This document shows positions 1-64,000 of a stretch of DNA of 64,000 nucleotides, in pieces. The translations under genes and the position numbers were made by a program. Below the pieces are notes generated by a model. It was not told the DNA's origin and searched no databases. It saw only the letters and a list, made by a program, of their open reading frames with translations. Position 1 is the stretch's first letter, and every line of letters begins with the position of its first letter. This DNA comes from Selenomonadales bacterium. GTDB taxonomy: Bacteria; Bacillota; Negativicutes; Sporomusales; UBA7701. The DNA is taken from the NCBI GenBank assembly GCA_029975165.1, contig JARKPR010000002.1:1-64000 (forward strand). The letters are read 5' to 3'.

Positions 1-140
1 TGTCCCCATCTAGAAGGCAGGTTGTCTACGCGTTACTCACCCGTTCGCCACTTGGAGTCATTGCTGACTCCCCGTTCGACTTGCATGTGTTAAGCACGCC
101 GCCAGCGTTCGTCCTGAGCCAGGATCAAACTCTCCGAAAA
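1..140 (-). rRNA. rrs: 16S ribosomal RNA, 5' end only
   Basis: The reverse complement of this stretch starts with the universal AGAGTTTGATCCTGGCTCAG (position 8-27 type primer site) and continues through the conserved GACGAACGCTGGCGGCGTGC and GAACGGGTGAGTAACGCG blocks. Only about 140 bases of the 5' end lie in the window; the rest of the gene, and presumably the 23S and 5S genes, lie off the left edge. The exact mature 5' end is placed a few bases upstream of AGAGTTTG by analogy and is approximate. Confidence 0.97.
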
Positions 141-396
141 AGTTTATTCTTCGGAGCCTTGAATGGCTCGTTGAATCGATTGTGTGTTTTTGACTGTTCA
201 CTCCTAAAAGTGACAGCCCGCACATCTGGCTTTTTTTCCTTACATTGTTCAGTTTTCAAGGAACACTGGCCGGCTTCAGGCCGGAAGCTTATGTTAACAC
301 AGCCTTGCGGCTTTGTCAACTTTCGCTTTTTTCCATTCTTGCCGCTGCTTGCCTCGTCTGGCCTTTTGCTCCAGTTCCGCTTGCGGCGACTTTGTT

Positions 397-425
397 ATAT
401 TAACATAACCCACCGATCATGTCAA
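397..425 (-). promoter_or_regulatory. rRNA promoter P2 (sigma-A)
   Basis: Minus strand TTGACA (420-425) and TAATAT (397-402) are separated by exactly 17 bases, about 250 bases upstream of the 16S gene. The AT-rich stretch just around the -10 matches a strong growth-rate promoter. This is the promoter closer to the gene of the tandem pair. Confidence 0.8.
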
Positions 426-523
426 TATGTATTTTCTAGGAAATGTACGCTCCGGGGAGGCAATAAAAAACGCTCCGAGTTTCCTCAAGAGCGAGCTAGT
501 CGCCTCTTGCCGTGACAAAATTT

Positions 524-552
524 ATGATAGCACACCGTTTCGGCGCTGTCAA
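524..552 (-). promoter_or_regulatory. rRNA promoter P1 (sigma-A)
   Basis: Minus strand TTGACA (547-552), 17-base spacer, TATCAT (524-529). The spacing is ideal and the -35 is perfect. Tandem strong promoters are the usual arrangement in front of Firmicute rRNA operons. Confidence 0.82.
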
Positions 553-607
553 GCGAGACACCATATATTAATACGCTGTCTCGCAGTAGCGGGCGATATA
601 CCAGATA

Positions 608-991
608 TCAGAGCGGTACGGCATTGCGCCGGAACCAGTTGACGAGGTGGTCGACTTTGTATTTGCCCGATTCCGTCCCGTCGCCCAGTTCCACAAGGCT
701 GTCCTGGGTGGCTATTATATTGAAGCCGTTGGCGCGCAGCAGGAAAAGGGCGCACATCACGGCCGTAGGTTTGTTGGCCGAGGCGAACGGTTTGGAGTTG
801 ACGATGGCGTACATGAGGACGGCCACTTTCGTAAAAATGTCGGGGTAAAGCTCTTCCCCCTCGAAGGCGACGAGCGGTTTGGCGAGGATGCTTTCCAGCA
901 AGCTCTCGTCGCCGATGCCCGGCTGGGCGCCGGTGCGCTGGGCGACCTCGGAATAGATATAGATGACTTCCTCCAGGCTGAGATAGCGCAT
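608..991 (-). CDS. Doc-like (Fic-fold) toxin with degenerate active site
   Basis: 127 aa protein of the death-on-curing (Doc) branch of the Fic superfamily. The N-terminal LSLEEVIYIYSEV, the PGIGDESLLESIL block and the EELYPDIFTKVAVLMYAIV helix are typical of Doc. The family motif HxFx(D/A)GNKRTA appears here as KPFASANKPTA: the catalytic His is Lys and the Arg after NK is Pro. Doc phosphorylates EF-Tu using this loop, so enzymatic activity is doubtful. It starts on the antitoxin stop (TAATG overlap), the classical toxin-second order. Fold and pairing are well supported; function as an active toxin is not. Confidence 0.8.
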   Translation of the reverse strand: MRYLSLEEVIYIYSEVAQRTGAQPGIGDESLLESILAKPLVAFEGEELYPDIFTKVAVLMYAIVNSKPFASANKPTAVMCALFLLRANGFNIIATQDSLVELGDGTESGKYKVDHLVNWFRRNAVPL

Positions 992-1230
992 TATTTCAGC
1001 CTCCTCAGGGCGAAGTCGTAATCGATGAACAGCTTGTCAACCAGGCGGACGAAATCGAGCGACACGTCGTTGCTTTTCACGACCACCGGTTTGAGGATGA
1101 GCTCCCGCTTCTCGCGGTTCAGTTCCACCGCCACGTGGGAGCCGTCCCTGATCCCCAGCGCTTTCAGCATCGTGAGCGGCAGCGACACCACCGAGCTGTT
1201 GCCGGCTTTGAAAACCTTGCGTACTTCCAC
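991..1230 (-). CDS. AbrB/MazE-family antitoxin
   Basis: 79 aa. The first 45 residues form a swapped-hairpin AbrB/MazE DNA-binding domain: MEVRKVFKAGNSSVVSLP, then LKALGIRDGSHVAVEL and a strand ELILKPV. The C-terminal 30 residues would bind the partner toxin. The start is GTG behind GGGAGGG at about 1234-1240. It is cotranscribed with the Doc-like gene (1-base overlap) and probably represses its own promoter through repeats just upstream. Confidence 0.85.
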   Translation of the reverse strand: MEVRKVFKAGNSSVVSLPLTMLKALGIRDGSHVAVELNREKRELILKPVVVKSNDVSLDFVRLVDKLFIDYDFALRRLK

Positions 1231-1265
1231 GTTAACCCTCCCTGTCAGTAATTACAGTATGTATC

Positions 1266-1293
1266 TTCATTATAACATATACTTTCATTATAA
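1266..1293. repeat. Direct repeats upstream of the toxin-antitoxin pair
   Basis: TTCATTATAA occurs twice, at 1266-1275 and 1284-1293, start-to-start distance 18 bases. On the minus strand each copy contains TATAAT, so the repeats carry two possible -10 elements as well as being candidate antitoxin binding sites. No good -35 box could be fixed. Confidence 0.55.
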
Positions 1294-1312
1294 AGGATAG
1301 GCCGCCGGCAGG

Positions 1313-2254
1313 CTACAGGAATTTGCCGGCCGCCGCCCCGCCGAGGTAGGTGCACAGCCTACCCTGGCGGGTGCCGCGCTCCTCCAGGCGGCGTTCGATG
1401 TCGTCGCGGATGGTCCACCAGGCCGACTGCCAGTTGGCGAACAGGGTATGGCTGGCCGGCGCCCGGCCGACGAGCCGCTGGATGACGATGGCGGGGTGGA
1501 GGTATTCAAGGAAGGTGACGACCCGTTCGACATACTCCTCCTTGCTTACGAGCTGCACTTCGCCCCGCTCGTACCAGTCGGCCAGCACCGTCCCTTTGAC
1601 GATGTACAGGGCGTGGAGCTTCACCTGCTCGACGCCGAGCGCGGACAGCACCTTGGCGGTTTCGACCGTGTCGGTCATGTCGTCCCAGGGGAGGTTGAGG
1701 ATGATGTGGGCGCAGACTTCGATGCCCTGCTTCCTTGCCCTGATGACGGCGTCGACGAACTCGGCCAGCGTATGGCCGCGGTTGACTTTTTGCAACGAAC
1801 GGTAGTTGACCGTCTGCAGGCCGAGCTCGAGGTAGATGTCGACGTTGTGGGCGGCCCGCGCCGCGGCCAGCGCTTCGATGTGCCGGTCGGCGAGGCAGTC
1901 CGGCCGGGTGGCCACCGCCACGCCGACGACGTCCGGACGGCAGGCCTGGTCGAGGTAGCCGGCGAGGGCGGCCGGCGGCAGGAAAGTGTTGCTGAAGTTC
2001 TGGAAGTAGGCGATGAACTTCCGCGCCTTGTATTTGGGGGCGATGTGGGCGATGTTGGCGGCCAGCTGGTCGGCGACGGCCAGCGAGGCAGGCAGGTTTT
2101 CGTAGCCGGCGCCGATTTCGCCGCAGAATACGCACCCCACCGTGCCGCACGTGCCATCGCGGTTGGGACAGGTTACCGGCAGGCTGACGGGCAGCTTGTA
2201 TACCTTTTCCCCGTAGCGCTCGCGCAGGTATTCCGAATATGCGCGGTACCGCAT
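1313..2254 (-). CDS. Radical SAM protein, YhcC family (TIGR01212-like)
   Basis: 313 aa. A radical SAM core with a cluster-binding triad spaced as in YhcC proteins: Cys at about 29, 41 and 44 in CPNRDGTCGTVGCVFC. The family then shows FIAYFQNFSNTF, the strand GVAVATRPDCL, and LELGLQT, all visible here. The function of the family is not established. The start is ATG at 2254, or GTG at 2257; both follow GGGGGAGG. The stop of the upstream gene overlaps this start (TGATG), so the two radical SAM genes form an operon. Confidence 0.88.
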   Translation of the reverse strand: MRYRAYSEYLRERYGEKVYKLPVSLPVTCPNRDGTCGTVGCVFCGEIGAGYENLPASLAVADQLAANIAHIAPKYKARKFIAYFQNFSNTFLPPAALAGYLDQACRPDVVGVAVATRPDCLADRHIEALAAARAAHNVDIYLELGLQTVNYRSLQKVNRGHTLAEFVDAVIRARKQGIEVCAHIILNLPWDDMTDTVETAKVLSALGVEQVKLHALYIVKGTVLADWYERGEVQLVSKEEYVERVVTFLEYLHPAIVIQRLVGRAPASHTLFANWQSAWWTIRDDIERRLEERGTRQGRLCTYLGGAAAGKFL

Positions 2255-4011
2255 CACTGTTCGCCTCCCCCGGAAAAATCGGCCGGGCTGAGCGTCTGCC
2301 AGGGCGGGTCGCCTGCCCGGTAGGAAAATAGCACCGCCGCGGGACGGCGCTCAAGTTCGCCCCCTTCCAGCCAGGCGGGGATGTCGAACGGAAAGGTCTC
2401 AAGCTGGTGGTTCTTTTTGATCTCCCGCCAGCTTGTGAAGGAATAGTCCGGCAGGTAGCGCCGCACTATGGCCTCATCCCGCCAAAAGGCGTTTTTCGCT
2501 TCCTCCGGCCCGCTGCCGTCGTCCCAGGGGAGGAAGTCCGGCCGGCCGGCGTCCCGCCCGTAACTCAGGATATCGAACTTCAGGAACTGGCGGCAGTCGT
2601 CGGTCATAGCCGGACGGGCCGCGGCGCAGAAAGCGGCCAGCTGCCGGGCCGCGGTCCTGGCGCTGTGCGCGGCCAGATGCAGGTCATGCGCCTCCCAGAA
2701 ACGAGCCAGTTGCTCGTAGAAGGCGAACGCGCCGCCGCCCCCGGTCGCCGCCAGCCACGCCAGCGTGGCCGGGAAGCGGCCGCTGTTGTAAATCTGGTTG
2801 AACATTTCCTCGAATATCTTAAGCCTGCGGATTTCGGCGTAGGAAATGTAGTTGTTGGCCAGCACTTCGTAAGGGGCGCTGTCCATGAACACGTAGCCGT
2901 GGTCGCCGGCCCGGCCGCGGAGTCCCGAGCCTTTGAGCAGCTTGAGGAAGCCAAGCTGCAGCATGTGGGGCCGGAGGGCATAGACGTCGTTGAACGATTG
3001 CCCGAACCGGCGGTAGTCCTCGAACGGCAGGCCGGCGATCAGGTCGAGGTGGAGGTGGCTGTTGCCGGCGGCGCGTAGAGCGCCGACATTGGCGACGAGC
3101 CGCGGCCAGTCGTTGTGGCGGCTGATGGCCGCCAGCGTGGCCGGGTTGGTGGACTGGACGCCGATCTCGAACTGGAAGCGGCCGGGCGGCGCGGCCGCGA
3201 GCAGGGCCAATACTTCGTCGTCGAGGAGGTCGGCGGCGATTTCGCAGTGGAAGTTGGTGGCCGTGTCCTGGGCGGCGAGGAATGCGAGGATGGGCAGGTA
3301 ATGGTCGCGGCGGGCGTTGAAGGTCCGGTCGACGAATTTCACCTGCCTGACCCCGCGGGCGAGGAAGAAGGCCAGCTCGTCCAGCACCCGCGCGACCGGC
3401 AGGAAGCGCACGCCGGCCGTGGCGCCGGACAAGCAATACCGGCAGGAATATGGACAGCCGCGGGACGTTTCGTAATAGATTATCCGCCCCGCCAGCCCGT
3501 CCAGGTCGGCGGCGCTGTACGGGAAGGGGAGGGCGGCCAAATCGCCGACCACCTGCGGGGCGCCGGCGACGACCGCCCCCCCGCGGCGGTATGCCAGGCC
3601 GGGGATGCCTGCCGCCGGCCGGGCGGCGGCTAAAGCGGCCAGGAGGGCGGCGAGCGTCTCCTCTCCCTCGCCGCAGACGATGTAATCCACCGCCGGGTTG
3701 GCGGCCATGACGTCCTCGGGATCGTACGACACTTCGGGACCGCCGAGGACGATGACGGCACCGGGCAGGACTTTTTTCAGCATGGCGGCGAGGTTGAGGA
3801 TGGCGTCGACGTTCCAGATGTAGCAGGCCAGGCCGATGACGTCCGGCCGGACGCGATAGATGTCGCCGAGGACGGCCAGCGGCTCGTTGTTGATAGTGTA
3901 TTCGCGGACGGCGATGTCCGGGCAGGCAGGCCGGCAGCAGCGACGCAGGCTGTAGAGGGCCACGGCCGAATGGATGAATTTGGCGTTCAACGTGGCCAGC
4001 AAAACTTTCAT
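2254..4011 (-). CDS. B12-binding radical SAM protein (DUF4080 type)
   Basis: 585 aa. Residues 1-140 form a B12-binding-like Rossmann domain (VLLATLNAKFIHSAVAL, VIGLACYIWN, VIVLGGPEVS, YIVCGEGEETL). Residues 175-390 are a radical SAM core with C186, C190, C193 in ETSRGCPYSCRYC. A C-terminal helical region of about 170 residues ends the protein, consistent with DUF4080. The substrate is unknown. RBS GGGGGTGATGGTAC precedes the ATG. The gene is first of a two-gene operon with the YhcC-like protein. Confidence 0.88.
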   Translation of the reverse strand: MKVLLATLNAKFIHSAVALYSLRRCCRPACPDIAVREYTINNEPLAVLGDIYRVRPDVIGLACYIWNVDAILNLAAMLKKVLPGAVIVLGGPEVSYDPEDVMAANPAVDYIVCGEGEETLAALLAALAAARPAAGIPGLAYRRGGAVVAGAPQVVGDLAALPFPYSAADLDGLAGRIIYYETSRGCPYSCRYCLSGATAGVRFLPVARVLDELAFFLARGVRQVKFVDRTFNARRDHYLPILAFLAAQDTATNFHCEIAADLLDDEVLALLAAAPPGRFQFEIGVQSTNPATLAAISRHNDWPRLVANVGALRAAGNSHLHLDLIAGLPFEDYRRFGQSFNDVYALRPHMLQLGFLKLLKGSGLRGRAGDHGYVFMDSAPYEVLANNYISYAEIRRLKIFEEMFNQIYNSGRFPATLAWLAATGGGGAFAFYEQLARFWEAHDLHLAAHSARTAARQLAAFCAAARPAMTDDCRQFLKFDILSYGRDAGRPDFLPWDDGSGPEEAKNAFWRDEAIVRRYLPDYSFTSWREIKKNHQLETFPFDIPAWLEGGELERRPAAVLFSYRAGDPPWQTLSPADFSGGGEQ

Positions 4012-4142
4012 GTACCATCACCCCCAGTATTATTCCCTCCCGGTCGTCCCTATCCCTCTTCCCGCTGGGAGGCGGAATTCACCGTCCTCCCCTGTCCGGC
4101 ATACTATATGGAAGAAATGCAGGGCAGGGGAGAGTGTTACGC

Positions 4143-4922
4143 ATGCGGATCATCATAGACGGGCAACGGATGCCCGTCCAGGCCCGGGCCTCCAAGGACA
4201 TCCTCGTCACTTTGAAGAGCATGTCCAAAATCCTTGGCTGGGGCATCTTCTATGACGCCGCCAAGGAGGTGGTATACATCAATTCCAAAAGCTCCAGCCC
4301 GCCGTCGATCCTACCTGACCGGCAGACGGCGGCCGAACCCATCGAAAGCACCCGGCTGCTTGGCAAGACGGTGTGCGTCGATCCCGGCCACGGCGGCAGC
4401 GACTCCGGCGCCGTCGGCGCCACCGGCACGCTCGAAAAGGACAACACGCTGGCGATAAGCCTGCTGCTCAGGGACCGGCTGGAGAAGAACGGCGCAACGG
4501 TGTTCCTGACGCGGGACAGCGACAAGGATGTCTCCTACCCCGGTTCGACGGCCGACGAGGAGCTTGGCGCCCGGGTCGACATCGCCAACGAATCGGGGGC
4601 CGACATTTTCATCAGCGTCCACAACGACGCCTTCACAAGTCCCGCCGCCGCCGGCACCACCACCTTCCACTACGGCGACGCGGAATCGATCCGGCTGGCC
4701 GGCCAGGTGCAGAAGTGCCTGGTGAGCGAGCTCGGCACCCGCGACCGGGGCAGCCGTTTCGCCAGCTTTTACGTTATCCGTTATACCGACATGCCGGCCA
4801 TTCTCGTCGAAGTAGCCTTCATCTCCAACCCGGAGGAGGAAATGCTGCTCGCCAGCGTCGATGGGCGCTGCAAGGCGGCCGACAGCATTTTTCAGGGCGT
4901 CGTCAAGTATTTCAAAGTATAA
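4143..4922 (+). CDS. N-acetylmuramoyl-L-alanine amidase (Amidase_3)
   Basis: 259 aa. Zinc amidase cutting the bond between MurNAc and the stem peptide. Residues 1-50 look like a copper-amine-oxidase N-terminal-type beta domain (IIIDGQRMPVQARA, YDAAKEVVYIN). Residues 74-258 are Amidase_3, with H83 in DPGHGG, E98 in LEKDN, H160 in SVHND and the catalytic Glu E223 in LVEVAF. No signal peptide is visible, which is unusual for an autolysin and may point to mother-cell or non-classical export. ATG at 4143 is preferred over GTG at 4134 because the GGGGAG Shine-Dalgarno ends 9-10 bases before it. Confidence 0.9.
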   Translation: MRIIIDGQRMPVQARASKDILVTLKSMSKILGWGIFYDAAKEVVYINSKSSSPPSILPDRQTAAEPIESTRLLGKTVCVDPGHGGSDSGAVGATGTLEKDNTLAISLLLRDRLEKNGATVFLTRDSDKDVSYPGSTADEELGARVDIANESGADIFISVHNDAFTSPAAAGTTTFHYGDAESIRLAGQVQKCLVSELGTRDRGSRFASFYVIRYTDMPAILVEVAFISNPEEEMLLASVDGRCKAADSIFQGVVKYFKV

Positions 4923-5089
4923 GTATAGCCCGGTCCCGAATCTGCGGCCTGACCCTCGCGGGCGGAGCCGCAGACGGCTTTTTGCCCCGGCCGGTATAAA
5001 CGGCATAAATTTCCGGGCAAGATAAAAAGGAAGTTCGCCCCACTTCTGCTAATATATAAAGTATAAAATAATGGCAGAGGGGTTTAGGA

Positions 5090-6979
5090 GTGAGAAGAAT
5101 AGCAATGGCCACAATAGTTCCCTTTTTCCTCGGTACCCTGCTTCTGGGCAGCGCCGCCGACGCCGCTTCGCCGGCCAGCGGCAAAGTGCCCGACCGCAGC
5201 GAAATTTCCGCCGAATTCAAGTGGCGCCTCACCGACATCTACGCCGACGAGGCCGCCTGGCAAACCGACTTCGACAAGCTCAAAGGCGAACTGCCGAAAA
5301 TCGGCCGCTTCCGCGGCAAACTGGGCGGCACGGCCAACGACCTGGCTGCCTGCCTGAAGCTGCGCGACGAAATCGGCATGATCGGCGGCAAGCTGTATGC
5401 TTACGCCCGCATGCACCGCGACGAAAACACCGCCGACGCGAAGTACCAGGGCCTCACCGGCAAAATCGAGGCGCTGCTGGCCGAAGCCGGGGCGGCCACC
5501 GCCTACATAGAGCCGGAGATCCTCGCCATCCCCGAGGCGACGCTGGCCGATTTCCGCAAGAGCGAACCCGGCCTCAAAGAATACTCCTTCTATTTCGATA
5601 ATCTGCTGCGCCAGAAGAAGCACGTGCTCTCGCCGGCGGAGGAAGAGCTTCTCTCCCGCTCCGCCGAGGCCACCTCGGTGGCCGAGAACGCCTTCAACAT
5701 GCTCGCCCACGCCGACATGCGCTTCCCCGAAATCACCGGCGAAGGCGGCACCAAAGTGCAGCTCAGCGAAGGCCGCTACCGCACCCTCATCATGTCTCCC
5801 GACCGCCAGGTGCGGGAGGAAGCCTTCAAAACCCTGTTCGGCACCTACAACCAGTACCGCAATACCTTCGCCACCACCCTGGGCGGCAACGTGAAGAAAA
5901 ACCTCTTTTATGCCAAAACGCGCAAATACGGCACAACCCTCGAATCGGCCCTTGAGAGCGACAATGTGCCCCAGGCGGTATACGACAACCTCATCGACAC
6001 CGTCCACAACAACCTGGAGCCGCTGCACCGCTATGTCGCCCTCAAGAAAAAGGCCCTCAAGGTCGACGAGATGCACATGTACGACCTCTACACGCCGCTG
6101 GTGGACGACGTGCGCCTGAACTACGAATACCCCGAGGCGCTCAAGCTCGTCCGCGAGGCGCTCGCCCCCCTGGGAGCGAATTACACCGCCATCCTTGACA
6201 AGGGCTTCACCTCCGGCTGGATGGACGTTTACGAAAACAAGGGCAAGCAGACCGGGGCCTACTCGTGGGGCGTCTACGGCGTCCACCCCTTCGTCCTCCT
6301 CAACTACCACCACCGCTACGACGACGTATCCACCATCGCCCACGAGCTCGGCCACGCCATCCACAGCTACCACAGCAGCAAATACCAGCCCTATGCAACC
6401 CATCAATACACCATCTTCACCGCCGAAGTGGCTTCCACCACCAACGAAATTCTTCTCATCGACCATATGCTCAAGACCACCACCGACAAGCGCGTGCGCC
6501 TCTACCTCATCAACCAGTACCTCGAGGCCGTGCGGGCGACCGTATACCGCCAGACGCTGTTCGCCGAATTCGAAAAGCTCATCTACGCGAAAGCCGAGGC
6601 CGGCGAAACGCTGACCGCCGACCTCCTCGACGCGCTGTGGCACGACCTGAACGCCAAATACTACGGCCCCGGCATCGTGGTCGACAAGGAGATCGACGTG
6701 GAGTGGGCCCGCATCCCCCACTTCTACTGGAGCTTCTATGTCTACCAGTACGTGACCGGCTACGCGGCCGCCACCGCCCTCGCCGACCAGATCCAGAAAG
6801 AAGGCCAGCCGGCCCAGGATCGCTATATCAATTTCCTCAAAAGCGGCGGCAGCGACTACTCCATCGAGATCCTCAAAAAAGCCGGCGTCGACATGTCAAC
6901 TCCCAAGCCCATCGAAGTTACCCTGCAAAAATTCTCCAAATTGCTGGATGAACTTGAGAAAATACTCAACGAATCTTGA
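5090..6979 (+). CDS. pepF: Oligoendopeptidase F family, exported M3 metallopeptidase
   Basis: 629 aa. The zinc motif HELGH is at residues 418-422 (IAHELGHAIHSYHSSK), with the third ligand region EVASTTNEILL shortly after, as in M3B oligoendopeptidase F. Unlike the usual cytoplasmic PepF it begins with a signal peptide (MRRIAMATIVPFFLGTLLLG, then cleavage near ADAA), so it should act in the periplasm on peptides. The start is GTG 5090 behind AGAGGGG; ATG 5105 is an alternative that keeps the signal peptide. It stands alone between the amidase and a promoter for the next gene. Confidence 0.92.
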   Translation: MRRIAMATIVPFFLGTLLLGSAADAASPASGKVPDRSEISAEFKWRLTDIYADEAAWQTDFDKLKGELPKIGRFRGKLGGTANDLAACLKLRDEIGMIGGKLYAYARMHRDENTADAKYQGLTGKIEALLAEAGAATAYIEPEILAIPEATLADFRKSEPGLKEYSFYFDNLLRQKKHVLSPAEEELLSRSAEATSVAENAFNMLAHADMRFPEITGEGGTKVQLSEGRYRTLIMSPDRQVREEAFKTLFGTYNQYRNTFATTLGGNVKKNLFYAKTRKYGTTLESALESDNVPQAVYDNLIDTVHNNLEPLHRYVALKKKALKVDEMHMYDLYTPLVDDVRLNYEYPEALKLVREALAPLGANYTAILDKGFTSGWMDVYENKGKQTGAYSWGVYGVHPFVLLNYHHRYDDVSTIAHELGHAIHSYHSSKYQPYATHQYTIFTAEVASTTNEILLIDHMLKTTTDKRVRLYLINQYLEAVRATVYRQTLFAEFEKLIYAKAEAGETLTADLLDALWHDLNAKYYGPGIVVDKEIDVEWARIPHFYWSFYVYQYVTGYAAATALADQIQKEGQPAQDRYINFLKSGGSDYSIEILKKAGVDMSTPKPIEVTLQKFSKLLDELEKILNES

Positions 6980-7005
6980 CATCTTTGTCAACTACTGGTT
7001 ATTAT
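6976..7005 (+). promoter_or_regulatory. Sigma-A promoter for the zinc-ribbon gene
   Basis: TTGACA (6976-6981) and TATTAT (7000-7005) with an 18-base spacer. The -35 overlaps the pepF stop codon. About 100 bases of untranslated leader precede the next start. Confidence 0.6.
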
Positions 7006-7108
7006 ATAGTAAGCTAGACAAATTGCCCCGGTCAGTTCTTGCAGGTTCGTTCCACCAACCGACTGGCATTTGTTTTAGTGATATCTTTAAGGAGGTTGGT
7101 TAAAAGTA

Positions 7109-7396
7109 ATGACTTACGAAGACAGGACCCTAGCTTGCAAGGAATGCGGCGCCGAGTTCGCCTTTACCGCCGCGGAGCAATCCTTCTATGCTGAAAAAGG
7201 TTTCCAGAACGACCCGTCCCGCTGCCCGGCGTGTCGCGCGGCCCGCAAGCAGAGCCGCAACGACCGTCCCGCCCGCGAAATGTTCACCGTGACCTGCAGC
7301 GGCTGCGGCATCGAGACCCAGGTTCCGTTCAACCCCACCGCCGGCCGGCCGGTATACTGCCGCGACTGCTTCCAGGCCAACAAGCGTTCCTATTAA
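7109..7396 (+). CDS. Small double zinc-ribbon protein
   Basis: 95 aa, cytoplasmic. Two Cys4-type knuckle pairs are visible: CKECGAEF with CPACRAARK, and CSGCGIETQVPF with YCRDCF. The first half matches the probable zinc-binding domain common in small proteins of Firmicutes and Deltaproteobacteria. The role is unknown, although such proteins often behave as nucleic-acid-binding or regulatory factors. An excellent RBS (AAGGAGGTTGG) precedes the ATG. It is monocistronic: promoter at 6976 and terminator at 7410. Confidence 0.82.
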   Translation: MTYEDRTLACKECGAEFAFTAAEQSFYAEKGFQNDPSRCPACRAARKQSRNDRPAREMFTVTCSGCGIETQVPFNPTAGRPVYCRDCFQANKRSY

Positions 7397-7409
7397 TTAT
7401 AATTATCGA

Positions 7410-7440
7410 GACCCTAGCCGGCGCTAGGGTCTTTTTTATT
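7410..7440 (+). terminator. Rho-independent terminator
   Basis: GACCCTAGC / GCTAGGGTC perfect 9-bp stem with a CGGC loop, followed by TTTTTT. Lies directly after the zinc-ribbon gene. Confidence 0.92.
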
Positions 7441-7494
7441 CCGACTGCCCGGAGTATAACGCCCCGCCGCAGTCGGGCATAAGGAGCGACAACC

Positions 7495-8220
7495 ATGCCG
7501 GAACCCGTCCTATCCTTCCGCCAGGCCCTGGCTTCAGCTTCCCGGCCGCTGGTCGGCGCCCACCGCGGGGCGAGCGCCGACCACCCGGAAAACACGCCGG
7601 CCGCTTTCGCCGCCGCCCTGGTCCAGGGAGCCGATTTCTGGGAGCTCGACGTCCGCCTGTCCGCCGACGGCGTGCCGATGGTCATCCACGACGCCGCCAT
7701 CGACCGCACCACCGGCGGCCATGGCCTAGTAGCCGCCATGCCGGCCGCCGCGCTCGAAGGCTACGGCGTCCCCGCCCTGGCCACCGTGCTGGCGTTGGGG
7801 AAGGGGCGCACCTTTTTCAACGTTGAGCTGAAAGAAGCCGCCGGCGGCGCTGCCCTCGCCCAGGCAACGGCGGCGGCCATCGCCGCCCTGCGGCTGGAGA
7901 AGCGGACCCTAGTCTCCTCCTTCGACCACAGCCTTCTGCCGGCCATAAAACAGCTCTGCCCCGCCGTCCTCACCGGCCTGCTCTACGAGGAGCCCCTGCC
8001 GGCGCCGATCGCGCGGGCGCAGGCGCTCGGCGCCGACGCCCTGCACCCTTATTTCCGCCTCGCCGGCGCCCGCCTCGTCAACGCGGCCCGCGACGCCGGC
8101 CTGGCCGTCATCCCCTGGACAATCGACCGGCCGCTCTACTTGCGCTATTTCGCCGCCCTCGGCGCCGCCGGGATAATCACCAACAACCCCCGTCTCGCCA
8201 TCGCCGTCATCGTCCATTGA
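7495..8220 (+). CDS. Glycerophosphodiester phosphodiesterase
   Basis: 241 aa, GDPD family TIM barrel. Hydrolyses glycerophosphodiesters to glycerol-3-phosphate and an alcohol. Catalytic and metal residues are visible: H23-R24 in AHRGAS, E50 and D52 in FWELDVRLS, and H65 in VIHDAAIDRTT. Length equals the cytoplasmic UgpQ type, with no signal peptide. RBS AAGGAG ends nine bases before the ATG. The gene is flanked by terminators and appears monocistronic. Confidence 0.93.
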   Translation: MPEPVLSFRQALASASRPLVGAHRGASADHPENTPAAFAAALVQGADFWELDVRLSADGVPMVIHDAAIDRTTGGHGLVAAMPAAALEGYGVPALATVLALGKGRTFFNVELKEAAGGAALAQATAAAIAALRLEKRTLVSSFDHSLLPAIKQLCPAVLTGLLYEEPLPAPIARAQALGADALHPYFRLAGARLVNAARDAGLAVIPWTIDRPLYLRYFAALGAAGIITNNPRLAIAVIVH

Positions 8221-8246
8221 GCCGGCCGCCGCCGGCTTTTTCTTTT
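8220..8246 (+). terminator. Rho-independent terminator
   Basis: AGCCGGC / GCCGGCT stem with a 4-base loop, then TTTTTCTTTT, immediately after the GDPD stop. Confidence 0.85.
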
Positions 8247-8310
8247 GCCCGGATGACGGCCGCCCCGCCGTGCCAGACTAACGGAAACAGCTATTATTAT
8301 AGGTGAGCCG

Positions 8311-9300
8311 ATGAGCGAGCGAGCAATGCCGGAAAACATCCCGCCCATGCTGGCGAAGGCGGGCGCCCTGCCCGCCGACGGGGCCGCCTGGGGTTTCGAG
8401 ATCAAATGGGACGGCATCCGCGCCGTCGCCTACCTCGACAAGGGACAGCTGCGCCTCCAGAGCCGCAACCGCAAAGATATCGCCGCCCAGTACCCCGAGC
8501 TGGCCGCCCTGGCCTCCTCCCTGCCCGGCCGCCGCCTCATCCTCGACGGCGAAATCGTCGCCCTCGGCGCCGACGGCCGGCCGTCCTTCGCCCGCCTCCA
8601 GCACCGCATGGGGCTGAGTTCACCCCGCGCCATCGCCGAGGTCGGGCGGAACGTCCCCGCCACCTACATCATTTTCGACATCCTCTACCTCGACGGCCGC
8701 CTGCTGCTCGCCGAGCCCTACAACGAGCGCCGCCGCATCCTCGAAGACCTGTCCCCGGCCGGCCCGGCTTGGCAGACGCCGGCCCACAAGCGCGGCGACG
8801 GGCCGGATATGCTGGCCGCCAGCCGGGCGGTCGGCCTCGAAGGCATCCTCGCCAAGCGGCTCGACAGCGAATACGAGGCCGGCAAACGCAGCGGCGCGTG
8901 GCTGAAGATCAAGAATCAGCGCCGCCAGGAGCTGGTCATCGCCGGCTGGATGCCCGGCCGGGGCCGGCGCCGCGGCACGATCGGCGCCCTGCTCGTCGGC
9001 TACTGGCGCCGCCCGCCCGGCGGCGGCGAACCCGTCCTCGCATACGCCGGCAAGGTCGGCACCGGCTTTTCCGACCGCACGCTCGCCGACCTGGCGGCCA
9101 GGCTCGCCCCCTTACGCCGCGACGCCAGCCCTTTCGCGGTCCGGCCGCCGCTCGCCGACGCCGTTTTCGCCGCCCCCGTGCTCGTCGGCGAATTCGAATT
9201 CACCGAATGGACCCCCAACGACACCCTGCGCCACCCTTCCTTCAAAGGCCTGCGCCCCGACAAGGACGCCGGCGAGGTGGTGCGGGAACCGACGCCATGA
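8311..9300 (+). CDS. ligD: ATP-dependent DNA ligase, LigD ligase domain
   Basis: 329 aa. Nucleotidyl-transferase domain with the adenylation Lys K32 in FEIKWDGIRAVAYL, motif III/IIIa region IIFDILYLDG, motif IV near GLEGILAKR and motif V in SGAWLKIKNQ. The OB-fold follows (VIAGWMPGRG to the C-terminus). It corresponds to the ligase module of LigD as a separate protein, without polymerase or nuclease modules. First gene of an NHEJ operon with Ku and the LigD polymerase; it seals double-strand breaks, chiefly in non-dividing cells or germinating spores. Confidence 0.93.
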   Translation: MSERAMPENIPPMLAKAGALPADGAAWGFEIKWDGIRAVAYLDKGQLRLQSRNRKDIAAQYPELAALASSLPGRRLILDGEIVALGADGRPSFARLQHRMGLSSPRAIAEVGRNVPATYIIFDILYLDGRLLLAEPYNERRRILEDLSPAGPAWQTPAHKRGDGPDMLAASRAVGLEGILAKRLDSEYEAGKRSGAWLKIKNQRRQELVIAGWMPGRGRRRGTIGALLVGYWRRPPGGGEPVLAYAGKVGTGFSDRTLADLAARLAPLRRDASPFAVRPPLADAVFAAPVLVGEFEFTEWTPNDTLRHPSFKGLRPDKDAGEVVREPTP

Positions 9301-9313
9301 CAGGAGGGATAAC

Positions 9314-10135
9314 ATGCCGCGGCCCATCTGGAGCGGGGCGATCAGTTTCGGACTGGTCAACGTGCCGGTAAAATTGTATAATGCTGTCAAGAAACGAACG
9401 GTACACTTCCATCAGTTGCGCGCCAGGGACGGCTGCCGCATCCGCCTCAAGAAGGTTTGCGCCGCCGACGGCGAGGAAGTCGCCGCCGAAAACATCGTCA
9501 AAGGCTACGAGGTTTCCCCCGACCGCTACGTCACCGTGGCGGCCGAGGAGCTGCAGACCATCTATCCCCAGGCCAGCCGCAGCATCGAGATCGAGGATTT
9601 CGTCCGCCTGGAGGAAATCGACCCCCTGTATTTCGAACAATCTTATTACCTGGTTCCCGACAAGGGCGCGGCCAAGCCCTATAGGCTCCTGATGACGGCG
9701 ATGCGCGACGCCGGCCGCGTGGCCGTGGCCCGCTTCGTCCTCCGCAACAAGGAGTACCTGGCGGCCCTCCGCCCTGCCGGGCAGGTCCTGAGCCTGGCGA
9801 CCATGCACTTCGCCGACGAGATCATCCCGCTGGAGGAACTCGAGGGCCTGCCTGACGAAGAGACGGAGCCTACCAAGCGGGAACTGGCGATGGCCGGCCA
9901 GCTCATCGAATCGCTGACCGCCGCCTTCGACCCGAAAAAGTATCACAACGAATACTACCGGCGGGTGATGGACCTCATCGAGCGCAAGGCCGAGGGCCAG
10001 GAGATCGTCGCCCGGCCGGCGGCCGAGGAAGGGGCCAAGGTCATCGACCTCATGGCCGCGCTCGAGGCCAGCCTGGCCGCCGTCAAGAAGAAACCGCCCG
10101 TCAAGGAGAGGAGGAAGAGGGCCAGTGCCCGCTAA
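9314..10135 (+). CDS. ku: Ku protein, DNA double-strand break repair
   Basis: 273 aa homodimeric Ku that rings DNA ends and recruits LigD. The start MPRPIWSGAISFGLVNVPV is the strongly conserved N-terminus of bacterial Ku. The core beta-barrel follows, with a Lys/Arg-rich C-terminal tail (KKKPPVKERRKRAS) typical for DNA binding. RBS AGGAGGG; lies 13 bases after the ligase and overlaps the polymerase gene by 11 bases. Confidence 0.97.
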   Translation: MPRPIWSGAISFGLVNVPVKLYNAVKKRTVHFHQLRARDGCRIRLKKVCAADGEEVAAENIVKGYEVSPDRYVTVAAEELQTIYPQASRSIEIEDFVRLEEIDPLYFEQSYYLVPDKGAAKPYRLLMTAMRDAGRVAVARFVLRNKEYLAALRPAGQVLSLATMHFADEIIPLEELEGLPDEETEPTKRELAMAGQLIESLTAAFDPKKYHNEYYRRVMDLIERKAEGQEIVARPAAEEGAKVIDLMAALEASLAAVKKKPPVKERRKRASAR

Positions 10136-11033
10136 AACGCTTGTCAAGATCGCCGGCCAGGAGCTGGCGCTGTCCAACCTGGACAAGGTCTTCTACCCGG
10201 CGACCGGCTTCACCAAGGGCGAGATGATCGACTACTACATCCGCATCGCCCCCGTTCTCCTGCCCCATCTCGCCGGACGGCCGGTCACGCTCAAGCGCTA
10301 CCCCGGCGGTGCGGCCGACGACTTCTTCTACCAGAAGGAGTGCCCGTCCCATCGCCCTGACTGGGTGCCGACCGCGCCGGTGTGGAGCGAGGGCAACAAC
10401 CGCAACATCAATTTCTGCCTGCTGGCCGACGTGCCGGCCCTTGTGTGGGCGGCCAATCTCGCCGCCCTGGAGCTGCACACGTCGCTTTCCCTGGCCGTCG
10501 CCGTCGCCACGCCGACGATGCTGGTCTTCGACCTCGACCCCGGGCCGCCGGCCACCGTCGTTGATTGCGCCCAGGTCGGGCTGTGGCTCAAGGCCGTTTT
10601 CGACCGCCACGGCCTGGCATCTTTCCCGAAAACATCCGGGTCCAAAGGCCTGCAGGTCTACATCCCTCTCAACACCCCGACCGACTACGACCGCACGAAA
10701 TCCTTCGCCCGCGCCCTCGCCCAGCTGCTTGAGAAGCAGCATCCCAACAAGGTTGTCTCGCGGATGACCAAGGCGCTGCGCACCGGCAAAGTCTTCGTCG
10801 ACTGGAGCCAAAACGACGAGCACAAGACCACCGTCTGCGTCTACTCGCTGCGGGCGCGGGAAAAGCCGACCGCCTCCGCACCCGTCACCTGGGACGAGGT
10901 CGCCGCCGCGTGGGAGAAGCGCGACGCGACCCTGCTCGCTTTCGAAGCGGCCGACGTCCTGGCCCGAGTCGAGAAATACGGCGATTTATTTGCCCCGGTG
11001 CTGACTTTGAAGCAAAAGCTGCCGTCACTTTAA
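10125..11033 (+). CDS. ligD: LigD-type DNA polymerase/primase
   Basis: 302 aa archaeo-eukaryotic primase-like polymerase of the LigD POL family, which fills gaps and adds ribonucleotides at broken ends. It begins with ELALSNLDKVFYPATGFTKGEMIDYY and carries the metal-binding D136 and D138 in MLVFDLDPG; KGLQVYIPL is also typical. The start is GTG at 10125 inside the end of ku, with GGAGAGGAGG upstream. Ligase and polymerase are split here on either side of Ku, and the phosphoesterase module of LigD is missing from the locus. Confidence 0.94.
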   Translation: MPAKTLVKIAGQELALSNLDKVFYPATGFTKGEMIDYYIRIAPVLLPHLAGRPVTLKRYPGGAADDFFYQKECPSHRPDWVPTAPVWSEGNNRNINFCLLADVPALVWAANLAALELHTSLSLAVAVATPTMLVFDLDPGPPATVVDCAQVGLWLKAVFDRHGLASFPKTSGSKGLQVYIPLNTPTDYDRTKSFARALAQLLEKQHPNKVVSRMTKALRTGKVFVDWSQNDEHKTTVCVYSLRAREKPTASAPVTWDEVAAAWEKRDATLLAFEAADVLARVEKYGDLFAPVLTLKQKLPSL

Positions 11034-11036
11034 AAC

Positions 11037-11074
11037 AAGGCCCCGCTTCACAGTACGTGCAGCGGGGCCTTTTC
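11037..11074. terminator. Bidirectional terminator between ligD-pol and thrC
   Basis: AAGGCCCCGCT / AGCGGGGCCTT 11-bp stem with a 13-base loop, T-rich on both flanks. It serves the two convergent genes. Confidence 0.85.
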
Positions 11075-11082
11075 GCGTAATT

Positions 11083-12585
11083 TTATTTTTCGGCCAGAGC
11101 CTTGATGACCACCGCCTGCATTTCGGCCGGCTCGCACACCGCCGTGTGCCGCACGGCCTTGTGCTCGAGCACGGCGAGGGATAGCGGCACCGGCAGCCCG
11201 GTCAGGCGGGCCAGTTCCCGCGCGGCCGCGAACGCCGGCTTGCCGGCCGCGGCGGCGGGGCCGGCAAGGGCGGCCAGCACGCTGTCGTTGAACTTGAACG
11301 GGCTGGCGGTCGATACGATCACGGCCGGAGCCGCGTCGCCGGTGGCCCGCCGGTAGGCCTGGCACACGTGGTACGCCACGGCCGTATGGGGATCGATGAG
11401 ATAGCGGTACTTGCCGTACACCGCCTTGATCGCCTCGGTGGTATCCATGTCGCTGGCCCAGTCGGACCAGAACGTCTCCCGGATGGCGTCCAGCGCCCGC
11501 CCGGCGACCGTATACGCGCCGCCGGCGGCCAGCTCGCCCATCCAGGCCGCCACCTGGCCGGCGTCGCCGCCGGTGGCGTGGTAAAGCAGCCGCTCCAGGT
11601 TGCTGGAGATGAGGATATCCATTGAAGGCGACAGCGTCTTGTGGAAGCCGCGCCGCCGGTCGTACACCCCGGTTTGGAGAAACTCCGTCAGCACATTGTT
11701 GCTGTTAGCCGCGCATATAAGCCGCTTGACCGGCAGCCCCATCAGCTTGGCGTAATAGCCGGCGAGGATGTTGCCGAAATTGCCGGTCGGCACGACGAAA
11801 TTCACCGGCTGCCCGGCGGCCACCGCCCCGGTTTTGAGCAGGTCGGCGTACGCGCTGTAGTAGTAGACGATCTGCGGCACCAGGCGGCCCCAGTTGATCG
11901 AGTTGGCGGACGAAAGCTTGAAGCCGCGGGCGGCCAGTTTCTCGCCGGCGGCCCGGTCGCCGAAAATCTTCTTCACGCCGGACTGGGTATCGTCGAAGTT
12001 GCCGCGCACGGCCACGACCGCGACGTTTCCCCCCTCCTGGGTCACCATCTGCAGGCGCTGCATCGCGCTCACCCCCTCGTGGGGGAAGAATACGACGATG
12101 CGGGTGCGGTCCACGTCGCGGAACCCCTCCAGCGCCGCCTTGCCGGTATCGCCCGACGTGGCGACGAGGATGACGATCTCCGCCTCCTCGCCCGTCTTGG
12201 CCATCGCCTTCACGAGCAGCCGGGGCAGGATCTGCAGGGCCATGTCCTTGAAGGCGTTCGTCGGTCCGTGCCACAGCTCCAGTATGAAGGTATGCGCGTC
12301 CAGCCCGGTCACCGGGGCAACGGCGGGGTGGGCGAACTTGGCCGCGCCGTAGGCGGCTTCGACACAGGCGGTGATCTCCTCGCGGCTAAAGTCGGCGAGG
12401 AAAAGTTCGAGAATGGCGACGGCCCGCTGCCGGTAGTCGAGCGGCACCAGGGACGCCAGGAAAGTCGCGTCGGTCCGCGGCACGGCTTCGGGAACGAACA
12501 AGCCGCCATCGGGGGCGATGCCGGCTTTGATCGCCGCGGCCGACGTCAGCCGCCCGTCGCCGCCGCGGGTACTCAGATAAAGCAT
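11083..12585 (-). CDS. thrC: Threonine synthase
   Basis: 500 aa PLP enzyme converting O-phosphohomoserine to threonine. The N-terminal LYLSTRGGD motif and the PLP lysine K113 in HGPTNAFKDMALQ are diagnostic; LVATSGDTGKAALEGF and the VPTGNFGNILAGYYAK phosphate-binding loop follow. Length fits the long thrC class. ATG 12585 (RBS AAAGAGG) is chosen; a longer frame to 12633 would overlap the next gene and has no family sequence. Confidence 0.95.
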   Translation of the reverse strand: MLYLSTRGGDGRLTSAAAIKAGIAPDGGLFVPEAVPRTDATFLASLVPLDYRQRAVAILELFLADFSREEITACVEAAYGAAKFAHPAVAPVTGLDAHTFILELWHGPTNAFKDMALQILPRLLVKAMAKTGEEAEIVILVATSGDTGKAALEGFRDVDRTRIVVFFPHEGVSAMQRLQMVTQEGGNVAVVAVRGNFDDTQSGVKKIFGDRAAGEKLAARGFKLSSANSINWGRLVPQIVYYYSAYADLLKTGAVAAGQPVNFVVPTGNFGNILAGYYAKLMGLPVKRLICAANSNNVLTEFLQTGVYDRRRGFHKTLSPSMDILISSNLERLLYHATGGDAGQVAAWMGELAAGGAYTVAGRALDAIRETFWSDWASDMDTTEAIKAVYGKYRYLIDPHTAVAYHVCQAYRRATGDAAPAVIVSTASPFKFNDSVLAALAGPAAAAGKPAFAAARELARLTGLPVPLSLAVLEHKAVRHTAVCEPAEMQAVVIKALAEK

Positions 12586-12619
12586 ATCAGGCCTCTTTCT
12601 TCCGGCAACCGCCGGACAA

Positions 12620-13096
12620 TTAGGCTTTCTCACGGGCGATGGCGCCCGTCCTGCCGCCCGTCGCCGCCAGCACGCCGGCCGGGGCCAGCACCATCTGGCA
12701 GCCGCGCACGCCGGCGCTTACCGCGATCTCCGGCCAATCGGCCACCGTTGCGTCGAAATACGTCGGGTAGCGCTTTTTCGTCCCGACCGGCGACACCCCG
12801 CCGCGGATATAGCCGGTCAGCGGCTGGACTTCCTTCAGGGGCACCATGTCGACGTTTTTGTTGCCGCTGACGTTCGCCAGAGCCTTGAGGTCGAGCTCGG
12901 CCGAACCGGGGATGCAGGCCAGCAGTATCCCCGACCGGTTGCCCCTGGCGACCAGCGTTTTGAAAACCTGCGCCGGCGGCATGCCGACCTTGGCGGCCAC
13001 GTTCTCGGCGCCCAGATCGGTTTCGTCCACCGGATATTCTATCAGTCGGTAAGCGATTTTGAGACCGTCGAGGATGCGGGCGGCGTTCGTCTTCAC
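12620..13096 (-). CDS. ybaK: Cys-tRNA(Pro)/Cys-tRNA(Cys) deacylase, YbaK/EbsC type
   Basis: 158 aa YbaK-type editing domain. It hydrolyses mischarged aminoacyl-tRNA in trans. Typical features: MKTNAARILDGLKIAYRLIEYPVDE at the N-terminus, the QVFKTLVARG strand with its Lys, and GGVSPVGTKKRYPTYFD near the active site. It is translated just ahead of thrC on the same strand, 34 bases apart. Confidence 0.92.
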   Translation of the reverse strand: MKTNAARILDGLKIAYRLIEYPVDETDLGAENVAAKVGMPPAQVFKTLVARGNRSGILLACIPGSAELDLKALANVSGNKNVDMVPLKEVQPLTGYIRGGVSPVGTKKRYPTYFDATVADWPEIAVSAGVRGCQMVLAPAGVLAATGGRTGAIAREKA

Positions 13097-13116
13097 GCCG
13101 ATCGCCTCATTTCGCC

Positions 13117-14190
13117 TTATTTTACTTCGACAAGCTCGTACGCCAGCGACCCCATGCCGATCTTGGCGGCGTGGCCGATCTGGATCATGGCGTCGTGGCG
13201 GGCGTAGGCCATCTCGGCCAGCGTCTTGCCGTGGGCCTTGGCGGTCAGGTCGAGCGTAGCCTTGTCGATCGCCACCGGGTCGGCGGACGCCAGGATGCCG
13301 ATATCGGGGATCATCTTGCGCTGGTCGACGCTGTAACAGTCACAGTCCTTCGTCATATCGATCATCACGTTGAAAAAGAAGCATTTTCCCTTCTTGCCGA
13401 TCACAGCGCCATAAGCGTGCTCGGCCATACTGCGCTGCAGGAAGCCGGACTCGGCCCCCCAGTCGTACTTCACGGCGTCGAACCGGCACATCGCCAGGCA
13501 CTCGCCGCAGCCGATACATTTCTCCGTCATGATGAACGCCTTGCCGTCTTTGGAAACGATCGCTTCCTGCGGGCACCACTTGATACACTTGCCGCAGAAG
13601 CGGCAGCTCTCCGTGATGACTTCCGGCAGCAGGGCCGAATGCTGGCGCATCTTGCCCATGCGGCTGGCCAGGCCCATGCCGAGGTTCTTCAGGCAGGCAC
13701 CCAGCCCGGCGGCGACGTGGCCGGTGGGATGAGACACGGCGATCATCGCGTCGGCGCTCATGACCTCCCGCGCCACTTTCACGCTTTTATGCAGCTCGCC
13801 GTCGATCGTCACCTCATATTCGGTGGTGCCGGTAAGGCCGTCGGCCATGATGAACGGGGCGCCCACGTTGTCGATGCCGAAGCCGTGCCGGTGGGCGTGG
13901 AGCAGGTGCTTCACGGCGTTTTCCCGTTCGCCTTTGTAGAGGGTGGAGGTTTCGGTGAGAAAGGGTACGCCGCCCTTGTCCTTCGCCTTGTCGACCAGCA
14001 CTTTTATCAGTTCGGGCTTGATGTGGGTCGTGTTCTTCTTTTCGCCGACATGGAGCTTGATGGCGACGAAGTCCTCAGCGGCGACGGCGGCTTCGGCGCC
14101 CGACGCCTGGTAGACCTTCGCCAGCGCCTGCGCCTGCGCGGCGGGCGGCAGGCCGTCGGCCACGGGGAGAAAGAATACTTTAGCGGTCAT
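13117..14190 (-). CDS. DUF362 protein with two [4Fe-4S] ferredoxin motifs
   Basis: 357 aa. A DUF362 domain surrounds a ferredoxin insert with CRFCGKCIKWCPQEAI and CIGCGECLAMCRFDAV, giving two 4Fe-4S clusters. DUF362 motifs include AIKLHVGEKKNTTHI near the start and CDCYSV plus GILASADPVAID near the end. Biochemical role unknown, with electron transfer likely. The ATG at 14190 has GAGGTG upstream; the longer frame to 14451 runs through a non-coding hairpin region and is rejected. Confidence 0.88.
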   Translation of the reverse strand: MTAKVFFLPVADGLPPAAQAQALAKVYQASGAEAAVAAEDFVAIKLHVGEKKNTTHIKPELIKVLVDKAKDKGGVPFLTETSTLYKGERENAVKHLLHAHRHGFGIDNVGAPFIMADGLTGTTEYEVTIDGELHKSVKVAREVMSADAMIAVSHPTGHVAAGLGACLKNLGMGLASRMGKMRQHSALLPEVITESCRFCGKCIKWCPQEAIVSKDGKAFIMTEKCIGCGECLAMCRFDAVKYDWGAESGFLQRSMAEHAYGAVIGKKGKCFFFNVMIDMTKDCDCYSVDQRKMIPDIGILASADPVAIDKATLDLTAKAHGKTLAEMAYARHDAMIQIGHAAKIGMGSLAYELVEVK

Positions 14191-14327
14191 TTGATACACC
14201 TCGCGTTCGGTCTTGGTTTTCTCAAAATGATATATTCTCTTCCTGGTTTTGTCAAGACGGCGGCCGGCCGGCGCCAAGGTAAAGCCGCGGGCGCATCCGC
14301 CCGCGGCTTCCCGGCGGCACCGGAGAA

Positions 14328-14588
14328 TCAGAAGTCCAAGTCCATCGTCTTTACCTTCACATTGGGAATGGTGCGCAACTTGGCCTCCATGTCCCCGACC
14401 GGGACATCCTCGCCGCACAGTTGCAGGAGGATGAGGCCGGTGTTCGTGCACTGGTCGATGGCCGCGTCGTGGAGGCCCAGCCTGACCCGGATGAAACAGC
14501 CGAACTCGGTGAGGATGTCCTGAACCTTCGGGGCGGTCTCGATGCGGTTTTCCTGAAGAATGGCCATGATTCGCGAACAGTTGGTCAT
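14328..14588 (-). CDS. Small ACT-like protein, TM1266/hydrogenase-regulator type
   Basis: 86 aa. Resembles the TM1266 family (putative iron-only hydrogenase system regulators, ACT/NikR-like fold): short N-terminal strand IMAILQENR, helix with VQDILTEFGCFIRVRLGLHDA, ILLQLCGEDVPVGDMEAKLRTIPNVKVKTMDLDF at the end. Molecular function not established. ATG 14588 is preferred to GTG 14597 because GGAGG lies eight bases before it. Confidence 0.75.
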   Translation of the reverse strand: MTNCSRIMAILQENRIETAPKVQDILTEFGCFIRVRLGLHDAAIDQCTNTGLILLQLCGEDVPVGDMEAKLRTIPNVKVKTMDLDF

Positions 14589-14799
14589 TGACGTCACCTC
14601 CGGTAAATTACTTGCATACTACCTAATATTGCATATATTCTTCTTTTCCATGCGCGGCAATCCCTGCCGGCGGGACGCCTGCAGGCGCTGATAAGCAAAA
14701 AAAAAGAAAAATTCTTTTCCGAAACTTTTCTCATAAAGGGTTTGATCGTTTTAGCGTAGTAATACCATAATTAATAGTTATTTTTATGGAGATAACGGC

Positions 14800-15864
14800 A
14801 TGACCGCAAACGACAATGCCCGCCGGACCGTCCAGCTCAGCGTCGACCGCCTCGTCCCCGGCATGGAGCTGGCCCAGGATCTGCTGTCGGCCGACGGCGC
14901 CATCCTCGCCGGCGCCGGCACCATCCTCAGCGGCTACACCATCGGCAAGCTGAAAAACTGGCAGGTCGCCACCGTCGCCATCGTCAGCGAAGCGCCGGTC
15001 AATCCCATCCTCAGCCGCGAAGTCGAGCAGTTCGTCAATAGCTACAACAAGTCGGTCAGCGTCGTCGAGCAGGCGTTCGCCACTCTGCGCTCCTGCCAGG
15101 AAGTTCCCCTGGAAAGCTTCACGGCGGCGGCCGACGAGCTTTCCGCCGGCGTGCAGGCGGCCGGCAATGTCGTCGACCGGCTGTACGATCTGCCGCCCTG
15201 CGACGACGCCACCTTCCAGCACAGCGTCAACGTCGGCGTCATCGCCGCCCTCATCGCCACCTGGCTGGACTATCCTCCCGAAGTTGTCAACGCCGTCTCC
15301 CTCGCCGGCCTGCTTCACGATGTCGGCAAATCACAGCTCCCCGCGTCCATCCTCCACCGCACCCACCGGCTGCCGCCGGCCGACTACGCCTACTACCAGC
15401 AGCACGTCCGCTACGGCTTCGAGCTTACGCGGGGCCTCGACCTCGCCGCCAGCGTCAAGGCCGGCGTCTCCCAGCACCACGAGCGCAATGACCGCAGCGG
15501 TTACCCGCTCGGCCTGGCAAGCGATAAAATCCACCCCTATGCCAAGATCGTCGCCGTGGCCGACATTTACGACGAAGCTCTGACCATCAACCGCGACCCG
15601 TCCGTGGTGTACAGCCCCTACACCGGGCTGGAAAAGATCAACGACGTCAAACACCAGGCCGCCCCGGAGATTTGCCTGCTATTCTCCTCGCGGATGCTCA
15701 ACTTCCTGTCCGGCAACGTCGTCGCCCTGAGCGACGGCCGCCAGGGCCGCGTCGTCTACCTAAACCCCGTCTCGCCCTCCCGCTCGATCGTCCAGCTCGC
15801 CAGCGGCGCCGTCCTCGACCTCGCCGACGATCCCGAACTGCGCATCCACCACGTCATCCGTTAG
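14800..15864 (+). CDS. HD-GYP domain protein, probable cyclic-di-GMP phosphodiesterase
   Basis: 354 aa. N-terminal 125 residues carry no recognised sensor domain (starts like [17 protein letters not shown], often seen before HD-GYP). The HD-GYP domain covers about 130-290: H173-D174 and K177 in LLHDVGK, H226-H227-E228 in [14 protein letters not shown], and GYP at 234-236. Met/Gly positions of the classic HHExxDGxGYP are changed (NDRSGYP). [14 protein letters not shown] follows instead of the usual YDALTS. It probably degrades c-di-GMP. A C-terminal 60-residue beta domain follows. RBS GGAG eight bases upstream; 11-base convergent overlap with aroF. Confidence 0.88.
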
Positions 15865-16882
15865 CGGCGGCCGCCGCCGAACGGAGAAAGCCGGCCAGCG
15901 CCGTCACTTCGCGCATCAGCCCTTTGAACTCAGCGGGGTCGAGCGACTGCGGGCCGTCGGACAAGGCCTGCGCCGGATTGGGATGCATCTCGATCATCAG
16001 GCCGTCCGCGCCGGCGGCCACGGCGGCCAGCGCCATCGGCCGCACCAGTTCGCGGCGGCCGGTGCCGTGGCTGGGGTCGACGATCACCGGCAGATGGCTC
16101 AGCTGCTTTATCGCCCCCACGGCGCTCAGGTCGAGCGTGTTGCGGGTATACTCCTCGAACGTGCGGATGCCGCGCTCGCACAGCACCACCTGGTAATTGC
16201 CCTCGCTGAGGATATACTCCGCCGCATGCAGCCATTCGCTGATCGTCGCGGCGATGCCCCGCTTGAGGAGCACCGGCTTGCCGGCCTGGCCGACCGCCTG
16301 CAGCAGCTTGAAGTTCTGCATATTGCGCGCCCCGACCTGCAATATGTCCGCATACGCGGCCACCATCTCCACCGAGGTCACATCCACGACCTCGGTGATT
16401 ATTTTCAGGCCGGTCGCCGCCCGCGCCTCGTCCAGCAGCTCCAGGCCGCGCCTTTCCAGCCCCTGGAACGAATACGGCGACGTCCGCGGCTTGAACGCCC
16501 CGCCCCGCAGGAACTGCGCGCCGCCCTCCCGGGCGATCTCGGCCGCCTCCAGCAGCTGCTCGCGGCTCTCCACGGCGCACGGCCCGGCCATCACCGCCAG
16601 GCTGCCGCCGCCGATGGTCACCCCGCCGGCGTCGATCACCGTCGCCGTCGGCCGAAACTGCCTGCTGGCCAGCTTATAGCTGTCGGTCACCGGCAAAACT
16701 TTCTCCACGCCGGGGAAAGCCTCCACCGGCAGCGTGACGATCAGCCGCTTGTCACCCACGATGCCGACCAGCGTCCGCGACTGTCCGGCCGAGATGCATG
16801 TCGACAGGCCGGCGGCCTCGATGCGGCTCACGACGTTCCGTACCTGGCTGTCGGTCGCGTCCGCCCTCATAACGATTACCAT
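15854..16882 (-). CDS. aroF: 3-deoxy-7-phosphoheptulonate synthase (DAHP synthase)
   Basis: 342 aa, first step of the shikimate pathway (PEP plus erythrose-4-phosphate). Type I-beta architecture: an N-terminal ferredoxin-like regulatory domain of about 70 residues ([18 protein letters not shown]) and a barrel with [29 protein letters not shown] and [11 protein letters not shown]. It lies 12 bases downstream of pheA in the same operon and is therefore under the Phe T-box. Confidence 0.95.
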
Positions 16883-16894
16883 AACCTTACCTCC

Positions 16895-17761
16895 TTACTC
16901 CGGCTCGACTACCGATACCGGATATGAGCCGAGGCTCTTGAACCACAGGCTTTTCGCCCGCACGGCCGCCACCGCGTCGCGGACATGCTCCTCCTCCAGG
17001 CTGCCTTCGGCGTCGAGGAAGAAAATGTAGAACCCCAGACCGGTGCGGGCCGGCCGCGACTCGATCTTCGTCAAATTGACCTGCCGGCGGGCGAACTCGC
17101 CGAGGATGTCGTGCAGGCTGCCCGGCTTCTCGCCGTTGATCTGGCAGATTAGCGACGTCTTGACCTTCGCCCCCTCGGGCCTGACGGCGCCCTGGGCGAG
17201 AACGATGAACCGCGTACTGTTCAGGGGATTGTCCTGGATGTCGGTCGCCGTCACCTTGAGGCCGTAAAGCTGGGCGGCGCGCGCGCTGCCGATCGCGGCG
17301 TGGTGCTTCGCGCCGCTCGCCACCTGATAGGCCGCCGCCGCCGTGCTTTCCACGGCTACCAGCTCGGCGTCGGGGTAGTGCCGCCGCAAATACTGGCGGC
17401 ACTGCGCCAAAGCCTGGGGGTGGGAAAGGACGACATTGACGTGCCTGGTGTCGTCCCGCGCCAGCAGGTTATGGCGGATGGGCCGCACGATCTCCCTCAC
17501 GATGCTCAGGTCCACCTCGTGGGCCAGCGTATCCAGCGTGATGTTCACCGACCCGTCGAGCGAATTCTCCACCGGCACGATGCCTTCCGCCGCCTCGCCG
17601 TCAGCCACCGCACGGATCACCGCGTCGATGCTGGCATAAGGCGTGAACTCCCCGTCCACCCCGCGGTAAAAGCTCAGGGCGATCTCCTCGCTGAACGTGC
17701 CGCGGGGGCCAAGGTATGCGACCCGCGGGCCGGCGGCAAGTTTTATGCATGTCTGGGCCAT
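16895..17761 (-). CDS. pheA: Prephenate dehydratase
   Basis: 288 aa, converts prephenate to phenylpyruvate in phenylalanine synthesis. Residues 12-190 are the PDT domain (VAYLGPRGTFSEE at the start, NSLDGSV, NSTRFIVLAQG with the catalytic Thr of TRF). Residues 205-280 are the ACT domain (NGEKPGSLHDILGEFA and LTKIESRP), the site of allosteric Phe binding. RBS AAGGAGGAG. First gene of pheA-aroF downstream of a T-box leader. Confidence 0.96.
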   Translation of the reverse strand: MAQTCIKLAAGPRVAYLGPRGTFSEEIALSFYRGVDGEFTPYASIDAVIRAVADGEAAEGIVPVENSLDGSVNITLDTLAHEVDLSIVREIVRPIRHNLLARDDTRHVNVVLSHPQALAQCRQYLRRHYPDAELVAVESTAAAAYQVASGAKHHAAIGSARAAQLYGLKVTATDIQDNPLNSTRFIVLAQGAVRPEGAKVKTSLICQINGEKPGSLHDILGEFARRQVNLTKIESRPARTGLGFYIFFLDAEGSLEEEHVRDAVAAVRAKSLWFKSLGSYPVSVVEPE

Positions 17762-17799
17762 GGTTTCTTCTCCTCCTTAATAAGACGTGATAAGACCGT

Positions 17800-18095
17800 T
17801 TGAATGCCAAAAGCCCCCATCCGTAAAGGACGAGGGCTTAACTCGCGGTACCACCTTTGTTACCCGCCGCAAGGGCGGATCACCTCACAGGGTACGGGCG
17901 TGCGGCCGATACCCCCCTTCTCGTAACGGCGAAGGTTCCCGGCGTCGCCTACTACCCTGGCGGGCTTCAGCTTGCAACTCCCAGGAGAACTTCGGCATTT
18001 GGCCTGTACCGGGCTTCCACCAGTCCCCGGCTCTCTGCGACGAGGCGCCATGCCTACTTTTCCTGTTCATCGTTTTTCCCTGGCATTTAGTTGTT
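17800..18095 (-). promoter_or_regulatory. T-box leader (tRNA-Phe sensing) for pheA-aroF
   Basis: The minus strand carries the T-box AAAGGTGGTACCGCG (17844-17858), followed by a terminator stem GCCCTCGTCC / GGATGGGGGC and TTTT at 17806-17840. Stem I is at the 5' end: CAGGA and GGCAT pair with TCCTG and ATGCC around an internal loop AAAGTA / GAAGTTC. The 3' side of that loop ends in TTC (17987-17989), the Phe codon, matching the pheA function. GAGAGCCGG and TGGTGGAAGC apical elements are present. Uncharged tRNA-Phe should stabilise the antiterminator. Confidence 0.93.
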
Positions 18096-18102
18096 GGAAG
18101 TA

Positions 18103-18131
18103 ATTATAGCATAACCGGCCTAAGGAAGCAA
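18103..18131 (-). promoter_or_regulatory. Promoter of the T-box-pheA-aroF transcript
   Basis: Minus strand TTGCTT (18126-18131), 17-base spacer, perfect TATAAT (18103-18108). Transcription would begin shortly before the T-box Stem I. Confidence 0.65.
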
Positions 18132-18186
18132 GAACCATCGCCTGAAAAAAAGAACACACCCGCCGCGGATATAAACGCATTAAGTA

Positions 18187-18214
18187 ACCTTAACATAACG
18201 ATATGCATATTATG
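18187..18214 (+). promoter_or_regulatory. Candidate sporulation-type promoter, copy 1
   Basis: AC (18187-18188), 17 bases, CATATTATG (18206-18214). The surrounding AGTAACNTTAACATAA string recurs at 19496-19510 with the same spacing. The layout is close to late mother-cell promoters (AC, about 16-17, CATANNNTA) but is not a perfect match. Confidence 0.4.
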
Positions 18215-18257
18215 CAATAGGCAATACGCCAAATAAGCGAAGAAGGAGCGGTAGAAT

Positions 18258-18761
18258 ATGAGTACTCTTGGTGGTTTCCCCAAAGGTTTTCCTGGCTTGG
18301 ACTTCGCCGAGTGCGTTGAGGTGACTTTTGTTCTGCGCGATTTCCAGGTGCTTACCGGGAGAGTCAGGGGGGTTCTGGGCGAGCGCTTCGACTGGAACGA
18401 CTACCTGATAGACAAATGCGACCCCCTCAAAAAGGACTGCAAAGACCATAAGCCCGAACCGCCCAAGTGCTGCGAAACCAAGGTGGAAATCGAACTGGAA
18501 GAGGAATGCAAGTTTATCCTGCTGGAGCTGACGCGGCCGTCCGCGGCGGCGAGTCTCAGCGAAGTTACCTGCACTGTTGTTGGCGGCGTTGTCACTGAAC
18601 TCACCATCGTCCCGACAGGCACGACCTTCCCGGTCGGCAGATGTGTGGCGATCAATGTCGAAAACATCATTTACGCCGGCCCCGGCGCGGAATTCTGCGA
18701 TATCCCGCTCACGCTCGTCGGCGTCGCCGGCGGCGGACTGACCGTATCCTTTAAAAAATAG
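18258..18761 (+). CDS. Unknown Cys-rich small protein, candidate spore-layer protein A
   Basis: 167 aa, no recognised family. No signal peptide or membrane segment. A strand-rich N-terminal part (CVEVTFVLRDFQVLTGRVRGV) is followed by an acidic, Cys- and Lys-rich linker (DKCDPLKKDCKDHKPEPPKCCE) and a beta-rich tail (EVTCTVVGGVVTELTIVPTG). Seven or more Cys in a cytoplasmic-type protein fits disulfide-linked coat material. Shares the strand pattern ending in G-R-V/L and a promoter-like element with the genes at 19563 and 20045. The coat role is inference only. Confidence 0.7.
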   Translation: MSTLGGFPKGFPGLDFAECVEVTFVLRDFQVLTGRVRGVLGERFDWNDYLIDKCDPLKKDCKDHKPEPPKCCETKVEIELEEECKFILLELTRPSAAASLSEVTCTVVGGVVTELTIVPTGTTFPVGRCVAINVENIIYAGPGAEFCDIPLTLVGVAGGGLTVSFKK

Positions 18762-18775
18762 CCGTCCATAAACCA

Positions 18776-18806
18776 AGTCCTCGCCCTTCGCCAGGCGAGG
18801 GCTTTG
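18776..18806 (+). terminator. Probable terminator
   Basis: TCCTCGCC / GGCGAGGG hairpin with a short loop followed by CTTTGT. The poly-T is weak. Lies between the convergent genes at 18761 and 18808. Confidence 0.5.
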
Positions 18807-18807
18807 T

Positions 18808-19410
18808 CTATCCGTGGCCGAGCACGATTACCGGCTGCCCGGCAGGCGTCAGCCAGGCGATAATTCGCAACAGGTTTGCCTCGTCGAGCGCGACGCAGCC
18901 GCTCGTCGCTTCCCCCGGCCCCCGCCACAGGTGCACAAATATGGCGCTGCCTTTGCCGGGAACGATCGGCCGGGTGTTGTACCCGACGACTATCCCGTGG
19001 CGGTAGAGGCCGTCCGGCCGCAGCATATCTTCCCACGACGCCGCCTGCGGCGCGCCGCGCACCCACTGGTTATATTGGGGCGAGGCCGGGTCATCGACCC
19101 AATGGTCGTCCGCCGTTATCTGCCGGTACGGCATGGCGGTGGCGTTCGCCGCCGCATAGCCGAAAACAGGGCCGAGGGCATACACGCCGCACGGCGTACC
19201 GCCGTCGCCCTCGCGCTTGGCCTCCGCGGCCACGAAACCGCCCCGGCCGGCTACGGCCGCCATTGTCGCCGTCTTCTGCCAGCAGCCGCCGCGGCGCTCC
19301 CAGGTGTCGAGGACGGCGGCAGGCCCCGGGCCGGCCGGAAGGACCGTTATCGCTTGTCGGATATGGCCGCCGAGCCGGGCCGGCAGCGGTTGCGGCGAGA
19401 ACGCGCTCAT
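18808..19410 (-). CDS. L,D-transpeptidase (YkuD/ErfK family)
   Basis: 200 aa. The catalytic motif is visible as H160 in SAIFVHLWRGP and S170-G171-C172 in ATSGCVAL, giving the HX(n)S-G-C pattern of YkuD enzymes that form 3-3 peptidoglycan crosslinks or anchor proteins. No signal peptide or LysM domain is present, so localisation is unclear. RBS GGGAG precedes ATG 19410. It sits between two candidate spore-layer genes on the opposite strand, which may hint at a cortex or coat role. Confidence 0.88.
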   Translation of the reverse strand: MSAFSPQPLPARLGGHIRQAITVLPAGPGPAAVLDTWERRGGCWQKTATMAAVAGRGGFVAAEAKREGDGGTPCGVYALGPVFGYAAANATAMPYRQITADDHWVDDPASPQYNQWVRGAPQAASWEDMLRPDGLYRHGIVVGYNTRPIVPGKGSAIFVHLWRGPGEATSGCVALDEANLLRIIAWLTPAGQPVIVLGHG

Positions 19411-19498
19411 TTCGTCACTCCCGGAATGGTATGCGGGAACTATTTCGCGAACGAAAAAGCCTTTTCCTGCCCTGAACAGGCGGCGCCGGGAAATAGTA

Positions 19499-19526
19499 AC
19501 ATTAACATAATATGTTTCATATCATG
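19499..19526 (+). promoter_or_regulatory. Candidate sporulation-type promoter, copy 2
   Basis: AC (19499-19500), 17 bases, CATATCATG (19518-19526), preceded by the same AGTAAC-TTAACATAA string as copy 1. The two regions align over about 30 bases although their genes differ. Confidence 0.4.
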
Positions 19527-19562
19527 TAATGAACCCTGATCAATATGGAAGGAGGACGTTAT

Positions 19563-19868
19563 ATGGCTGACGAACAGGATCGTCAAACCTGCCAGAGCAT
19601 AAGGGTCGTGACCAACAGCAGGATAATCTACCAGGGGCGTCTGCAGACGCAGTCCTCGCCTTTTCCGTCTCCGTCCTTTCTACCTTCGCCGGCCGGCTGC
19701 GAAAACCGTTTCATCTTCGTGCAGTTGGAGTGCTTGCCGGTGGTGATTGCCGAGACCGGCACCGTCCCCGTACTGGAGCCCCTGCCGATTTTCAGAGTGG
19801 GCGATGTCGTCAAAATCAATCTCAACGAGGCTGTCTTCGCCATCACGACTTCCAGCTGTATTCTATGA
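19563..19868 (+). CDS. Unknown small protein, candidate spore-layer protein B
   Basis: 101 aa, no recognised family. Strand-rich start SIRVVTNSRIIYQGRLQTQ, a Pro/Ser-rich loop (SPFPSPSFLPSPAG), then hydrophobic strands (RFIFVQLECLPVVIAETG, FRVGDVVKINLNEAVFAI). Four Cys and no signal peptide. ATG 19563 with AAGGAGGA is used; an upstream in-frame ATG at 19545 lies before the Shine-Dalgarno. Pattern and promoter shared with the genes at 18258 and 20045. Confidence 0.72.
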   Translation: MADEQDRQTCQSIRVVTNSRIIYQGRLQTQSSPFPSPSFLPSPAGCENRFIFVQLECLPVVIAETGTVPVLEPLPIFRVGDVVKINLNEAVFAITTSSCIL

Positions 19869-19892
19869 AGACCCGTCCGAACGGACCTTGCA

Positions 19893-19925
19893 GCCCCGCA
19901 ACGGCTTTCGCCGGCGGGGCTTTTC
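19893..19925 (+). terminator. Rho-independent terminator
   Basis: GCCCCGC / GCGGGGC stem with a loop containing a nested CGGC/GCCG pairing, then TTTT, after the gene ending at 19868. Confidence 0.75.
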
Positions 19926-20044
19926 CGTATCCCGGGCGTTCGCGGCTGCGTCGCCGGTAGCCCCGCTTCCTGTAACACATCCGGCCGGATTGTCATAACC
20001 TATAGTAGAAATCGCCATGTGTTATCATGAAGGAGGTATACCGA

Positions 20045-20713
20045 ATGGTAGATACACCGTTACATCACTTTTGCAACCGGGAACTGGTGGAAACACTGCT
20101 CGAATTCCGGGAACGCAATGTCCTGTTCCTGCTCATTGACGGCACGGCCATCTTCGGCCGCGTGGGCCGGTTCGACGATTGCGTCATCAGCGTCGTTCCC
20201 CCGGTCGGCTGCGGCAGTCTGAACCTCGTCCAATACCGCCCCCCCAATCCCACCCTGGCGTGCCCCCTCCTCGTCAGCCAGATACTTGTCGATGTCTGCA
20301 ATATCGCCCATATCGTCGAAGGCCCGTTCCTCTTCGCGCCGCTGACCACCCCGCTACCTCCGCCGGGTTTTGCCGACGCCGCCTCCATAGTCCCGGCCGC
20401 GGTCCAGAGCGCCCGTACGGCCGTAGCTGGCGAACGCCCGCAGCGCGAGCTGGTCTGCGAACTCGAAGAACTCGAAGGCCAGAACGTCGCCATCGCCACC
20501 CTCGGCGGCTGGATCATCGCCGGCCAGCTCGGCGAAGTGCGCCGCCGCTGCATCTCGGTAATCAGCACGGCCACCACCTTCTTCCCCCCCTTCTTCTTCA
20601 TCGGTTTCGTGACCATTTTCGGCCCCGTATTCCCCGGCGGCTTCTCGGTATTCCCCGGCACGTTCCGCGTCTGGAGCAATCTGCGGGCCCTCACCGAAGT
20701 GGTCCTGCCCTAA
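20045..20713 (+). CDS. Unknown protein with two LSm-like beta repeats, candidate spore-layer protein C
   Basis: 222 aa. Two copies of one strand pattern are visible: NVLFLLIDGTAIFGRVGRF followed by DDCVISVV at about 26-54, and NVAIATLGGWIIAGQLGEV followed by RRRCISVIS at about 149-178. Each resembles the small barrel of LSm/DUF2642-type proteins. A Pro/Ala-rich linker joins them and a hydrophobic, Phe/Gly-rich tail follows. No signal peptide. DUF2642-like barrels occur in Bacillus spore proteins, hence the suggestion. ATG 20045 with AAGGAGG is used. Confidence 0.75.
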   Translation: MVDTPLHHFCNRELVETLLEFRERNVLFLLIDGTAIFGRVGRFDDCVISVVPPVGCGSLNLVQYRPPNPTLACPLLVSQILVDVCNIAHIVEGPFLFAPLTTPLPPPGFADAASIVPAAVQSARTAVAGERPQRELVCELEELEGQNVAIATLGGWIIAGQLGEVRRRCISVISTATTFFPPFFFIGFVTIFGPVFPGGFSVFPGTFRVWSNLRALTEVVLP

Positions 20714-20718
20714 CAGCG

Positions 20719-20754
20719 GAAAACCGCCCGACAGACCGGGCGGTTTTATTTTTT
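20719..20754. terminator. Terminator between convergent genes
   Basis: AAAACCGCCCG / CGGGCGGTTTT 11-bp stem, ACAGAC loop, followed by ATTTTTTC. Confidence 0.92.
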
Positions 20755-21848
20755 CATGTCCCCGTTACGTCCGCCCGCTGGCGCAGCGCCCCCGGCCCGT
20801 CCTGGGCCACGGCCACCGCCGCCTCGCCGAACGTCTTCATATCGTTCAAGACACCAAGCCCGGCGTCGATCAGGGTCATGCCCAGCGCCGCCCCCGTCCC
20901 CTCCCCCAGCCGCATGTTCAGGTGGAGATAGGCTTTGATCCCCAGCAGGGCCAGCGCCTCATCGTGGGCCGGTTCGCAGGAAAAGTGCGAGCCGACGAGG
21001 TACTCCGCGGCGGCCGGGGCCAGTTTCACGGCCAGCAGGGCGGCCGCGCTCGTTATCACCCCGTCGAGCACCACGGCCGCCCGGCCGGCGGCCGCGCCGA
21101 GGATGACGCCCACCAGGCCGGCGATTTCGAAGCCGCCCACCTTGGCGAGCACGTCCAGGGGCTGCGCGGGATCGGGCCGGTTCGCGGCCAATGCCCGCCC
21201 GATGACCGCCGCCTTATGGGCGACGGCCACGCCCGACAGCCCGGTGCCGCAGCCGGTGAGCGCCGCCAGCGGCTGCAGGCTGTAACAGGCGACGATCGCG
21301 GTGCTCGGGGTGGTGTTGCCGATCCCCATTTCGCCCAGGCCGATAATCCTCGCCCCCCGGGCGATCGCCTCCCCGGCCGCCTCGATGCCCACCGCGACCG
21401 CCTGCAAGGCCTGCTCCACGGTCATCGCCGGTCCGCGGGCGATATTGCCCGTGCCGTACGCCACTTTTGCCCGGCGCAGGCCGTCCGCAGCCGGCAAATC
21501 CACGGCCACGCCGACATCCACCAGCATCAGTTCGGCGCCGGCGTGGCGGGCGAAGGCGTTTATCGCCGCCCCGCCGCGCAGGAAATTGCCCACCATCTGG
21601 GCCGTAACTTCCTGCGGGTAGGCGCTCACCCCCTCGACGGCCACCCCGTGGTCGCCGGCCATGAGGACGATGCACTTGCCCAATCCCTGCGGCCTGGCCC
21701 GGCCGGTTATGCCCGCCATGCGCACCGCCAGCTCCTCCAGGCCGTGCAGGCTGCCCAGCGGCTTCGTCAGGTTGTCCAGCCGCAGCCGGCAAGCCGCCAT
21801 CGCCGCACCGTCGAGCGGGCCGATGGCGGCGACCGTCGCGTTCAGCAT
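20754..21848 (-). CDS. CobT homologue 2, ArsB/ArsA-like lower-ligand phosphoribosyltransferase
   Basis: 364 aa of the CobT family, which transfers phosphoribose from nicotinate mononucleotide to the lower-ligand base of cobamides. Family landmarks: KPLGSLHGLEELA, AGDHGVAVEGVSAYP, GLGEMGIGNTTPSTAI, and the catalytic Glu in RLGEGTGA near the end. It overlaps the first homologue by 7 bases (ATGCTGA). Tandem, heteromeric CobT homologues are the hallmark of ArsAB from Sporomusa ovata, which activates phenol and p-cresol. Which is A and which is B cannot be told from this. Confidence 0.9.
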   Translation of the reverse strand: MLNATVAAIGPLDGAAMAACRLRLDNLTKPLGSLHGLEELAVRMAGITGRARPQGLGKCIVLMAGDHGVAVEGVSAYPQEVTAQMVGNFLRGGAAINAFARHAGAELMLVDVGVAVDLPAADGLRRAKVAYGTGNIARGPAMTVEQALQAVAVGIEAAGEAIARGARIIGLGEMGIGNTTPSTAIVACYSLQPLAALTGCGTGLSGVAVAHKAAVIGRALAANRPDPAQPLDVLAKVGGFEIAGLVGVILGAAAGRAAVVLDGVITSAAALLAVKLAPAAAEYLVGSHFSCEPAHDEALALLGIKAYLHLNMRLGEGTGAALGMTLIDAGLGVLNDMKTFGEAAVAVAQDGPGALRQRADVTGT

Positions 21849-22921
21849 AACCGGCCCACCTCCCGGACCTCGCCGGCGACGCCCGCCTCCGCGAACGTGG
21901 CCATCCCGTCCGCCATTCCGATCGCCGCGTCCAACAGGCTCATCGCCAGCGAGGCGCCCGTTGCCTCGCCCAGGCGGAGCCCCATATCGATGTAAGCCTC
22001 GAGGCCGAGGAACTCCAGCATCTTAATGTGGCCCGGCTCGGCCGACAAATGCGACGCCAGCATATAATCGCGGGCCGCCGGCGCCAGCGCGTACGCGATC
22101 AACGCCGAAGCGCCGGCGTTGAAGCCGTCGATGACCACCAGGCAGCGGCGGGCCGCCGCGCCGAGGATAACGCCGACCAGCCCGCCGATCTCGAAGCCGC
22201 CCACCTTGGCGAGCACATCCAGGCCGTCGGCGGGATCGGGGCGGTTGACCGCCAGCGCCCGGCGGACGGCGGCGACCTTCACCGCCAGCCGGCCGTCGGA
22301 AATGCCGGTGCCGCGGCCGGTGGCCTGCTCGGGGCTTATGCCGGTGAAAGCGGCGGCGATGGCCGCGCTGGCCGTCGTATTGCCGATGCCCATCTCGCCG
22401 ATGCTGAAGCAGCGGTATCCCTTGCCCACCTGCTCGTCCACCACCGCGATGCCCGTCTCCACCGCCTGCACCGCCTGCTCGCGGGTCATCGCCGGCCCCT
22501 GGGTGAAGTCGGCGGTCCCCCAGGCCACCTTGCGGTGCCACAGGCCGGGTACGTCGGACAAGTCTCCGGCCACGCCCATGTCCACGACCACGAGGTCGGC
22601 GCCGCAGAACTTGGCCAGGGCGTTGGCGCCGGCCCCCCGGGACACGAGATAATTGCGGGTCATATGCACCGTCGTCTCCACCGGGTAAGCGCTCACTCCC
22701 TGCCTGGCCACGCCGTGGTCGGCGGCGGTCAGCACCATGCATTTTTTCGGGATGGCAGGCCGCTCCTCGCCCGTCACCCCGGCGTACTGGCGGATCATAT
22801 CCTCCAGCCGCCCGAGGCTGCCCGTCGGCTTTGTAAGGCTGTCGAGCCTCGCCTGGGCTCCGGCCATCGCCGCCGCGTCCAACGGCCCGATCGCCGCCAG
22901 GGTACCGGCAAGCAGTTTCAT
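21842..22921 (-). CDS. CobT homologue 1, ArsA/ArsB-like lower-ligand phosphoribosyltransferase
   Basis: 359 aa, CobT family. Landmarks: KPTGSLGRLEDMIRQYAG, TAADHGVARQGVSAYP, SIGEMGIGNTTASAAI, GRGTGISDG and the catalytic Glu in RLGEATGA. First gene of the two-gene unit. ATG 22921 follows GAGGAGG by seven bases; TTG 22927 lies in that spacer. Upstream is a leader with an intrinsic terminator. Alternative reading: one copy is an ordinary CobT and the other a recent duplicate. Confidence 0.9.
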   Translation of the reverse strand: MKLLAGTLAAIGPLDAAAMAGAQARLDSLTKPTGSLGRLEDMIRQYAGVTGEERPAIPKKCMVLTAADHGVARQGVSAYPVETTVHMTRNYLVSRGAGANALAKFCGADLVVVDMGVAGDLSDVPGLWHRKVAWGTADFTQGPAMTREQAVQAVETGIAVVDEQVGKGYRCFSIGEMGIGNTTASAAIAAAFTGISPEQATGRGTGISDGRLAVKVAAVRRALAVNRPDPADGLDVLAKVGGFEIGGLVGVILGAAARRCLVVIDGFNAGASALIAYALAPAARDYMLASHLSAEPGHIKMLEFLGLEAYIDMGLRLGEATGASLAMSLLDAAIGMADGMATFAEAGVAGEVREVGRLC

Positions 22922-22927
22922 TAGCAA

Positions 22928-23062
22928 TCCTCCTCGAATAAAAAAGACTCCCGGGGGCGGATAACCCCCGAAAGCCCTGATATGCCCGGGAATTACTCAC
23001 CTTTCCGCGAAGGCGCGTAGCGGCGGCAGGGGCACCTCTGCCGTATCGGTCTATACTATTAT
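22928..23062 (-). promoter_or_regulatory. Structured leader with attenuator before the tandem cobT genes
   Basis: On the minus strand a CGGCAG / CTGCCG hairpin (near 23028-23046) is followed by TCCCGGG, which can pair with a later CCCGGGA. The last part is a terminator: GGGGG / CCCCC stem ending in TTTTTT at 22940-22945, directly before the RBS. That is the layout of a riboswitch or attenuator. No B12 box (GCCACTG) is visible, so it is not a canonical cobalamin riboswitch. Ligand unknown. Confidence 0.55.
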
Positions 23063-23104
23063 CCCCGGCGGCGCCGACCGTAACCGCGCTTTCCCAGGAA
23101 TCGC

Positions 23105-23701
23105 CTAATCGAGATTGATCTGCTCCTGGGCGAACCTGTCCAGCAGCCGCGACAGCCCGATGCGGATAGCGTTATGCCGGTCGGTAAAGCCGATTATGCC
23201 GTCATTCCTGGCATAATCGGAAAACGTCGCGTCGTACACGACCGTCCCCGTGCGGACGTTCGTGACGGTGAAGGAAACCGGCACGACCGCCGTCCATTGC
23301 TTAAGCAGCAGAAAGATATCAGGCAGGAAAACCCTCTGCCGGGTGGTGACCCCATGGATCTCCGCGCGGACGCAGTAATCCGCTCCGCTGGCCTGCAGGG
23401 CGTTCAACAGGTAGCTGTTGCCCACGGCGCGGAGATCCTCGATTCCCTGCTGCCGCAGGATCTCTTCCAGCTCCGGACCGCTCACGATCGCGTAGCGGTC
23501 GGCGGGGAATTTGGCATTCAGCGCGCCGGCGATTATTCCCTCCATATACCCGGTACGTCTCTGGCCGGAATTGTTGATCACCGGCAGCAGCACAACCGTC
23601 GGCCTGCGGATGGACTGGCCGTCGTCCGCATAGGCCGGCGCCGGCGCCGGCGACAGCCCGAGGACGAACAAAACGACGAAAAGGCAAACAAGGCGACGCA
23701 T
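23105..23701 (-). CDS. Exported protein of unknown function
   Basis: 198 aa. A signal peptide (RLVCLFVVLFVLGLSPAPA, then AYA|DD) leads to a mature domain with VVLLPVINNSGQRRTGYMEG, where the central PVINNSG resembles the strand-loop of CsgG/TolB-like and DUF4136-type periplasmic folds. GADYCVRAEIHGV and VTNVRTGTVVYDATF follow the same pattern. Likely periplasmic or lipid-free envelope protein. RBS GGAG ahead of ATG. No functional assignment. Confidence 0.78.
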   Translation of the reverse strand: MRRLVCLFVVLFVLGLSPAPAPAYADDGQSIRRPTVVLLPVINNSGQRRTGYMEGIIAGALNAKFPADRYAIVSGPELEEILRQQGIEDLRAVGNSYLLNALQASGADYCVRAEIHGVTTRQRVFLPDIFLLLKQWTAVVPVSFTVTNVRTGTVVYDATFSDYARNDGIIGFTDRHNAIRIGLSRLLDRFAQEQINLD

Positions 23702-23812
23702 GGCCGATTACTCCTCTTGGTGGACTTGAGCTACACCTTTATGGTTCGCCGCCGCCGGGAATTCCCCTGCGGCTCGACCGGGCAGCGCAAATATTTCTTC
23801 CCCGGCGGCTCC

Positions 23813-24769
23813 TCAGTCGGTTATGGCCGCAAACAGTTTGCCGGCCTCGCGGACGTCGACATTGCCGCCGCTCAGGATCACGCCGACCCGCTTGCCGGCG
23901 ATCGGCAGCTTGCGGTGGAGCAGGGGCGCGAGGCTTACGGCGCCAGACGGCTCGACGACGATTTTCAGGCGGGTCCACAGATAGTACATCGTACTGATTA
24001 TCTCTTCCTCGCTCACCGTCACCATATCGTCCACATACCTCTGCACCAGCGGGAAAGTCACCTTGCCGAGGTAGGGAGTGCGCAGTCCGTCGGCGATTGT
24101 CGGCGGATTGTGGACGGTGTGGAGTTCGCCGGTCTTGAAAGAGCGCGTGGCGTCGTCCGCCAGCTCGGGCTCGACGCCGATTACGCGGCTGTCGGGCAGG
24201 AGGTGCTTCGTGCTCACCGCCGTGCCGGACAGCAGCCCGCCGCCGCCGCAGGGCGCGAACACATAATCGAGGCTGCCGGTGTCCTCGATCAGTTCCTTGG
24301 CCGCCGTCCCCTGCCCGGCCGCCACCTCCTCGTGGTCGTACGGCGGGATGAGCGTGTACCCGTAGCGGGCGATCATCTCCTCGGCCATCTTCTCCCGCGT
24401 CGTCGTCTCCTTATCGTATCTGACCACCGTCGCGCCGTAGCCCTGCGTCGCCGCGAACTTCACGGCCGGCGCGTCGGACGGCATGATGACGGTCGTCGCG
24501 ACCCCCAGCAGCCTGCCGGTCAGGGCGATGGCCTGGGCGTGGTTGCCGGAAGAATAAGTGATTACGCCCCGCCCGCGGTCCGCCTGCGGCAGAGCGGAAA
24601 CAGCGTTGTAAGCGCCGCGGAACTTGAAAGCCCCTATGCGCTGGAAATTCTCGCACTTGAGATACACCGTATTGCCTGTCACCTCGTTCAGCAGCCGCGA
24701 CGTCATCACCGGCGTCCGGTGGACGACGCCCTCGAGCCTGCGGGCCGCGGCCAGCACCTTGTCGAACAT
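23813..24769 (-). CDS. ilvA: Threonine dehydratase (threonine ammonia-lyase), short form
   Basis: 318 aa PLP enzyme, fold type II, deaminating threonine to 2-oxobutanoate. The PLP Lys is in RIGAFKFRGAYNA; SSGNHAQAIAL and the CGGGGLLSG phosphate loop follow. No C-terminal ACT regulatory domain, so it is the short catabolic or serine-racemase-like type. Serine racemase or threo-3-hydroxyaspartate ammonia-lyase activity cannot be excluded. RBS AAGGAG. Confidence 0.88.
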   Translation of the reverse strand: MFDKVLAAARRLEGVVHRTPVMTSRLLNEVTGNTVYLKCENFQRIGAFKFRGAYNAVSALPQADRGRGVITYSSGNHAQAIALTGRLLGVATTVIMPSDAPAVKFAATQGYGATVVRYDKETTTREKMAEEMIARYGYTLIPPYDHEEVAAGQGTAAKELIEDTGSLDYVFAPCGGGGLLSGTAVSTKHLLPDSRVIGVEPELADDATRSFKTGELHTVHNPPTIADGLRTPYLGKVTFPLVQRYVDDMVTVSEEEIISTMYYLWTRLKIVVEPSGAVSLAPLLHRKLPIAGKRVGVILSGGNVDVREAGKLFAAITD

Positions 24770-24933
24770 GCCTACATCTCCTTAGTCTGCCTTTTTTCGC
24801 CCTGCTAAAGGGAATATTCCTAAAGGCAGAGAATGATAATAAAATCATTTCTACGGCTCCGACACACATTCCTGTCTGTTACTTCCCCGTCGGGAAATTT
24901 CCCGGACGGCAAAGACGCGAGGTGAACTCATCC

Positions 24934-26868
24934 TTGATCACAATAGCCCTGGCCCAAATGGAGGTAATCCCCGGCCGTCCGGACCTCAACGCCGCCGCCA
25001 TGCTGGCGATGATCGACGAAGCCCGCGGCCGGCAAGCCGACCTGGTCATCTTCCCGGAAATGGCCATTCCCGGCTACCTGCTCGGCGATACCTGGGAACA
25101 GCAGGCTTTCCTCAGAGATTGCGAGGAATACGGCCGCAGCATCGTCGCCGCCTCCCATGGGATCTGCGTAATATTCGGCAACGTCGCCGTCGATTGGGAC
25201 AAGCGGGGCGACGACGGCCGGGTGCGCAAATACAACGCCTGCTTCGTCGCCCAGGACGGCGTCCTCCGCGGCGGCGATAATTTTCCCTACCCCTTCCGCA
25301 TCAAAACCCTCCACCCCAACTACCGCGAATTCGACGACACCCGCCACTTCTTCAGCCTGCGCAAGCTGGCCCCCGAATTCGACCGCCGGACGGAAGACCT
25401 CCTGCAGCCGGTCGCCGTCGCCATCGGCGGCCAAACCGTCAAGCTGGGCTGCATCCTGTGCGAGGACGGCTGGTCCGACGACTACGGGCTCAAACCCGCC
25501 GCCATCCTCCACGCCAACGGCGCCGACCTCATCGTCAACATCTCCAGCTCCCCCTTCACTCTCGGCAAAAACAACAAACGCAACCGCGTCTTCTCCAAGC
25601 AGGCGCTGGAAACAGGTAGACCTTTAATTTATGTAAACAACGTCGGCCTCCAGGACAACGGCAAAACCGTCTACACCTTCGACGGCTTCAGCACCGTCTA
25701 CGACGGCGGCGGCCGGATCATCGCCTACTGCCCGCCGTTCGCCCCCGCCCTCCACGTCATCGGCCTCGACCTCGCCCGGCGGGGCGAAAACCTGCCGCCG
25801 CTCACCGTGCCCGACGACCGGGGAATAGACACCATCTACGAGACGCTCCGCTACGGCATCGCCAAATTCCTCGCCCGGACAGGCATCGAGCGCGTCGTCG
25901 TCGGCATCTCCGGCGGCATCGACTCGGCGCTCGCCGCCGCCCTCTACGCCCGCGTCCTCGGGCCGGACAACGTGCTGCTCGTCAATCTGCCCAGCGTCTA
26001 CAACTCGGCCACCACCAAAGGACTGGCCGAGCAGCTCGCCAAAAACCTCGGCTGCCTGTATGCCGTCGTCCCCATCCAGGAGGCGGTCGACCTCACCGTC
26101 CGCCAGCTCGGCGGCGTCGACATCGTCAGTATGCGCGACGGCAGCCGCACCTGCCTTGCCGTCACCCCCTTCATGGTCGAGAACATCCAGGCCCGCGACC
26201 GCTCGGCCCGCGTCCTCGCCGGTCTCGCCGCGGCCTTTGGCGGCGGCTTCACCTGCAACGCCAACAAAAGCGAGCTCACCGTCGGCTACGCCACCCTCTA
26301 CGGCGACCAGGCCGGCTTCCTCGCCGCCCTGGCCGACCTGTGGAAGCATCAGGTCTACGCTGTCGGCGAATACATCAACACCACCGTCTACGGCCGCGAA
26401 GTCATCCCAACGGCCATCTTCAATATTGTCCCCAGCGCCGAGCTTTCCCCCGAACAGGCCGTCGACGAAGGCAAAGGCGACCCCCTCATCTACCCCTACC
26501 ACGACTACCTCTTCCGGGCCTTCATGGAGTGGTGGAACCGGGCGACCCCCGAAGACATCCTGGCCTGGTATGCCGCCGGCGTGCTGGAGGCAAGGCTCGG
26601 CTGCGCGCCCGGCCTGGTCCCCCGCCTTTTTCCCAACGCGGCCGCCTTCATCGCCGACCTGGAGAAGTGGTGGCGGCTCTACACCGGCATGGCCGTCGCC
26701 AAGCGCATCCAGGCGCCGCCCGTCCTCGCCGTCAGCCGGCGGGTCTACGGCTTCGACCACCGCGAAGCCCAGAACGGCCCCTATTTCACCGCCGCCTACC
26801 AAAAGCTAAAAGCGCGGCTGCTTGAACTGCACTGGCCGCGCCCCGGAGTTCCCCGTCACGGAGGTTAA
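24934..26868 (+). CDS. nadE: NAD+ synthetase, glutamine-hydrolysing
   Basis: 644 aa. The N-terminal nitrilase-like glutaminase (about 1-275) has Glu in IFPEMAIPGY, and Cys in GCILCEDGWSDD; the C-terminal ATP-pyrophosphatase (about 300-640) has GISGGIDSALAAAL. It makes NAD+ from deamido-NAD, ATP and glutamine. The start is probably TTG at 24934 (GAGGTG nine bases upstream); the GTG at 24922 lies inside that Shine-Dalgarno. Five bases before the next gene. Confidence 0.94.
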   Translation: MITIALAQMEVIPGRPDLNAAAMLAMIDEARGRQADLVIFPEMAIPGYLLGDTWEQQAFLRDCEEYGRSIVAASHGICVIFGNVAVDWDKRGDDGRVRKYNACFVAQDGVLRGGDNFPYPFRIKTLHPNYREFDDTRHFFSLRKLAPEFDRRTEDLLQPVAVAIGGQTVKLGCILCEDGWSDDYGLKPAAILHANGADLIVNISSSPFTLGKNNKRNRVFSKQALETGRPLIYVNNVGLQDNGKTVYTFDGFSTVYDGGGRIIAYCPPFAPALHVIGLDLARRGENLPPLTVPDDRGIDTIYETLRYGIAKFLARTGIERVVVGISGGIDSALAAALYARVLGPDNVLLVNLPSVYNSATTKGLAEQLAKNLGCLYAVVPIQEAVDLTVRQLGGVDIVSMRDGSRTCLAVTPFMVENIQARDRSARVLAGLAAAFGGGFTCNANKSELTVGYATLYGDQAGFLAALADLWKHQVYAVGEYINTTVYGREVIPTAIFNIVPSAELSPEQAVDEGKGDPLIYPYHDYLFRAFMEWWNRATPEDILAWYAAGVLEARLGCAPGLVPRLFPNAAAFIADLEKWWRLYTGMAVAKRIQAPPVLAVSRRVYGFDHREAQNGPYFTAAYQKLKARLLELHWPRPGVPRHGG

Positions 26869-26873
26869 TCTCA

Positions 26874-27764
26874 ATGTACTTCGACAATGCCGAGGGCATG
26901 GTCTTCCGCCCTCCTTCCGAAGCCAACAGTCTCATCCTGCGGGTGACGATCGGCTGCTCCCACAACGCCTGCGCCTTCTGCGCCATGTACCGCGGCGTGC
27001 AGTTCCGCGCCCGGCCCCCGGAGGAGGTCGCGGCCCTCATCGCCAAAGCGGCCCGCTACTGGCCGGACGCGCGGCGCATCTTCCTCGCCGACGGCAACGC
27101 CCTCGTCCTCTCCGCCGATCGCCTGCTGGCCATCCTCGCCCAGCTTAAGGCCGCCTTCCCCAAACTCGCCCGCGTCACCTGCTACGGCGGGCCCGCCGAC
27201 ATCCTCCGCAAGACGCCCGCCGAGCTCGCCGCCCTCAGGGCGGCCGGCCTGCAGATCATCTACCTCGGCGTCGAAAGCGGCGACGACGGCGTGCTGGCCG
27301 CCATCGGCAAAGGCGCCACCGCCGCCGAAATGGTAACCGCCGGGCGCCGCGTACTCACCGCCGGCCTCAAGCTGTCGGTCATGGTCATCCTCGGCCTGGG
27401 CGGCGAGGAGCGCAGCCGCGAGCACGCCCTCGGCACCGCGCGCGTCGTCAGCGCCATCAGCCCCACCATGTTCAGCGCCCTCACCCTTATGCTCCACGAA
27501 GGCTCCCCGATGCGGGCGGCGACCGACCGCGGCGAGTTCCGCCCCCTCTCTCCCTATGCCCTCCTTCAGGAACTCAAACTCATGATGGAGCACATCGACG
27601 TCGCCGGCCCCACTATCTTCCGCAGCAATCACGTCTCCAACTTCCTCCCCCTCGCCGGCACCCTCCCCCACGACAAAGCCAAGCTGCTCGCCGACATCGA
27701 CGAAGTAATGGCGGTATTTAAGGATAAGACCGAACCAACGTATAATGACGATGGCCCCTTCTAA
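26874..27764 (+). CDS. Radical SAM protein
   Basis: 296 aa. Cluster motif in IGCSHNACAFCAMYRG: the spacing looks like CX4-5CX2C, as in a family of B12-independent radical SAM proteins close to oxygen-independent coproporphyrinogen oxidase-like enzymes. Other landmarks: FLADGNALVL, YLGVESGDDGVL, MVILGLGGEE. Substrate unknown. Cotranscribed with nadE; a bidirectional terminator follows. Confidence 0.85.
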   Translation: MYFDNAEGMVFRPPSEANSLILRVTIGCSHNACAFCAMYRGVQFRARPPEEVAALIAKAARYWPDARRIFLADGNALVLSADRLLAILAQLKAAFPKLARVTCYGGPADILRKTPAELAALRAAGLQIIYLGVESGDDGVLAAIGKGATAAEMVTAGRRVLTAGLKLSVMVILGLGGEERSREHALGTARVVSAISPTMFSALTLMLHEGSPMRAATDRGEFRPLSPYALLQELKLMMEHIDVAGPTIFRSNHVSNFLPLAGTLPHDKAKLLADIDEVMAVFKDKTEPTYNDDGPF

Positions 27765-27796
27765 AAAAAACCGCACTTTTCAAGTGCGGTTTTCTC
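27764..27796. terminator. Bidirectional terminator
   Basis: AAAACCGCACTT / AAGTGCGGTTTT stem with a 2-4 base loop. The stop codon of the minus-strand membrane protein (27780-27782) lies inside the loop. Confidence 0.9.
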
Positions 27797-28334
27797 CTTC
27801 TTCATCCTCGGTACGGTGCCGGCCCATATCCTCATCCCCGCCGGCGCGCTTCGCCGCGGGACGGGCCAGGATTGACAGCGGCCCGCGCTGCTTTATTACC
27901 GCCTGGTCCAGAACCTTCAGGCTGTATCCCATGACGATGCCGAATACCGTTGCCGTAACGTAATTCGAAAGCGCCGTGGCAAGGGGCGTCGGCACCGTTC
28001 CCGGCGTTTGAAACAATGAGGTCAGCAAATAGATTAGGAAATAAGGCGTCGTGCCAATCATCCAGCCCTTGAAAATAATTTTCCGGCTCGTGACCCGCAG
28101 AAGGAAATACGCGAACACGGAGCCTACAGCGCCGCACCAGGCAACGTGAATGAAGACGGAAAACATTTGTTCTCCCATGCTGAACGGCGGCGTGTGGGCG
28201 AAGATGAGAAGGGCGGCCCAATCCATCAACCGCAGCGTAGTCAATCCCCAAAAGTATGCCAGCTGGCTCAAAGTGGTCGCCGCGATGCCGCCGACTACCC
28301 CGGCCACGAAGCCTCGGTACAGCCGGTCTTCCAT
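27780..28334 (-). CDS. Integral membrane protein of unknown function
   Basis: 184 aa with four predicted membrane segments: about 8-30, 55-82 (IHVAWCGAVGSVFAYFLL), 92-110 (WMIGTTPYFLIYLLTSLF) and 122-142 (YVTATVFGIVMGYSLKVL). The tail of 40 residues is charged (ILARPAAKRAGGDEDMGRH). Resembles the YqhR/DUF6789 kind of small membrane proteins of Firmicutes, but this is weak. The start is ATG behind GGGGGCGGA. Confidence 0.75.
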   Translation of the reverse strand: MEDRLYRGFVAGVVGGIAATTLSQLAYFWGLTTLRLMDWAALLIFAHTPPFSMGEQMFSVFIHVAWCGAVGSVFAYFLLRVTSRKIIFKGWMIGTTPYFLIYLLTSLFQTPGTVPTPLATALSNYVTATVFGIVMGYSLKVLDQAVIKQRGPLSILARPAAKRAGGDEDMGRHRTEDEEGENRT

Positions 28335-28419
28335 TTATCCGCCCCCCGCAATCGTAGTAGTATTAGTTTGGCCGGGGAATGGCAACGTGATGCGGCAGAC
28401 AATGCTTCGGACAAAGCCG

Positions 28420-28450
28420 GCAAAAAGCCGCCTCATCAGGGGCGGCTTTC
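28420..28450 (-). terminator. Terminator of the minus-strand unit ending at 28475
   Basis: Read on the minus strand, AAAGCCGCC / GGCGGCTTT stem, loop CCTGATGA, then TTTTT. Confidence 0.82.
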
Positions 28451-28474
28451 CTTTCCTATACTGTACTTTTCCCC

Positions 28475-28837
28475 TTACCGCCGCAGCAGGCTGAAGATGA
28501 ACCACACCACCCCGGCGGCGGCGAAAACCAGGAAGAACATCGGCAGGATAACGAACAGGACCACGCCGATGATCGCCAGGATTACGAGCTTGGTCAAAAA
28601 CGACGTCTTGCCGCCGAAGTTCACCTGGCGGACGTACACGCGGTGGCGCGGGCCGCGGCTCTCGTACTCGTACCGGCCTTCGCGGTCCTCGCCGGGCTCC
28701 GGGCCGCCGTCGAGGGTCACGCCCTGGAAGCTCTCGCGCTCGGCCGGCGTCAGCACCTTCACCTCGCCGCCGCTATCCCGGCAGTACGGGCAGCAGGCAG
28801 CGTTCTCAAACTCGCGGCCGCAGGTCGGACACTTCAT
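28475..28837 (-). CDS. Zinc-ribbon membrane protein
   Basis: 120 aa. N-terminal zinc ribbon CPTCGREFENAACCPYCRD, an acidic/charged linker, and two C-terminal membrane segments (LTKLVILAIIGVVLFVILPM, FFLVFAAAGVVWFIFSLL). Topology suggests a cytoplasmic ribbon tethered to the membrane. 15 bases downstream of the TFIIB-like protein gene in the same direction, with a good RBS (GGGAGGGAAG). No known function. Confidence 0.8.
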   Translation of the reverse strand: MKCPTCGREFENAACCPYCRDSGGEVKVLTPAERESFQGVTLDGGPEPGEDREGRYEYESRGPRHRVYVRQVNFGGKTSFLTKLVILAIIGVVLFVILPMFFLVFAAAGVVWFIFSLLRR

Positions 28838-28852
28838 CGTACTTCCCTCCCG

Positions 28853-30358
28853 TCAGGACATGAATAGCGAATACACAAATCCTTCTTCGTTGAGGTACCG
28901 CGGGTCGAACTTCGTCAGCTCCAGGGCCTTGAAGATCTTGTCGCGGTTGGCGTAGATGCTCGACGTCGAGACGCCGAAATCGACGGCCAGCTGCTCGGCG
29001 GAAATGCCCTGCGGCGAGTTGACCTGGGCGTACACGTACACCACGGCCGCCGCCCAGGCGCCGCTTTTGCGGATGGCGCTCACGGCCACCTGGCTGTAAT
29101 CGCGCCACAGGCGCTGGGCCAGGCGCAGATCGTGGCGGGAAAAGCCGTATTCCGGCATGAGCTTGGTGAACATCCTGCTCACCAGCGCGTCAGGAATCCG
29201 GCCGGTGCCGATAAGGGGGAAGGCGCGCTCCAGCTGGCCGAACGGCGTGACGTTAACCTTGGCCAGCGTGATCAGGGCGTCGACCGTATGGCGGAAAGCC
29301 AGGGCGTGGCGGGCGAAGAAATCCTCCCACGTCGCCCCCGGCTGCTGGATGTCGAAGATGGCCTTCTGGCGCAGCGCCTCCTCCTTGATGCGGCGGCGGA
29401 GGTTGGGGCTGAGGTCGACGCTGGTGATATAATTCACCATCACCGTGTCGCGGGCGAAAACATGCCCGAAGAACAGCAGCCGCTTCATGGTCTTGTAGTC
29501 GAACTCCGGATGGGGCAGGCGGAACTTCTCGTCGGTGAACATGTTGACGCACTCCACCCATTCCGGCGACAGCACGCGCTGCACGGTGAACACGGTGAAG
29601 CGGGCGTTCAGAAGCTCCTCCATTATCTGGCGCTCCTCGGCGCTGAACACATCGCGGTGGGCGGCGGCAAAATGGCCGAGCGGCGTATCGTCGCTCGCCA
29701 GCAGGCGGTAATCGAACAGGAAATAATCCCAGAACTCCTGCCAGAAAAGGCTGAACTCCCCCGGCTCGGCGTCCGGGAGGGTGTTGAGCGGGCCGGCGAA
29801 CAGGAAGAGCGCCCGCTGGAAATCGTCGTTGAACTCCTTGCGCTGGAAAAAGACGCCCAGCTTGAGCATCAGTCCCTCGACGATGTCGCTCACCACCTGG
29901 TCGTAGTCCTCGTCCGACGCGGCGGCGGTTTTATGCATCACCGCGCTGTCGAGCTTGACCTTCCGGCCGCCGGCGATCTCCTCGGCCGCCTGTTCCAGCC
30001 CTCTGGTGTCGGTCACCAGCTTTTTCATGGCCAGGTAGCGGTAGAAATCGATCAGGACGTTGAAAAACCGCCGCACCGGCTTGAGCGTCGCCTTGAACCC
30101 CTTGACATGCGCGGCCAGCCAATGGATGACCCGGCTGTACTCGCGGTGGGGTATCTCTTCGAGATAGGCGGCACCGCTGTGGTTCAGGTAAAGGAGGAAC
30201 ATGCGCAGGTTTGTCCAAACCTCGCGGAGGCCCTCGTCGTCCGTCCCGCCCCACGCCTTCTGGCGCAGGAAGCCCTCCACCCAGTCCCGCCGTACTGCCG
30301 GGCTGCCGGCCGCCTCATCCTCGAAAAAGTATTTTACCTCGTCATAGACGTTTTTCAT
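28853..30358 (-). CDS. Large protein with TFIIB-like helical/HTH C-terminus
   Basis: 501 aa, not a recognised full-length family. The middle (about 160-330) contains FWQEFWDYFLFDYRLLASDDTPLG, EERQIMEELLNARFTVFTVQRV and MFTDEKF, a pattern also seen in SEC-C-associated proteins. The end (RKSGAWAAAVVYVYAQVN, SAEQLAVDFGVSTSSIYANRDKIFKAL) matches a cyclin-fold/TFIIB-like helix pair followed by an HTH. ATG 30358 or TTG 30361 with AAGAGGAG upstream; the frame extends to 30385. Possibly a DNA-binding regulator. Cotranscribed with a zinc-ribbon membrane protein. Confidence 0.75.
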   Translation of the reverse strand: MKNVYDEVKYFFEDEAAGSPAVRRDWVEGFLRQKAWGGTDDEGLREVWTNLRMFLLYLNHSGAAYLEEIPHREYSRVIHWLAAHVKGFKATLKPVRRFFNVLIDFYRYLAMKKLVTDTRGLEQAAEEIAGGRKVKLDSAVMHKTAAASDEDYDQVVSDIVEGLMLKLGVFFQRKEFNDDFQRALFLFAGPLNTLPDAEPGEFSLFWQEFWDYFLFDYRLLASDDTPLGHFAAAHRDVFSAEERQIMEELLNARFTVFTVQRVLSPEWVECVNMFTDEKFRLPHPEFDYKTMKRLLFFGHVFARDTVMVNYITSVDLSPNLRRRIKEEALRQKAIFDIQQPGATWEDFFARHALAFRHTVDALITLAKVNVTPFGQLERAFPLIGTGRIPDALVSRMFTKLMPEYGFSRHDLRLAQRLWRDYSQVAVSAIRKSGAWAAAVVYVYAQVNSPQGISAEQLAVDFGVSTSSIYANRDKIFKALELTKFDPRYLNEEGFVYSLFMS

Positions 30359-30614
30359 CAACGCAAAGACTCTCCTCTTACGCAAAGGCTAGCATCATTA
30401 TACCACTTCAGCCGGCAACACCGCCAGCGGTTGATATCCTCCCGCCACATCGCGCCGGCAATACTACCGCATAAGACGGTTTTTTTTGCCAAGCGACGAT
30501 GAAATCGGGCTGCCACCCGCTATATTTGCAAAAAACCGGTTTTTCTGCTATATTTATCTTAAAATATTAATTCCTTATTAGTATTAATTTCACAAATATA
30601 AGGAGAGGATACCC

Positions 30615-31037
30615 ATGAAACGGCTATTGGCGTCCGTCGCTGCCCTGGCGATCCTTGTCGCCGCCTTCGCCGCCTTCGGCCCCTTCCGGCAGGAACAGTA
30701 CAAACTCGTTTACCGTGACGGCCCCCGCTCCATGTACCTCGACACGCGGGCACTCCTCGTCCGCGACGATCCGGATACCGGAGTCCGCTACCTCGACGTC
30801 ACCGTTAAGCAGACCTACGAATTCACCGCCGATTACGACCTTACCCGCTATTACATGCTCGCCGGAGCCAGGGAATACCAGCCGATCACCGCCACCGGCT
30901 GCGACAAGGACGGCAGGGTCCTCGAACTTTGAAACCTCCAGGACACGGCCTCGTGGAGGCCGCTGCCCCCCGGCTCCAAGGAGGAAAAGATCTACGACGC
31001 CGCCTTCGAGCAAGCGCGCAGGATGCGCCTGCGCTGA
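30615..31037 (+). pseudogene. Small exported adhesin-E-like protein interrupted by one in-frame TGA
   Basis: The reading frame starts at ATG 30615 (RBS AGGAGAGG) with a signal peptide (KRLLASVAALAILVAAFAAF), runs to a TGA at 30930-30932, and continues in the same frame for 34 further codons to TGA 31035-31037. Both parts read as one protein: YKLVYRDGPRSMYLDTRALL before, and LQDTASWRPLPPGSKEEKIY after. W...PGS..E.iY is the C-terminal signature of surface-adhesin E-like proteins. Nonsense mutation, error or UGA recoding are the options. A GC-rich CCTCCA / TGGAGG hairpin begins three bases after the TGA. Confidence 0.7.
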
Positions 31038-31044
31038 CGGAGCG

Positions 31045-31085
31045 AAAAGTGCCTGCACCCGATGGGAGCAGGCACTTTAGCTTTA
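31045..31085. terminator. Terminator between convergent genes
   Basis: AAAGTGCCTGC / GCAGGCACTTT 11-bp stem, loop ACCCGATGGGA; T-rich on the right flank. Confidence 0.85.
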
Positions 31086-31128
31086 TTTATCTTCGGGCCT
31101 GACCGGCTACGGCCGCAGACGCGGCACG

Positions 31129-34100
31129 TCAGAAAACCATCCTTAAGCCGACGTTCACCATCCACGGCGTCCGGACGTCGCTGCCGGTAGTTTTGCTTAT
31201 CTCCAGGTAGGTGTTCGTCTTGCCGTTGGTGGCGGTCAGCCCCAGGGCGTATTCCAGCCATGTCCCCTTTAGGTTCTGTTCCCTGGTCACCGCCGGCAGC
31301 CCGTTCAGGGACATCGTCACCTCGGACTTAGCGGAGAATTCCCGCGCCACCGATACTTTGGCATAGAAGGTGCTTTTCGCCGTGTTCCTGCCGTAGGCCA
31401 CGCCAAGCCGGCCGACGGTCGTGCCGATGGCGCCGTTGTGCACCGCCGTGCCGTCGCTGGCCGTGTAGTCGGCGCCGCTTATCCGGCCGAAGGTTATTTC
31501 CGCCTGCGGCTCGAGGTACCAGCCGCCGGCCAGTTGCCGGCGGTGGCCGTATTCGGCCGACAGGCTGGTGCCCCAGTTCTTGTAGCTACCGGTCACCTCG
31601 GTGGCGGCGCCGTTGTTCAGGTAGCTGCTGTAGCTGTTCCTCAGCCTGGCCTGCTTGACGATGATGTCGAGGAAATGCCCCTTGTCCCCCAGCCAGCTCC
31701 CGTAGGCGCCCACGCTCAGGCTGCCGTAGTCGCCCCGGCCCCGTTCCGCGGTCAGGTCGCCGCTCAGGTAGCCCAGGGAGAAGCCGGTGTGCCAGGTGCC
31801 TTCTACCGTTTTGCGGGCGGTGTCGTAGCCGCCCTGGAAGGCGGTATACTGCGCCGTCGTCCGGCGGCCGTCCGTGCCGGTGGCCTCCAGGGCGCCGCGG
31901 TAGATCCTGAGCCACTCGCCCGCTTTGCCGCTGTCGTTGCGCAGCTCGCCCATGCGCCGCGTCAGGTCGTTGATCTCGCCGCGCCACAGCATGAGGCTGC
32001 CGGTGCTGAAAGCGGCGGCGGTGTACATCGTCTCGCTCACGCCGCCGTTCGGGACGAGGCGCGTCACCGCCCAGCTCGTCCCGCCCGAGCCTGCCGACAG
32101 CTCCGGCGTGTACTGGTATGGGCCGTATTCGGTCGACAGCGCCCGGAAGGTGGTGCCGCCCGGTACGGTGGCGAACTCCGCCGCCCCGGATACGATGCTA
32201 CCGGTGGCGTAGCCCGGGTCATAGCCCACCCGTACGGTATGCTCCGCCGCCGCCGCGCTGGTGATGGTTATCCTGTCGGCCTGGCCGTTGGCCAGGTCGG
32301 TGTTGATGACAAAGTTAGCCGCCCCGCTCAGTTGGCCGATGGTCAACTGGTTGCCGACGGTCGCGCCGTTGGCTAGTCGCACCGTGCCGCCGCCCGTCAC
32401 GACCATGTCCGCTATGTGGTAAGCGCCTGAAACATCGTTCGCGCTGATCGTCGCCCCGTTCAGTTGCGTAGTCCCCGACAGAGCCGCGCCCGAGTACAGC
32501 GCGATAACCCCGCCGGCGTTGGCCGTGGTGTCGGTCGCGCTGCCGGACAGCGCCAGGATCCCGCCGCTCTGCACGGTCGTGCTTGTTGCCGTGCCGCCGG
32601 AATATACGAGCTGCAAGCCGCTGTCATTGACCGTCGTGTTCGTAGCGCTGCCGCCGCTCAACACATGCTGCTCGCCGCCGCTGTTGACGGTCGTGTTTGT
32701 CGCGCTGTGCCCGGACAGCACGTTGAGCCAGCCTCCGCTGTTCAGCGTCACGCTCATGGCGAGGCCGCCGCTGATGGCGACCGCACCGCCGTTCGCTTCC
32801 AGCGTCGCGCTTGTATCGGCCTGCAGCACGTAGCCGGCCGCCAGCGTCGCCCCGGTCGCGCTGCCGCCCGCTCCCAGGTACAGTATTCCGCCGGAGCTTA
32901 CCGTCGTGCCTGTCGCGCTACCGCCGCTTGACACCTGCTGCAGTCCGCCGTTGTTTACGGTCGTGTTTGTCGCGCTGCCGCCGAGATACACATACTGCCC
33001 GCCGCCGTTGTTGACTACGGTATCTGTCGCGCTGCCGCTCCAAACATGCTGTTCGCCGCCGCTGTTCACGGTGGTATAAATCGCGACGCCATCGCCGACC
33101 ACCTGCTCCAGCCCGCCGCTGCCGACCGTCGTCCCCGTCACACGGCCGTATAGATACTCCCTCCCGCCGCTGTTGACAGTCGTATCCGTGGCGCTGTGAC
33201 CGGACAGCACGTTGAACCAGCTCCCGCTGTTCAGTGTCACGCCCACGGCGTGACCGCCGCTGATCGTGACCGTCCCGCTGTTGGCTTCCAGGGTGGCGCT
33301 GGTGTCGGCCTGCAGCACGTAGCCGGCCGAAAGCATCGCCCCAGTTGCACTGCCGCCTCCCCTCAAGTGGAGTGTACCGCCGCTGTCGACCGTCGTACCT
33401 GTCGCGCTGCCACCGCTGTATACCAGTTGCGCGCCACCGCCGTTGACTATGGTATCTGTCGCGCTGCCGCCCCAAACATGCTGTTCGCCGCCGCTGTTCA
33501 CGATGGTGTCCGTCGCGCTGCCGCCGCCGGCCACGGACTGCCTGCCGCTACTGTTGACGATGGTGCCTGTCGCCCTGCCGCCGTTGGACACAGACTGCCC
33601 GCCGCCGCTGTTGACAGTGGTACCCGTCGCGCTGTGCCCGGACAGCACCTCGAGCAGGCCTCCGCTGTTCAGCGTCACGCTCGTGGCATGACCGCCGCTG
33701 ATGGCAACTGCACCACCGTTCGCTTCCAGCGTCGCGCTGGTGTCGGCCCACAAAATATAGCCGTCCGCCAGCGTCGCCCCGGTCGCACTGCCGCCCGACA
33801 ACACGGTCAGTTTCCCCCCTGAGCCGACCGTCGTGCCCGTCGCGCTGCCGCTCCAAACACGCTGTTCGCCGCCGCTGTTGACGGTCGTGTTTGTCGCGCT
33901 GCCGCCGTGCGACACGAATTGCCCGCCGCCGTTATTGACGATGGTTCCTGTCACGCTGCCGCCGATATAAACATGCTGTGCACCGCCACTGTCGATCGTC
34001 GTGCCCGTCGCGCTGCCGCCAGACACTTTCTGCGTGCCGCCGCTGTTGACGGTGGTGTTCGTGGCGTTCCCGCCGCTGTTAACCTGCTGCTGGCCGCCGT

Positions 34101-34923
34101 TTAAGATGGTACCCGTCGCGCTGCCGAGGCCGAATACATACTGCGTGCCGCCGCTGTTGACGGTGGTGCCTGTCGTGCGTCCGCCGCTGGATACGTGCTG
34201 CTGGCCGCCGCTGTTGACGGTCGTGCCAGTCACGTCGCTGTATGCCGTCTCCCGGCCGCCGTTGTTGACGATCGTGCCGGTCGCGCTGTGCCCGTGCTCC
34301 ACCCAGAGCCAGCCTCCGCTGTTCAACGTGACACCCGAAGCATGGCCGCCGCTGATGGCGACCGCCCCGCCGTTCGCCGCCAGCGTGGTGGCGCTGGTGG
34401 TGGCCACCAGCACGTAGCCGGACTCCAGGGTCACCCCGGTCGCGCTGCCGCCCCTTTGCAGCGACAGTATCCCGCCGGAGCCTACAGTCGTGCCCGTCGC
34501 GCTACCGAGTATTTCCTGCCGTCCGCCGCTGTTAACCGTCGTATTCGTCGCGCTGCCGCCGCTGTGGATATACTGATTGCCGCCGGTGGTAACGGTGGTG
34601 TTCGTCGCGCTGCCGTACACATTTTGCTGGCCGCCGTCGTGGACGACGTCGCCGTCGGCGGTTTGGCCGGCGCTGACCGTTTTTGTTCCTGTAACGTCGG
34701 CGGCGTACACGGTGGTGAAAAACAGCCTGTCCAGGAGTTGCCCGCCGTTCCACCGCGCTGCCAGCCACTCCTCGGTGACGGTCTCCCTGGTCTTGGCGAG
34801 GTCGGTTGCCGCGGCAAAATAGGGCAGCGCCAGCGGCGCGCCGCAGTTCATGCCGTTTGCCGCCGCCATGAGGACGGATACGGATTTCTGGCCGACGAAT
34901 GTCTTTTTGCCCCGTTTGCCCAT
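31129..34923 (-). CDS. AIDA-type autotransporter adhesin
   Basis: 1264 aa. An N-terminal export region (MGKRGKKTFVGQKS, then a hydrophobic stretch) leads into a passenger of strand-loop-strand repeats (SATxTTVNSGGxQxV) over about residues 75-815. A pertactin-like spacer follows (TVRLANGATVGNQLTIGQL). Residues from about 980 form the autotransporter beta-barrel (WLRIYRGALEATG...MVNVGLRMVF, C-terminal Phe). It inserts in the outer membrane and displays a long beta-solenoid. The ATG overlaps the heptosyltransferase stop (TAATG), so both are cotranslated. Confidence 0.95.
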   Translation of the reverse strand: MGKRGKKTFVGQKSVSVLMAAANGMNCGAPLALPYFAAATDLAKTRETVTEEWLAARWNGGQLLDRLFFTTVYAADVTGTKTVSAGQTADGDVVHDGGQQNVYGSATNTTVTTGGNQYIHSGGSATNTTVNSGGRQEILGSATGTTVGSGGILSLQRGGSATGVTLESGYVLVATTSATTLAANGGAVAISGGHASGVTLNSGGWLWVEHGHSATGTIVNNGGRETAYSDVTGTTVNSGGQQHVSSGGRTTGTTVNSGGTQYVFGLGSATGTILNGGQQQVNSGGNATNTTVNSGGTQKVSGGSATGTTIDSGGAQHVYIGGSVTGTIVNNGGGQFVSHGGSATNTTVNSGGEQRVWSGSATGTTVGSGGKLTVLSGGSATGATLADGYILWADTSATLEANGGAVAISGGHATSVTLNSGGLLEVLSGHSATGTTVNSGGGQSVSNGGRATGTIVNSSGRQSVAGGGSATDTIVNSGGEQHVWGGSATDTIVNGGGAQLVYSGGSATGTTVDSGGTLHLRGGGSATGAMLSAGYVLQADTSATLEANSGTVTISGGHAVGVTLNSGSWFNVLSGHSATDTTVNSGGREYLYGRVTGTTVGSGGLEQVVGDGVAIYTTVNSGGEQHVWSGSATDTVVNNGGGQYVYLGGSATNTTVNNGGLQQVSSGGSATGTTVSSGGILYLGAGGSATGATLAAGYVLQADTSATLEANGGAVAISGGLAMSVTLNSGGWLNVLSGHSATNTTVNSGGEQHVLSGGSATNTTVNDSGLQLVYSGGTATSTTVQSGGILALSGSATDTTANAGGVIALYSGAALSGTTQLNGATISANDVSGAYHIADMVVTGGGTVRLANGATVGNQLTIGQLSGAANFVINTDLANGQADRITITSAAAAEHTVRVGYDPGYATGSIVSGAAEFATVPGGTTFRALSTEYGPYQYTPELSAGSGGTSWAVTRLVPNGGVSETMYTAAAFSTGSLMLWRGEINDLTRRMGELRNDSGKAGEWLRIYRGALEATGTDGRRTTAQYTAFQGGYDTARKTVEGTWHTGFSLGYLSGDLTAERGRGDYGSLSVGAYGSWLGDKGHFLDIIVKQARLRNSYSSYLNNGAATEVTGSYKNWGTSLSAEYGHRRQLAGGWYLEPQAEITFGRISGADYTASDGTAVHNGAIGTTVGRLGVAYGRNTAKSTFYAKVSVAREFSAKSEVTMSLNGLPAVTREQNLKGTWLEYALGLTATNGKTNTYLEISKTTGSDVRTPWMVNVGLRMVF
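32480..34690 (-). repeat. Tandem strand-loop-strand repeats in the autotransporter passenger
   Basis: Repeats of about 19 codons encode SATxTTVxSGGxxxVxSGG. A larger segment (ISGGHA..VTLNSGGxLxVLSGHSAT) recurs four times, starting at about 32702, 33191, 33629 and 34283, so the passenger grew by segmental duplication. The repeat units carry many Ser and Thr, the acceptor sites expected for O-heptosylation. Confidence 0.85.
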
Positions 34924-36158
34924 TACCGTTCATCCTCCCGTCTTCTCGGGTTGAGGCCGTGGTCGCGCATCAGCCTGTCGATAACGGCGTTGACGTGCTC
35001 GGCGGTTATGAACCGCGAGCATTCGTACTGCCGGTCGGTGTTCTTGTGCCGCGGGCACCAGGTGAAGTCGTTGTGAACGAACTCGATGCTGCTGTCGGTG
35101 AAGCAGCCGGTGCAGACGTGGTAGTTGATGACCCGGTAGGGGGTGTAAAATTCCGTGAGCGGCAGGCTGAAGCCGCTGATGAGGACGACGGGGAGGCCGG
35201 TGGCCCACGCCAGCCAGGACAGGCCGCTGGGCAGGCCGACGAAGAAGTCGGCGTGGTGCAGGAGGTCGACCCTGTCCTGCAGCGGCCGGTTGCCGGTGAA
35301 GTCCTCGGCGCCGTAGGGGATTGTGTTCCAGCGGCTGCCGCCGCCGTGGCAGACTTCGCGGTCGATGCACAGCACGCGGTAGCCTTTGCGCTTGAGGTAC
35401 CTGATGGTGTTCAGCCAGCCGGTGGGATTGTTCCAGTACTTGGCCTGGCTGGTGGCCTGGGTGCCGATGCAGACGTACGGCTCATCGATCGCCCGCACCA
35501 GATTTTGCGATGCGATCTGCGGCCGTATCTCGTCCGGCGGCAGGCCGAGGATATGGGGGATGGTCTTCTGCAGGCCGACGATCCGCCAGTCGACCGGCTG
35601 GTGCATGCGGTCGTCGCAGGGGAAGAAAATGCCCATGTAGTAGGTGGCGTAGATGTCGTCCGGACGCTCGTCCGGGCCGACGAAATGCAATTCGGGATAG
35701 GTCAGGCGGAAGAGCTCCGCCAGCTCCGGGGCCATAGAGCAGTATACTTCGCAGTCGTGGGTGTGCTTGAACGCCTGGGCGTAGGGGAACCAGGCGATGA
35801 TGTCGCCGAGTGTGCCGACGGGGTATTTGATGAGGATATTTTTCCCTTTCGGGTTGAAGTCGTGGCTGAGTACCAGCCGGTCGTCCAGGTAGGCCTCCAG
35901 GCGAAAGTTGACGTAATATTTCTTCGTGCTCATGACGAGCGCGCTCGAGGCCTTGGCGTCGTACAGCGTCACGAAGTGGTCGCGATCGAAGATCAGCACC
36001 CGCCAGTTGCCCTCCGGCACCTTGATTCTCGCTCCGTAGTTGAAGTCGAATTCCAGCCCGGGTATGTCCGTCCTGCACGAGAGCGGGCCGGCATCGAAGA
36101 AGGCGTATTCTTTCCGTTCCGACGGGGCGACCGCCTGGGCGACCTGCGCGGCGCTCAT
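34923..36158 (-). CDS. Autotransporter O-heptosyltransferase (TibC/BAHT family)
   Basis: 411 aa glycosyltransferase that adds heptose to Ser/Thr of AIDA-type passengers in the cytoplasm before export. Family features: an N-terminal beta domain, KYPVGTLGDIIAWFPYAQ, IGTQATSQAKYWNNP, GLPSGLSWLAWA, and a C-terminal Cys-rich metal motif: CTGC, then C at +16 (TWCPRH) and another at +12 (YECSRF). The same four-Cys arrangement binds iron in TibC. ATG 36158 lies nine bases after GGAGGG. Directly upstream of the autotransporter. Confidence 0.93.
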   Translation of the reverse strand: MSAAQVAQAVAPSERKEYAFFDAGPLSCRTDIPGLEFDFNYGARIKVPEGNWRVLIFDRDHFVTLYDAKASSALVMSTKKYYVNFRLEAYLDDRLVLSHDFNPKGKNILIKYPVGTLGDIIAWFPYAQAFKHTHDCEVYCSMAPELAELFRLTYPELHFVGPDERPDDIYATYYMGIFFPCDDRMHQPVDWRIVGLQKTIPHILGLPPDEIRPQIASQNLVRAIDEPYVCIGTQATSQAKYWNNPTGWLNTIRYLKRKGYRVLCIDREVCHGGGSRWNTIPYGAEDFTGNRPLQDRVDLLHHADFFVGLPSGLSWLAWATGLPVVLISGFSLPLTEFYTPYRVINYHVCTGCFTDSSIEFVHNDFTWCPRHKNTDRQYECSRFITAEHVNAVIDRLMRDHGLNPRRREDER

Positions 36159-36271
36159 ACATCGCAACCCTCCCAATATTTGCCTGCTTATTCCTTATTG
36201 TTCCATGGATGCATACTATTTCCTGCCAATATTAGACATTCTTTCATATTTTTATTTCGTTCCGCAGTCCG

Positions 36272-36315
36272 TAAAAAGAAACCGGACCGGGACATTTTTC
36301 ATGTCCCGGTCCGGT
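36272..36315 (-). terminator. Terminator of the cyd operon
   Basis: Read on the minus strand, ACCGGACCGGGACAT / ATGTCCCGGTCCGGT is a perfect 15-bp stem, followed by TTTCTTTTT. It lies after the cydC stop. Confidence 0.93.
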
Positions 36316-36331
36316 ATTGGGCTGCTGTCTT

Positions 36332-38077
36332 TTAGGCCGGCCGCTCCCCGGCGAACAGGTCGTTCTGCAGGCGCCACAGGTCGTAGAACAGGCCTTGCCG
36401 CGCCAGCAGTTCCTCCTGGCGGCCGCGGTCGGCCACGCGGCCGCGGTCGAGGACGAGGATCTCGTCCATGTCGTCGAGGCCGATGAGCCGGTGGGTTATG
36501 AGGATGGCCGTCTTGCCGGCCAAGGTTTCCCGCAACGTAGCTATGATCTCCCCCGCCGTTACGGGGTCGACGCCGGCCAGGGGCTCGTCGAGGATGACGA
36601 GCGGCGGGTCTTTGAGCAGCACGCGGGCCAGGGCGAGGCGGCGACGCTCGCCTCCCGACAGGCCATGGCCGTTTTCCCCGACAGGCGTTTCGAGCCCCTG
36701 CGGCAGGGCGGCGAGCAGGCCGCCCAGGGCCGCCCGCCCGGCGGCGGCCGCCACGTCCGCCGGGGCGGCTTCCGGCCGGGCCAGGCGGATGTTGTCGCCG
36801 AGGGTGGCGGCAAAGATGTGGCTGTCCTGAGGCACGACGCCGATGAGGTTGCGCAGCGCCTCGGGCCGGAAATTGCTTATTTCTTCGCCGCCGAGGCAGA
36901 TGCGGCCGCCGTCGTAGTCCCAGAACCTCAGCAGCAAAGCGGCCAGGGTGCTTTTGCCCGCCCCGCTCGGGCCGACGATCGCCAGACGGCCGCCCACCGG
37001 GAGGCGGAACGACACGCCGTCGAGCGCCCACGGCAGCCCGTCCCGATAACGGAATTTGACATTATCAACTTCCAGGTCCAGGCTGGCGGGCGCACGGTCC
37101 GCCTGCTCCGCAGCCGGCGTCGCCGGCGCGGCGTCGAGGACGGCGAACAACCGCCCGGCGGCGGCCGCGCTTTCCTGCCAGTAGCGGTACGCGCCCGTCA
37201 GCGGCAGGACGGCCTCGAAGCTGTTCTGGACGCCGAGGGCCAGCGCCGCCAGGTAGACGCCGTCCAGTTGCCCGTTATTGACCAGCGGCACGGCGAGCAG
37301 CACCGTGCCGAGCAGTACGGCGTTCATGACCAGGCTGCCGCCGGCGCCGGCCGTCCCGGCGAGGCCGGCGGTCCGCCCCTGCAGCCGGCCGTAGCGGCGG
37401 TCGGCTGCCGCCACCCGTGCGGCCTGCCGCCCGGCCTGACCGAAAATGAGCAAATCGCGCAGCCCCGTGACGCTGTCCGCAAGCGTCACGGCCAAGCCGG
37501 CCCGCGCCGCCGGCAGCTTGCCGGCGTCGTCCTTTGCCAGCCGGTACAGCGCCGCCGGCAACAGGACGCCGGCGCAGAAGAAGCCCGTAGCCAGCAGCAG
37601 GGCGAACCCGGCGCCGAAGCCGCGCAGGGCGAGCGCCATGCCGGCTAAAACCGCCAGCGCCGCGGCGGGCGGCAGCAGCACGTGCAGGTAGAAGTATTGC
37701 AGCGTGTCGACGTCGTTGACGAACCTGCTCCACAGTTCGCCGCCCCGAAACGCGGCCGACCGGGCCGGCACCAGCGGCTCGAGGGCGCCGTACAGCCAGA
37801 CGCGGAGGCGGCCGAGCAGGCGGAAGGTGGCGTCATGGGCCATATACCGCTCCAGGTAACGGCAAACCGCCCGCGCCAGCCCGAAGAACCGCACGCCCGT
37901 CACCGCCGGCGCCAACGCCGCCAGCGGCGGATGGAGGGCGGCCGCGGCAATAAGGTAGGCCGCCGTGGCCATCAAGCCGACGTTGGCGGCGACCGTCGCC
38001 ACCGCCAGCAGGCAGGCCGCCAGCAGCGCCGGCCAGGCCGGCGCAATGATGCGGACCAACCGCAGCAGCGCGTTCAT
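36332..38077 (-). CDS. cydC: Thiol reductant ABC exporter subunit CydC
   Basis: 581 aa half-transporter. Six membrane segments in the first 300 residues (NALLRLVRIIAPAWPALLAA at the start), then an ABC domain with GPSGAGKST Walker A, LSGGERRRLALARVL signature and ILDEPLAGVD Walker B. Together with CydD it exports glutathione/cysteine or loads haem needed for bd oxidase assembly. ATG 38077 overlaps cydD by ATGA. The longer frame to 38710 is a shadow of cydD. Confidence 0.94.
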   Translation of the reverse strand: MNALLRLVRIIAPAWPALLAACLLAVATVAANVGLMATAAYLIAAAALHPPLAALAPAVTGVRFFGLARAVCRYLERYMAHDATFRLLGRLRVWLYGALEPLVPARSAAFRGGELWSRFVNDVDTLQYFYLHVLLPPAAALAVLAGMALALRGFGAGFALLLATGFFCAGVLLPAALYRLAKDDAGKLPAARAGLAVTLADSVTGLRDLLIFGQAGRQAARVAAADRRYGRLQGRTAGLAGTAGAGGSLVMNAVLLGTVLLAVPLVNNGQLDGVYLAALALGVQNSFEAVLPLTGAYRYWQESAAAAGRLFAVLDAAPATPAAEQADRAPASLDLEVDNVKFRYRDGLPWALDGVSFRLPVGGRLAIVGPSGAGKSTLAALLLRFWDYDGGRICLGGEEISNFRPEALRNLIGVVPQDSHIFAATLGDNIRLARPEAAPADVAAAAGRAALGGLLAALPQGLETPVGENGHGLSGGERRRLALARVLLKDPPLVILDEPLAGVDPVTAGEIIATLRETLAGKTAILITHRLIGLDDMDEILVLDRGRVADRGRQEELLARQGLFYDLWRLQNDLFAGERPA

Positions 38078-39795
38078 GCCGGCCCCCGGTAAGCGGCCGC
38101 CAGCCAGCGGTAAGCGCCGCCGGCGGCGAGCAGGTCGGCGTGCCGGCCTTCCTCTGCTATCCGGCCGCCGCTGAGGACGATGATGCGGTCGGCCCGGCAG
38201 GCGGTGCTCAGGCGGTGGGCGATGACCAGCACCGTCCTGCCGGCCGCCAGCCGTTCGAGCGCTGCCCGCACGAGGGCTTCGTTGCCGGGATCGAGCCCGC
38301 TGGCCGGCTCGTCGAGGAGGACGAGCGGCGCGTCCTTGAAAAACGCCCTGGCCAGGGCGATGCGTTGGGCTTCGCCGCCGCTGAGTCCCAGCCCGCCTTC
38401 GCCGATGACCGTGTCGTACCCGGCCGGCAGGCGGACGATGAAATCGTGGGCGCCGGCCGCCCGGGCGGCCGCCTCGACCGCTTCCCGGCCGCCGGGCGCG
38501 CCGAAGCCGATGTTGTCGGCCACCGTGGCGGCAAACAGATGGGGAAACTGGGGCACGCAGGCGACGTGCGCCAGCCATTCGACCGGCTGGAGGCCGCCAA
38601 GGTCGCGGCCGTTGACCGTGACAGCGCCGCTGTCCGGACGGATGAAACCCAGCAGCAGGTCGGCGACGGTGCTTTTGCCGGCCCCGCTCGGCCCGACGAG
38701 GGCGACGCACTCGCCCATCCCGATGGAGAACGTCACATCATGCAGGGCCGGCCGCGCTCCGCCGGGGTAGGTGAAGGTCACCCCTTCGAACCTGACGTTT
38801 ATCCGGCTGGCGGCGAACGGCTCGCCATCACTGCATATGGCGGGCGGACCGCCGGCCAGCAGGCCGTAGATGCGCTCCGCGGCGGTGGCGCCGGCCAGCC
38901 CGGCGTGGAAATGACCACCGAGCAGGCGTAGGGGCAGGTAGTACTCGGGGGCCAGCAGCAGGACGAAGAACGCCTGGCGGAATTCAAGGCCGCCGTACAG
39001 CAGCTTCAGCCCCACCGCCACCGCGACCAGGGCGGTGCTGAGGGTCGCGAGCAGTTCGAGCGTCAGCGCCGACAGGAAGGCCACCCTGAGCACGCCGAGC
39101 GTCGTGTCGCGCAGTTGGCCGCTCAGGCGGGCAATTACCGCTACCTGCTCCCGGCTGCGGTTGAACAGCTTGAGCGTCGCCAGGCCCTGCAGCACGTCGA
39201 AGAAGTGGCCGCTGAGGCGGCTGAGGGCGCCCCACTGGCGGCGCTGCACCGTCCCGGCCCAGCGGCCGATGAGTGCCATGAACAGCGGAATGAACGGGGC
39301 GGTGACGAGCATGATGGCCGCCGCCGCCGGGTCGAGTTGGAAGACGACCGTAAGGATGGCGGGCGGGATGACGGCCGCCGTGACGAGCTGGGGCAGGTAT
39401 TTGGCGAAATAGGCCTCAAGGCTGTCGATGCCCTGCACGAGCATGTTCACCAGTTCGCCCGCCCGCTCGCCGCCGGCGTGGACCGGGCCGAGCGCGAACA
39501 GCCGCGCCGTTGCCTGCCGGCGGAGGCCGGCCTGGATGCCGGCCGCCAGACGGAACCCAACCACTTCGCCGGCCCATAGCAGCCCGGCCCTGGCCGCCAT
39601 CACCGGCAGCAGGATATAGACGAGCGGCAGCAGCCCGGCGAGGTCCTGCCCGCCGAGAAAGGCGCCGTCGATGATTAGCGCCAGACAGTAAGCCTGGGCG
39701 ATCGCCAGTAGTCCCCCGAGCAGGCCGGCGGCGACGACCGGCGCGAGCAGCCCCGGATTGTTGACCGCTTCGCGCAGGAGAGGTTTGCTGCCCAT
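38074..39795 (-). CDS. cydD: Thiol reductant ABC exporter subunit CydD
   Basis: 573 aa half-transporter partner of CydC. N-terminal membrane domain (residues 15-300), ABC domain with GPSGAGKST, LSGGEAQRIALARAFF and LLDEPASGLD. Belongs to rrf2-cydABDC; downstream of cydB by about 70 bases. It should form a heterodimer with CydC in the inner membrane. Confidence 0.94.
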   Translation of the reverse strand: MGSKPLLREAVNNPGLLAPVVAAGLLGGLLAIAQAYCLALIIDGAFLGGQDLAGLLPLVYILLPVMAARAGLLWAGEVVGFRLAAGIQAGLRRQATARLFALGPVHAGGERAGELVNMLVQGIDSLEAYFAKYLPQLVTAAVIPPAILTVVFQLDPAAAAIMLVTAPFIPLFMALIGRWAGTVQRRQWGALSRLSGHFFDVLQGLATLKLFNRSREQVAVIARLSGQLRDTTLGVLRVAFLSALTLELLATLSTALVAVAVGLKLLYGGLEFRQAFFVLLLAPEYYLPLRLLGGHFHAGLAGATAAERIYGLLAGGPPAICSDGEPFAASRINVRFEGVTFTYPGGARPALHDVTFSIGMGECVALVGPSGAGKSTVADLLLGFIRPDSGAVTVNGRDLGGLQPVEWLAHVACVPQFPHLFAATVADNIGFGAPGGREAVEAAARAAGAHDFIVRLPAGYDTVIGEGGLGLSGGEAQRIALARAFFKDAPLVLLDEPASGLDPGNEALVRAALERLAAGRTVLVIAHRLSTACRADRIIVLSGGRIAEEGRHADLLAAGGAYRWLAAAYRGPA

Positions 39796-39867
39796 ACAGC
39801 CTCCAAACTCTGCGGGGCCGCCGGAAACCAGGCGGTTCCGGCGGCCCCGGAAGATTGTCGCGGCGCG

Positions 39868-40869
39868 CTAATATTCGGCGTCTTTCGGCAGCGGCCGGCG
39901 GAAGATCCAGTAAGCCCAAGCCTGGTAGGCGAGGACTACTGGCACGAAGACGAGGGCGGCGATCGTCATCAGCTTGAGCGTGTACGGGCTGGAGGCGGCG
40001 TTGTGCACCGTCAGGCTCCAGGCGGGGTCGAGGCTGGATACCATCAGGCGCGGGAACAGCCCCCAGAAGAAAGCGGTCGTAACCAGCACGACGGTCAGCC
40101 CGCTGGCAACGAACGCCCCGCCCGCTTTCCGCCGGACCGTCAGGAGGTAGGCGGCGACGAACGCCGCCACCGCCAGCCACAGCGACACCCCGGCGCCCAG
40201 GGTGGCGAATAGGTCGGTTTCGATATAGGTCAGGCCGACGAGGCCGAGACAGGCCGCCGCGGCGAACGGCCCGCATCGCAGGAACGCCAGCCGGGCGCGC
40301 TCCGCCGCTTGGCCGTCTGTTTTCAGGGCGAGGTAGGCGGCGCCGTGGCAGACGAAGACGAGCACGAAGGCCAGGCTGCCGACGAGGGCATACGGGCTGA
40401 GGAGGTCGAAAAAGGTGCCCACGTACTGCATCCGCGCGTCGATCGGCACGCCGCGGAGCAGGTTGGCCACCGCCACGCCCCACAGCAGCGCCGGGACGAG
40501 GCTGCCGGCGAAGATGAACCAGTCCCAGGTGCGGCGCCAGGCGGCGCCGGCGTCCTTGCCGCGGAAGTCGAGGGCGATTCCCCGGAGGATGAGGGCGGCC
40601 AGCATCAGGAACAGCGCCAGGTAGAAACCGCTGAACAGGGTGGCGTACACGTGGGGGAAGGCGGCGAACATCGCCCCGCCGGCCGTGATCATCCACACCT
40701 CGTTGCCGTTCCACACCGGGCCGATCGCGTGGACCAGCCGCCGGCGCTCCGCCTCGTCCCTGCCCAGGAACGGGAGGAGGATGCCCACGCCGTAGTCGAA
40801 GCCTTCGAGGAAGAAGAAGCCGGCGAACAGCACGGCCAACAATATGAACCACACCACGCTCAGTTCCAC
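39868..40869 (-). CDS. cydB: Cytochrome bd ubiquinol oxidase subunit II
   Basis: 333 aa, about eight membrane helices, LEGFDYGVGIL and FPHVYATLFSGFYLALFLML among typical motifs. Assembles with CydA to form the bd-type quinol oxidase, here probably for oxygen scavenging in an anaerobe. Start GTG at 40869 with AGGGAGG seven bases upstream; it overlaps the cydA 3' end by 10 bases. Confidence 0.95.
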   Translation of the reverse strand: MELSVVWFILLAVLFAGFFFLEGFDYGVGILLPFLGRDEAERRRLVHAIGPVWNGNEVWMITAGGAMFAAFPHVYATLFSGFYLALFLMLAALILRGIALDFRGKDAGAAWRRTWDWFIFAGSLVPALLWGVAVANLLRGVPIDARMQYVGTFFDLLSPYALVGSLAFVLVFVCHGAAYLALKTDGQAAERARLAFLRCGPFAAAACLGLVGLTYIETDLFATLGAGVSLWLAVAAFVAAYLLTVRRKAGGAFVASGLTVVLVTTAFFWGLFPRLMVSSLDPAWSLTVHNAASSPYTLKLMTIAALVFVPVVLAYQAWAYWIFRRPLPKDAEY

Positions 40870-42245
40870 AGCGCCGCCTCCCTTGCCTGTGCTGCCGGCG
40901 CAGCCGGCCGGCCTGCCGCCGGGCCTCGCCCGGCTACCCTGGCCGCGAGCCAGACGCCGACGATCGCCAGCGCGCCGTATATCAAAGTGAACCCGATCAG
41001 GGTGGTAAGGATCGCGCCCGCGCCGACGACCGGCGAGACGGCCTGTTCGACCCGCTGCAGGCCGAATACGATCCAGGGCTGGCGGCCGACCTCGGTCACG
41101 AGCCAGCCGGCCGAGTTGGCGATGTAGGGCACCGGCAGCGTCCAGAGCGCGGCCCTGAGCGCCCAGCGGCTGTCCCCCAGGCGGCCTTGCCGCCAGAGGT
41201 ACGCGCACCAGAGCGTTATCAGCACCAGCCACCCGCCGGCGGCCGTCATTACCCGGAAGCTCCAGAAGACGGTGGGAATGTCGGGGATGTAGTCGGCGGC
41301 GCCGTACCGCGCGGCGTACTCGGTCTGGATGTCGTTGAGGCCCCTGACCTCGCCGCGAAAGGTGTCGTACGTCAGAAACGACAAGCCGCCGGGAATCTGG
41401 ACGGCCCCGGAATTGGCCCGCCGCTCCTGGTCGATGGCGGCGACGAGGCTGAACGGCGCCGGGTCGGCGGTGTCCCACAGCGCTTCCATGGCGGCGAATT
41501 TCATCGGCTGCGCCTGGGCCATGAATTTGGCCTGGCTATGGCCGGTTATGCCGACGAGCAGGCTGGCGGCCAGCGCGCAGACGAGACCGAGCTTGAACGA
41601 CGGCAGGAAGAAGACCACCTGGCTGCGGCGCAGCAGGTGATATGCGCTAACCGCCATCACGAATACGCCGGCGGTGACCAGCCCCGCCAGCAGCGTGTGC
41701 GGGTACTGGTGCAGAACGTAGGGGTTGGCGAGCACGGCCGCGAAGTCGGTCATCTCCGCCCGTCCGTTGCGGACGGCGTAGCCCACGGGCGACTGCATGA
41801 ACGAATTGGCTGCCAGGATCCAGAAGGCCGAGAGGTTGGTGGCGAAGGCCACGAGCCAGATGGTGGCCGCGTGCAGCCTCTTGGACAGCCGGTCCCAGCC
41901 GAAGATCCACAGGCCGATGAAGGTCGATTCGAGGTAGAATGCGGTCAGCGCTTCCAGGGCGAGCGGGGCGCCGAAAATGTCGCCCATGAAGCGGGAGTAC
42001 TCCGACCAGTTCATGCCGAACTGGAATTCCTGCACAAGGCCGGTCACCACCCCCAGGGCGAAGTTGATCAAAAACAGCTTGCCCCAGAATTTGGCCATCT
42101 TTTTGTAAAGCTCGTTGCCGGTCCGCACGTAGGCCGTTTCCATGACGGCGACGAGGACCGACAGGCCCAGAGTCAGCGGCACGAACAGGAAATGATAGAC
42201 TGATGTGACGCCGAACTGCCAGCGGGCCAACAGCAACTGGTCCAT
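40860..42245 (-). CDS. cydA: Cytochrome bd ubiquinol oxidase subunit I
   Basis: 461 aa, the haem-bearing subunit of bd oxidase. H18 in VYHFLF is the haem b595 ligand; HQYPHTLLAG carries the b558 ligand; EVGRQPWIVFG is the GRQPW signature after the Q-loop. The protein is of the short Q-loop type (about 60 residues shorter than E. coli CydA). RBS AGGGGAGGAG. 12 bases downstream of the rrf2 gene. Confidence 0.96.
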   Translation of the reverse strand: MDQLLLARWQFGVTSVYHFLFVPLTLGLSVLVAVMETAYVRTGNELYKKMAKFWGKLFLINFALGVVTGLVQEFQFGMNWSEYSRFMGDIFGAPLALEALTAFYLESTFIGLWIFGWDRLSKRLHAATIWLVAFATNLSAFWILAANSFMQSPVGYAVRNGRAEMTDFAAVLANPYVLHQYPHTLLAGLVTAGVFVMAVSAYHLLRRSQVVFFLPSFKLGLVCALAASLLVGITGHSQAKFMAQAQPMKFAAMEALWDTADPAPFSLVAAIDQERRANSGAVQIPGGLSFLTYDTFRGEVRGLNDIQTEYAARYGAADYIPDIPTVFWSFRVMTAAGGWLVLITLWCAYLWRQGRLGDSRWALRAALWTLPVPYIANSAGWLVTEVGRQPWIVFGLQRVEQAVSPVVGAGAILTTLIGFTLIYGALAIVGVWLAARVAGRGPAAGRPAAPAAQAREAALWN

Positions 42246-42257
42246 GAAACTCCTCCC

Positions 42258-42671
42258 CTATGGTTTTTTTGCGACCAGGGACGCGAACGTGGCCCGGCGC
42301 AGCCCGGCGACGAGCCCGTCCTGCAGCCCGCGCAGGGCGGCGTGCACCGGGCACTCGCTCGTGCAGTGCTTGTTGCAGGCTTCCCGCTCGGCGAGGCAGC
42401 GATGGATGGCGACCGGTCCCTCCAGCGCCTCGATGACGTCGAGCAGGCTGATCTCCGCCGCCGGCCTGGCAAGGCCGAAGCCGCCCGCCGGGCCGCGGCG
42501 GGATTCGACCAGGCCGGCCCGCGTCAAGGCATGCATGATTTTCAGGACGAATCGCGGCGGGATGGCCTGCGCCTCCGCCAGTTCCCGGGCGCTTACGACC
42601 GCACCCGCCGGCAGGGACGCCAGATGCAGGACCGCGCGGAAGGCGTAATCCGTTGCTTGATTGAGCTGCAC
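42258..42671 (-). CDS. Rrf2-family regulator with Fe-S-type Cys cluster
   Basis: 137 aa. Winged-helix N-terminus (QATDYAFRAVLHLASLPAG, then RELAEAQAIPPRFVLKIM, LVESRRGPAGGF) and a Cys cluster C92, C99, C103, C107 that could hold an [Fe-S] sensor, as in IscR or NsrR. First gene of rrf2-cydABDC. It likely controls the whole operon through dyads at its own promoter, which fits sensing of oxygen or NO. Confidence 0.9.
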   Translation of the reverse strand: MQLNQATDYAFRAVLHLASLPAGAVVSARELAEAQAIPPRFVLKIMHALTRAGLVESRRGPAGGFGLARPAAEISLLDVIEALEGPVAIHRCLAEREACNKHCTSECPVHAALRGLQDGLVAGLRRATFASLVAKKP

Positions 42672-42689
42672 TGCACCACCTCGCTAAAT

Positions 42690-42752
42690 CTATACTATTC
42701 CAGTATAGTACTGATTATATGATACAGCGGCTGTTGTAGTATAGTCAATACT
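42690..42752 (-). promoter_or_regulatory. Promoter and dyad operators of rrf2-cydABDC
   Basis: The promoter reads TTGACT (42743-42748), 18 bases, TATCAT (42719-42724) on the minus strand. Two inverted repeats frame it: CTATACT-N5-AGTATAG at 42690-42708 (7-bp arms) and AGTAT-N5-ATACT at 42738-42752 overlapping the -35. Two copies of nearly the same half-site suggest autoregulation by the Rrf2 protein. Confidence 0.7.
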
Positions 42753-42763
42753 TTCCACACATG

Positions 42764-42802
42764 AAATAAAGGCATGCCGCCAATGGCCGGCATGCCTTTA
42801 GC
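42764..42802. terminator. Terminator downstream of the PhoB-type regulator
   Basis: AAAGGCATGCCGC / CCGGCATGCCTTT stem of 11-12 bp, T-rich on both flanks. On the minus strand it ends the regulator gene before the rrf2 promoter. Confidence 0.85.
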
Positions 42803-42822
42803 TGTCAATTGCAATGAAGGCG

Positions 42823-43515
42823 TCAATCGGTGCGCAGCCGGTAGCCGACACTGCGCACCGTCTCGATGGCCTCGGCCACGGCGGGGTCGGCCGCCAGCTT
42901 GAACCGCAGGTGGCGGACATGGACGTCGACCGTGCGGGTGTCGCCGGCATATTCGTAGCCCCAGACCTTGTCGAGCAGGTCGTCGCGGGAAAACACCCGG
43001 CCGGGGTTGGTGAGGAAGAATTTGAGCAGTTCGTATTCCTTCGGGGTCAGCTCCAGCTTCCCACCGGCGAGGAAGGCCTCGTACCTGACGAGGTTCATGC
43101 GCAGGCTGCCGAGCGCCAGCTCTTCGGACTGGAGCGGCTCTTTGCGGCTGCGGCGCAGCACGGCCTTGACCCGCGCCGTCAGTTCGCGGGGGCTGAAGGG
43201 TTTGGTGACGTAGTCGTCGGCGCCCAGCTCCAGGCCGAGGACGGTGTCGATCTCTTCGGCCTTGGCGGTCAGCATAATGACGGCGATGCCGGCTGTTTCC
43301 GGCCGGGATTTTAGGGTGCGGCACACTTCGAGGCCGTCTTTGCCCGGCAGCATGATATCGAGGACGACGAGGTCGGGTTTTTCCCTGGCGACCATCGCCA
43401 GACAGGCGGGGCCGTCCTCCGCCTCGACGACGGCGTAACCCTCGCGCTCCAGGTTGAATTTGACGAGCTGCCTGATGTTGGCTTCGTCGTCGACGATCAT
43501 AACCTTGCCTGCCAT
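42823..43515 (-). CDS. OmpR/PhoB-family response regulator
   Basis: 230 aa. Receiver domain with acidic pair D9-D10, phosphorylation site D53 in LVVLDIMLPGKDG and K105 in YVTKPF. Winged-helix DNA-binding domain from about 130 (LTPKEYELLKFFLTNPGRVFSR, DVHVRHLRFKL). No histidine kinase is adjacent, so it is an orphan regulator here. Cotranscription with a neighbour is not evident. Confidence 0.93.
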   Translation of the reverse strand: MAGKVMIVDDEANIRQLVKFNLEREGYAVVEAEDGPACLAMVAREKPDLVVLDIMLPGKDGLEVCRTLKSRPETAGIAVIMLTAKAEEIDTVLGLELGADDYVTKPFSPRELTARVKAVLRRSRKEPLQSEELALGSLRMNLVRYEAFLAGGKLELTPKEYELLKFFLTNPGRVFSRDDLLDKVWGYEYAGDTRTVDVHVRHLRFKLAADPAVAEAIETVRSVGYRLRTD

Positions 43516-43559
43516 GCCATGGTCCTCCGTCTGTCAGTATATCCGAGGATCTTACCGAC

Positions 43560-44129
43560 TTAAAATTTTGTTACGAAACTAAAGGTAATGCCATGAGCGT
43601 TATAAGAAGGGTTCTGATTTTGATGCAAGCCATTGGAAACATGCATAAACATATACCCAACATTTACTGAAGAATCCGGGCTGAATCTATAAATAAATTG
43701 CGGACCGATTCGCCACATAAAATTATAATGCTCCCCGCCGGCCGGGAATCTTTTGTTATAGATAATAAAGCCGCCGCTCATATCTACCGCCGCCGTCAGC
43801 TTGCCGGAGTGGCATCTTTCGTTGCGCACCATGTAGACGGGACCGATGCCGAAAGCGGAGCTGTCCAGACGCTGCGTCTCGTCTTTAGGAAGGATATTCC
43901 CGCGCACCCGGGTGATCGTGATGCCTCTATATACGGACCTGTTTTTTGTTGCCGAGATTTTGTCGAATATATGCATTGACACGGTATCGAGATCGCGGGT
44001 TTTCGCGGTCGGCGCCAGAAAGTCCCACGCCAGTTCGAGCTTGTCCCCGGCCGCGTGGCAATACGCCGTTACGGGAAAGCAGATCAGTAAAAGGGCACTG
44101 ACAATTACCAGGCAAAGCGATCTGAACAT
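43560..44129 (-). CDS. PagL-like lipid A deacylase / acyloxyacyl hydrolase
   Basis: 189 aa outer-membrane barrel with signal peptide (FRSLCLVIVSALLLICFPVTAYCHA). Near the end H163 and S165 in GYMFMHVSNG match the HxSN catalytic region of PagL, which removes a 3-O-acyl chain of lipid A, and the protein ends in Phe. The third triad residue (Glu) is not evident at the expected distance. ATG 44129 follows AGGAG by seven bases; longer frames are not supported. Confidence 0.75.
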   Translation of the reverse strand: MFRSLCLVIVSALLLICFPVTAYCHAAGDKLELAWDFLAPTAKTRDLDTVSMHIFDKISATKNRSVYRGITITRVRGNILPKDETQRLDSSAFGIGPVYMVRNERCHSGKLTAAVDMSGGFIIYNKRFPAGGEHYNFMWRIGPQFIYRFSPDSSVNVGYMFMHVSNGLHQNQNPSYNAHGITFSFVTKF

Positions 44130-44237
44130 AAGCATACTCCTCATACACGTTTCTGTGGTTTCCTTCGCGGGGAAAACGTGGTTAGTATTCCATATGTCAG
44201 TCCGTTTCTCCTTTAAATGCGTAGCGAATACCGACAC

Positions 44238-44285
44238 CAAAAGAGCGCTTGCCAACGTATTCGGAACATACGCCGGCAAGCGCTC
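44238..44285 (-). terminator. Terminator of the hydroxy-acid operon
   Basis: On the minus strand GAGCGCTTGCC / GGCAAGCGCTC (11 bp), 20-base loop with further pairing GTATG/CATAC-like, then CTTTTGG. The T-run is modest. It lies 45-90 bases after the glcF-like stop. Confidence 0.7.
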
Positions 44286-44329
44286 CTGCCTTGTGCGGGA
44301 ACCGCGGATGGGCCTCTATCGCAGTTTGG

Positions 44330-45556
44330 TCAGATTACCTGGGAGATGTGCATGGCCTTGAATTTCCCGCCGCTGGCCGCCGCCGCCTTGGCGAGCTGCA
44401 CGAGGCAACTGGGGCAGCCGCTGACGACGATGGCCGCGCCCGTCTTTTCGATGTTGGCCTGCTTGCGGGCGAGGACCTGGGCGGCGGCATCCGGGTAGTC
44501 GATGTGGAACGAGCCCGCCCCGCCGCAGCACCGGTCGGCTTCCTTCAGCTCGACGAACTTGCCGGTGGCCTTGAGGAGCTCGCGCGGCTGCTGCCTGATG
44601 CCCTGGCCCCTGACGAGGTGGCACGGGTCATGCCAGGTGACGGGGACGTCGACCTTGGCGCGTGGCTGGTAGCCGACTTTGGCGAGGTACTCGGTCAGGT
44701 CCATGACTTTGCCGCTGAAGGCGGCCGCTTTGTCCCGCCAGGCGGGGTCGGCGGCGAGGTAGGCGCCGAAGCGCTTGAGCGTGCCGCCGCAGCTGCCGCA
44801 GTCGGTGACGATGATGTCGACGTCGGCGAACAGGTCGATGTTTTCCTTCGCCAAGGCGAGGAAGTCGCCGCGCAGGCCGTGGGCGAGGTGGGGCATGCCA
44901 CAGCAGGGATTGTCCCTGACGATGAGCGCGGTCGTCGTGCCGAGGATGTCCCGGGTGGCGGCGGCGGCCGCGGGGAACATCATTTCCATGCCGCAGCCGC
45001 GGAAATAGGCGACTTTGGCCGCCGGCGACGGGACGGCGCTGCCCGGGGCGGCGGGACGGCCGAGGGCGGCCGGCCCGGCGAAGGCTTCGAGGAATTTGGC
45101 GCGGGTGAATTCCTCCGGCGCCATGCCGAAGGGGACGAGCTTGCCGAGGCGCAGGGCGCGGGCGGCGGCCAGGGCGGCGGCGCCCATTTTGACGAGCGCC
45201 TTGCGTTTCATGACGCCGCCCAGCAGCTTGTATTTGATGCCGACGCCGCCGGCCTTGTCGGTGAGGTACTGGCGGACGTCGATCATGGCCTCGTCGGTCC
45301 GGACCTTGTTGGGACAGCTGTCGACGCACGCCTGGCACAGCAGGCAGAAGTCGACGGCGGACAGCATTTCGTCCGTGGGCCGCAGGCCGCCTTCGGCCAG
45401 GGCCCTGGTGATGGCGTTTTTGCCGCGGGCGCTGACCCGCTCGGTGTCGCGGAAGGCGAACAGCGGACAGACCGTCAGGCAGGTGCCGCAGCGGTCGCAT
45501 TGGACGACCTGGTCCTTGGCTTTCAGCAGCAGTTGTTCGTCGGCAGTTTTGTTCAT
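44330..45556 (-). CDS. glcF: Glycolate/lactate oxidase-type Fe-S subunit
   Basis: 408 aa (Fe-S)-binding protein. Two ferredoxin motifs at the N-terminus (CDRCGTCLTVCP at 20-31 and CLLCQACVDSCP), then two CCG domains (NPCCGMPH and ADRCCGGAGSFH with related DCGSCGG, GCPSCL). Partner of the FAD protein next door. Transfers electrons from hydroxy-acid oxidation to the membrane. RBS AAGGGAG. Confidence 0.92.
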   Translation of the reverse strand: MNKTADEQLLLKAKDQVVQCDRCGTCLTVCPLFAFRDTERVSARGKNAITRALAEGGLRPTDEMLSAVDFCLLCQACVDSCPNKVRTDEAMIDVRQYLTDKAGGVGIKYKLLGGVMKRKALVKMGAAALAAARALRLGKLVPFGMAPEEFTRAKFLEAFAGPAALGRPAAPGSAVPSPAAKVAYFRGCGMEMMFPAAAAATRDILGTTTALIVRDNPCCGMPHLAHGLRGDFLALAKENIDLFADVDIIVTDCGSCGGTLKRFGAYLAADPAWRDKAAAFSGKVMDLTEYLAKVGYQPRAKVDVPVTWHDPCHLVRGQGIRQQPRELLKATGKFVELKEADRCCGGAGSFHIDYPDAAAQVLARKQANIEKTGAAIVVSGCPSCLVQLAKAAAASGGKFKAMHISQVI

Positions 45557-45575
45557 GGGGTCGCTCCCTTCCGCA

Positions 45576-46964
45576 TCACCAGATTTTGCCCGGATTGAGG
45601 ATGCCCTTGGGGTCGAGGGATTGCTTGACGCTCTGCATCAGTTTGACGCCCGCCTCGCCGAGGGCTTTGTAGATGTAGGGCTTCTTGGTGATGCCGATGC
45701 CGTGCTCGCCGGAGAGCGTGCCGCCGACGGCCAGGGCGGCGGCGAAGATGTCGTCGGCCGCATGGTGGGCCCGCTCGGCTTCTTCCGGGTTGTTGAGGTC
45801 GCACAGGATCGAGGGATGGAGGTTGCCGTCGCCGGCGTGGCCGAAGACGGCGATGGTCAGGCCGTGCTTTTCGGAGATGGCCTTGATGCGTTTGACGACC
45901 TCGGGGAAGGCGCTCCGCGGCACGGAGATGTCCTCGCCGATGCGGTTGGGCGCCAGGGCGGCGACGGCCGAGCTCATCGTCCGCCTGATGGCCCATAGTT
46001 CGTCGGATTCGGCCTGCGACTGGGCGACCTGAAATTCGAGGACGCCGCATTCCCTGGCGACGGCCGCGATTCTTTTCGCCTGGGCGTCGAGGGCGGCCTG
46101 GTCCTCGCCGTCGGTTTCGAGGATGACGCAGCTTTCGACCGCCGGGTCGAAGGCGGCGCTGCGCTTCCTGGCGACGGCGTCGAGGCTGGTTTTGTCCATG
46201 ATTTCGGCCGCCGCCGGCACGATGTTTTCTTGCAGCAGCCTGTTGACGGTTTCGCAGCCGGCGTCGAGCGAGCCGAACATGAGCCGGATGGTGCCGCGCG
46301 TCTTGGGCATGGGAATGAGTTTGAAGAGCGCCCGGGTGACGATGCCCAGCGTGCCTTCCGAGCCGACGAACAGGCTGGTGAGGTCGTAGCCGGTGACGTT
46401 TTTGACGGCTTTGCCGCCGGTGTTTACGACCGTGCCGTCGGCGAGGACGACCTGGAGGCCCATGACGTAGTCGCCGGTGACGCCGTACTTGACCGCCCGC
46501 ATGCCGCCGGCGTTCTCGGCGACGTTGCCGCCGATGGTCGACATTTTCCAGCTGGCCGGGTCGGGCGGGAAGAAGAGGTTTTTCGCGGCGCAGTGGTTGT
46601 AAAGGTCGATGGTGCGGACGCCGGCCTCGGCGGTCACCATCATGTTCTTTTCGTCCAGCTCGAGGATGTTGGTCATCCGGTCGAGCGACAGGGAGATGCC
46701 GCCCATGAGCGGCACGCTGCCGCCCGTCCGCCCGCTGGCCGCCCCCCTGGGGGTGACGGGGATGCCGTGTTCGTCGGCGATGGCCATGACGGCGGCCACC
46801 TGCTCGGTAGTGAGGGGACGGACGACCATGTCCGGGTTGTTGGCCGGCACGAGCGGCACGAACGAGGAGTCGTAGGAGTAGCCGAACCGGTCGAGGTCCG
46901 AATCGAGGGCGTATTCGTCGCCGACGATGGCGCGGAACTTTTTCTTCACTTCAGCGTTGATCAT
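45576..46964 (-). CDS. glcD: FAD-linked hydroxy-acid dehydrogenase (GlcD-like)
   Basis: 462 aa. FAD-binding PCMH domain (PNNPDMVVRPLTTEQVAAVM, PVTPRGAASGRTGGSVP, GGNVAENAGGMRAVKYGVTGDYV) and the C-terminal FAD-oxidase domain ending in GEHGIGITKKPYIYKALGEAGVKLM. Oxidises glycolate or D-lactate. Start ATG 46964 with GGGAGG; the frame extension to 47240 is a shadow of larA. 19 bases upstream of glcF. Confidence 0.93.
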   Translation of the reverse strand: MINAEVKKKFRAIVGDEYALDSDLDRFGYSYDSSFVPLVPANNPDMVVRPLTTEQVAAVMAIADEHGIPVTPRGAASGRTGGSVPLMGGISLSLDRMTNILELDEKNMMVTAEAGVRTIDLYNHCAAKNLFFPPDPASWKMSTIGGNVAENAGGMRAVKYGVTGDYVMGLQVVLADGTVVNTGGKAVKNVTGYDLTSLFVGSEGTLGIVTRALFKLIPMPKTRGTIRLMFGSLDAGCETVNRLLQENIVPAAAEIMDKTSLDAVARKRSAAFDPAVESCVILETDGEDQAALDAQAKRIAAVARECGVLEFQVAQSQAESDELWAIRRTMSSAVAALAPNRIGEDISVPRSAFPEVVKRIKAISEKHGLTIAVFGHAGDGNLHPSILCDLNNPEEAERAHHAADDIFAAALAVGGTLSGEHGIGITKKPYIYKALGEAGVKLMQSVKQSLDPKGILNPGKIW

Positions 46965-46980
46965 ATTTTTTGCCTCCCAA

Positions 46981-48243
46981 TCAATGACCGATACGCAGCA
47001 GCAGGTTGCCTGCCCCGTCGAACGCCAGCTCTTCCGGCCGGGCGGCGACGGCCATGTTTTCCTTCCCCGCCAGGTCGCGGGCGATGGCTGCGGAGACGAG
47101 GCACTCGCCGAGGAAGAGCGTGTTGGGGATGATGACGATCCGCAGCTTTTCAGCCGGTATGCCGGACAGGCTGTACAGGGCGGCCTCGAGCAGCTTCTCT
47201 TCGGTGGCGAAGTACATGGGGATGGCCGCACGGACGACAAAGGTGCTGGTCAGGCAGTTGAGGTAGGTGGCATGCCGGTCCATCTTGCCCACAAGCTTGT
47301 CGGTGACGAAGTCGGCCATGCCGACGCCGGTGGCGTTGCCATGGGACTCCGCCGACAGGTCGAGGACGGCGATTCTTTTTATGGACGGCCGTTCGGGTTC
47401 GGGTACGCCGTGGATGCGCGCCCGGCCGATTATGTTGGTGTCGATGCCGGTGCCGCTGTAGTTCTTGCCCATCTCTTCGATAATGAGGAGGTCGATGTCG
47501 TCGACCGGCAGGGCGGGCATAAGCGATTTGGAGTAGGCGAGCAGTTCGGTCTCGGCGGCGATCATGCCGTCGCGGGGTACGGCCTTGATTACCGCCGTTT
47601 CCTCGTAGGCGTTTTCGATGATCGCCAGGCCCCCGAGGACGGGGAGCTTGCCGATGATGACGCTGCCGAGCTCGACGAGCAGGCGCGCCAGTTCGCCGGG
47701 GCCGAACCCGTGGAATTGCTGCGCCCCTTGCGGGCCGCCCAGGCCGACGACGAGTTTTTTTATCAGCCCGCTTTCGACGTCGCCCTTGAATGAGGTATGG
47801 GTTTTGACGCGGTTGACGACCAGGATGCCGTCGAGGTCGAGCGCGGCCGCGACGATGTATACCGGCAGTCCGGACGGGGAGCGGGCGATTGTCCGGCAGT
47901 CGTCGCAGGTTACGACCGGCGCGCCTAAAGCTCCTTCCGTAATCCCCAGGCTGTCGAGCACTTCCTTCTGGCCGGCGGCGGTGCCGCCACCGTGGCTGCC
48001 CATGGCGGCTACGAGGCAGGGGACGGCGCCAAGCTCTTTAAGGTGGTCGACAGCCGCTTTGAGGATGGGCAGAAGGTTCTGGACGCCGCGGCTGCCGACG
48101 GTGATGCCGATTCTCTGGCCGGGGGCGATCCTGCTCTTCAGCCCGAGGGCCGCGAGCTCGCCGCAGGCGGCGGCTGCGACGTCGCCGGTCTTGGGCCGGG
48201 GGAACGTCTGGCTGACGCGGTACATGCGGGGCAGGTTGAGCAT
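46981..48243 (-). CDS. LarA-like (DUF2088) nickel-pincer racemase homologue 1
   Basis: 420 aa, lactate racemase-domain family. LarA carries a covalent nickel pincer (NPN) nucleotide on Lys184 with His200 as further ligand. Here GLIK and QQFH are separated by the same 16 residues, and AMGSHGG offers a catalytic His. The pathway genes larBCE are not in the window. Lies between the DASS transporter and glcDF, so racemisation of the imported hydroxy acid is a sensible guess. ATG 48243 after GAGG. Confidence 0.85.
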   Translation of the reverse strand: MLNLPRMYRVSQTFPRPKTGDVAAAACGELAALGLKSRIAPGQRIGITVGSRGVQNLLPILKAAVDHLKELGAVPCLVAAMGSHGGGTAAGQKEVLDSLGITEGALGAPVVTCDDCRTIARSPSGLPVYIVAAALDLDGILVVNRVKTHTSFKGDVESGLIKKLVVGLGGPQGAQQFHGFGPGELARLLVELGSVIIGKLPVLGGLAIIENAYEETAVIKAVPRDGMIAAETELLAYSKSLMPALPVDDIDLLIIEEMGKNYSGTGIDTNIIGRARIHGVPEPERPSIKRIAVLDLSAESHGNATGVGMADFVTDKLVGKMDRHATYLNCLTSTFVVRAAIPMYFATEEKLLEAALYSLSGIPAEKLRIVIIPNTLFLGECLVSAAIARDLAGKENMAVAARPEELAFDGAGNLLLRIGH

Positions 48244-48265
48244 GCCATTCACCTCGCTTCGCCCA

Positions 48266-48547
48266 TCACAGCAGACCGCTCACTTTCCACCAGGTGAACG
48301 CCATCCACAGCCCTCAGATGATGAGGCCGAGGATGGTGGAAGACTCGATCTGCTCGGTGACGGTATAGTGGCCGGTACCGTAGAAGATGATGTTGCCCAT
48401 GGTGTTGAACGACAGGAAGAGGGCGTTGACGCTGATCGTGATCAAGGCGACGACCGCGCCGCCGAACAGAGCGAGGAGCTTGTGTTGGGTGATCGTCATG
48501 ATCGCCGAGGATGAACCCGTACCTTTTTCCCCGGGTTTCGAACGCAT
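48266..48547 (-). pseudogene. Small two-helix membrane protein interrupted by an in-frame TGA
   Basis: The frame from ATG 48547 (or ATG 48499) encodes a first membrane helix (KLLALFGGAVVALITISVNA) and the start of a second. A TGA at 48314-48316 cuts it, yet the same frame goes on for 15 codons (GLWMAFTWWKVSGLL) to TGA 48266-48268, which finishes the second helix. It lies between the DASS transporter and larA with tight spacing, so it may be a small subunit of the transporter. No clear RBS for ATG 48547. Either a point nonsense change or recoding. Confidence 0.6.
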
Positions 48548-48605
48548 TAGCCAACAACTTCACTCTCCTTTATAGCCCCGATTTTCCCGTTGTGGCCGCC
48601 CGGCT

Positions 48606-50006
48606 TTAGCGGACGACGCCGATCCAGTTCCAGTAGGTGAGGACCATGAGCGTCATGTACGCCGCGCCGAGGACGCTCATGACGGCGCCGGTCCTGATGA
48701 GTTCGCCGGTGGTGATATGGCCGGTGCCCATCGCGACCGCGTTGGGCATGTTGCTGACCGGCAGCAGGTACTGGTGCTGCATGTTCATGCCCAGGACGAG
48801 GGCGAAGACGAGCGGATCGGCGCCGATAGCCGCCGCGTGGGCGATGACGATCGGCGTGAGGGCGGTTGTCTTGGGGCCGCCGCCGGTGAAGAAGACCTGC
48901 AGGATGGTGGCAATCCAGATAAGGATGATCATCTGCATGGAGTGGGTCATGGCGACGATGGGGCCGAGCATGGTGCCGGCCAGCCATTTGGCGGCTCCGG
49001 AGCTGACGAGGGCCGCCCCCATCGACAGGCCGGCGCCGTACACCATGAAGACGTTCCAGGGCACCTTCTGCTGGGCCTCTTTCCAGGACATGACGCCGAT
49101 GCCGGGCCAGATGAGGAGGATGATGGAGAACAGGCCGACGATGGCGACGTTGACCTTGTGGATGGAGTCGGTCGCCCACAGGACGAGGGTGACGAGGAAG
49201 ACGATCAGGGTGTAGATTTCTTTGGGGCTGAATTTGCCGAGGGCGGCCAGTTCGCGTTTGATGTAGTCCTGGCCTTCGCCGAGGTTCTTGATCTCCGGCG
49301 GCCACAGCAGCCTGAGGACGAACACCGATATGGCGGCGACGGAGAAGGCCGGGAAGGCGCCGATGCGGAACCATTCGGACCAGGAGATGGTCTTTTTGGT
49401 GGCGGCCTCGATCAGGCCGACCGTAATCGGGTTGCCGACGTGGGCCGTGAGCACGCCGATGCTCATCATGGTGCCGCTCATTGCGACGATGAAGATGAGG
49501 GCCTTGACGATGTTGCTCTGCCCCGGCTTGGCCCCGAAGGCGGTGCCGATGCCGAGGATGATCGGCAGCATGAGCAGCGTGCGGGCGGTGATGGAGGGCA
49601 CGAGGAAGGTAAGTACCGCCATGACGAGGGCGATCGCCCAATAGACCTTGGTGGCCGAACCGCCGGCCGCGTTTACGAGAAAGAGGGCGATGCGTTTCGA
49701 CAGGCCGGAATTTTCCATGCAGGCCGCCATGACGAAGCCGATGACGATCAGCCACAGGGAAGTATTGGCGTAGCCGCTGAAGGCTCCCGCCAGCGAGGTG
49801 GCGTTGAGCACCGCCAGCAGGAAGACGATCAGGATGCCGCTGAGGGCATCGTCCACGGCTTGAGTAACCCAGACAACGATGGCAAATACGGCGACGCCCA
49901 GCGAGGCCTTGCCGGCAGCCTTGAGCCCGGCGATTTCCGGCGTCATCCAGACGATGGCCGCCATGCACAGAAACGCGAGCGCAATCGAACCCCATTTTTT
50001 CGCCAT
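48606..50006 (-). CDS. DASS-family (SLC13) anion:sodium symporter
   Basis: 466 aa, 11-12 membrane segments. Family marks: SGLSKRIALFLV, VPSITARTLLMLPI, the GNPITVGL loop (SNT-like) and GGGPKTTAL with PVSNMPNA in the second half. Imports dicarboxylates, hydroxy acids or sulfate with Na+. First gene of the hydroxy-acid operon. RBS GGGAGGAG. Substrate is inferred from neighbours (lactate/glycolate), not from the sequence. Confidence 0.9.
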   Translation of the reverse strand: MAKKWGSIALAFLCMAAIVWMTPEIAGLKAAGKASLGVAVFAIVVWVTQAVDDALSGILIVFLLAVLNATSLAGAFSGYANTSLWLIVIGFVMAACMENSGLSKRIALFLVNAAGGSATKVYWAIALVMAVLTFLVPSITARTLLMLPIILGIGTAFGAKPGQSNIVKALIFIVAMSGTMMSIGVLTAHVGNPITVGLIEAATKKTISWSEWFRIGAFPAFSVAAISVFVLRLLWPPEIKNLGEGQDYIKRELAALGKFSPKEIYTLIVFLVTLVLWATDSIHKVNVAIVGLFSIILLIWPGIGVMSWKEAQQKVPWNVFMVYGAGLSMGAALVSSGAAKWLAGTMLGPIVAMTHSMQMIILIWIATILQVFFTGGGPKTTALTPIVIAHAAAIGADPLVFALVLGMNMQHQYLLPVSNMPNAVAMGTGHITTGELIRTGAVMSVLGAAYMTLMVLTYWNWIGVVR

Positions 50007-50152
50007 TTTTACACTCCTCCCGAAATATATAATTACCTAAAGTAATTTTATAAGAGGGAGATTGCATTCCGTGCGAAAACCGTACGAAAAAGGAAAAAAC
50101 CGCCACGAGCGGCCAGCAAAAAACAGCCTCGCGTGGCTGCGGGGCTGCCTCA

Positions 50153-50914
50153 TCAGAAGCAAACGTATTTTGAAAGCTTGCTAATCTTCGCCCGGCTGAC
50201 CGGCGCCTCCACCTTGGTCGCGCCCTTGAGCGTCAGCAGGTATCCCCGGTTGAACCCCGGCGCCAGTTCCTTGGCATGGCGCATGTTCACGAGGTAGTTG
50301 CGGTGGCAGCGGAAGAAGTGCCGGGGGTCTAGCTTGGCCTCCAGGTCGGCCAGGCGGTTTTTCGCCATGTAGATCTCGCCGTCGAGCGCCTGCACGTACA
50401 CCCATCTGTTTTCCGCGTAGGCCCACAGTATGTCGTCGGCGCGGATGATGACGGCCCGGTTCCCGCGGTAGAAGCAGAACTGGTCCGGGTATCCGCCCCC
50501 GCCGCTCCCGCCCTGGCCGGCAGGCAGCGCCGAGAGCTTCGACGTCTTGGACGACAGCCGCCCGATCCTGTCGATCACTTTTTTGATGTCTTCTTTGACG
50601 AACGGCTTGAGGATGTAGTCGAGGGCATTGACCTCGTAGGCCTTGAGGGCGTAGTCGTCGTAGGCGGTGATGAAGACGACGAACGGCGCGTCGTCGCCGG
50701 TGAGCCCCGCCGCGACGTCGATGCCGCTGAGGCCGGGCATGCGGATGTCGAGGAAGGCGATGTCCGGCATGAGCCCGGCGATGGCATCGGCGGCGTCCTG
50801 GCCGTCGTGGCACACCGCCAGCACTTCGATATCGAGGCCGACGAGTATTTCCTCGAGCGTTTCGCAGATTAGATGCTCGTCGTCGGCGATGATGGCGCTT
50901 AACGGTTTCAGCAC
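50153..50914 (-). CDS. lytR: LytTR-type response regulator
   Basis: 253 aa. Receiver domain with D56 in IAFLDIRMPGLSG, and a LytTR DNA-binding domain from about 150 (FYRGNRAVIIRADDILWAYAENRWVYVQ, FFRCHRNYLVNMRHAKEL). Start GTG overlaps the sensor gene by seven bases. Pair of the 5TMR-LYT kinase; likely regulates the adjacent transport operon, which lies just downstream on the same strand (146 bases). Confidence 0.93.
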   Translation of the reverse strand: MLKPLSAIIADDEHLICETLEEILVGLDIEVLAVCHDGQDAADAIAGLMPDIAFLDIRMPGLSGIDVAAGLTGDDAPFVVFITAYDDYALKAYEVNALDYILKPFVKEDIKKVIDRIGRLSSKTSKLSALPAGQGGSGGGGYPDQFCFYRGNRAVIIRADDILWAYAENRWVYVQALDGEIYMAKNRLADLEAKLDPRHFFRCHRNYLVNMRHAKELAPGFNRGYLLTLKGATKVEAPVSRAKISKLSKYVCF

Positions 50915-52647
50915 TTATCGGCAACCCCCTTGCCCCAGGGCATCAGCATGGTAACTTCCGTCCCCCTGCCCTTGCCGCTGATGATGGACAGGCCGAACTC
51001 GTCGCCGAACAGCTTGCGGATCCTGCGGTTGACGTTTTCCAGCCCGATGCCCGCGCCCCTGTCCGAGGATACGTTGCTGCTCAGGCTTGCGACCTGGGCC
51101 AGCCTTTCCGCCGACATGCCGACCCCGTCGTCGGCCACCTTTATGTACGCCCGTTCACCGCTGTAACCGGCGGACAGGTTCACCACGCCGCCGCCCCGCT
51201 TCATGCTTACGCCGTGCCTGATGGCGTTCTCCACCAGCGGCTGGAGCGAAAATACCGGAATGAGGTAATCCTGCATCTCGGCGGGGATCTGCACATCGAG
51301 GTTGACCCGTTCGCCGAACCGCGCCTTTTCGATGCGGAAGTAGATGTTGACGGATTCGAGTTCCTCCCGTAGCGGCACCATTTCGTCGCCGCGCTTGAGC
51401 GTTTTGCGGAAGAACTCGGCCAGGTCCTTGATGAGGCTGACCGCTCCCGGGTCTCTTCGCACCAGCGCCTGGATGGTGGACAGGGTGTTGAAGAAAAAAT
51501 GGGGGTTGATCTGCGCCCGGAGCATGTTGTATTCCGTCTGCAGCAGGGCGAGCTGCTGCGCCTCGAATCGCTGCTGGGCCAGTTGCAGTCCCAGGGAGTC
51601 GGCGATCCCCTGGATCATCTGCGCCTCGTCGGCAGTGATGACGTCGTGGCCTGTCTTGTAGACCTTGACCGTGCCGACGGTTTCGCCGAGCGTCACGATC
51701 GGCGCGCTGATGACGGCGGACAGGCGGCAGTCCGGGTAGGGGCAGCCGATCTCCGCGCGGTTGCCGATGATGACCGTATGCCCGCTGCTCAGGGCCCGTT
51801 TGGTCGCCTCGGTGACGATCGGCGTACCCGGCCGGTGATGGTCTTCACCCGTGCCGATGAACGCCAGCACTTCGGCGGTATCGGTGACGGCCGTGGCGGC
51901 GGGCCGCAGCTCGCTGTAAATGATCGTAGCCACCTTGCGGGCGGTTTGTCTGTTCAGGCCGTCTTTAAAAATTTCGCTTGTCTTGCGGATCATCCTGATC
52001 GCCTGCTGTACCGAAAAAGCCTGCATCCGCCGCTGCTCGGCGAGCACATCCCGGATTATGTAAATAAAAAATGCGACGGCCAGCGAGTTGCCGAGCATGG
52101 TGGGGATGGCGATGGCCTGCTCGAGCCTCAGCGCAGCTTCTAAGGGCTTAGCCATCAGCAGTATCAGCACTTTCAGGACGGCTTCGCCCAGCAGGCCGGT
52201 GAGAAACGCCACCTTGACGGTTACTTTCTGCGGCCCGTAACGCTCGTAAATCAGGCCGCCGATGACGCCGGCGATGATGTTCGACAGCACGGAGGCCGAA
52301 ACGGTGAACCCGCCCATAAAATAGCGGGCAGTCGCGCCGGTCGTCCCGGCGAGCAGCCCGACGACCGGCCCGCCGACCAGGCCGCCGGCGATGGCGCCGA
52401 CGATGCGGCAGTTGGCGATCGCCCCGTGGATGGGGATGCCCACCCAGTTGCCGGCCGCGGAGATGAAGCCGAAAACCAGGCCGAGCAGCAGCTTGTCCTG
52501 GAACCGGTACTGTGAATTGGTGATCGTCCGCCTAAAGACCGGAAGCCTGGTGAGCAGATAGGCAAAAATGCCGATCAGCGCCAAGTTCTGGGCGATCTGC
52601 AGCGCCAGGGCCCATTCGGGGAAAAGCATCGTGTTGTTCCAGCGCAT
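50908..52647 (-). CDS. lytS: LytS-type sensor histidine kinase
   Basis: 579 aa. N-terminal 5TMR-LYT membrane domain (about 10-210, six helices), a GAF-like domain (about 225-350), then the His kinase: H in INPHFFFNTLSTIQALVRRD, N-box LVENAIRHG, and G-box GIGLENVNRRI. Senses a small metabolite or membrane state. Partner of the LytTR regulator. RBS AAAGGTG seven bases before ATG 52647. Related systems respond to pyruvate or other carboxylates, which would suit the neighbouring DASS/LarA genes. Confidence 0.93.
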   Translation of the reverse strand: MRWNNTMLFPEWALALQIAQNLALIGIFAYLLTRLPVFRRTITNSQYRFQDKLLLGLVFGFISAAGNWVGIPIHGAIANCRIVGAIAGGLVGGPVVGLLAGTTGATARYFMGGFTVSASVLSNIIAGVIGGLIYERYGPQKVTVKVAFLTGLLGEAVLKVLILLMAKPLEAALRLEQAIAIPTMLGNSLAVAFFIYIIRDVLAEQRRMQAFSVQQAIRMIRKTSEIFKDGLNRQTARKVATIIYSELRPAATAVTDTAEVLAFIGTGEDHHRPGTPIVTEATKRALSSGHTVIIGNRAEIGCPYPDCRLSAVISAPIVTLGETVGTVKVYKTGHDVITADEAQMIQGIADSLGLQLAQQRFEAQQLALLQTEYNMLRAQINPHFFFNTLSTIQALVRRDPGAVSLIKDLAEFFRKTLKRGDEMVPLREELESVNIYFRIEKARFGERVNLDVQIPAEMQDYLIPVFSLQPLVENAIRHGVSMKRGGGVVNLSAGYSGERAYIKVADDGVGMSAERLAQVASLSSNVSSDRGAGIGLENVNRRIRKLFGDEFGLSIISGKGRGTEVTMLMPWGKGVADKC

Positions 52648-53047
52648 CAGCCAACACCTTTCCCGTTTTTTCCGTTTTTATCTCAATATAAATTATATAC
52701 CATTCGGACCGCGAAAGCCCGCCGCATTTTACCGGCAGGCCAAAACCACGACCTGAAACGGCCCTTTGCCGGCATGGAATTTCGGATTCCGCTACCGTAG
52801 GAAAAAAACTTGCCGCCAATGGAAAATATTGCTTGCCAAAATTCTCTTCATTGCTTATACTAAAAAGCAATATAATATTTGCGACAAAGCAGTCTTTCGA
52901 TGGATATCGGAAGACTGCTCTTGTTTACTGTTGGGATAATGGAATCCTCCGGCCGCGCCGGAGGATTCCTGTCTTTCAGGAGGGGGAGGGATGGCAACAA
53001 TCGTGCCTTGGGGTTCGAAAAATTCATTAAAGAAATCGGAGGTTCTT
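52648..53047 (+). other. Intergenic region with structured leader before the porin-like gene
   Basis: No gene called. Two hairpins are plain: GCAGTCTT / AAGACTGC (52891-52920) and GAATCCTCCGG / CCGGAGGATTC (52940-52968). The second is followed by AGGAGGGGGAGGG and ATG 52991, an in-frame upstream start that would add 19 residues (MATIVPWGSKNSLKKSEVL) to the next protein. Left part, 52648-52860, is the upstream region of lytS and AT-rich. Confidence 0.6.
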
Positions 53048-53725
53048 ATGAAAAAGGTTATTACCATCGTCTGTCTTTTCGTTTTGGCGTTCACGCTGCC
53101 GGCGGCGGCGACCCCGTCGACCCTGATCTGGATTCCTTCGACCGACATCCAGCCCGCCGATAAGACTCATTTCGGCATCGACAATTATTTTACCGAGAAG
53201 TCCCTGCAAGCCGGCGAGGCGACCGGCGCCTTCACGACCCCCACCTACGGCCTGACCTGGGGAGGCAAAAACTTCGAGGTCGGCATCGATTACGTCGCCA
53301 GCCAGGACAAGCCGCTCTACTTCAACTTCAAGTATTTGGTGGCCGGCAAAAAGCCGACCGACCTGAACGTGGTCGTCGGCGTCTACAACCTCGGTCAGAC
53401 TTCGGCGACCAACCAGGAGGTCAAGTACGTGCTGACGAGCACCACCGACCAAAACGGCTGGCGCTATACGCTGGGCTACGGCTGGGGCCGCAAAGAGGTG
53501 CTGGGCGACGACCACAACATGATTATGGCCGGCATCGACAAGCAGTTGAACGACAAGTGGTGGGTGGCGGCCGACTATCAGGGCGGCAAGAGCGCCCTGG
53601 GCGCTTTGAGCTTCGGCGTCGGCTACACCTTCGCCCCTAATGCGTCGGTGATCCTCGGCTACAACGTTTATAACGACGGCAACCTGAAAAACACGATAAC
53701 CACCCAGTTGGACATCAACTTCTAA
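53048..53725 (+). CDS. Outer-membrane beta-barrel protein (unknown)
   Basis: 225 aa. Signal peptide KKVITIVCLFVLAFTLPAAA, then alternating strands: TYGLTWGGKNFEVGIDYV, LYFNFKYLVAG, NVVVGVYNLG, WRYTLGYGWGRK, NMIMAGIDKQLNDKWWVAADYQGG, LSFGVGYTFAPNASVILGYNVY, ending in TTQLDINF with a terminal Phe for Bam recognition. Likely a small outer-membrane barrel of 8-10 strands. ATG 53048 has GGAGG five to nine bases upstream. No known family could be fixed. Confidence 0.82.
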   Translation: MKKVITIVCLFVLAFTLPAAATPSTLIWIPSTDIQPADKTHFGIDNYFTEKSLQAGEATGAFTTPTYGLTWGGKNFEVGIDYVASQDKPLYFNFKYLVAGKKPTDLNVVVGVYNLGQTSATNQEVKYVLTSTTDQNGWRYTLGYGWGRKEVLGDDHNMIMAGIDKQLNDKWWVAADYQGGKSALGALSFGVGYTFAPNASVILGYNVYNDGNLKNTITTQLDINF

Positions 53726-53752
53726 AGCCGGGCCTTTTCTTATCTTTCGGTT

Positions 53753-53790
53753 CAGGGGAGAAGCATTGCTAGCTTCTCCCCTGATTTTTG
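53753..53790 (+). terminator. Rho-independent terminator
   Basis: CAGGGGAGAAGC / GCTTCTCCCCTG perfect 12-bp stem with a 7-base loop, followed by ATTTTTG. Between the barrel gene and iadA. Confidence 0.93.
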
Positions 53791-53883
53791 TAATTTTATG
53801 GCAGGTCATTTTTCTTCAATCGTCGTATAAAACAATCAGGCAAATACGCCGCTTCATTACTTACGAAAGGAAGTGCACCGTTC

Positions 53884-55050
53884 ATGTTCAAAATACTCAA
53901 GGGCGGCCGCGTCTTCGCCCCGCAGGAACAGGGGGTGCGGGACGTGCTGCTCGCCGGCGCCACCGTGGCGCGCATCGCCGAGGACATCGAACCGGCCGAA
54001 AGCTACGGCCCGGTAGAGGTGGTCGATGTGAGCGGCAAGCTGGTCGTGCCCGGCTTCATCGACCAGCACGTCCACATGATCGGCGGCGGCGGCGAAGGGG
54101 GCTTCGCCACGAGGACGCCGGAGGTGCTGCTGAGCAACGTCACCCGCGCCGGGATCACAACGGTGGTCGGCTGCCTCGGCACCGACGGCGTGACCCGCAG
54201 TATGCCGGCTCTGCTGGCCAAAGCGCGCGGCCTCGAGGCCGAGGGCCTGTCGACCTATATATATTCGGGGTCGTACGAGGTGCCGGCCAACACGATCACC
54301 GGCAGCATCCGCAGCGACATTGTGCTCATCGACAAGGTGGTGGGCTGCGGCGAGATCGCCGTTTCCGACCACCGGTCCGCGCAGCCGACAAAGGCCGAGA
54401 TCGCGCGGCTGGCCGCCGAGGCGCGCGTCGGGGGCATGCTGTCGGGCAAGGCCGGCGTGCTTCACTTGCATATGGGCGATGGCGACCGCAGGCTGAGCAT
54501 GGTGTTCGCTATCCTCGCCGAGGCCGAGATACCTGTCACCCAGTTCACGCCCACCCATATCAACCGCAACCCCGGGCTGCTCGCCGACGGCATCCGGTTC
54601 GCAAAGCTGGGCGGCTATATCGACATGACGAGCGGTATCGGCAGCCATCCCGGCAGTCCGGCGCTCAAGGCCGCACAGGCGATAAAGCGCTGCCTGGACA
54701 GCGGGGTGGCGATCGACAGCATCACGATGAGCTCGGACGGCAACGGGAGCATGCCCCTCTTCAACGCGCGGGGCGAGATGACCGGGCTGAGCGTGTCGCG
54801 GCTCGACACGCTGCACGCGGAGTTCCGCGCCCTGGTGCTGGACGAGGGTATCGCCCTGGCCGAGGCCCTGAAGATTATCACCGTGAACCCGGCAAAAGCG
54901 CTGAAACTGAAGAATAAGGGGGCGCTCCAGGCCGGCGGCGACGCCGACATCGTGGTGCTCGACACCGACCTCGGCATCGACAGCGTCTTCGCCAAGGGGC
55001 GGCGCATGGTGGCCGGCGGGCAGCCGCTGGTCAAGGGGTCTTTCGAATAA
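53884..55050 (+). CDS. iadA: Isoaspartyl dipeptidase (beta-aspartyl-peptidase)
   Basis: 388 aa amidohydrolase that cleaves beta-aspartyl dipeptides from damaged proteins. Metal-ligand motif FIDQHVHMIGG, YSGSYEVPANT, the SDHRSAQPT loop, HLHMGDGDRRL and MSSDGNGSMP are all as in IadA. The position in E. coli that carries a carbamylated Lys reads Glu in GCGEIAVSDH by my alignment, as seen in related subgroups. RBS is GAAAGGAAG. Monocistronic by context. Confidence 0.93.
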   Translation: MFKILKGGRVFAPQEQGVRDVLLAGATVARIAEDIEPAESYGPVEVVDVSGKLVVPGFIDQHVHMIGGGGEGGFATRTPEVLLSNVTRAGITTVVGCLGTDGVTRSMPALLAKARGLEAEGLSTYIYSGSYEVPANTITGSIRSDIVLIDKVVGCGEIAVSDHRSAQPTKAEIARLAAEARVGGMLSGKAGVLHLHMGDGDRRLSMVFAILAEAEIPVTQFTPTHINRNPGLLADGIRFAKLGGYIDMTSGIGSHPGSPALKAAQAIKRCLDSGVAIDSITMSSDGNGSMPLFNARGEMTGLSVSRLDTLHAEFRALVLDEGIALAEALKIITVNPAKALKLKNKGALQAGGDADIVVLDTDLGIDSVFAKGRRMVAGGQPLVKGSFE

Positions 55051-55112
55051 AAAGAAAAAAAGTCGGCGTCGAGGTGCCGCCTCTTTTCGTTACGCTGCCG
55101 GACAAATGAGGT

Positions 55113-55520
55113 TCAGTACAACTCCGTATGGACGTAATCGAAAAAAGTGATCGTGTACCCGTCGGGTAAAACGGTGCTGAAGCGGCGGATATTGAACTCG
55201 GCGGTTTCGGCGACACTGTGGATGGTGCGGGTTATCACGGCCCCGCTGGCGCGCACTTTGTGATAAGCATCGTCGACATCGGGGATCTTTAGCAATATCT
55301 CCATCCCTAAGCCCAGCGGGTTTTCGCCGAAGGCGACTTCGCGGGATGAAGTGTACAGCCGCCGCGACTCGAGCATCAGGAACACGCCCCGGAAAACCAT
55401 AACGGCGAATTCGCCGCCGTCGGAGATCCGGTGCATCGCAAACCCGAGCCGATTTTCCAGATATTCCACGGTGGCGGCAATATCGTCGACGACGATAAGT
55501 GCTATCAGTTGTGCTTGCAT
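55113..55520 (-). CDS. VOC/glyoxalase-fold protein
   Basis: 135 aa, two beta-alpha-beta-beta-beta modules of the vicinal-oxygen-chelate fold. First module: LIALIVVDDIAATVEYLENRLGF and VFLMLESRRLY. Second: MEILLKIPDVDDAYHKVRASG and VLPDGYTITFFDYVH. Metal-binding His/Glu positions are only partly conserved. Substrate unknown (glyoxalase, bleomycin- or fosfomycin-resistance type). Confidence 0.85.
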   Translation of the reverse strand: MQAQLIALIVVDDIAATVEYLENRLGFAMHRISDGGEFAVMVFRGVFLMLESRRLYTSSREVAFGENPLGLGMEILLKIPDVDDAYHKVRASGAVITRTIHSVAETAEFNIRRFSTVLPDGYTITFFDYVHTELY

Positions 55521-55631
55521 TGTTACTCCTCCAGTCGCGTATATAGTGCCCGCCTATGTTAAAAATTAGACAAAGCTTATCATTTGGACCCTATCCGGGC
55601 AGGCTTGGCGGCATGACGGAGCGTTGTACAT

Positions 55632-55655
55632 ATTCAAAAGTCAAAAAGTCAAATA
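55632..55655 (+). promoter_or_regulatory. CtsR-like heptad repeats upstream of dnaK
   Basis: Three units with an 8-base period: ATTCAAAA, GTCAAAAA, GTCAAATA. The AGTCAAA core equals the CtsR half-site, but the spacing (8 instead of 10) differs from the canonical operator, so binding is a guess. No CIRCE element was found. Confidence 0.4.
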
Positions 55656-55717
55656 AGCGTGCGTCAGTGAGATATTTAGCTTATAAAGAGGATAAAATAG
55701 CCAATAATTCGCCCTTT

Positions 55718-55746
55718 TTGCTACTACAAGGAATTTTAATTAATAA
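55718..55746 (+). promoter_or_regulatory. Candidate promoter of dnaK-cbpA-clpB
   Basis: TTGCTA (55718-55723), 17 bases, TAATAA (55741-55746). Downstream of the heptad repeats and about 50 bases before dnaK. Confidence 0.45.
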
Positions 55747-55794
55747 TGGTTATCGGTTATCATGAAAATATAATCATCAAAGGAGGAATAAACC

Positions 55795-57666
55795 ATGGCA
55801 AAGGTAGTGGGTATAGATCTGGGCACGACAAATTCGGTCATAGCCGCGCTGGAAGGAGATCGGCCCGCGGTTATCGTCAATGCCGAGGGCAGCAGGACGA
55901 CCCCGTCGGTCGTGGCCTTCCGCGATAACGAACGGCTTGTCGGCCAGTTGGCAAAGCGGCAGGCGATACTGAACTCCGGCAAGACGTTTTATTCGGCCAA
56001 ACGCTTCGTCGGCCGCCGCTACAGCGAAGTGGCCGAGGAGATGAAGCTGGTCCCTTATAAGGTTGTCAAGGGCGCCGACGATACCGTCAAATTCATGGTC
56101 GACGGCAAGGAGTACGCGCCTGAGGAGATTTCGGCGCAGGTGCTGCGCAAGCTGGTGGACGACGCCGGCAAATATCTCGGCGAGAAGATAACCGACGCGG
56201 TCATCACCGTCCCGGCTTATTTCAACGACGCCCAGCGCCAGGCCACCAAGGATGCGGGGCGGATCGCCGGGCTGAACGTCCTGAGGATCATCAACGAGCC
56301 GACAGCCGCGGCCCTGGCCTATGGCCTGGATAAGAAGAAGAACGAGACCATCCTGGTGTTCGACCTGGGCGGCGGCACGTTCGACGTGTCCATCCTGGAG
56401 GTGGGCGACGGCGTGTTCGAGGTTAAGGCCACCAACGGCGATACCCACCTGGGCGGCGACGACTTCGACAAAACGCTCGTCGACTGGCTGGCCGGCGAGT
56501 TCAAGCGGGAGAACGGCATCGATATACTTAAGGACAAACAGGCGGTGCAGCGGCTGACGGAGGCTGCGGAAAAGGCCAAGGTCGAGCTGTCGGCCGTGAC
56601 GGAAACCAGCATCAACCTGCCGTTCATCACCGCCGACGCCAACGGCCCGAAACATATGGAGGCGAAGCTGACGCGGGCGAAGTTCGACGAACTGACCCAC
56701 GGTCTGATCGAACGCTGCCGCATCCCGGTGGAAAAAGCGCTGGCCGACGCCAAGCTGACCGCCAAGGATATCGACGAGGTCATCCTGGTGGGCGGGTCAA
56801 CCCGCATACCGGCCGTGCAGCGCCTGGTGAAGGCGCTGACCGGCAAGGACCCGAACCAGAGCGTCAACCCGGACGAGGTGGTGGCGGTGGGCGCCGCCAT
56901 CCAGGCCGCCGTGCTCAGCGGCGAGCTCAAAGACGTGGTGCTGCTCGACGTTACGCCGCTGTCCCTGGGCGTGGAGACGATGGGCGGCGTCATGACGAGG
57001 ATCATCGAGCGCAATACGACTATCCCCGCCCGGCGCAGCCAGGTTTTCAGCACCGCCGACGACAACCAGCCGGAAGTGGAAATCCACGTGCTCCAAGGCG
57101 AGCGGGATATGGCGGGCGACAACCGCACCCTCGGGAGGTTCAAGCTGGCCGGCATCCCCCTGGCGCCGCGCGGCATGCCGCAGATAGAGGTGACGTTCGA
57201 TATCGACGCCAACGGCATCCTCACGGTGGGCGCCAAGGACAAGGCCTCGGCGAAGGAGCAGTTGATCACCATCAGCGGCGCGAGCAATCTGGCGAAAACG
57301 GACATCGAGCGGATGGTGGAGGACGCGAAACGCTATGCCGAGGACGACAAAAAGCGCCGACAGTATGCGGAGCTGAAAAACGACGCCGATTCGCTGGCTT
57401 ATCAGGCCAAGAACTTCCTCGCCGAAAAGCAGGCCGCGCTGCCGCCCCATGTCAGCGGCCGCCTGAACGCGGCTCTGGAGGCCCTGCGGCAGGTCCTGGA
57501 CGGCAACGCCGACAGCGATAAGCTACGGCAGGCCAAGGATGAGCTGGAGCAGGCCTATAGCCAGGCGTGCCAGTGCAAACCCGAGGAGCCGCAGCAGAAC
57601 CGGGTCGACCAGGACGGCGGCCAGGCGAAGAAAAACGACGACGCGATCGACGTCGAATACGAATAG
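55795..57666 (+). CDS. dnaK: Chaperone DnaK (Hsp70)
   Basis: 623 aa. Nucleotide-binding domain ([14 protein letters not shown] at 3-16, [25 protein letters not shown]) and a substrate domain ([30 protein letters not shown]). The lid is short and ends with [20 protein letters not shown], i.e. a DxEYE-type tail. No grpE or hrcA is present at this locus. First gene of dnaK-dnaJ-clpB. RBS AAGGAGG. Confidence 0.96.
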
Positions 57667-57696
57667 GAAAAATCCTTCTGTGCGGGGTGATGCCGG

Positions 57697-58701
57697 GTGA
57701 AATACATCGACTATTACGAGGTGCTCAAGGTCCCCAAGACGGCGACGGAAAAGGAAATAAAGCAGGCGTACCGCAAGCTGGCCCGCGAGCATCACCCCGA
57801 TCTGCATCAGGGCAGCGCGAAGGCGGCAGCGGAAGAGAAGTTCAAGCTGATCAACGAGGCTTACGAGGTGTTGAGCGACGCCGGGAAGCGGGCCAAATAC
57901 GACCGTCTCGGCGCGAACTGGAAGGCCGGCGACGAGTTCGGCGCCGGCCCGGCGGACGCGGGCGGGCGCACATACGCCTACTACGGCCCCGGGGAATTCG
58001 ATGCCGGCGGCTTCGGTTTCAGCGATTTCTTCGCCAGCATTTTCGGCGAGGATTTCGCCCGGAGCCGCCAAAATGGCCGCGGCCGGCCGGCAGCCTATAA
58101 GGGCGAAGACATCGACGCCGAAATCGGCCTGGCGGTCGACGAACTTATCCACGGAACGGAAAAGGAATTGCGCCTTTCCGTCCCGAGCCCCTGCGCCGCC
58201 TGCGGCGGGCAGCGGTTTTCCCAGGGGGGCATCTGCCGGGCCTGCGCCGGCACGGGCGTGACCGAGGATACCAAGACGGTCAAGGTCAAGATCCCCGCGC
58301 GGCTTTACCCCGGCGCTTCGCTGCGCCTCAAAGGGCTGGGCGGGAAAGGCTACGGGAACGGGCCGGACGGCGACCTCTATCTGCGTATCCGGGTGGCTGC
58401 AGGCGGCGGCTGGCAGGTCAACGGCAGCGATCTGGAAGCCGAGCTTACCGTTTACCCCGACCAGGCTGTCCTGGGCGACAAGCTCCAGGTGCCCACGCCC
58501 CACGGCAGCGTCCAGCTGAAGCTGCAGCCGGGGATGCATGCCGGCCAGCGGCTGCGGATCAGGGAAAAGGGCCTGCCGAAGGAAAATGGTTTCGGCGATC
58601 TGTATTTCCGGCTGCGGATCGACATCCCGCCCGATCGGACCGAGGCCGAAAAAGGGCTTTACGAGAAGCTTCGCGAACTGCGCCATAATAACGGGAAATA
58701 A
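57697..58701 (+). CDS. J-domain co-chaperone, CbpA-like
   Basis: 334 aa. J domain with H33-P34-D35 (YRKLAREHHPDLH), a G/F-type linker (EFDAGGFGFSDFFASIFGEDF), and DnaJ C-terminal beta domains. A cut-down zinc finger of only two CxxCxG pairs (CAACGGQRF, CRACAGTG) replaces the usual four. Works with the DnaK upstream. GTG 57697 start. The gene lies 30 bases after dnaK and 25 bases before clpB. Confidence 0.9.
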   Translation: MKYIDYYEVLKVPKTATEKEIKQAYRKLAREHHPDLHQGSAKAAAEEKFKLINEAYEVLSDAGKRAKYDRLGANWKAGDEFGAGPADAGGRTYAYYGPGEFDAGGFGFSDFFASIFGEDFARSRQNGRGRPAAYKGEDIDAEIGLAVDELIHGTEKELRLSVPSPCAACGGQRFSQGGICRACAGTGVTEDTKTVKVKIPARLYPGASLRLKGLGGKGYGNGPDGDLYLRIRVAAGGGWQVNGSDLEAELTVYPDQAVLGDKLQVPTPHGSVQLKLQPGMHAGQRLRIREKGLPKENGFGDLYFRLRIDIPPDRTEAEKGLYEKLRELRHNNGK

Positions 58702-58726
58702 ACCGAAACAGGCAGGAGGTACCGGT

Positions 58727-61324
<2,598 letters not shown>

Positions 61325-61365
61325 GCGGACCCGGCAACGTCTTGGGCGGCAAATCCGATATTTAA

Positions 61366-61408
61366 CGCAAAACCCCATCGCGGGCCGGCCGCGATGGGGT
61401 TGCTTTCA
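61366..61408. terminator. Terminator between clpB and threonine aldolase
   Basis: AACCCCATCGC / GCGATGGGGTT stem with a 9-base GC-rich loop, T/A rich on both flanks. Convergent genes end on each side. Confidence 0.85.
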
Positions 61409-62440
61409 TTTAGCGCCGATGCAAGTATGCAAATCCTTGATAAACGCTGCGACCGCCGCCTCTTCCGTGGCCCAGGAGGTCACGAGGCGAACGGCGGAAT
61501 GGTCGGCGTCCACCTTCGCCCAGACATAGAACGAATATTTCTCCTGCAGCCGCTCGATGAGCCTGTTCGGGAGAATAGGGAAAATCTGATTTGTCGGCGA
61601 GTGCGTCAAGAACCTGAACCCGGCGTCGCTTATGGCCTTTTTCAGCAAACCGGCCATAGCGTTGGCGTGCGCCGCCAGTTCAAAGTAGAGGCCGTTTTGA
61701 AAGAGCTCGCGGAACTGGATGCCGAGGAGCTTCCCCTTGGCCAGCAAGGCCCCTTTTTGCTTCATGTGAAAGCGGAAATCGGCTTTAAGGGCGTCGTTGC
61801 AGATTACGAGCGCTTCGCCTAATAAAGCGCCGTTTTTCGTGCCGCCGATGTAGAACGCATCCGCCAGTTCGCCCAGGTCGGCGAGCCGCAGGTCATTCTC
61901 ATCGGAGCACAGCGCCGACCCCAGACGCGCGCCGTCGATGTACAGGTAAAGGTTTTTCGCCCGGCACAGGAGGCTCATTTGCCGCAGCTCGGCCAGCGTG
62001 TAAATCGAGCCGATTTCCGTCGGGTCCGAAATGTACACGAGTTTCGGTTTTACCATGTGCTCGTCGGTGTGAGCGTCGAAGACCGCCTGGATATGGGCGG
62101 CGTTGATTTTCCCGTCGCTTACCTCGACGGAGAGTATTTTGTGGCCGGTGGCCTCGATGGCTCCGGTCTCGTGGACCAGGATATGTCCGGTAGCGGGGGC
62201 TATTACCGCTTCGTGGGGCCGCAGGAAGGCCGCGAGAGCGGTAAGGTTGGTCTGCGTGCCGCCTGCGAACAGATGGACTGCGGCGCGCGGATTGCCGACC
62301 TGCCGTTTGATAAGCGCGGCGGCCTGTCGGCTGTAATCGTCCTCGCCGTAGCCTTCGGCCTGCTCGAGGTTCGTTGCCGCCAACGCGCCCAGGATTGCCG
62401 GATGCGCGCCCTCGCTATAGTCGCTTTTGAAGCTGTACAT
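61406..62440 (-). CDS. Threonine aldolase / beta-eliminating lyase
   Basis: 344 aa PLP enzyme of the L-threonine aldolase (LtaE-like) family. FKSDYSEGAHPAIL, HLFAGGTQTNLTAL, YIDGARLGSALCS and the PLP-binding Lys in YIGGTKNG. Cleaves threonine to glycine and acetaldehyde, but related lyases act on other beta-hydroxy or aromatic amino acids. ATG 62440 with GAGGAGG. The frame extension to 62497 has no support. Confidence 0.88.
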   Translation of the reverse strand: MYSFKSDYSEGAHPAILGALAATNLEQAEGYGEDDYSRQAAALIKRQVGNPRAAVHLFAGGTQTNLTALAAFLRPHEAVIAPATGHILVHETGAIEATGHKILSVEVSDGKINAAHIQAVFDAHTDEHMVKPKLVYISDPTEIGSIYTLAELRQMSLLCRAKNLYLYIDGARLGSALCSDENDLRLADLGELADAFYIGGTKNGALLGEALVICNDALKADFRFHMKQKGALLAKGKLLGIQFRELFQNGLYFELAAHANAMAGLLKKAISDAGFRFLTHSPTNQIFPILPNRLIERLQEKYSFYVWAKVDADHSAVRLVTSWATEEAAVAAFIKDLHTCIGAK

Positions 62441-62649
62441 CGGTTGAAGCCTCCTCGCATTACCATTATAAAGCATGCCGGCCGGGAATAACAGCATCGC
62501 CGGGTTTCTTCATCCCCGAGCGACGGCCGCCGGCTTGGGGGAAGGGGCCGGCAACGCATTGCCGTACAAGAGCCGCGAGCTGGGCCTGCCGGTGAGCGAA
62601 GCTTCGTCGGACTTTTTGGCGGCGGCGGTCAAAAAAGCGGCGATATGGA

Positions 62650-62690
62650 TTATAAAGGACAAGGCGCCTAGCGGCGCCTTGTCCTTTATA
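62650..62690 (-). terminator. Terminator of the second LarA-like gene
   Basis: TAAAGGACAAGGCGCC / GGCGCCTTGTCCTTTA perfect 16-bp stem with a 4-base loop; on the minus strand it overlaps the stop of the larA-like gene (62686-62688). The T-run is the AAA/TTT part of the stem itself. Confidence 0.8.
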
Positions 62691-63975
62691 GCATGTTGCC
62701 GTCGTCGTCGAACCGTATTTCATACGGCTGGCTGAGTACTTCAACATCGTGCCGCGTTCGTATTTCGTCCAGATAATTTTCCGATACCTCTATTTCCTCC
62801 ATGCTCAGGGTGTTCTTGATGCGTATCACCCTGGCGTCGTCGAAGTCGATGCCGGTACAGGTCCTGATCGCCAGCCGTAGCGCGTCCCGGTCATTGTTCA
62901 TATACACGGGGATTTTGCCGCCGTTGAGCATGGTCGCCGTGATGACGTTTATCCAGGTGGCGTCGAAGTCGACCGTCCGCAGGCAACGTCGCGTGGTGAC
63001 GTCCGCCATGGCCAGGCCGCAGCCGTTATGGTGGGTTTCCTCGGACAGCCCGCGGATGAACAGCTTCTTGATATCGATCACATCTTCGAAGCCCGGCGAG
63101 TTGCTGCGGCCGGTTATGTTGGGATCGTGACCGTTGCCGCTGATATTCTTGCCAATCTCGTCGATGATGAGCACGTCGATTTGGGGGAATTTGAATTTGG
63201 CGATCTTGTCTTTCGCTATTTCGAGCAGGGCGGCGTCTCGTTCGAGGATTTTGTCTTTCGCCATTACTTCCAGTTCGCTGATCTCGTCGTAGGCGTTCTG
63301 GACGATGCCGACGCCGAACGCCACCGGCGCGTTTTTCAGGAATACGTCGCAGACCTCGGGGATGCGCCCGGCAAAGGAGGAGAACCCCTTCATATGGAAC
63401 ATCGACGCGCCTTTGTGCTTGGCAAGGCCGATGGCCATCATTTTGGCCATGCCGCTCTCCCATTTGCCGCGGAAGTCGGTATGGGGCTTGACTTTGTTCA
63501 AGACCACGATGCCGTCGGCTTCGTAAGCGTGCTTGTCGCAGTATACCGGCGTTCCGTCGTCGAGCGCGCCGATCTGCACCACCTCCATCGAGGACAGGAC
63601 GGGGACGCCGACCGCTTCCTCGGTTATGTTGTAGGTGGCGATCAGCTCCCGCTGGCCTTCCGCCGTAGCCCCTCCGTGGCTGCCCATCGCCGGGATGACG
63701 AACGGCTCCGCTCCCCACTCCTTGAGCTGGCCGGCGATCGTCCGGATGATGACGTCGAGGTGGGGAATGCCCCGGCTGCCGGCCGTTATGCAGATTCTTT
63801 TTCCTCGGTAGTGCGCTTTGTCGCCGAGGGTTTGCATTTCCTTTCCGGTCCAGGCGGCCAGGTCTTCGATCTTCCTGGCATCGTAAAGCTGCTTTACCTT
63901 GACCATCCTGGGGAATTTGATGTTTTCCGCGCCCTCGACGATGACATTGACTTTAGGAAAATCGATGAAATTCAT
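62686..63975 (-). CDS. LarA-like (DUF2088) nickel-pincer racemase homologue 2
   Basis: 429 aa, same family as the gene at 46981. GMAK and SMFH repeat the 16-residue Lys-to-His spacing that matches Lys184/His200 of LarA; AMGSHGG and PHTDFRG are also shared. Substrate unknown; nothing nearby suggests lactate. RBS AGGAGGCG, ATG 63975, close to the right edge, so partners may lie outside. Confidence 0.86.
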   Translation of the reverse strand: MNFIDFPKVNVIVEGAENIKFPRMVKVKQLYDARKIEDLAAWTGKEMQTLGDKAHYRGKRICITAGSRGIPHLDVIIRTIAGQLKEWGAEPFVIPAMGSHGGATAEGQRELIATYNITEEAVGVPVLSSMEVVQIGALDDGTPVYCDKHAYEADGIVVLNKVKPHTDFRGKWESGMAKMMAIGLAKHKGASMFHMKGFSSFAGRIPEVCDVFLKNAPVAFGVGIVQNAYDEISELEVMAKDKILERDAALLEIAKDKIAKFKFPQIDVLIIDEIGKNISGNGHDPNITGRSNSPGFEDVIDIKKLFIRGLSEETHHNGCGLAMADVTTRRCLRTVDFDATWINVITATMLNGGKIPVYMNNDRDALRLAIRTCTGIDFDDARVIRIKNTLSMEEIEVSENYLDEIRTRHDVEVLSQPYEIRFDDDGNML

Positions 63976-64000
63976 TTTAACGCCTCCTGTTTAACGGCTT

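Follow-up and report, generated by a model that had tools for sequence, protein, structure and literature searches.

The ArsA and ArsB proteins of Sporomusa ovata equip cofactors related to vitamin B12 with a ligand of the phenol type, and only ArsA is reportedly catalytic according to the paper on their structure. Salmonella enterica CobT is a single enzyme for benzimidazoles and adenine. It belongs to the same protein family as ArsA and has E174 and E317 in common with it, but differs at positions 80 and 88, which are S and Q in CobT and Y and M in ArsA. Among enzymes that depend on cobamides, diol dehydratase uses the base-on form. Ethanolamine ammonia-lyase also needs base-on cobamides and is not supported by cresolylcobamide ([Cre]Cba) (PMC7733943, PMC12013260), and phenolyl cobamides are never base-on (PMC9600662). 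Both cresolyl and benzimidazolyl cobamides, in a ratio that varies, have been reported from Veillonella parvula, which has a phenolyl-type arsAB pair and an extra, separate cobT (PMC8123684). In a survey of 11,000 species, tandem cobT served as the marker of phenolyl-cobamide synthesis and was found in 27 species, almost all of them Negativicutes (PMC6461909).

We analyzed a 64,000-nucleotide stretch of a Selenomonadales bacterium genome (contig JARKPR010000002.1; hereafter the window), which belongs to the same order as S. ovata. Like S. ovata ArsAB (PDB 4hdk, 4hdm, 4hdn, 4hdr, 4hds), the window encodes tandem CobT-family proteins, ArsA followed by ArsB. On the minus strand, arsA (21842..22921, 359 aa) encodes a putative NaMN:phenol/p-cresol phosphoribosyltransferase catalytic subunit, and arsB (20754..21848, 364 aa) its predicted partner subunit, with active-site residues intact. 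Both assignments are based on PDB matches, trees and intact positions. The open reading frame coordinates and the NCBIfam CobT scores (417 and 400 bits, cut-off 319.3 bits) bore out the first-pass annotation of two complete, full-length CobT homologues. The genes overlap by 7 nt (21842..21848, minus strand), which likely reflects translational coupling. The arsA start is the ATG at 22921, which is preceded by an AGGAGG site; a TTG at 22927 was judged an unlikely start. The pair had been drawn as spanning 20754-23062. The genes themselves are real at 20754..22921, but the outer end at 23062 falls in the 5' leader (22922-23086). Just 3' of arsB, a hairpin scan read on the plus strand found a terminator-like hairpin (20720..20747), which may end convergent transcripts.

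Comparison with known structures matched each protein to its S. ovata counterpart. The best PDB match of the window ArsA was S. ovata ArsA (4hdk_A, 462.7 bits), with the next best, CobTs, at 270.4 bits; that of the window ArsB was S. ovata ArsB (4hdk_B, 383.2 bits), with CobTs next at 281 bits. In two trees, the ArsA clade and the ArsB clade each included the window copy and the S. ovata protein with 99-100% support. In the second tree both clades had 100/100 support, and the CobTs of other phyla lay outside both, so neither window copy grouped with ordinary benzimidazole CobTs. The upstream gene is thus an ArsA orthologue and the adjacent downstream gene an ArsB orthologue. The first-pass reading of the pair as ArsAB holds, and the phylogeny proposed to challenge it did not place both copies among ordinary CobTs. 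One genome of the order in our set (G109) is S. ovata or nearly so, since over the stretches used its ArsA and ArsB are 100% identical to the PDB sequences.

Active-site residues were well preserved. The ArsA catalytic residues E174 and E317 (Salmonella CobT numbering) and the other checked positions were intact in the window, and all eight positions compared were kept in 21/21 ArsA sequences. ArsB sequences vary. S. ovata ArsB is degenerate (QREMGLEE, with a short deletion), whereas the window ArsB is one of those that keep all eight positions (YMEMNTKE). Likewise, the motifs GEMGIGNTT and LGE(A/G)TGA are present in both window proteins, as had been noted, but this does not extend to S. ovata ArsB, which has GEMGLGGLAAA against GEMGIGNTTPS here. 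Catalysis by ArsA only, as in S. ovata, need not apply to the window pair. Comparison with same-genus copies gave dN/dS values of 0.11-0.17 (NG86) for arsA and arsB, and both genes are therefore under purifying selection. Orthology, intact residues and purifying selection are thus observed for this ArsAB; its substrate, heterodimer and product we infer.

The leader of arsAB differs from that of S. ovata, which has a complete cobalamin riboswitch. Aligned with same-genus arsAB leaders that carry a full RF00174 element, the window leader (22922..23086, minus strand) proved to be a riboswitch remnant that keeps the 5' end and the 3' tail and lacks the core. No RF00174 match above the gathering score was found in the window, the arsA leader included. 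A complete cobalamin riboswitch precedes arsA in three same-genus genomes, in three other class genomes and in all Sporomusa-type genomes tested. Hairpin scanning and folding also located a terminator-like hairpin of 15 pairs followed by a T run (22944..22978, minus strand), 22 nt before the arsA start. Its aligned position is conserved among same-genus arsAB leaders, and it still folds in the window. Three of the same-genus genomes also have a T-box leader near arsAB. In the window, a T-box leader (116.5 bits, 17823-18079, minus strand) lies upstream of an apparent pheA/aroF aromatic operon.

Two other readings of the pair bear on these data. A leader that has lost the aptamer kept by its same-genus counterparts, with a terminator that still folds, would fit an arsAB that is being lost or silenced in this genome, and expression of arsAB is uncertain because the riboswitch core before arsA is missing. 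The core may have been truly deleted or may be missing through an assembly fault, and an assembly gap could mimic such a deletion. RF00174 was likewise not found before arsA in another genome of the same family (G005), and both frames are open, with catalytic residues intact and low dN/dS. We consider loss or silencing very unlikely. It is also unlikely, if slightly less so, that the two genes are a plain duplication of CobT for benzimidazole or purine cobamides and that the phenol link known from S. ovata does not apply to this branch. NCBIfam does label both proteins plain CobT, and with the ArsB active site intact, two equal CobT activities are conceivable. Y80/M88, shared by ArsA, are also common among CobTs of other phyla, and we dropped them as a mark of phenol use for that reason. 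However, the S. ovata enzymes sit inside the same two fully supported clades, and cresolyl cobamide is reported from both S. ovata and V. parvula, another Negativicute (PMC9600662, PMC8123684).

We assessed how common the pair is. The first-pass annotation called such a cobT duplication rare outside the group of S. ovata, but within the Negativicutes a tandem or fused ArsAB is the rule, both in our samples and in the published survey (PMC6461909). All 28 genomes of the order had a PF02277 match, and in most of them two neighboring genes or a single fused ORF matched. In the class sample, 189/200 genomes had a match. Because ArsAB is usual in Negativicutes and is an already published marker, the window pair is expected, and it adds one more genome to a marker already known. 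ArsA-ArsB gene fusions occurred at one locus (L066) and in three families (f16, f14, f22) as single frames of mostly ~600-840 aa, the second half of which scores very weakly. Such fusions would escape a tandem-gene definition of arsAB. Elsewhere in the window, 31129-34923 (minus strand) encodes a 1264-aa repetitive protein, an autotransporter adhesin by appearance.

The genome was also searched for a third cobT, as the first-pass annotation had proposed, and one was found on another contig (C29, 35237-36328, minus strand), at the head of a complete eut microcompartment operon. The gene order, named from similarity by eye and an EutB search, is cobT-eutS-eutP-permease-eutM-eutA-eutB-eutC-eutL-eutE-eutM-pduL-like-eutN-pduS-like. 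A sensor kinase gene lies upstream of cobT, and the eutS ORF overlaps cobT by ~11 nt. The C29 stretch carrying this cobT showed no cobalamin riboswitch. Contamination is an unlikely source of the gene: C29 resembles the window in composition (GC 0.62 versus 0.64, tetranucleotide correlation 0.93), and Sporomusaceae SM1-B11.1 (G024) has the same eut-cobT operon together with an ArsAB-like pair. The cobT-headed eut layout also occurs in UBA1444 and was absent from the other 78 relatives' loci examined. The third CobT lineage is sister to ArsB (support 97/94) and differs from the clade that holds the pdu-linked cobT genes of relatives. V. parvula shares the pattern of an arsAB pair plus an extra cobT, but here the extra gene comes from a different CobT lineage and stands first in a eut operon. 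The tree suggests, without proving it (AU p 0.085), that cobT may have been recruited to eliminase operons from two lineages.

Extra cobT genes accompanied eliminase genes across the class. In the unselected set of 28 order genomes, 16 had an extra CobT together with EutB/PduC, three the extra CobT alone, one an eliminase alone and eight neither (Fisher p 4e-4). In 114 class genomes, 46 had both, seven an eliminase only (G006, G012, G054, G098, G102, G142, G152), seven an extra CobT only, S. ovata included, and 54 neither (p 7e-17); this p-value overstates significance because the sample was partly picked by eliminase presence or absence and the genomes are related. Linkage is stronger evidence: the extra CobT lay within 6.3 kb of an eliminase gene in 43/46 genomes having both. 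In many families, a divergent CobT lies near an eliminase gene, at 2.2-6.2 kb from PduC or at ~0.85 kb from EutB. In pdu operons, cobT comes first, a conserved position, followed by a PocR-like sensor, a regulator, eutS, eutP and pduABCDEG. A cobalamin riboswitch lies just before the pdu-operon cobT in those tested and is conserved over several families (L063, L018, L017, L019, L064, L157, L159, L162, L165-L167). Families f16 and f10 have the order permease-eutA-eutB-eutC-cobT. One 2.1-Mb genome (G050, family f27, locus L171) has two cobT-type genes within or beside one pdu operon, flanking pduC. We found no published link between cobT and pdu or eut operons in Negativicutes, in a search that covered only a minority of subscription papers.

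These gene arrangements suggest a division of labor between cobamides, which we regard as likely. With nicotinate mononucleotide as donor, ArsAB would attach phosphoribose to the hydroxyl group of phenol or p-cresol and so activate it as a lower ligand. The resulting phenolyl/cresolyl cobamides would serve the cell's base-off corrinoid enzymes as its general-use cobamides. The eut-linked third CobT would activate a nitrogenous base, either a purine or an imported benzimidazole, and would thereby give ethanolamine ammonia-lyase its base-on cobamide, which a phenolyl cobamide cannot be. In this genome, BluB gave no match over the cut-off, and one ThiC was present with no second ThiC-type gene found; these absences make a purine or a scavenged benzimidazole the probable substrate. 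The split between phenols and nitrogenous bases need not be strict, because S. ovata ArsAB can activate benzimidazoles too (PMC8123684). Our best reading for the class as a whole is that operon-linked CobTs would make base-on cobamide for eliminases.

The riboswitches of S. ovata bear on this reading. Of those tested, only the cobT riboswitch was semiselective, and the others respond to the native cresolyl cobamide (PMC9600662). Riboswitches of the semiselective type give a strong response to Cbl and pCbl and a weak one to cobinamide and cresolylcobamide, which the study's authors read as discrimination against cobinamide (PMC9600662). In our tree, the stand-alone S. ovata cobT with a riboswitch upstream (G109, L061, 9410-10444) fell in the eliminase-linked clade, and in our own reading its riboswitch senses the base-on product. 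Neither PduC nor EutB had a match in S. ovata, which makes it an exception to the link between cobT and eliminases. A simpler account, which we find possible but rather doubtful, is that the eut- or pdu-linked cobT is there only to increase the overall amount of cofactor, a role that cob genes next to pdu loci play elsewhere, and does not select the lower ligand. However, the base-activating step is the sole cobamide gene seen at the operon heads, mostly in genomes that already have ArsAB. Furthermore, a search of 46 genomes with neither eliminase yielded no clear extra CobT; one of them (G007) has two unpaired CobTs. The main linked CobT clade also has Q in 17/17 members where ArsA has M in 21/21, and both the semiselectivity of the S. 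ovata cobT riboswitch and the place of that cobT in the linked clade argue against a role in supply only.

The operon-linked extra cobT, rather than the arsAB pair that is ordinary for the class, is the part of this system worth following. If the proposed division of labor is true, it would explain how bacteria whose main cobamide fails in base-on enzymes can use ethanolamine or propanediol. The unusual cobT riboswitch of S. ovata would then gain a new interpretation, and for many species it would be wrong to predict a single cobamide per genome just from arsAB.
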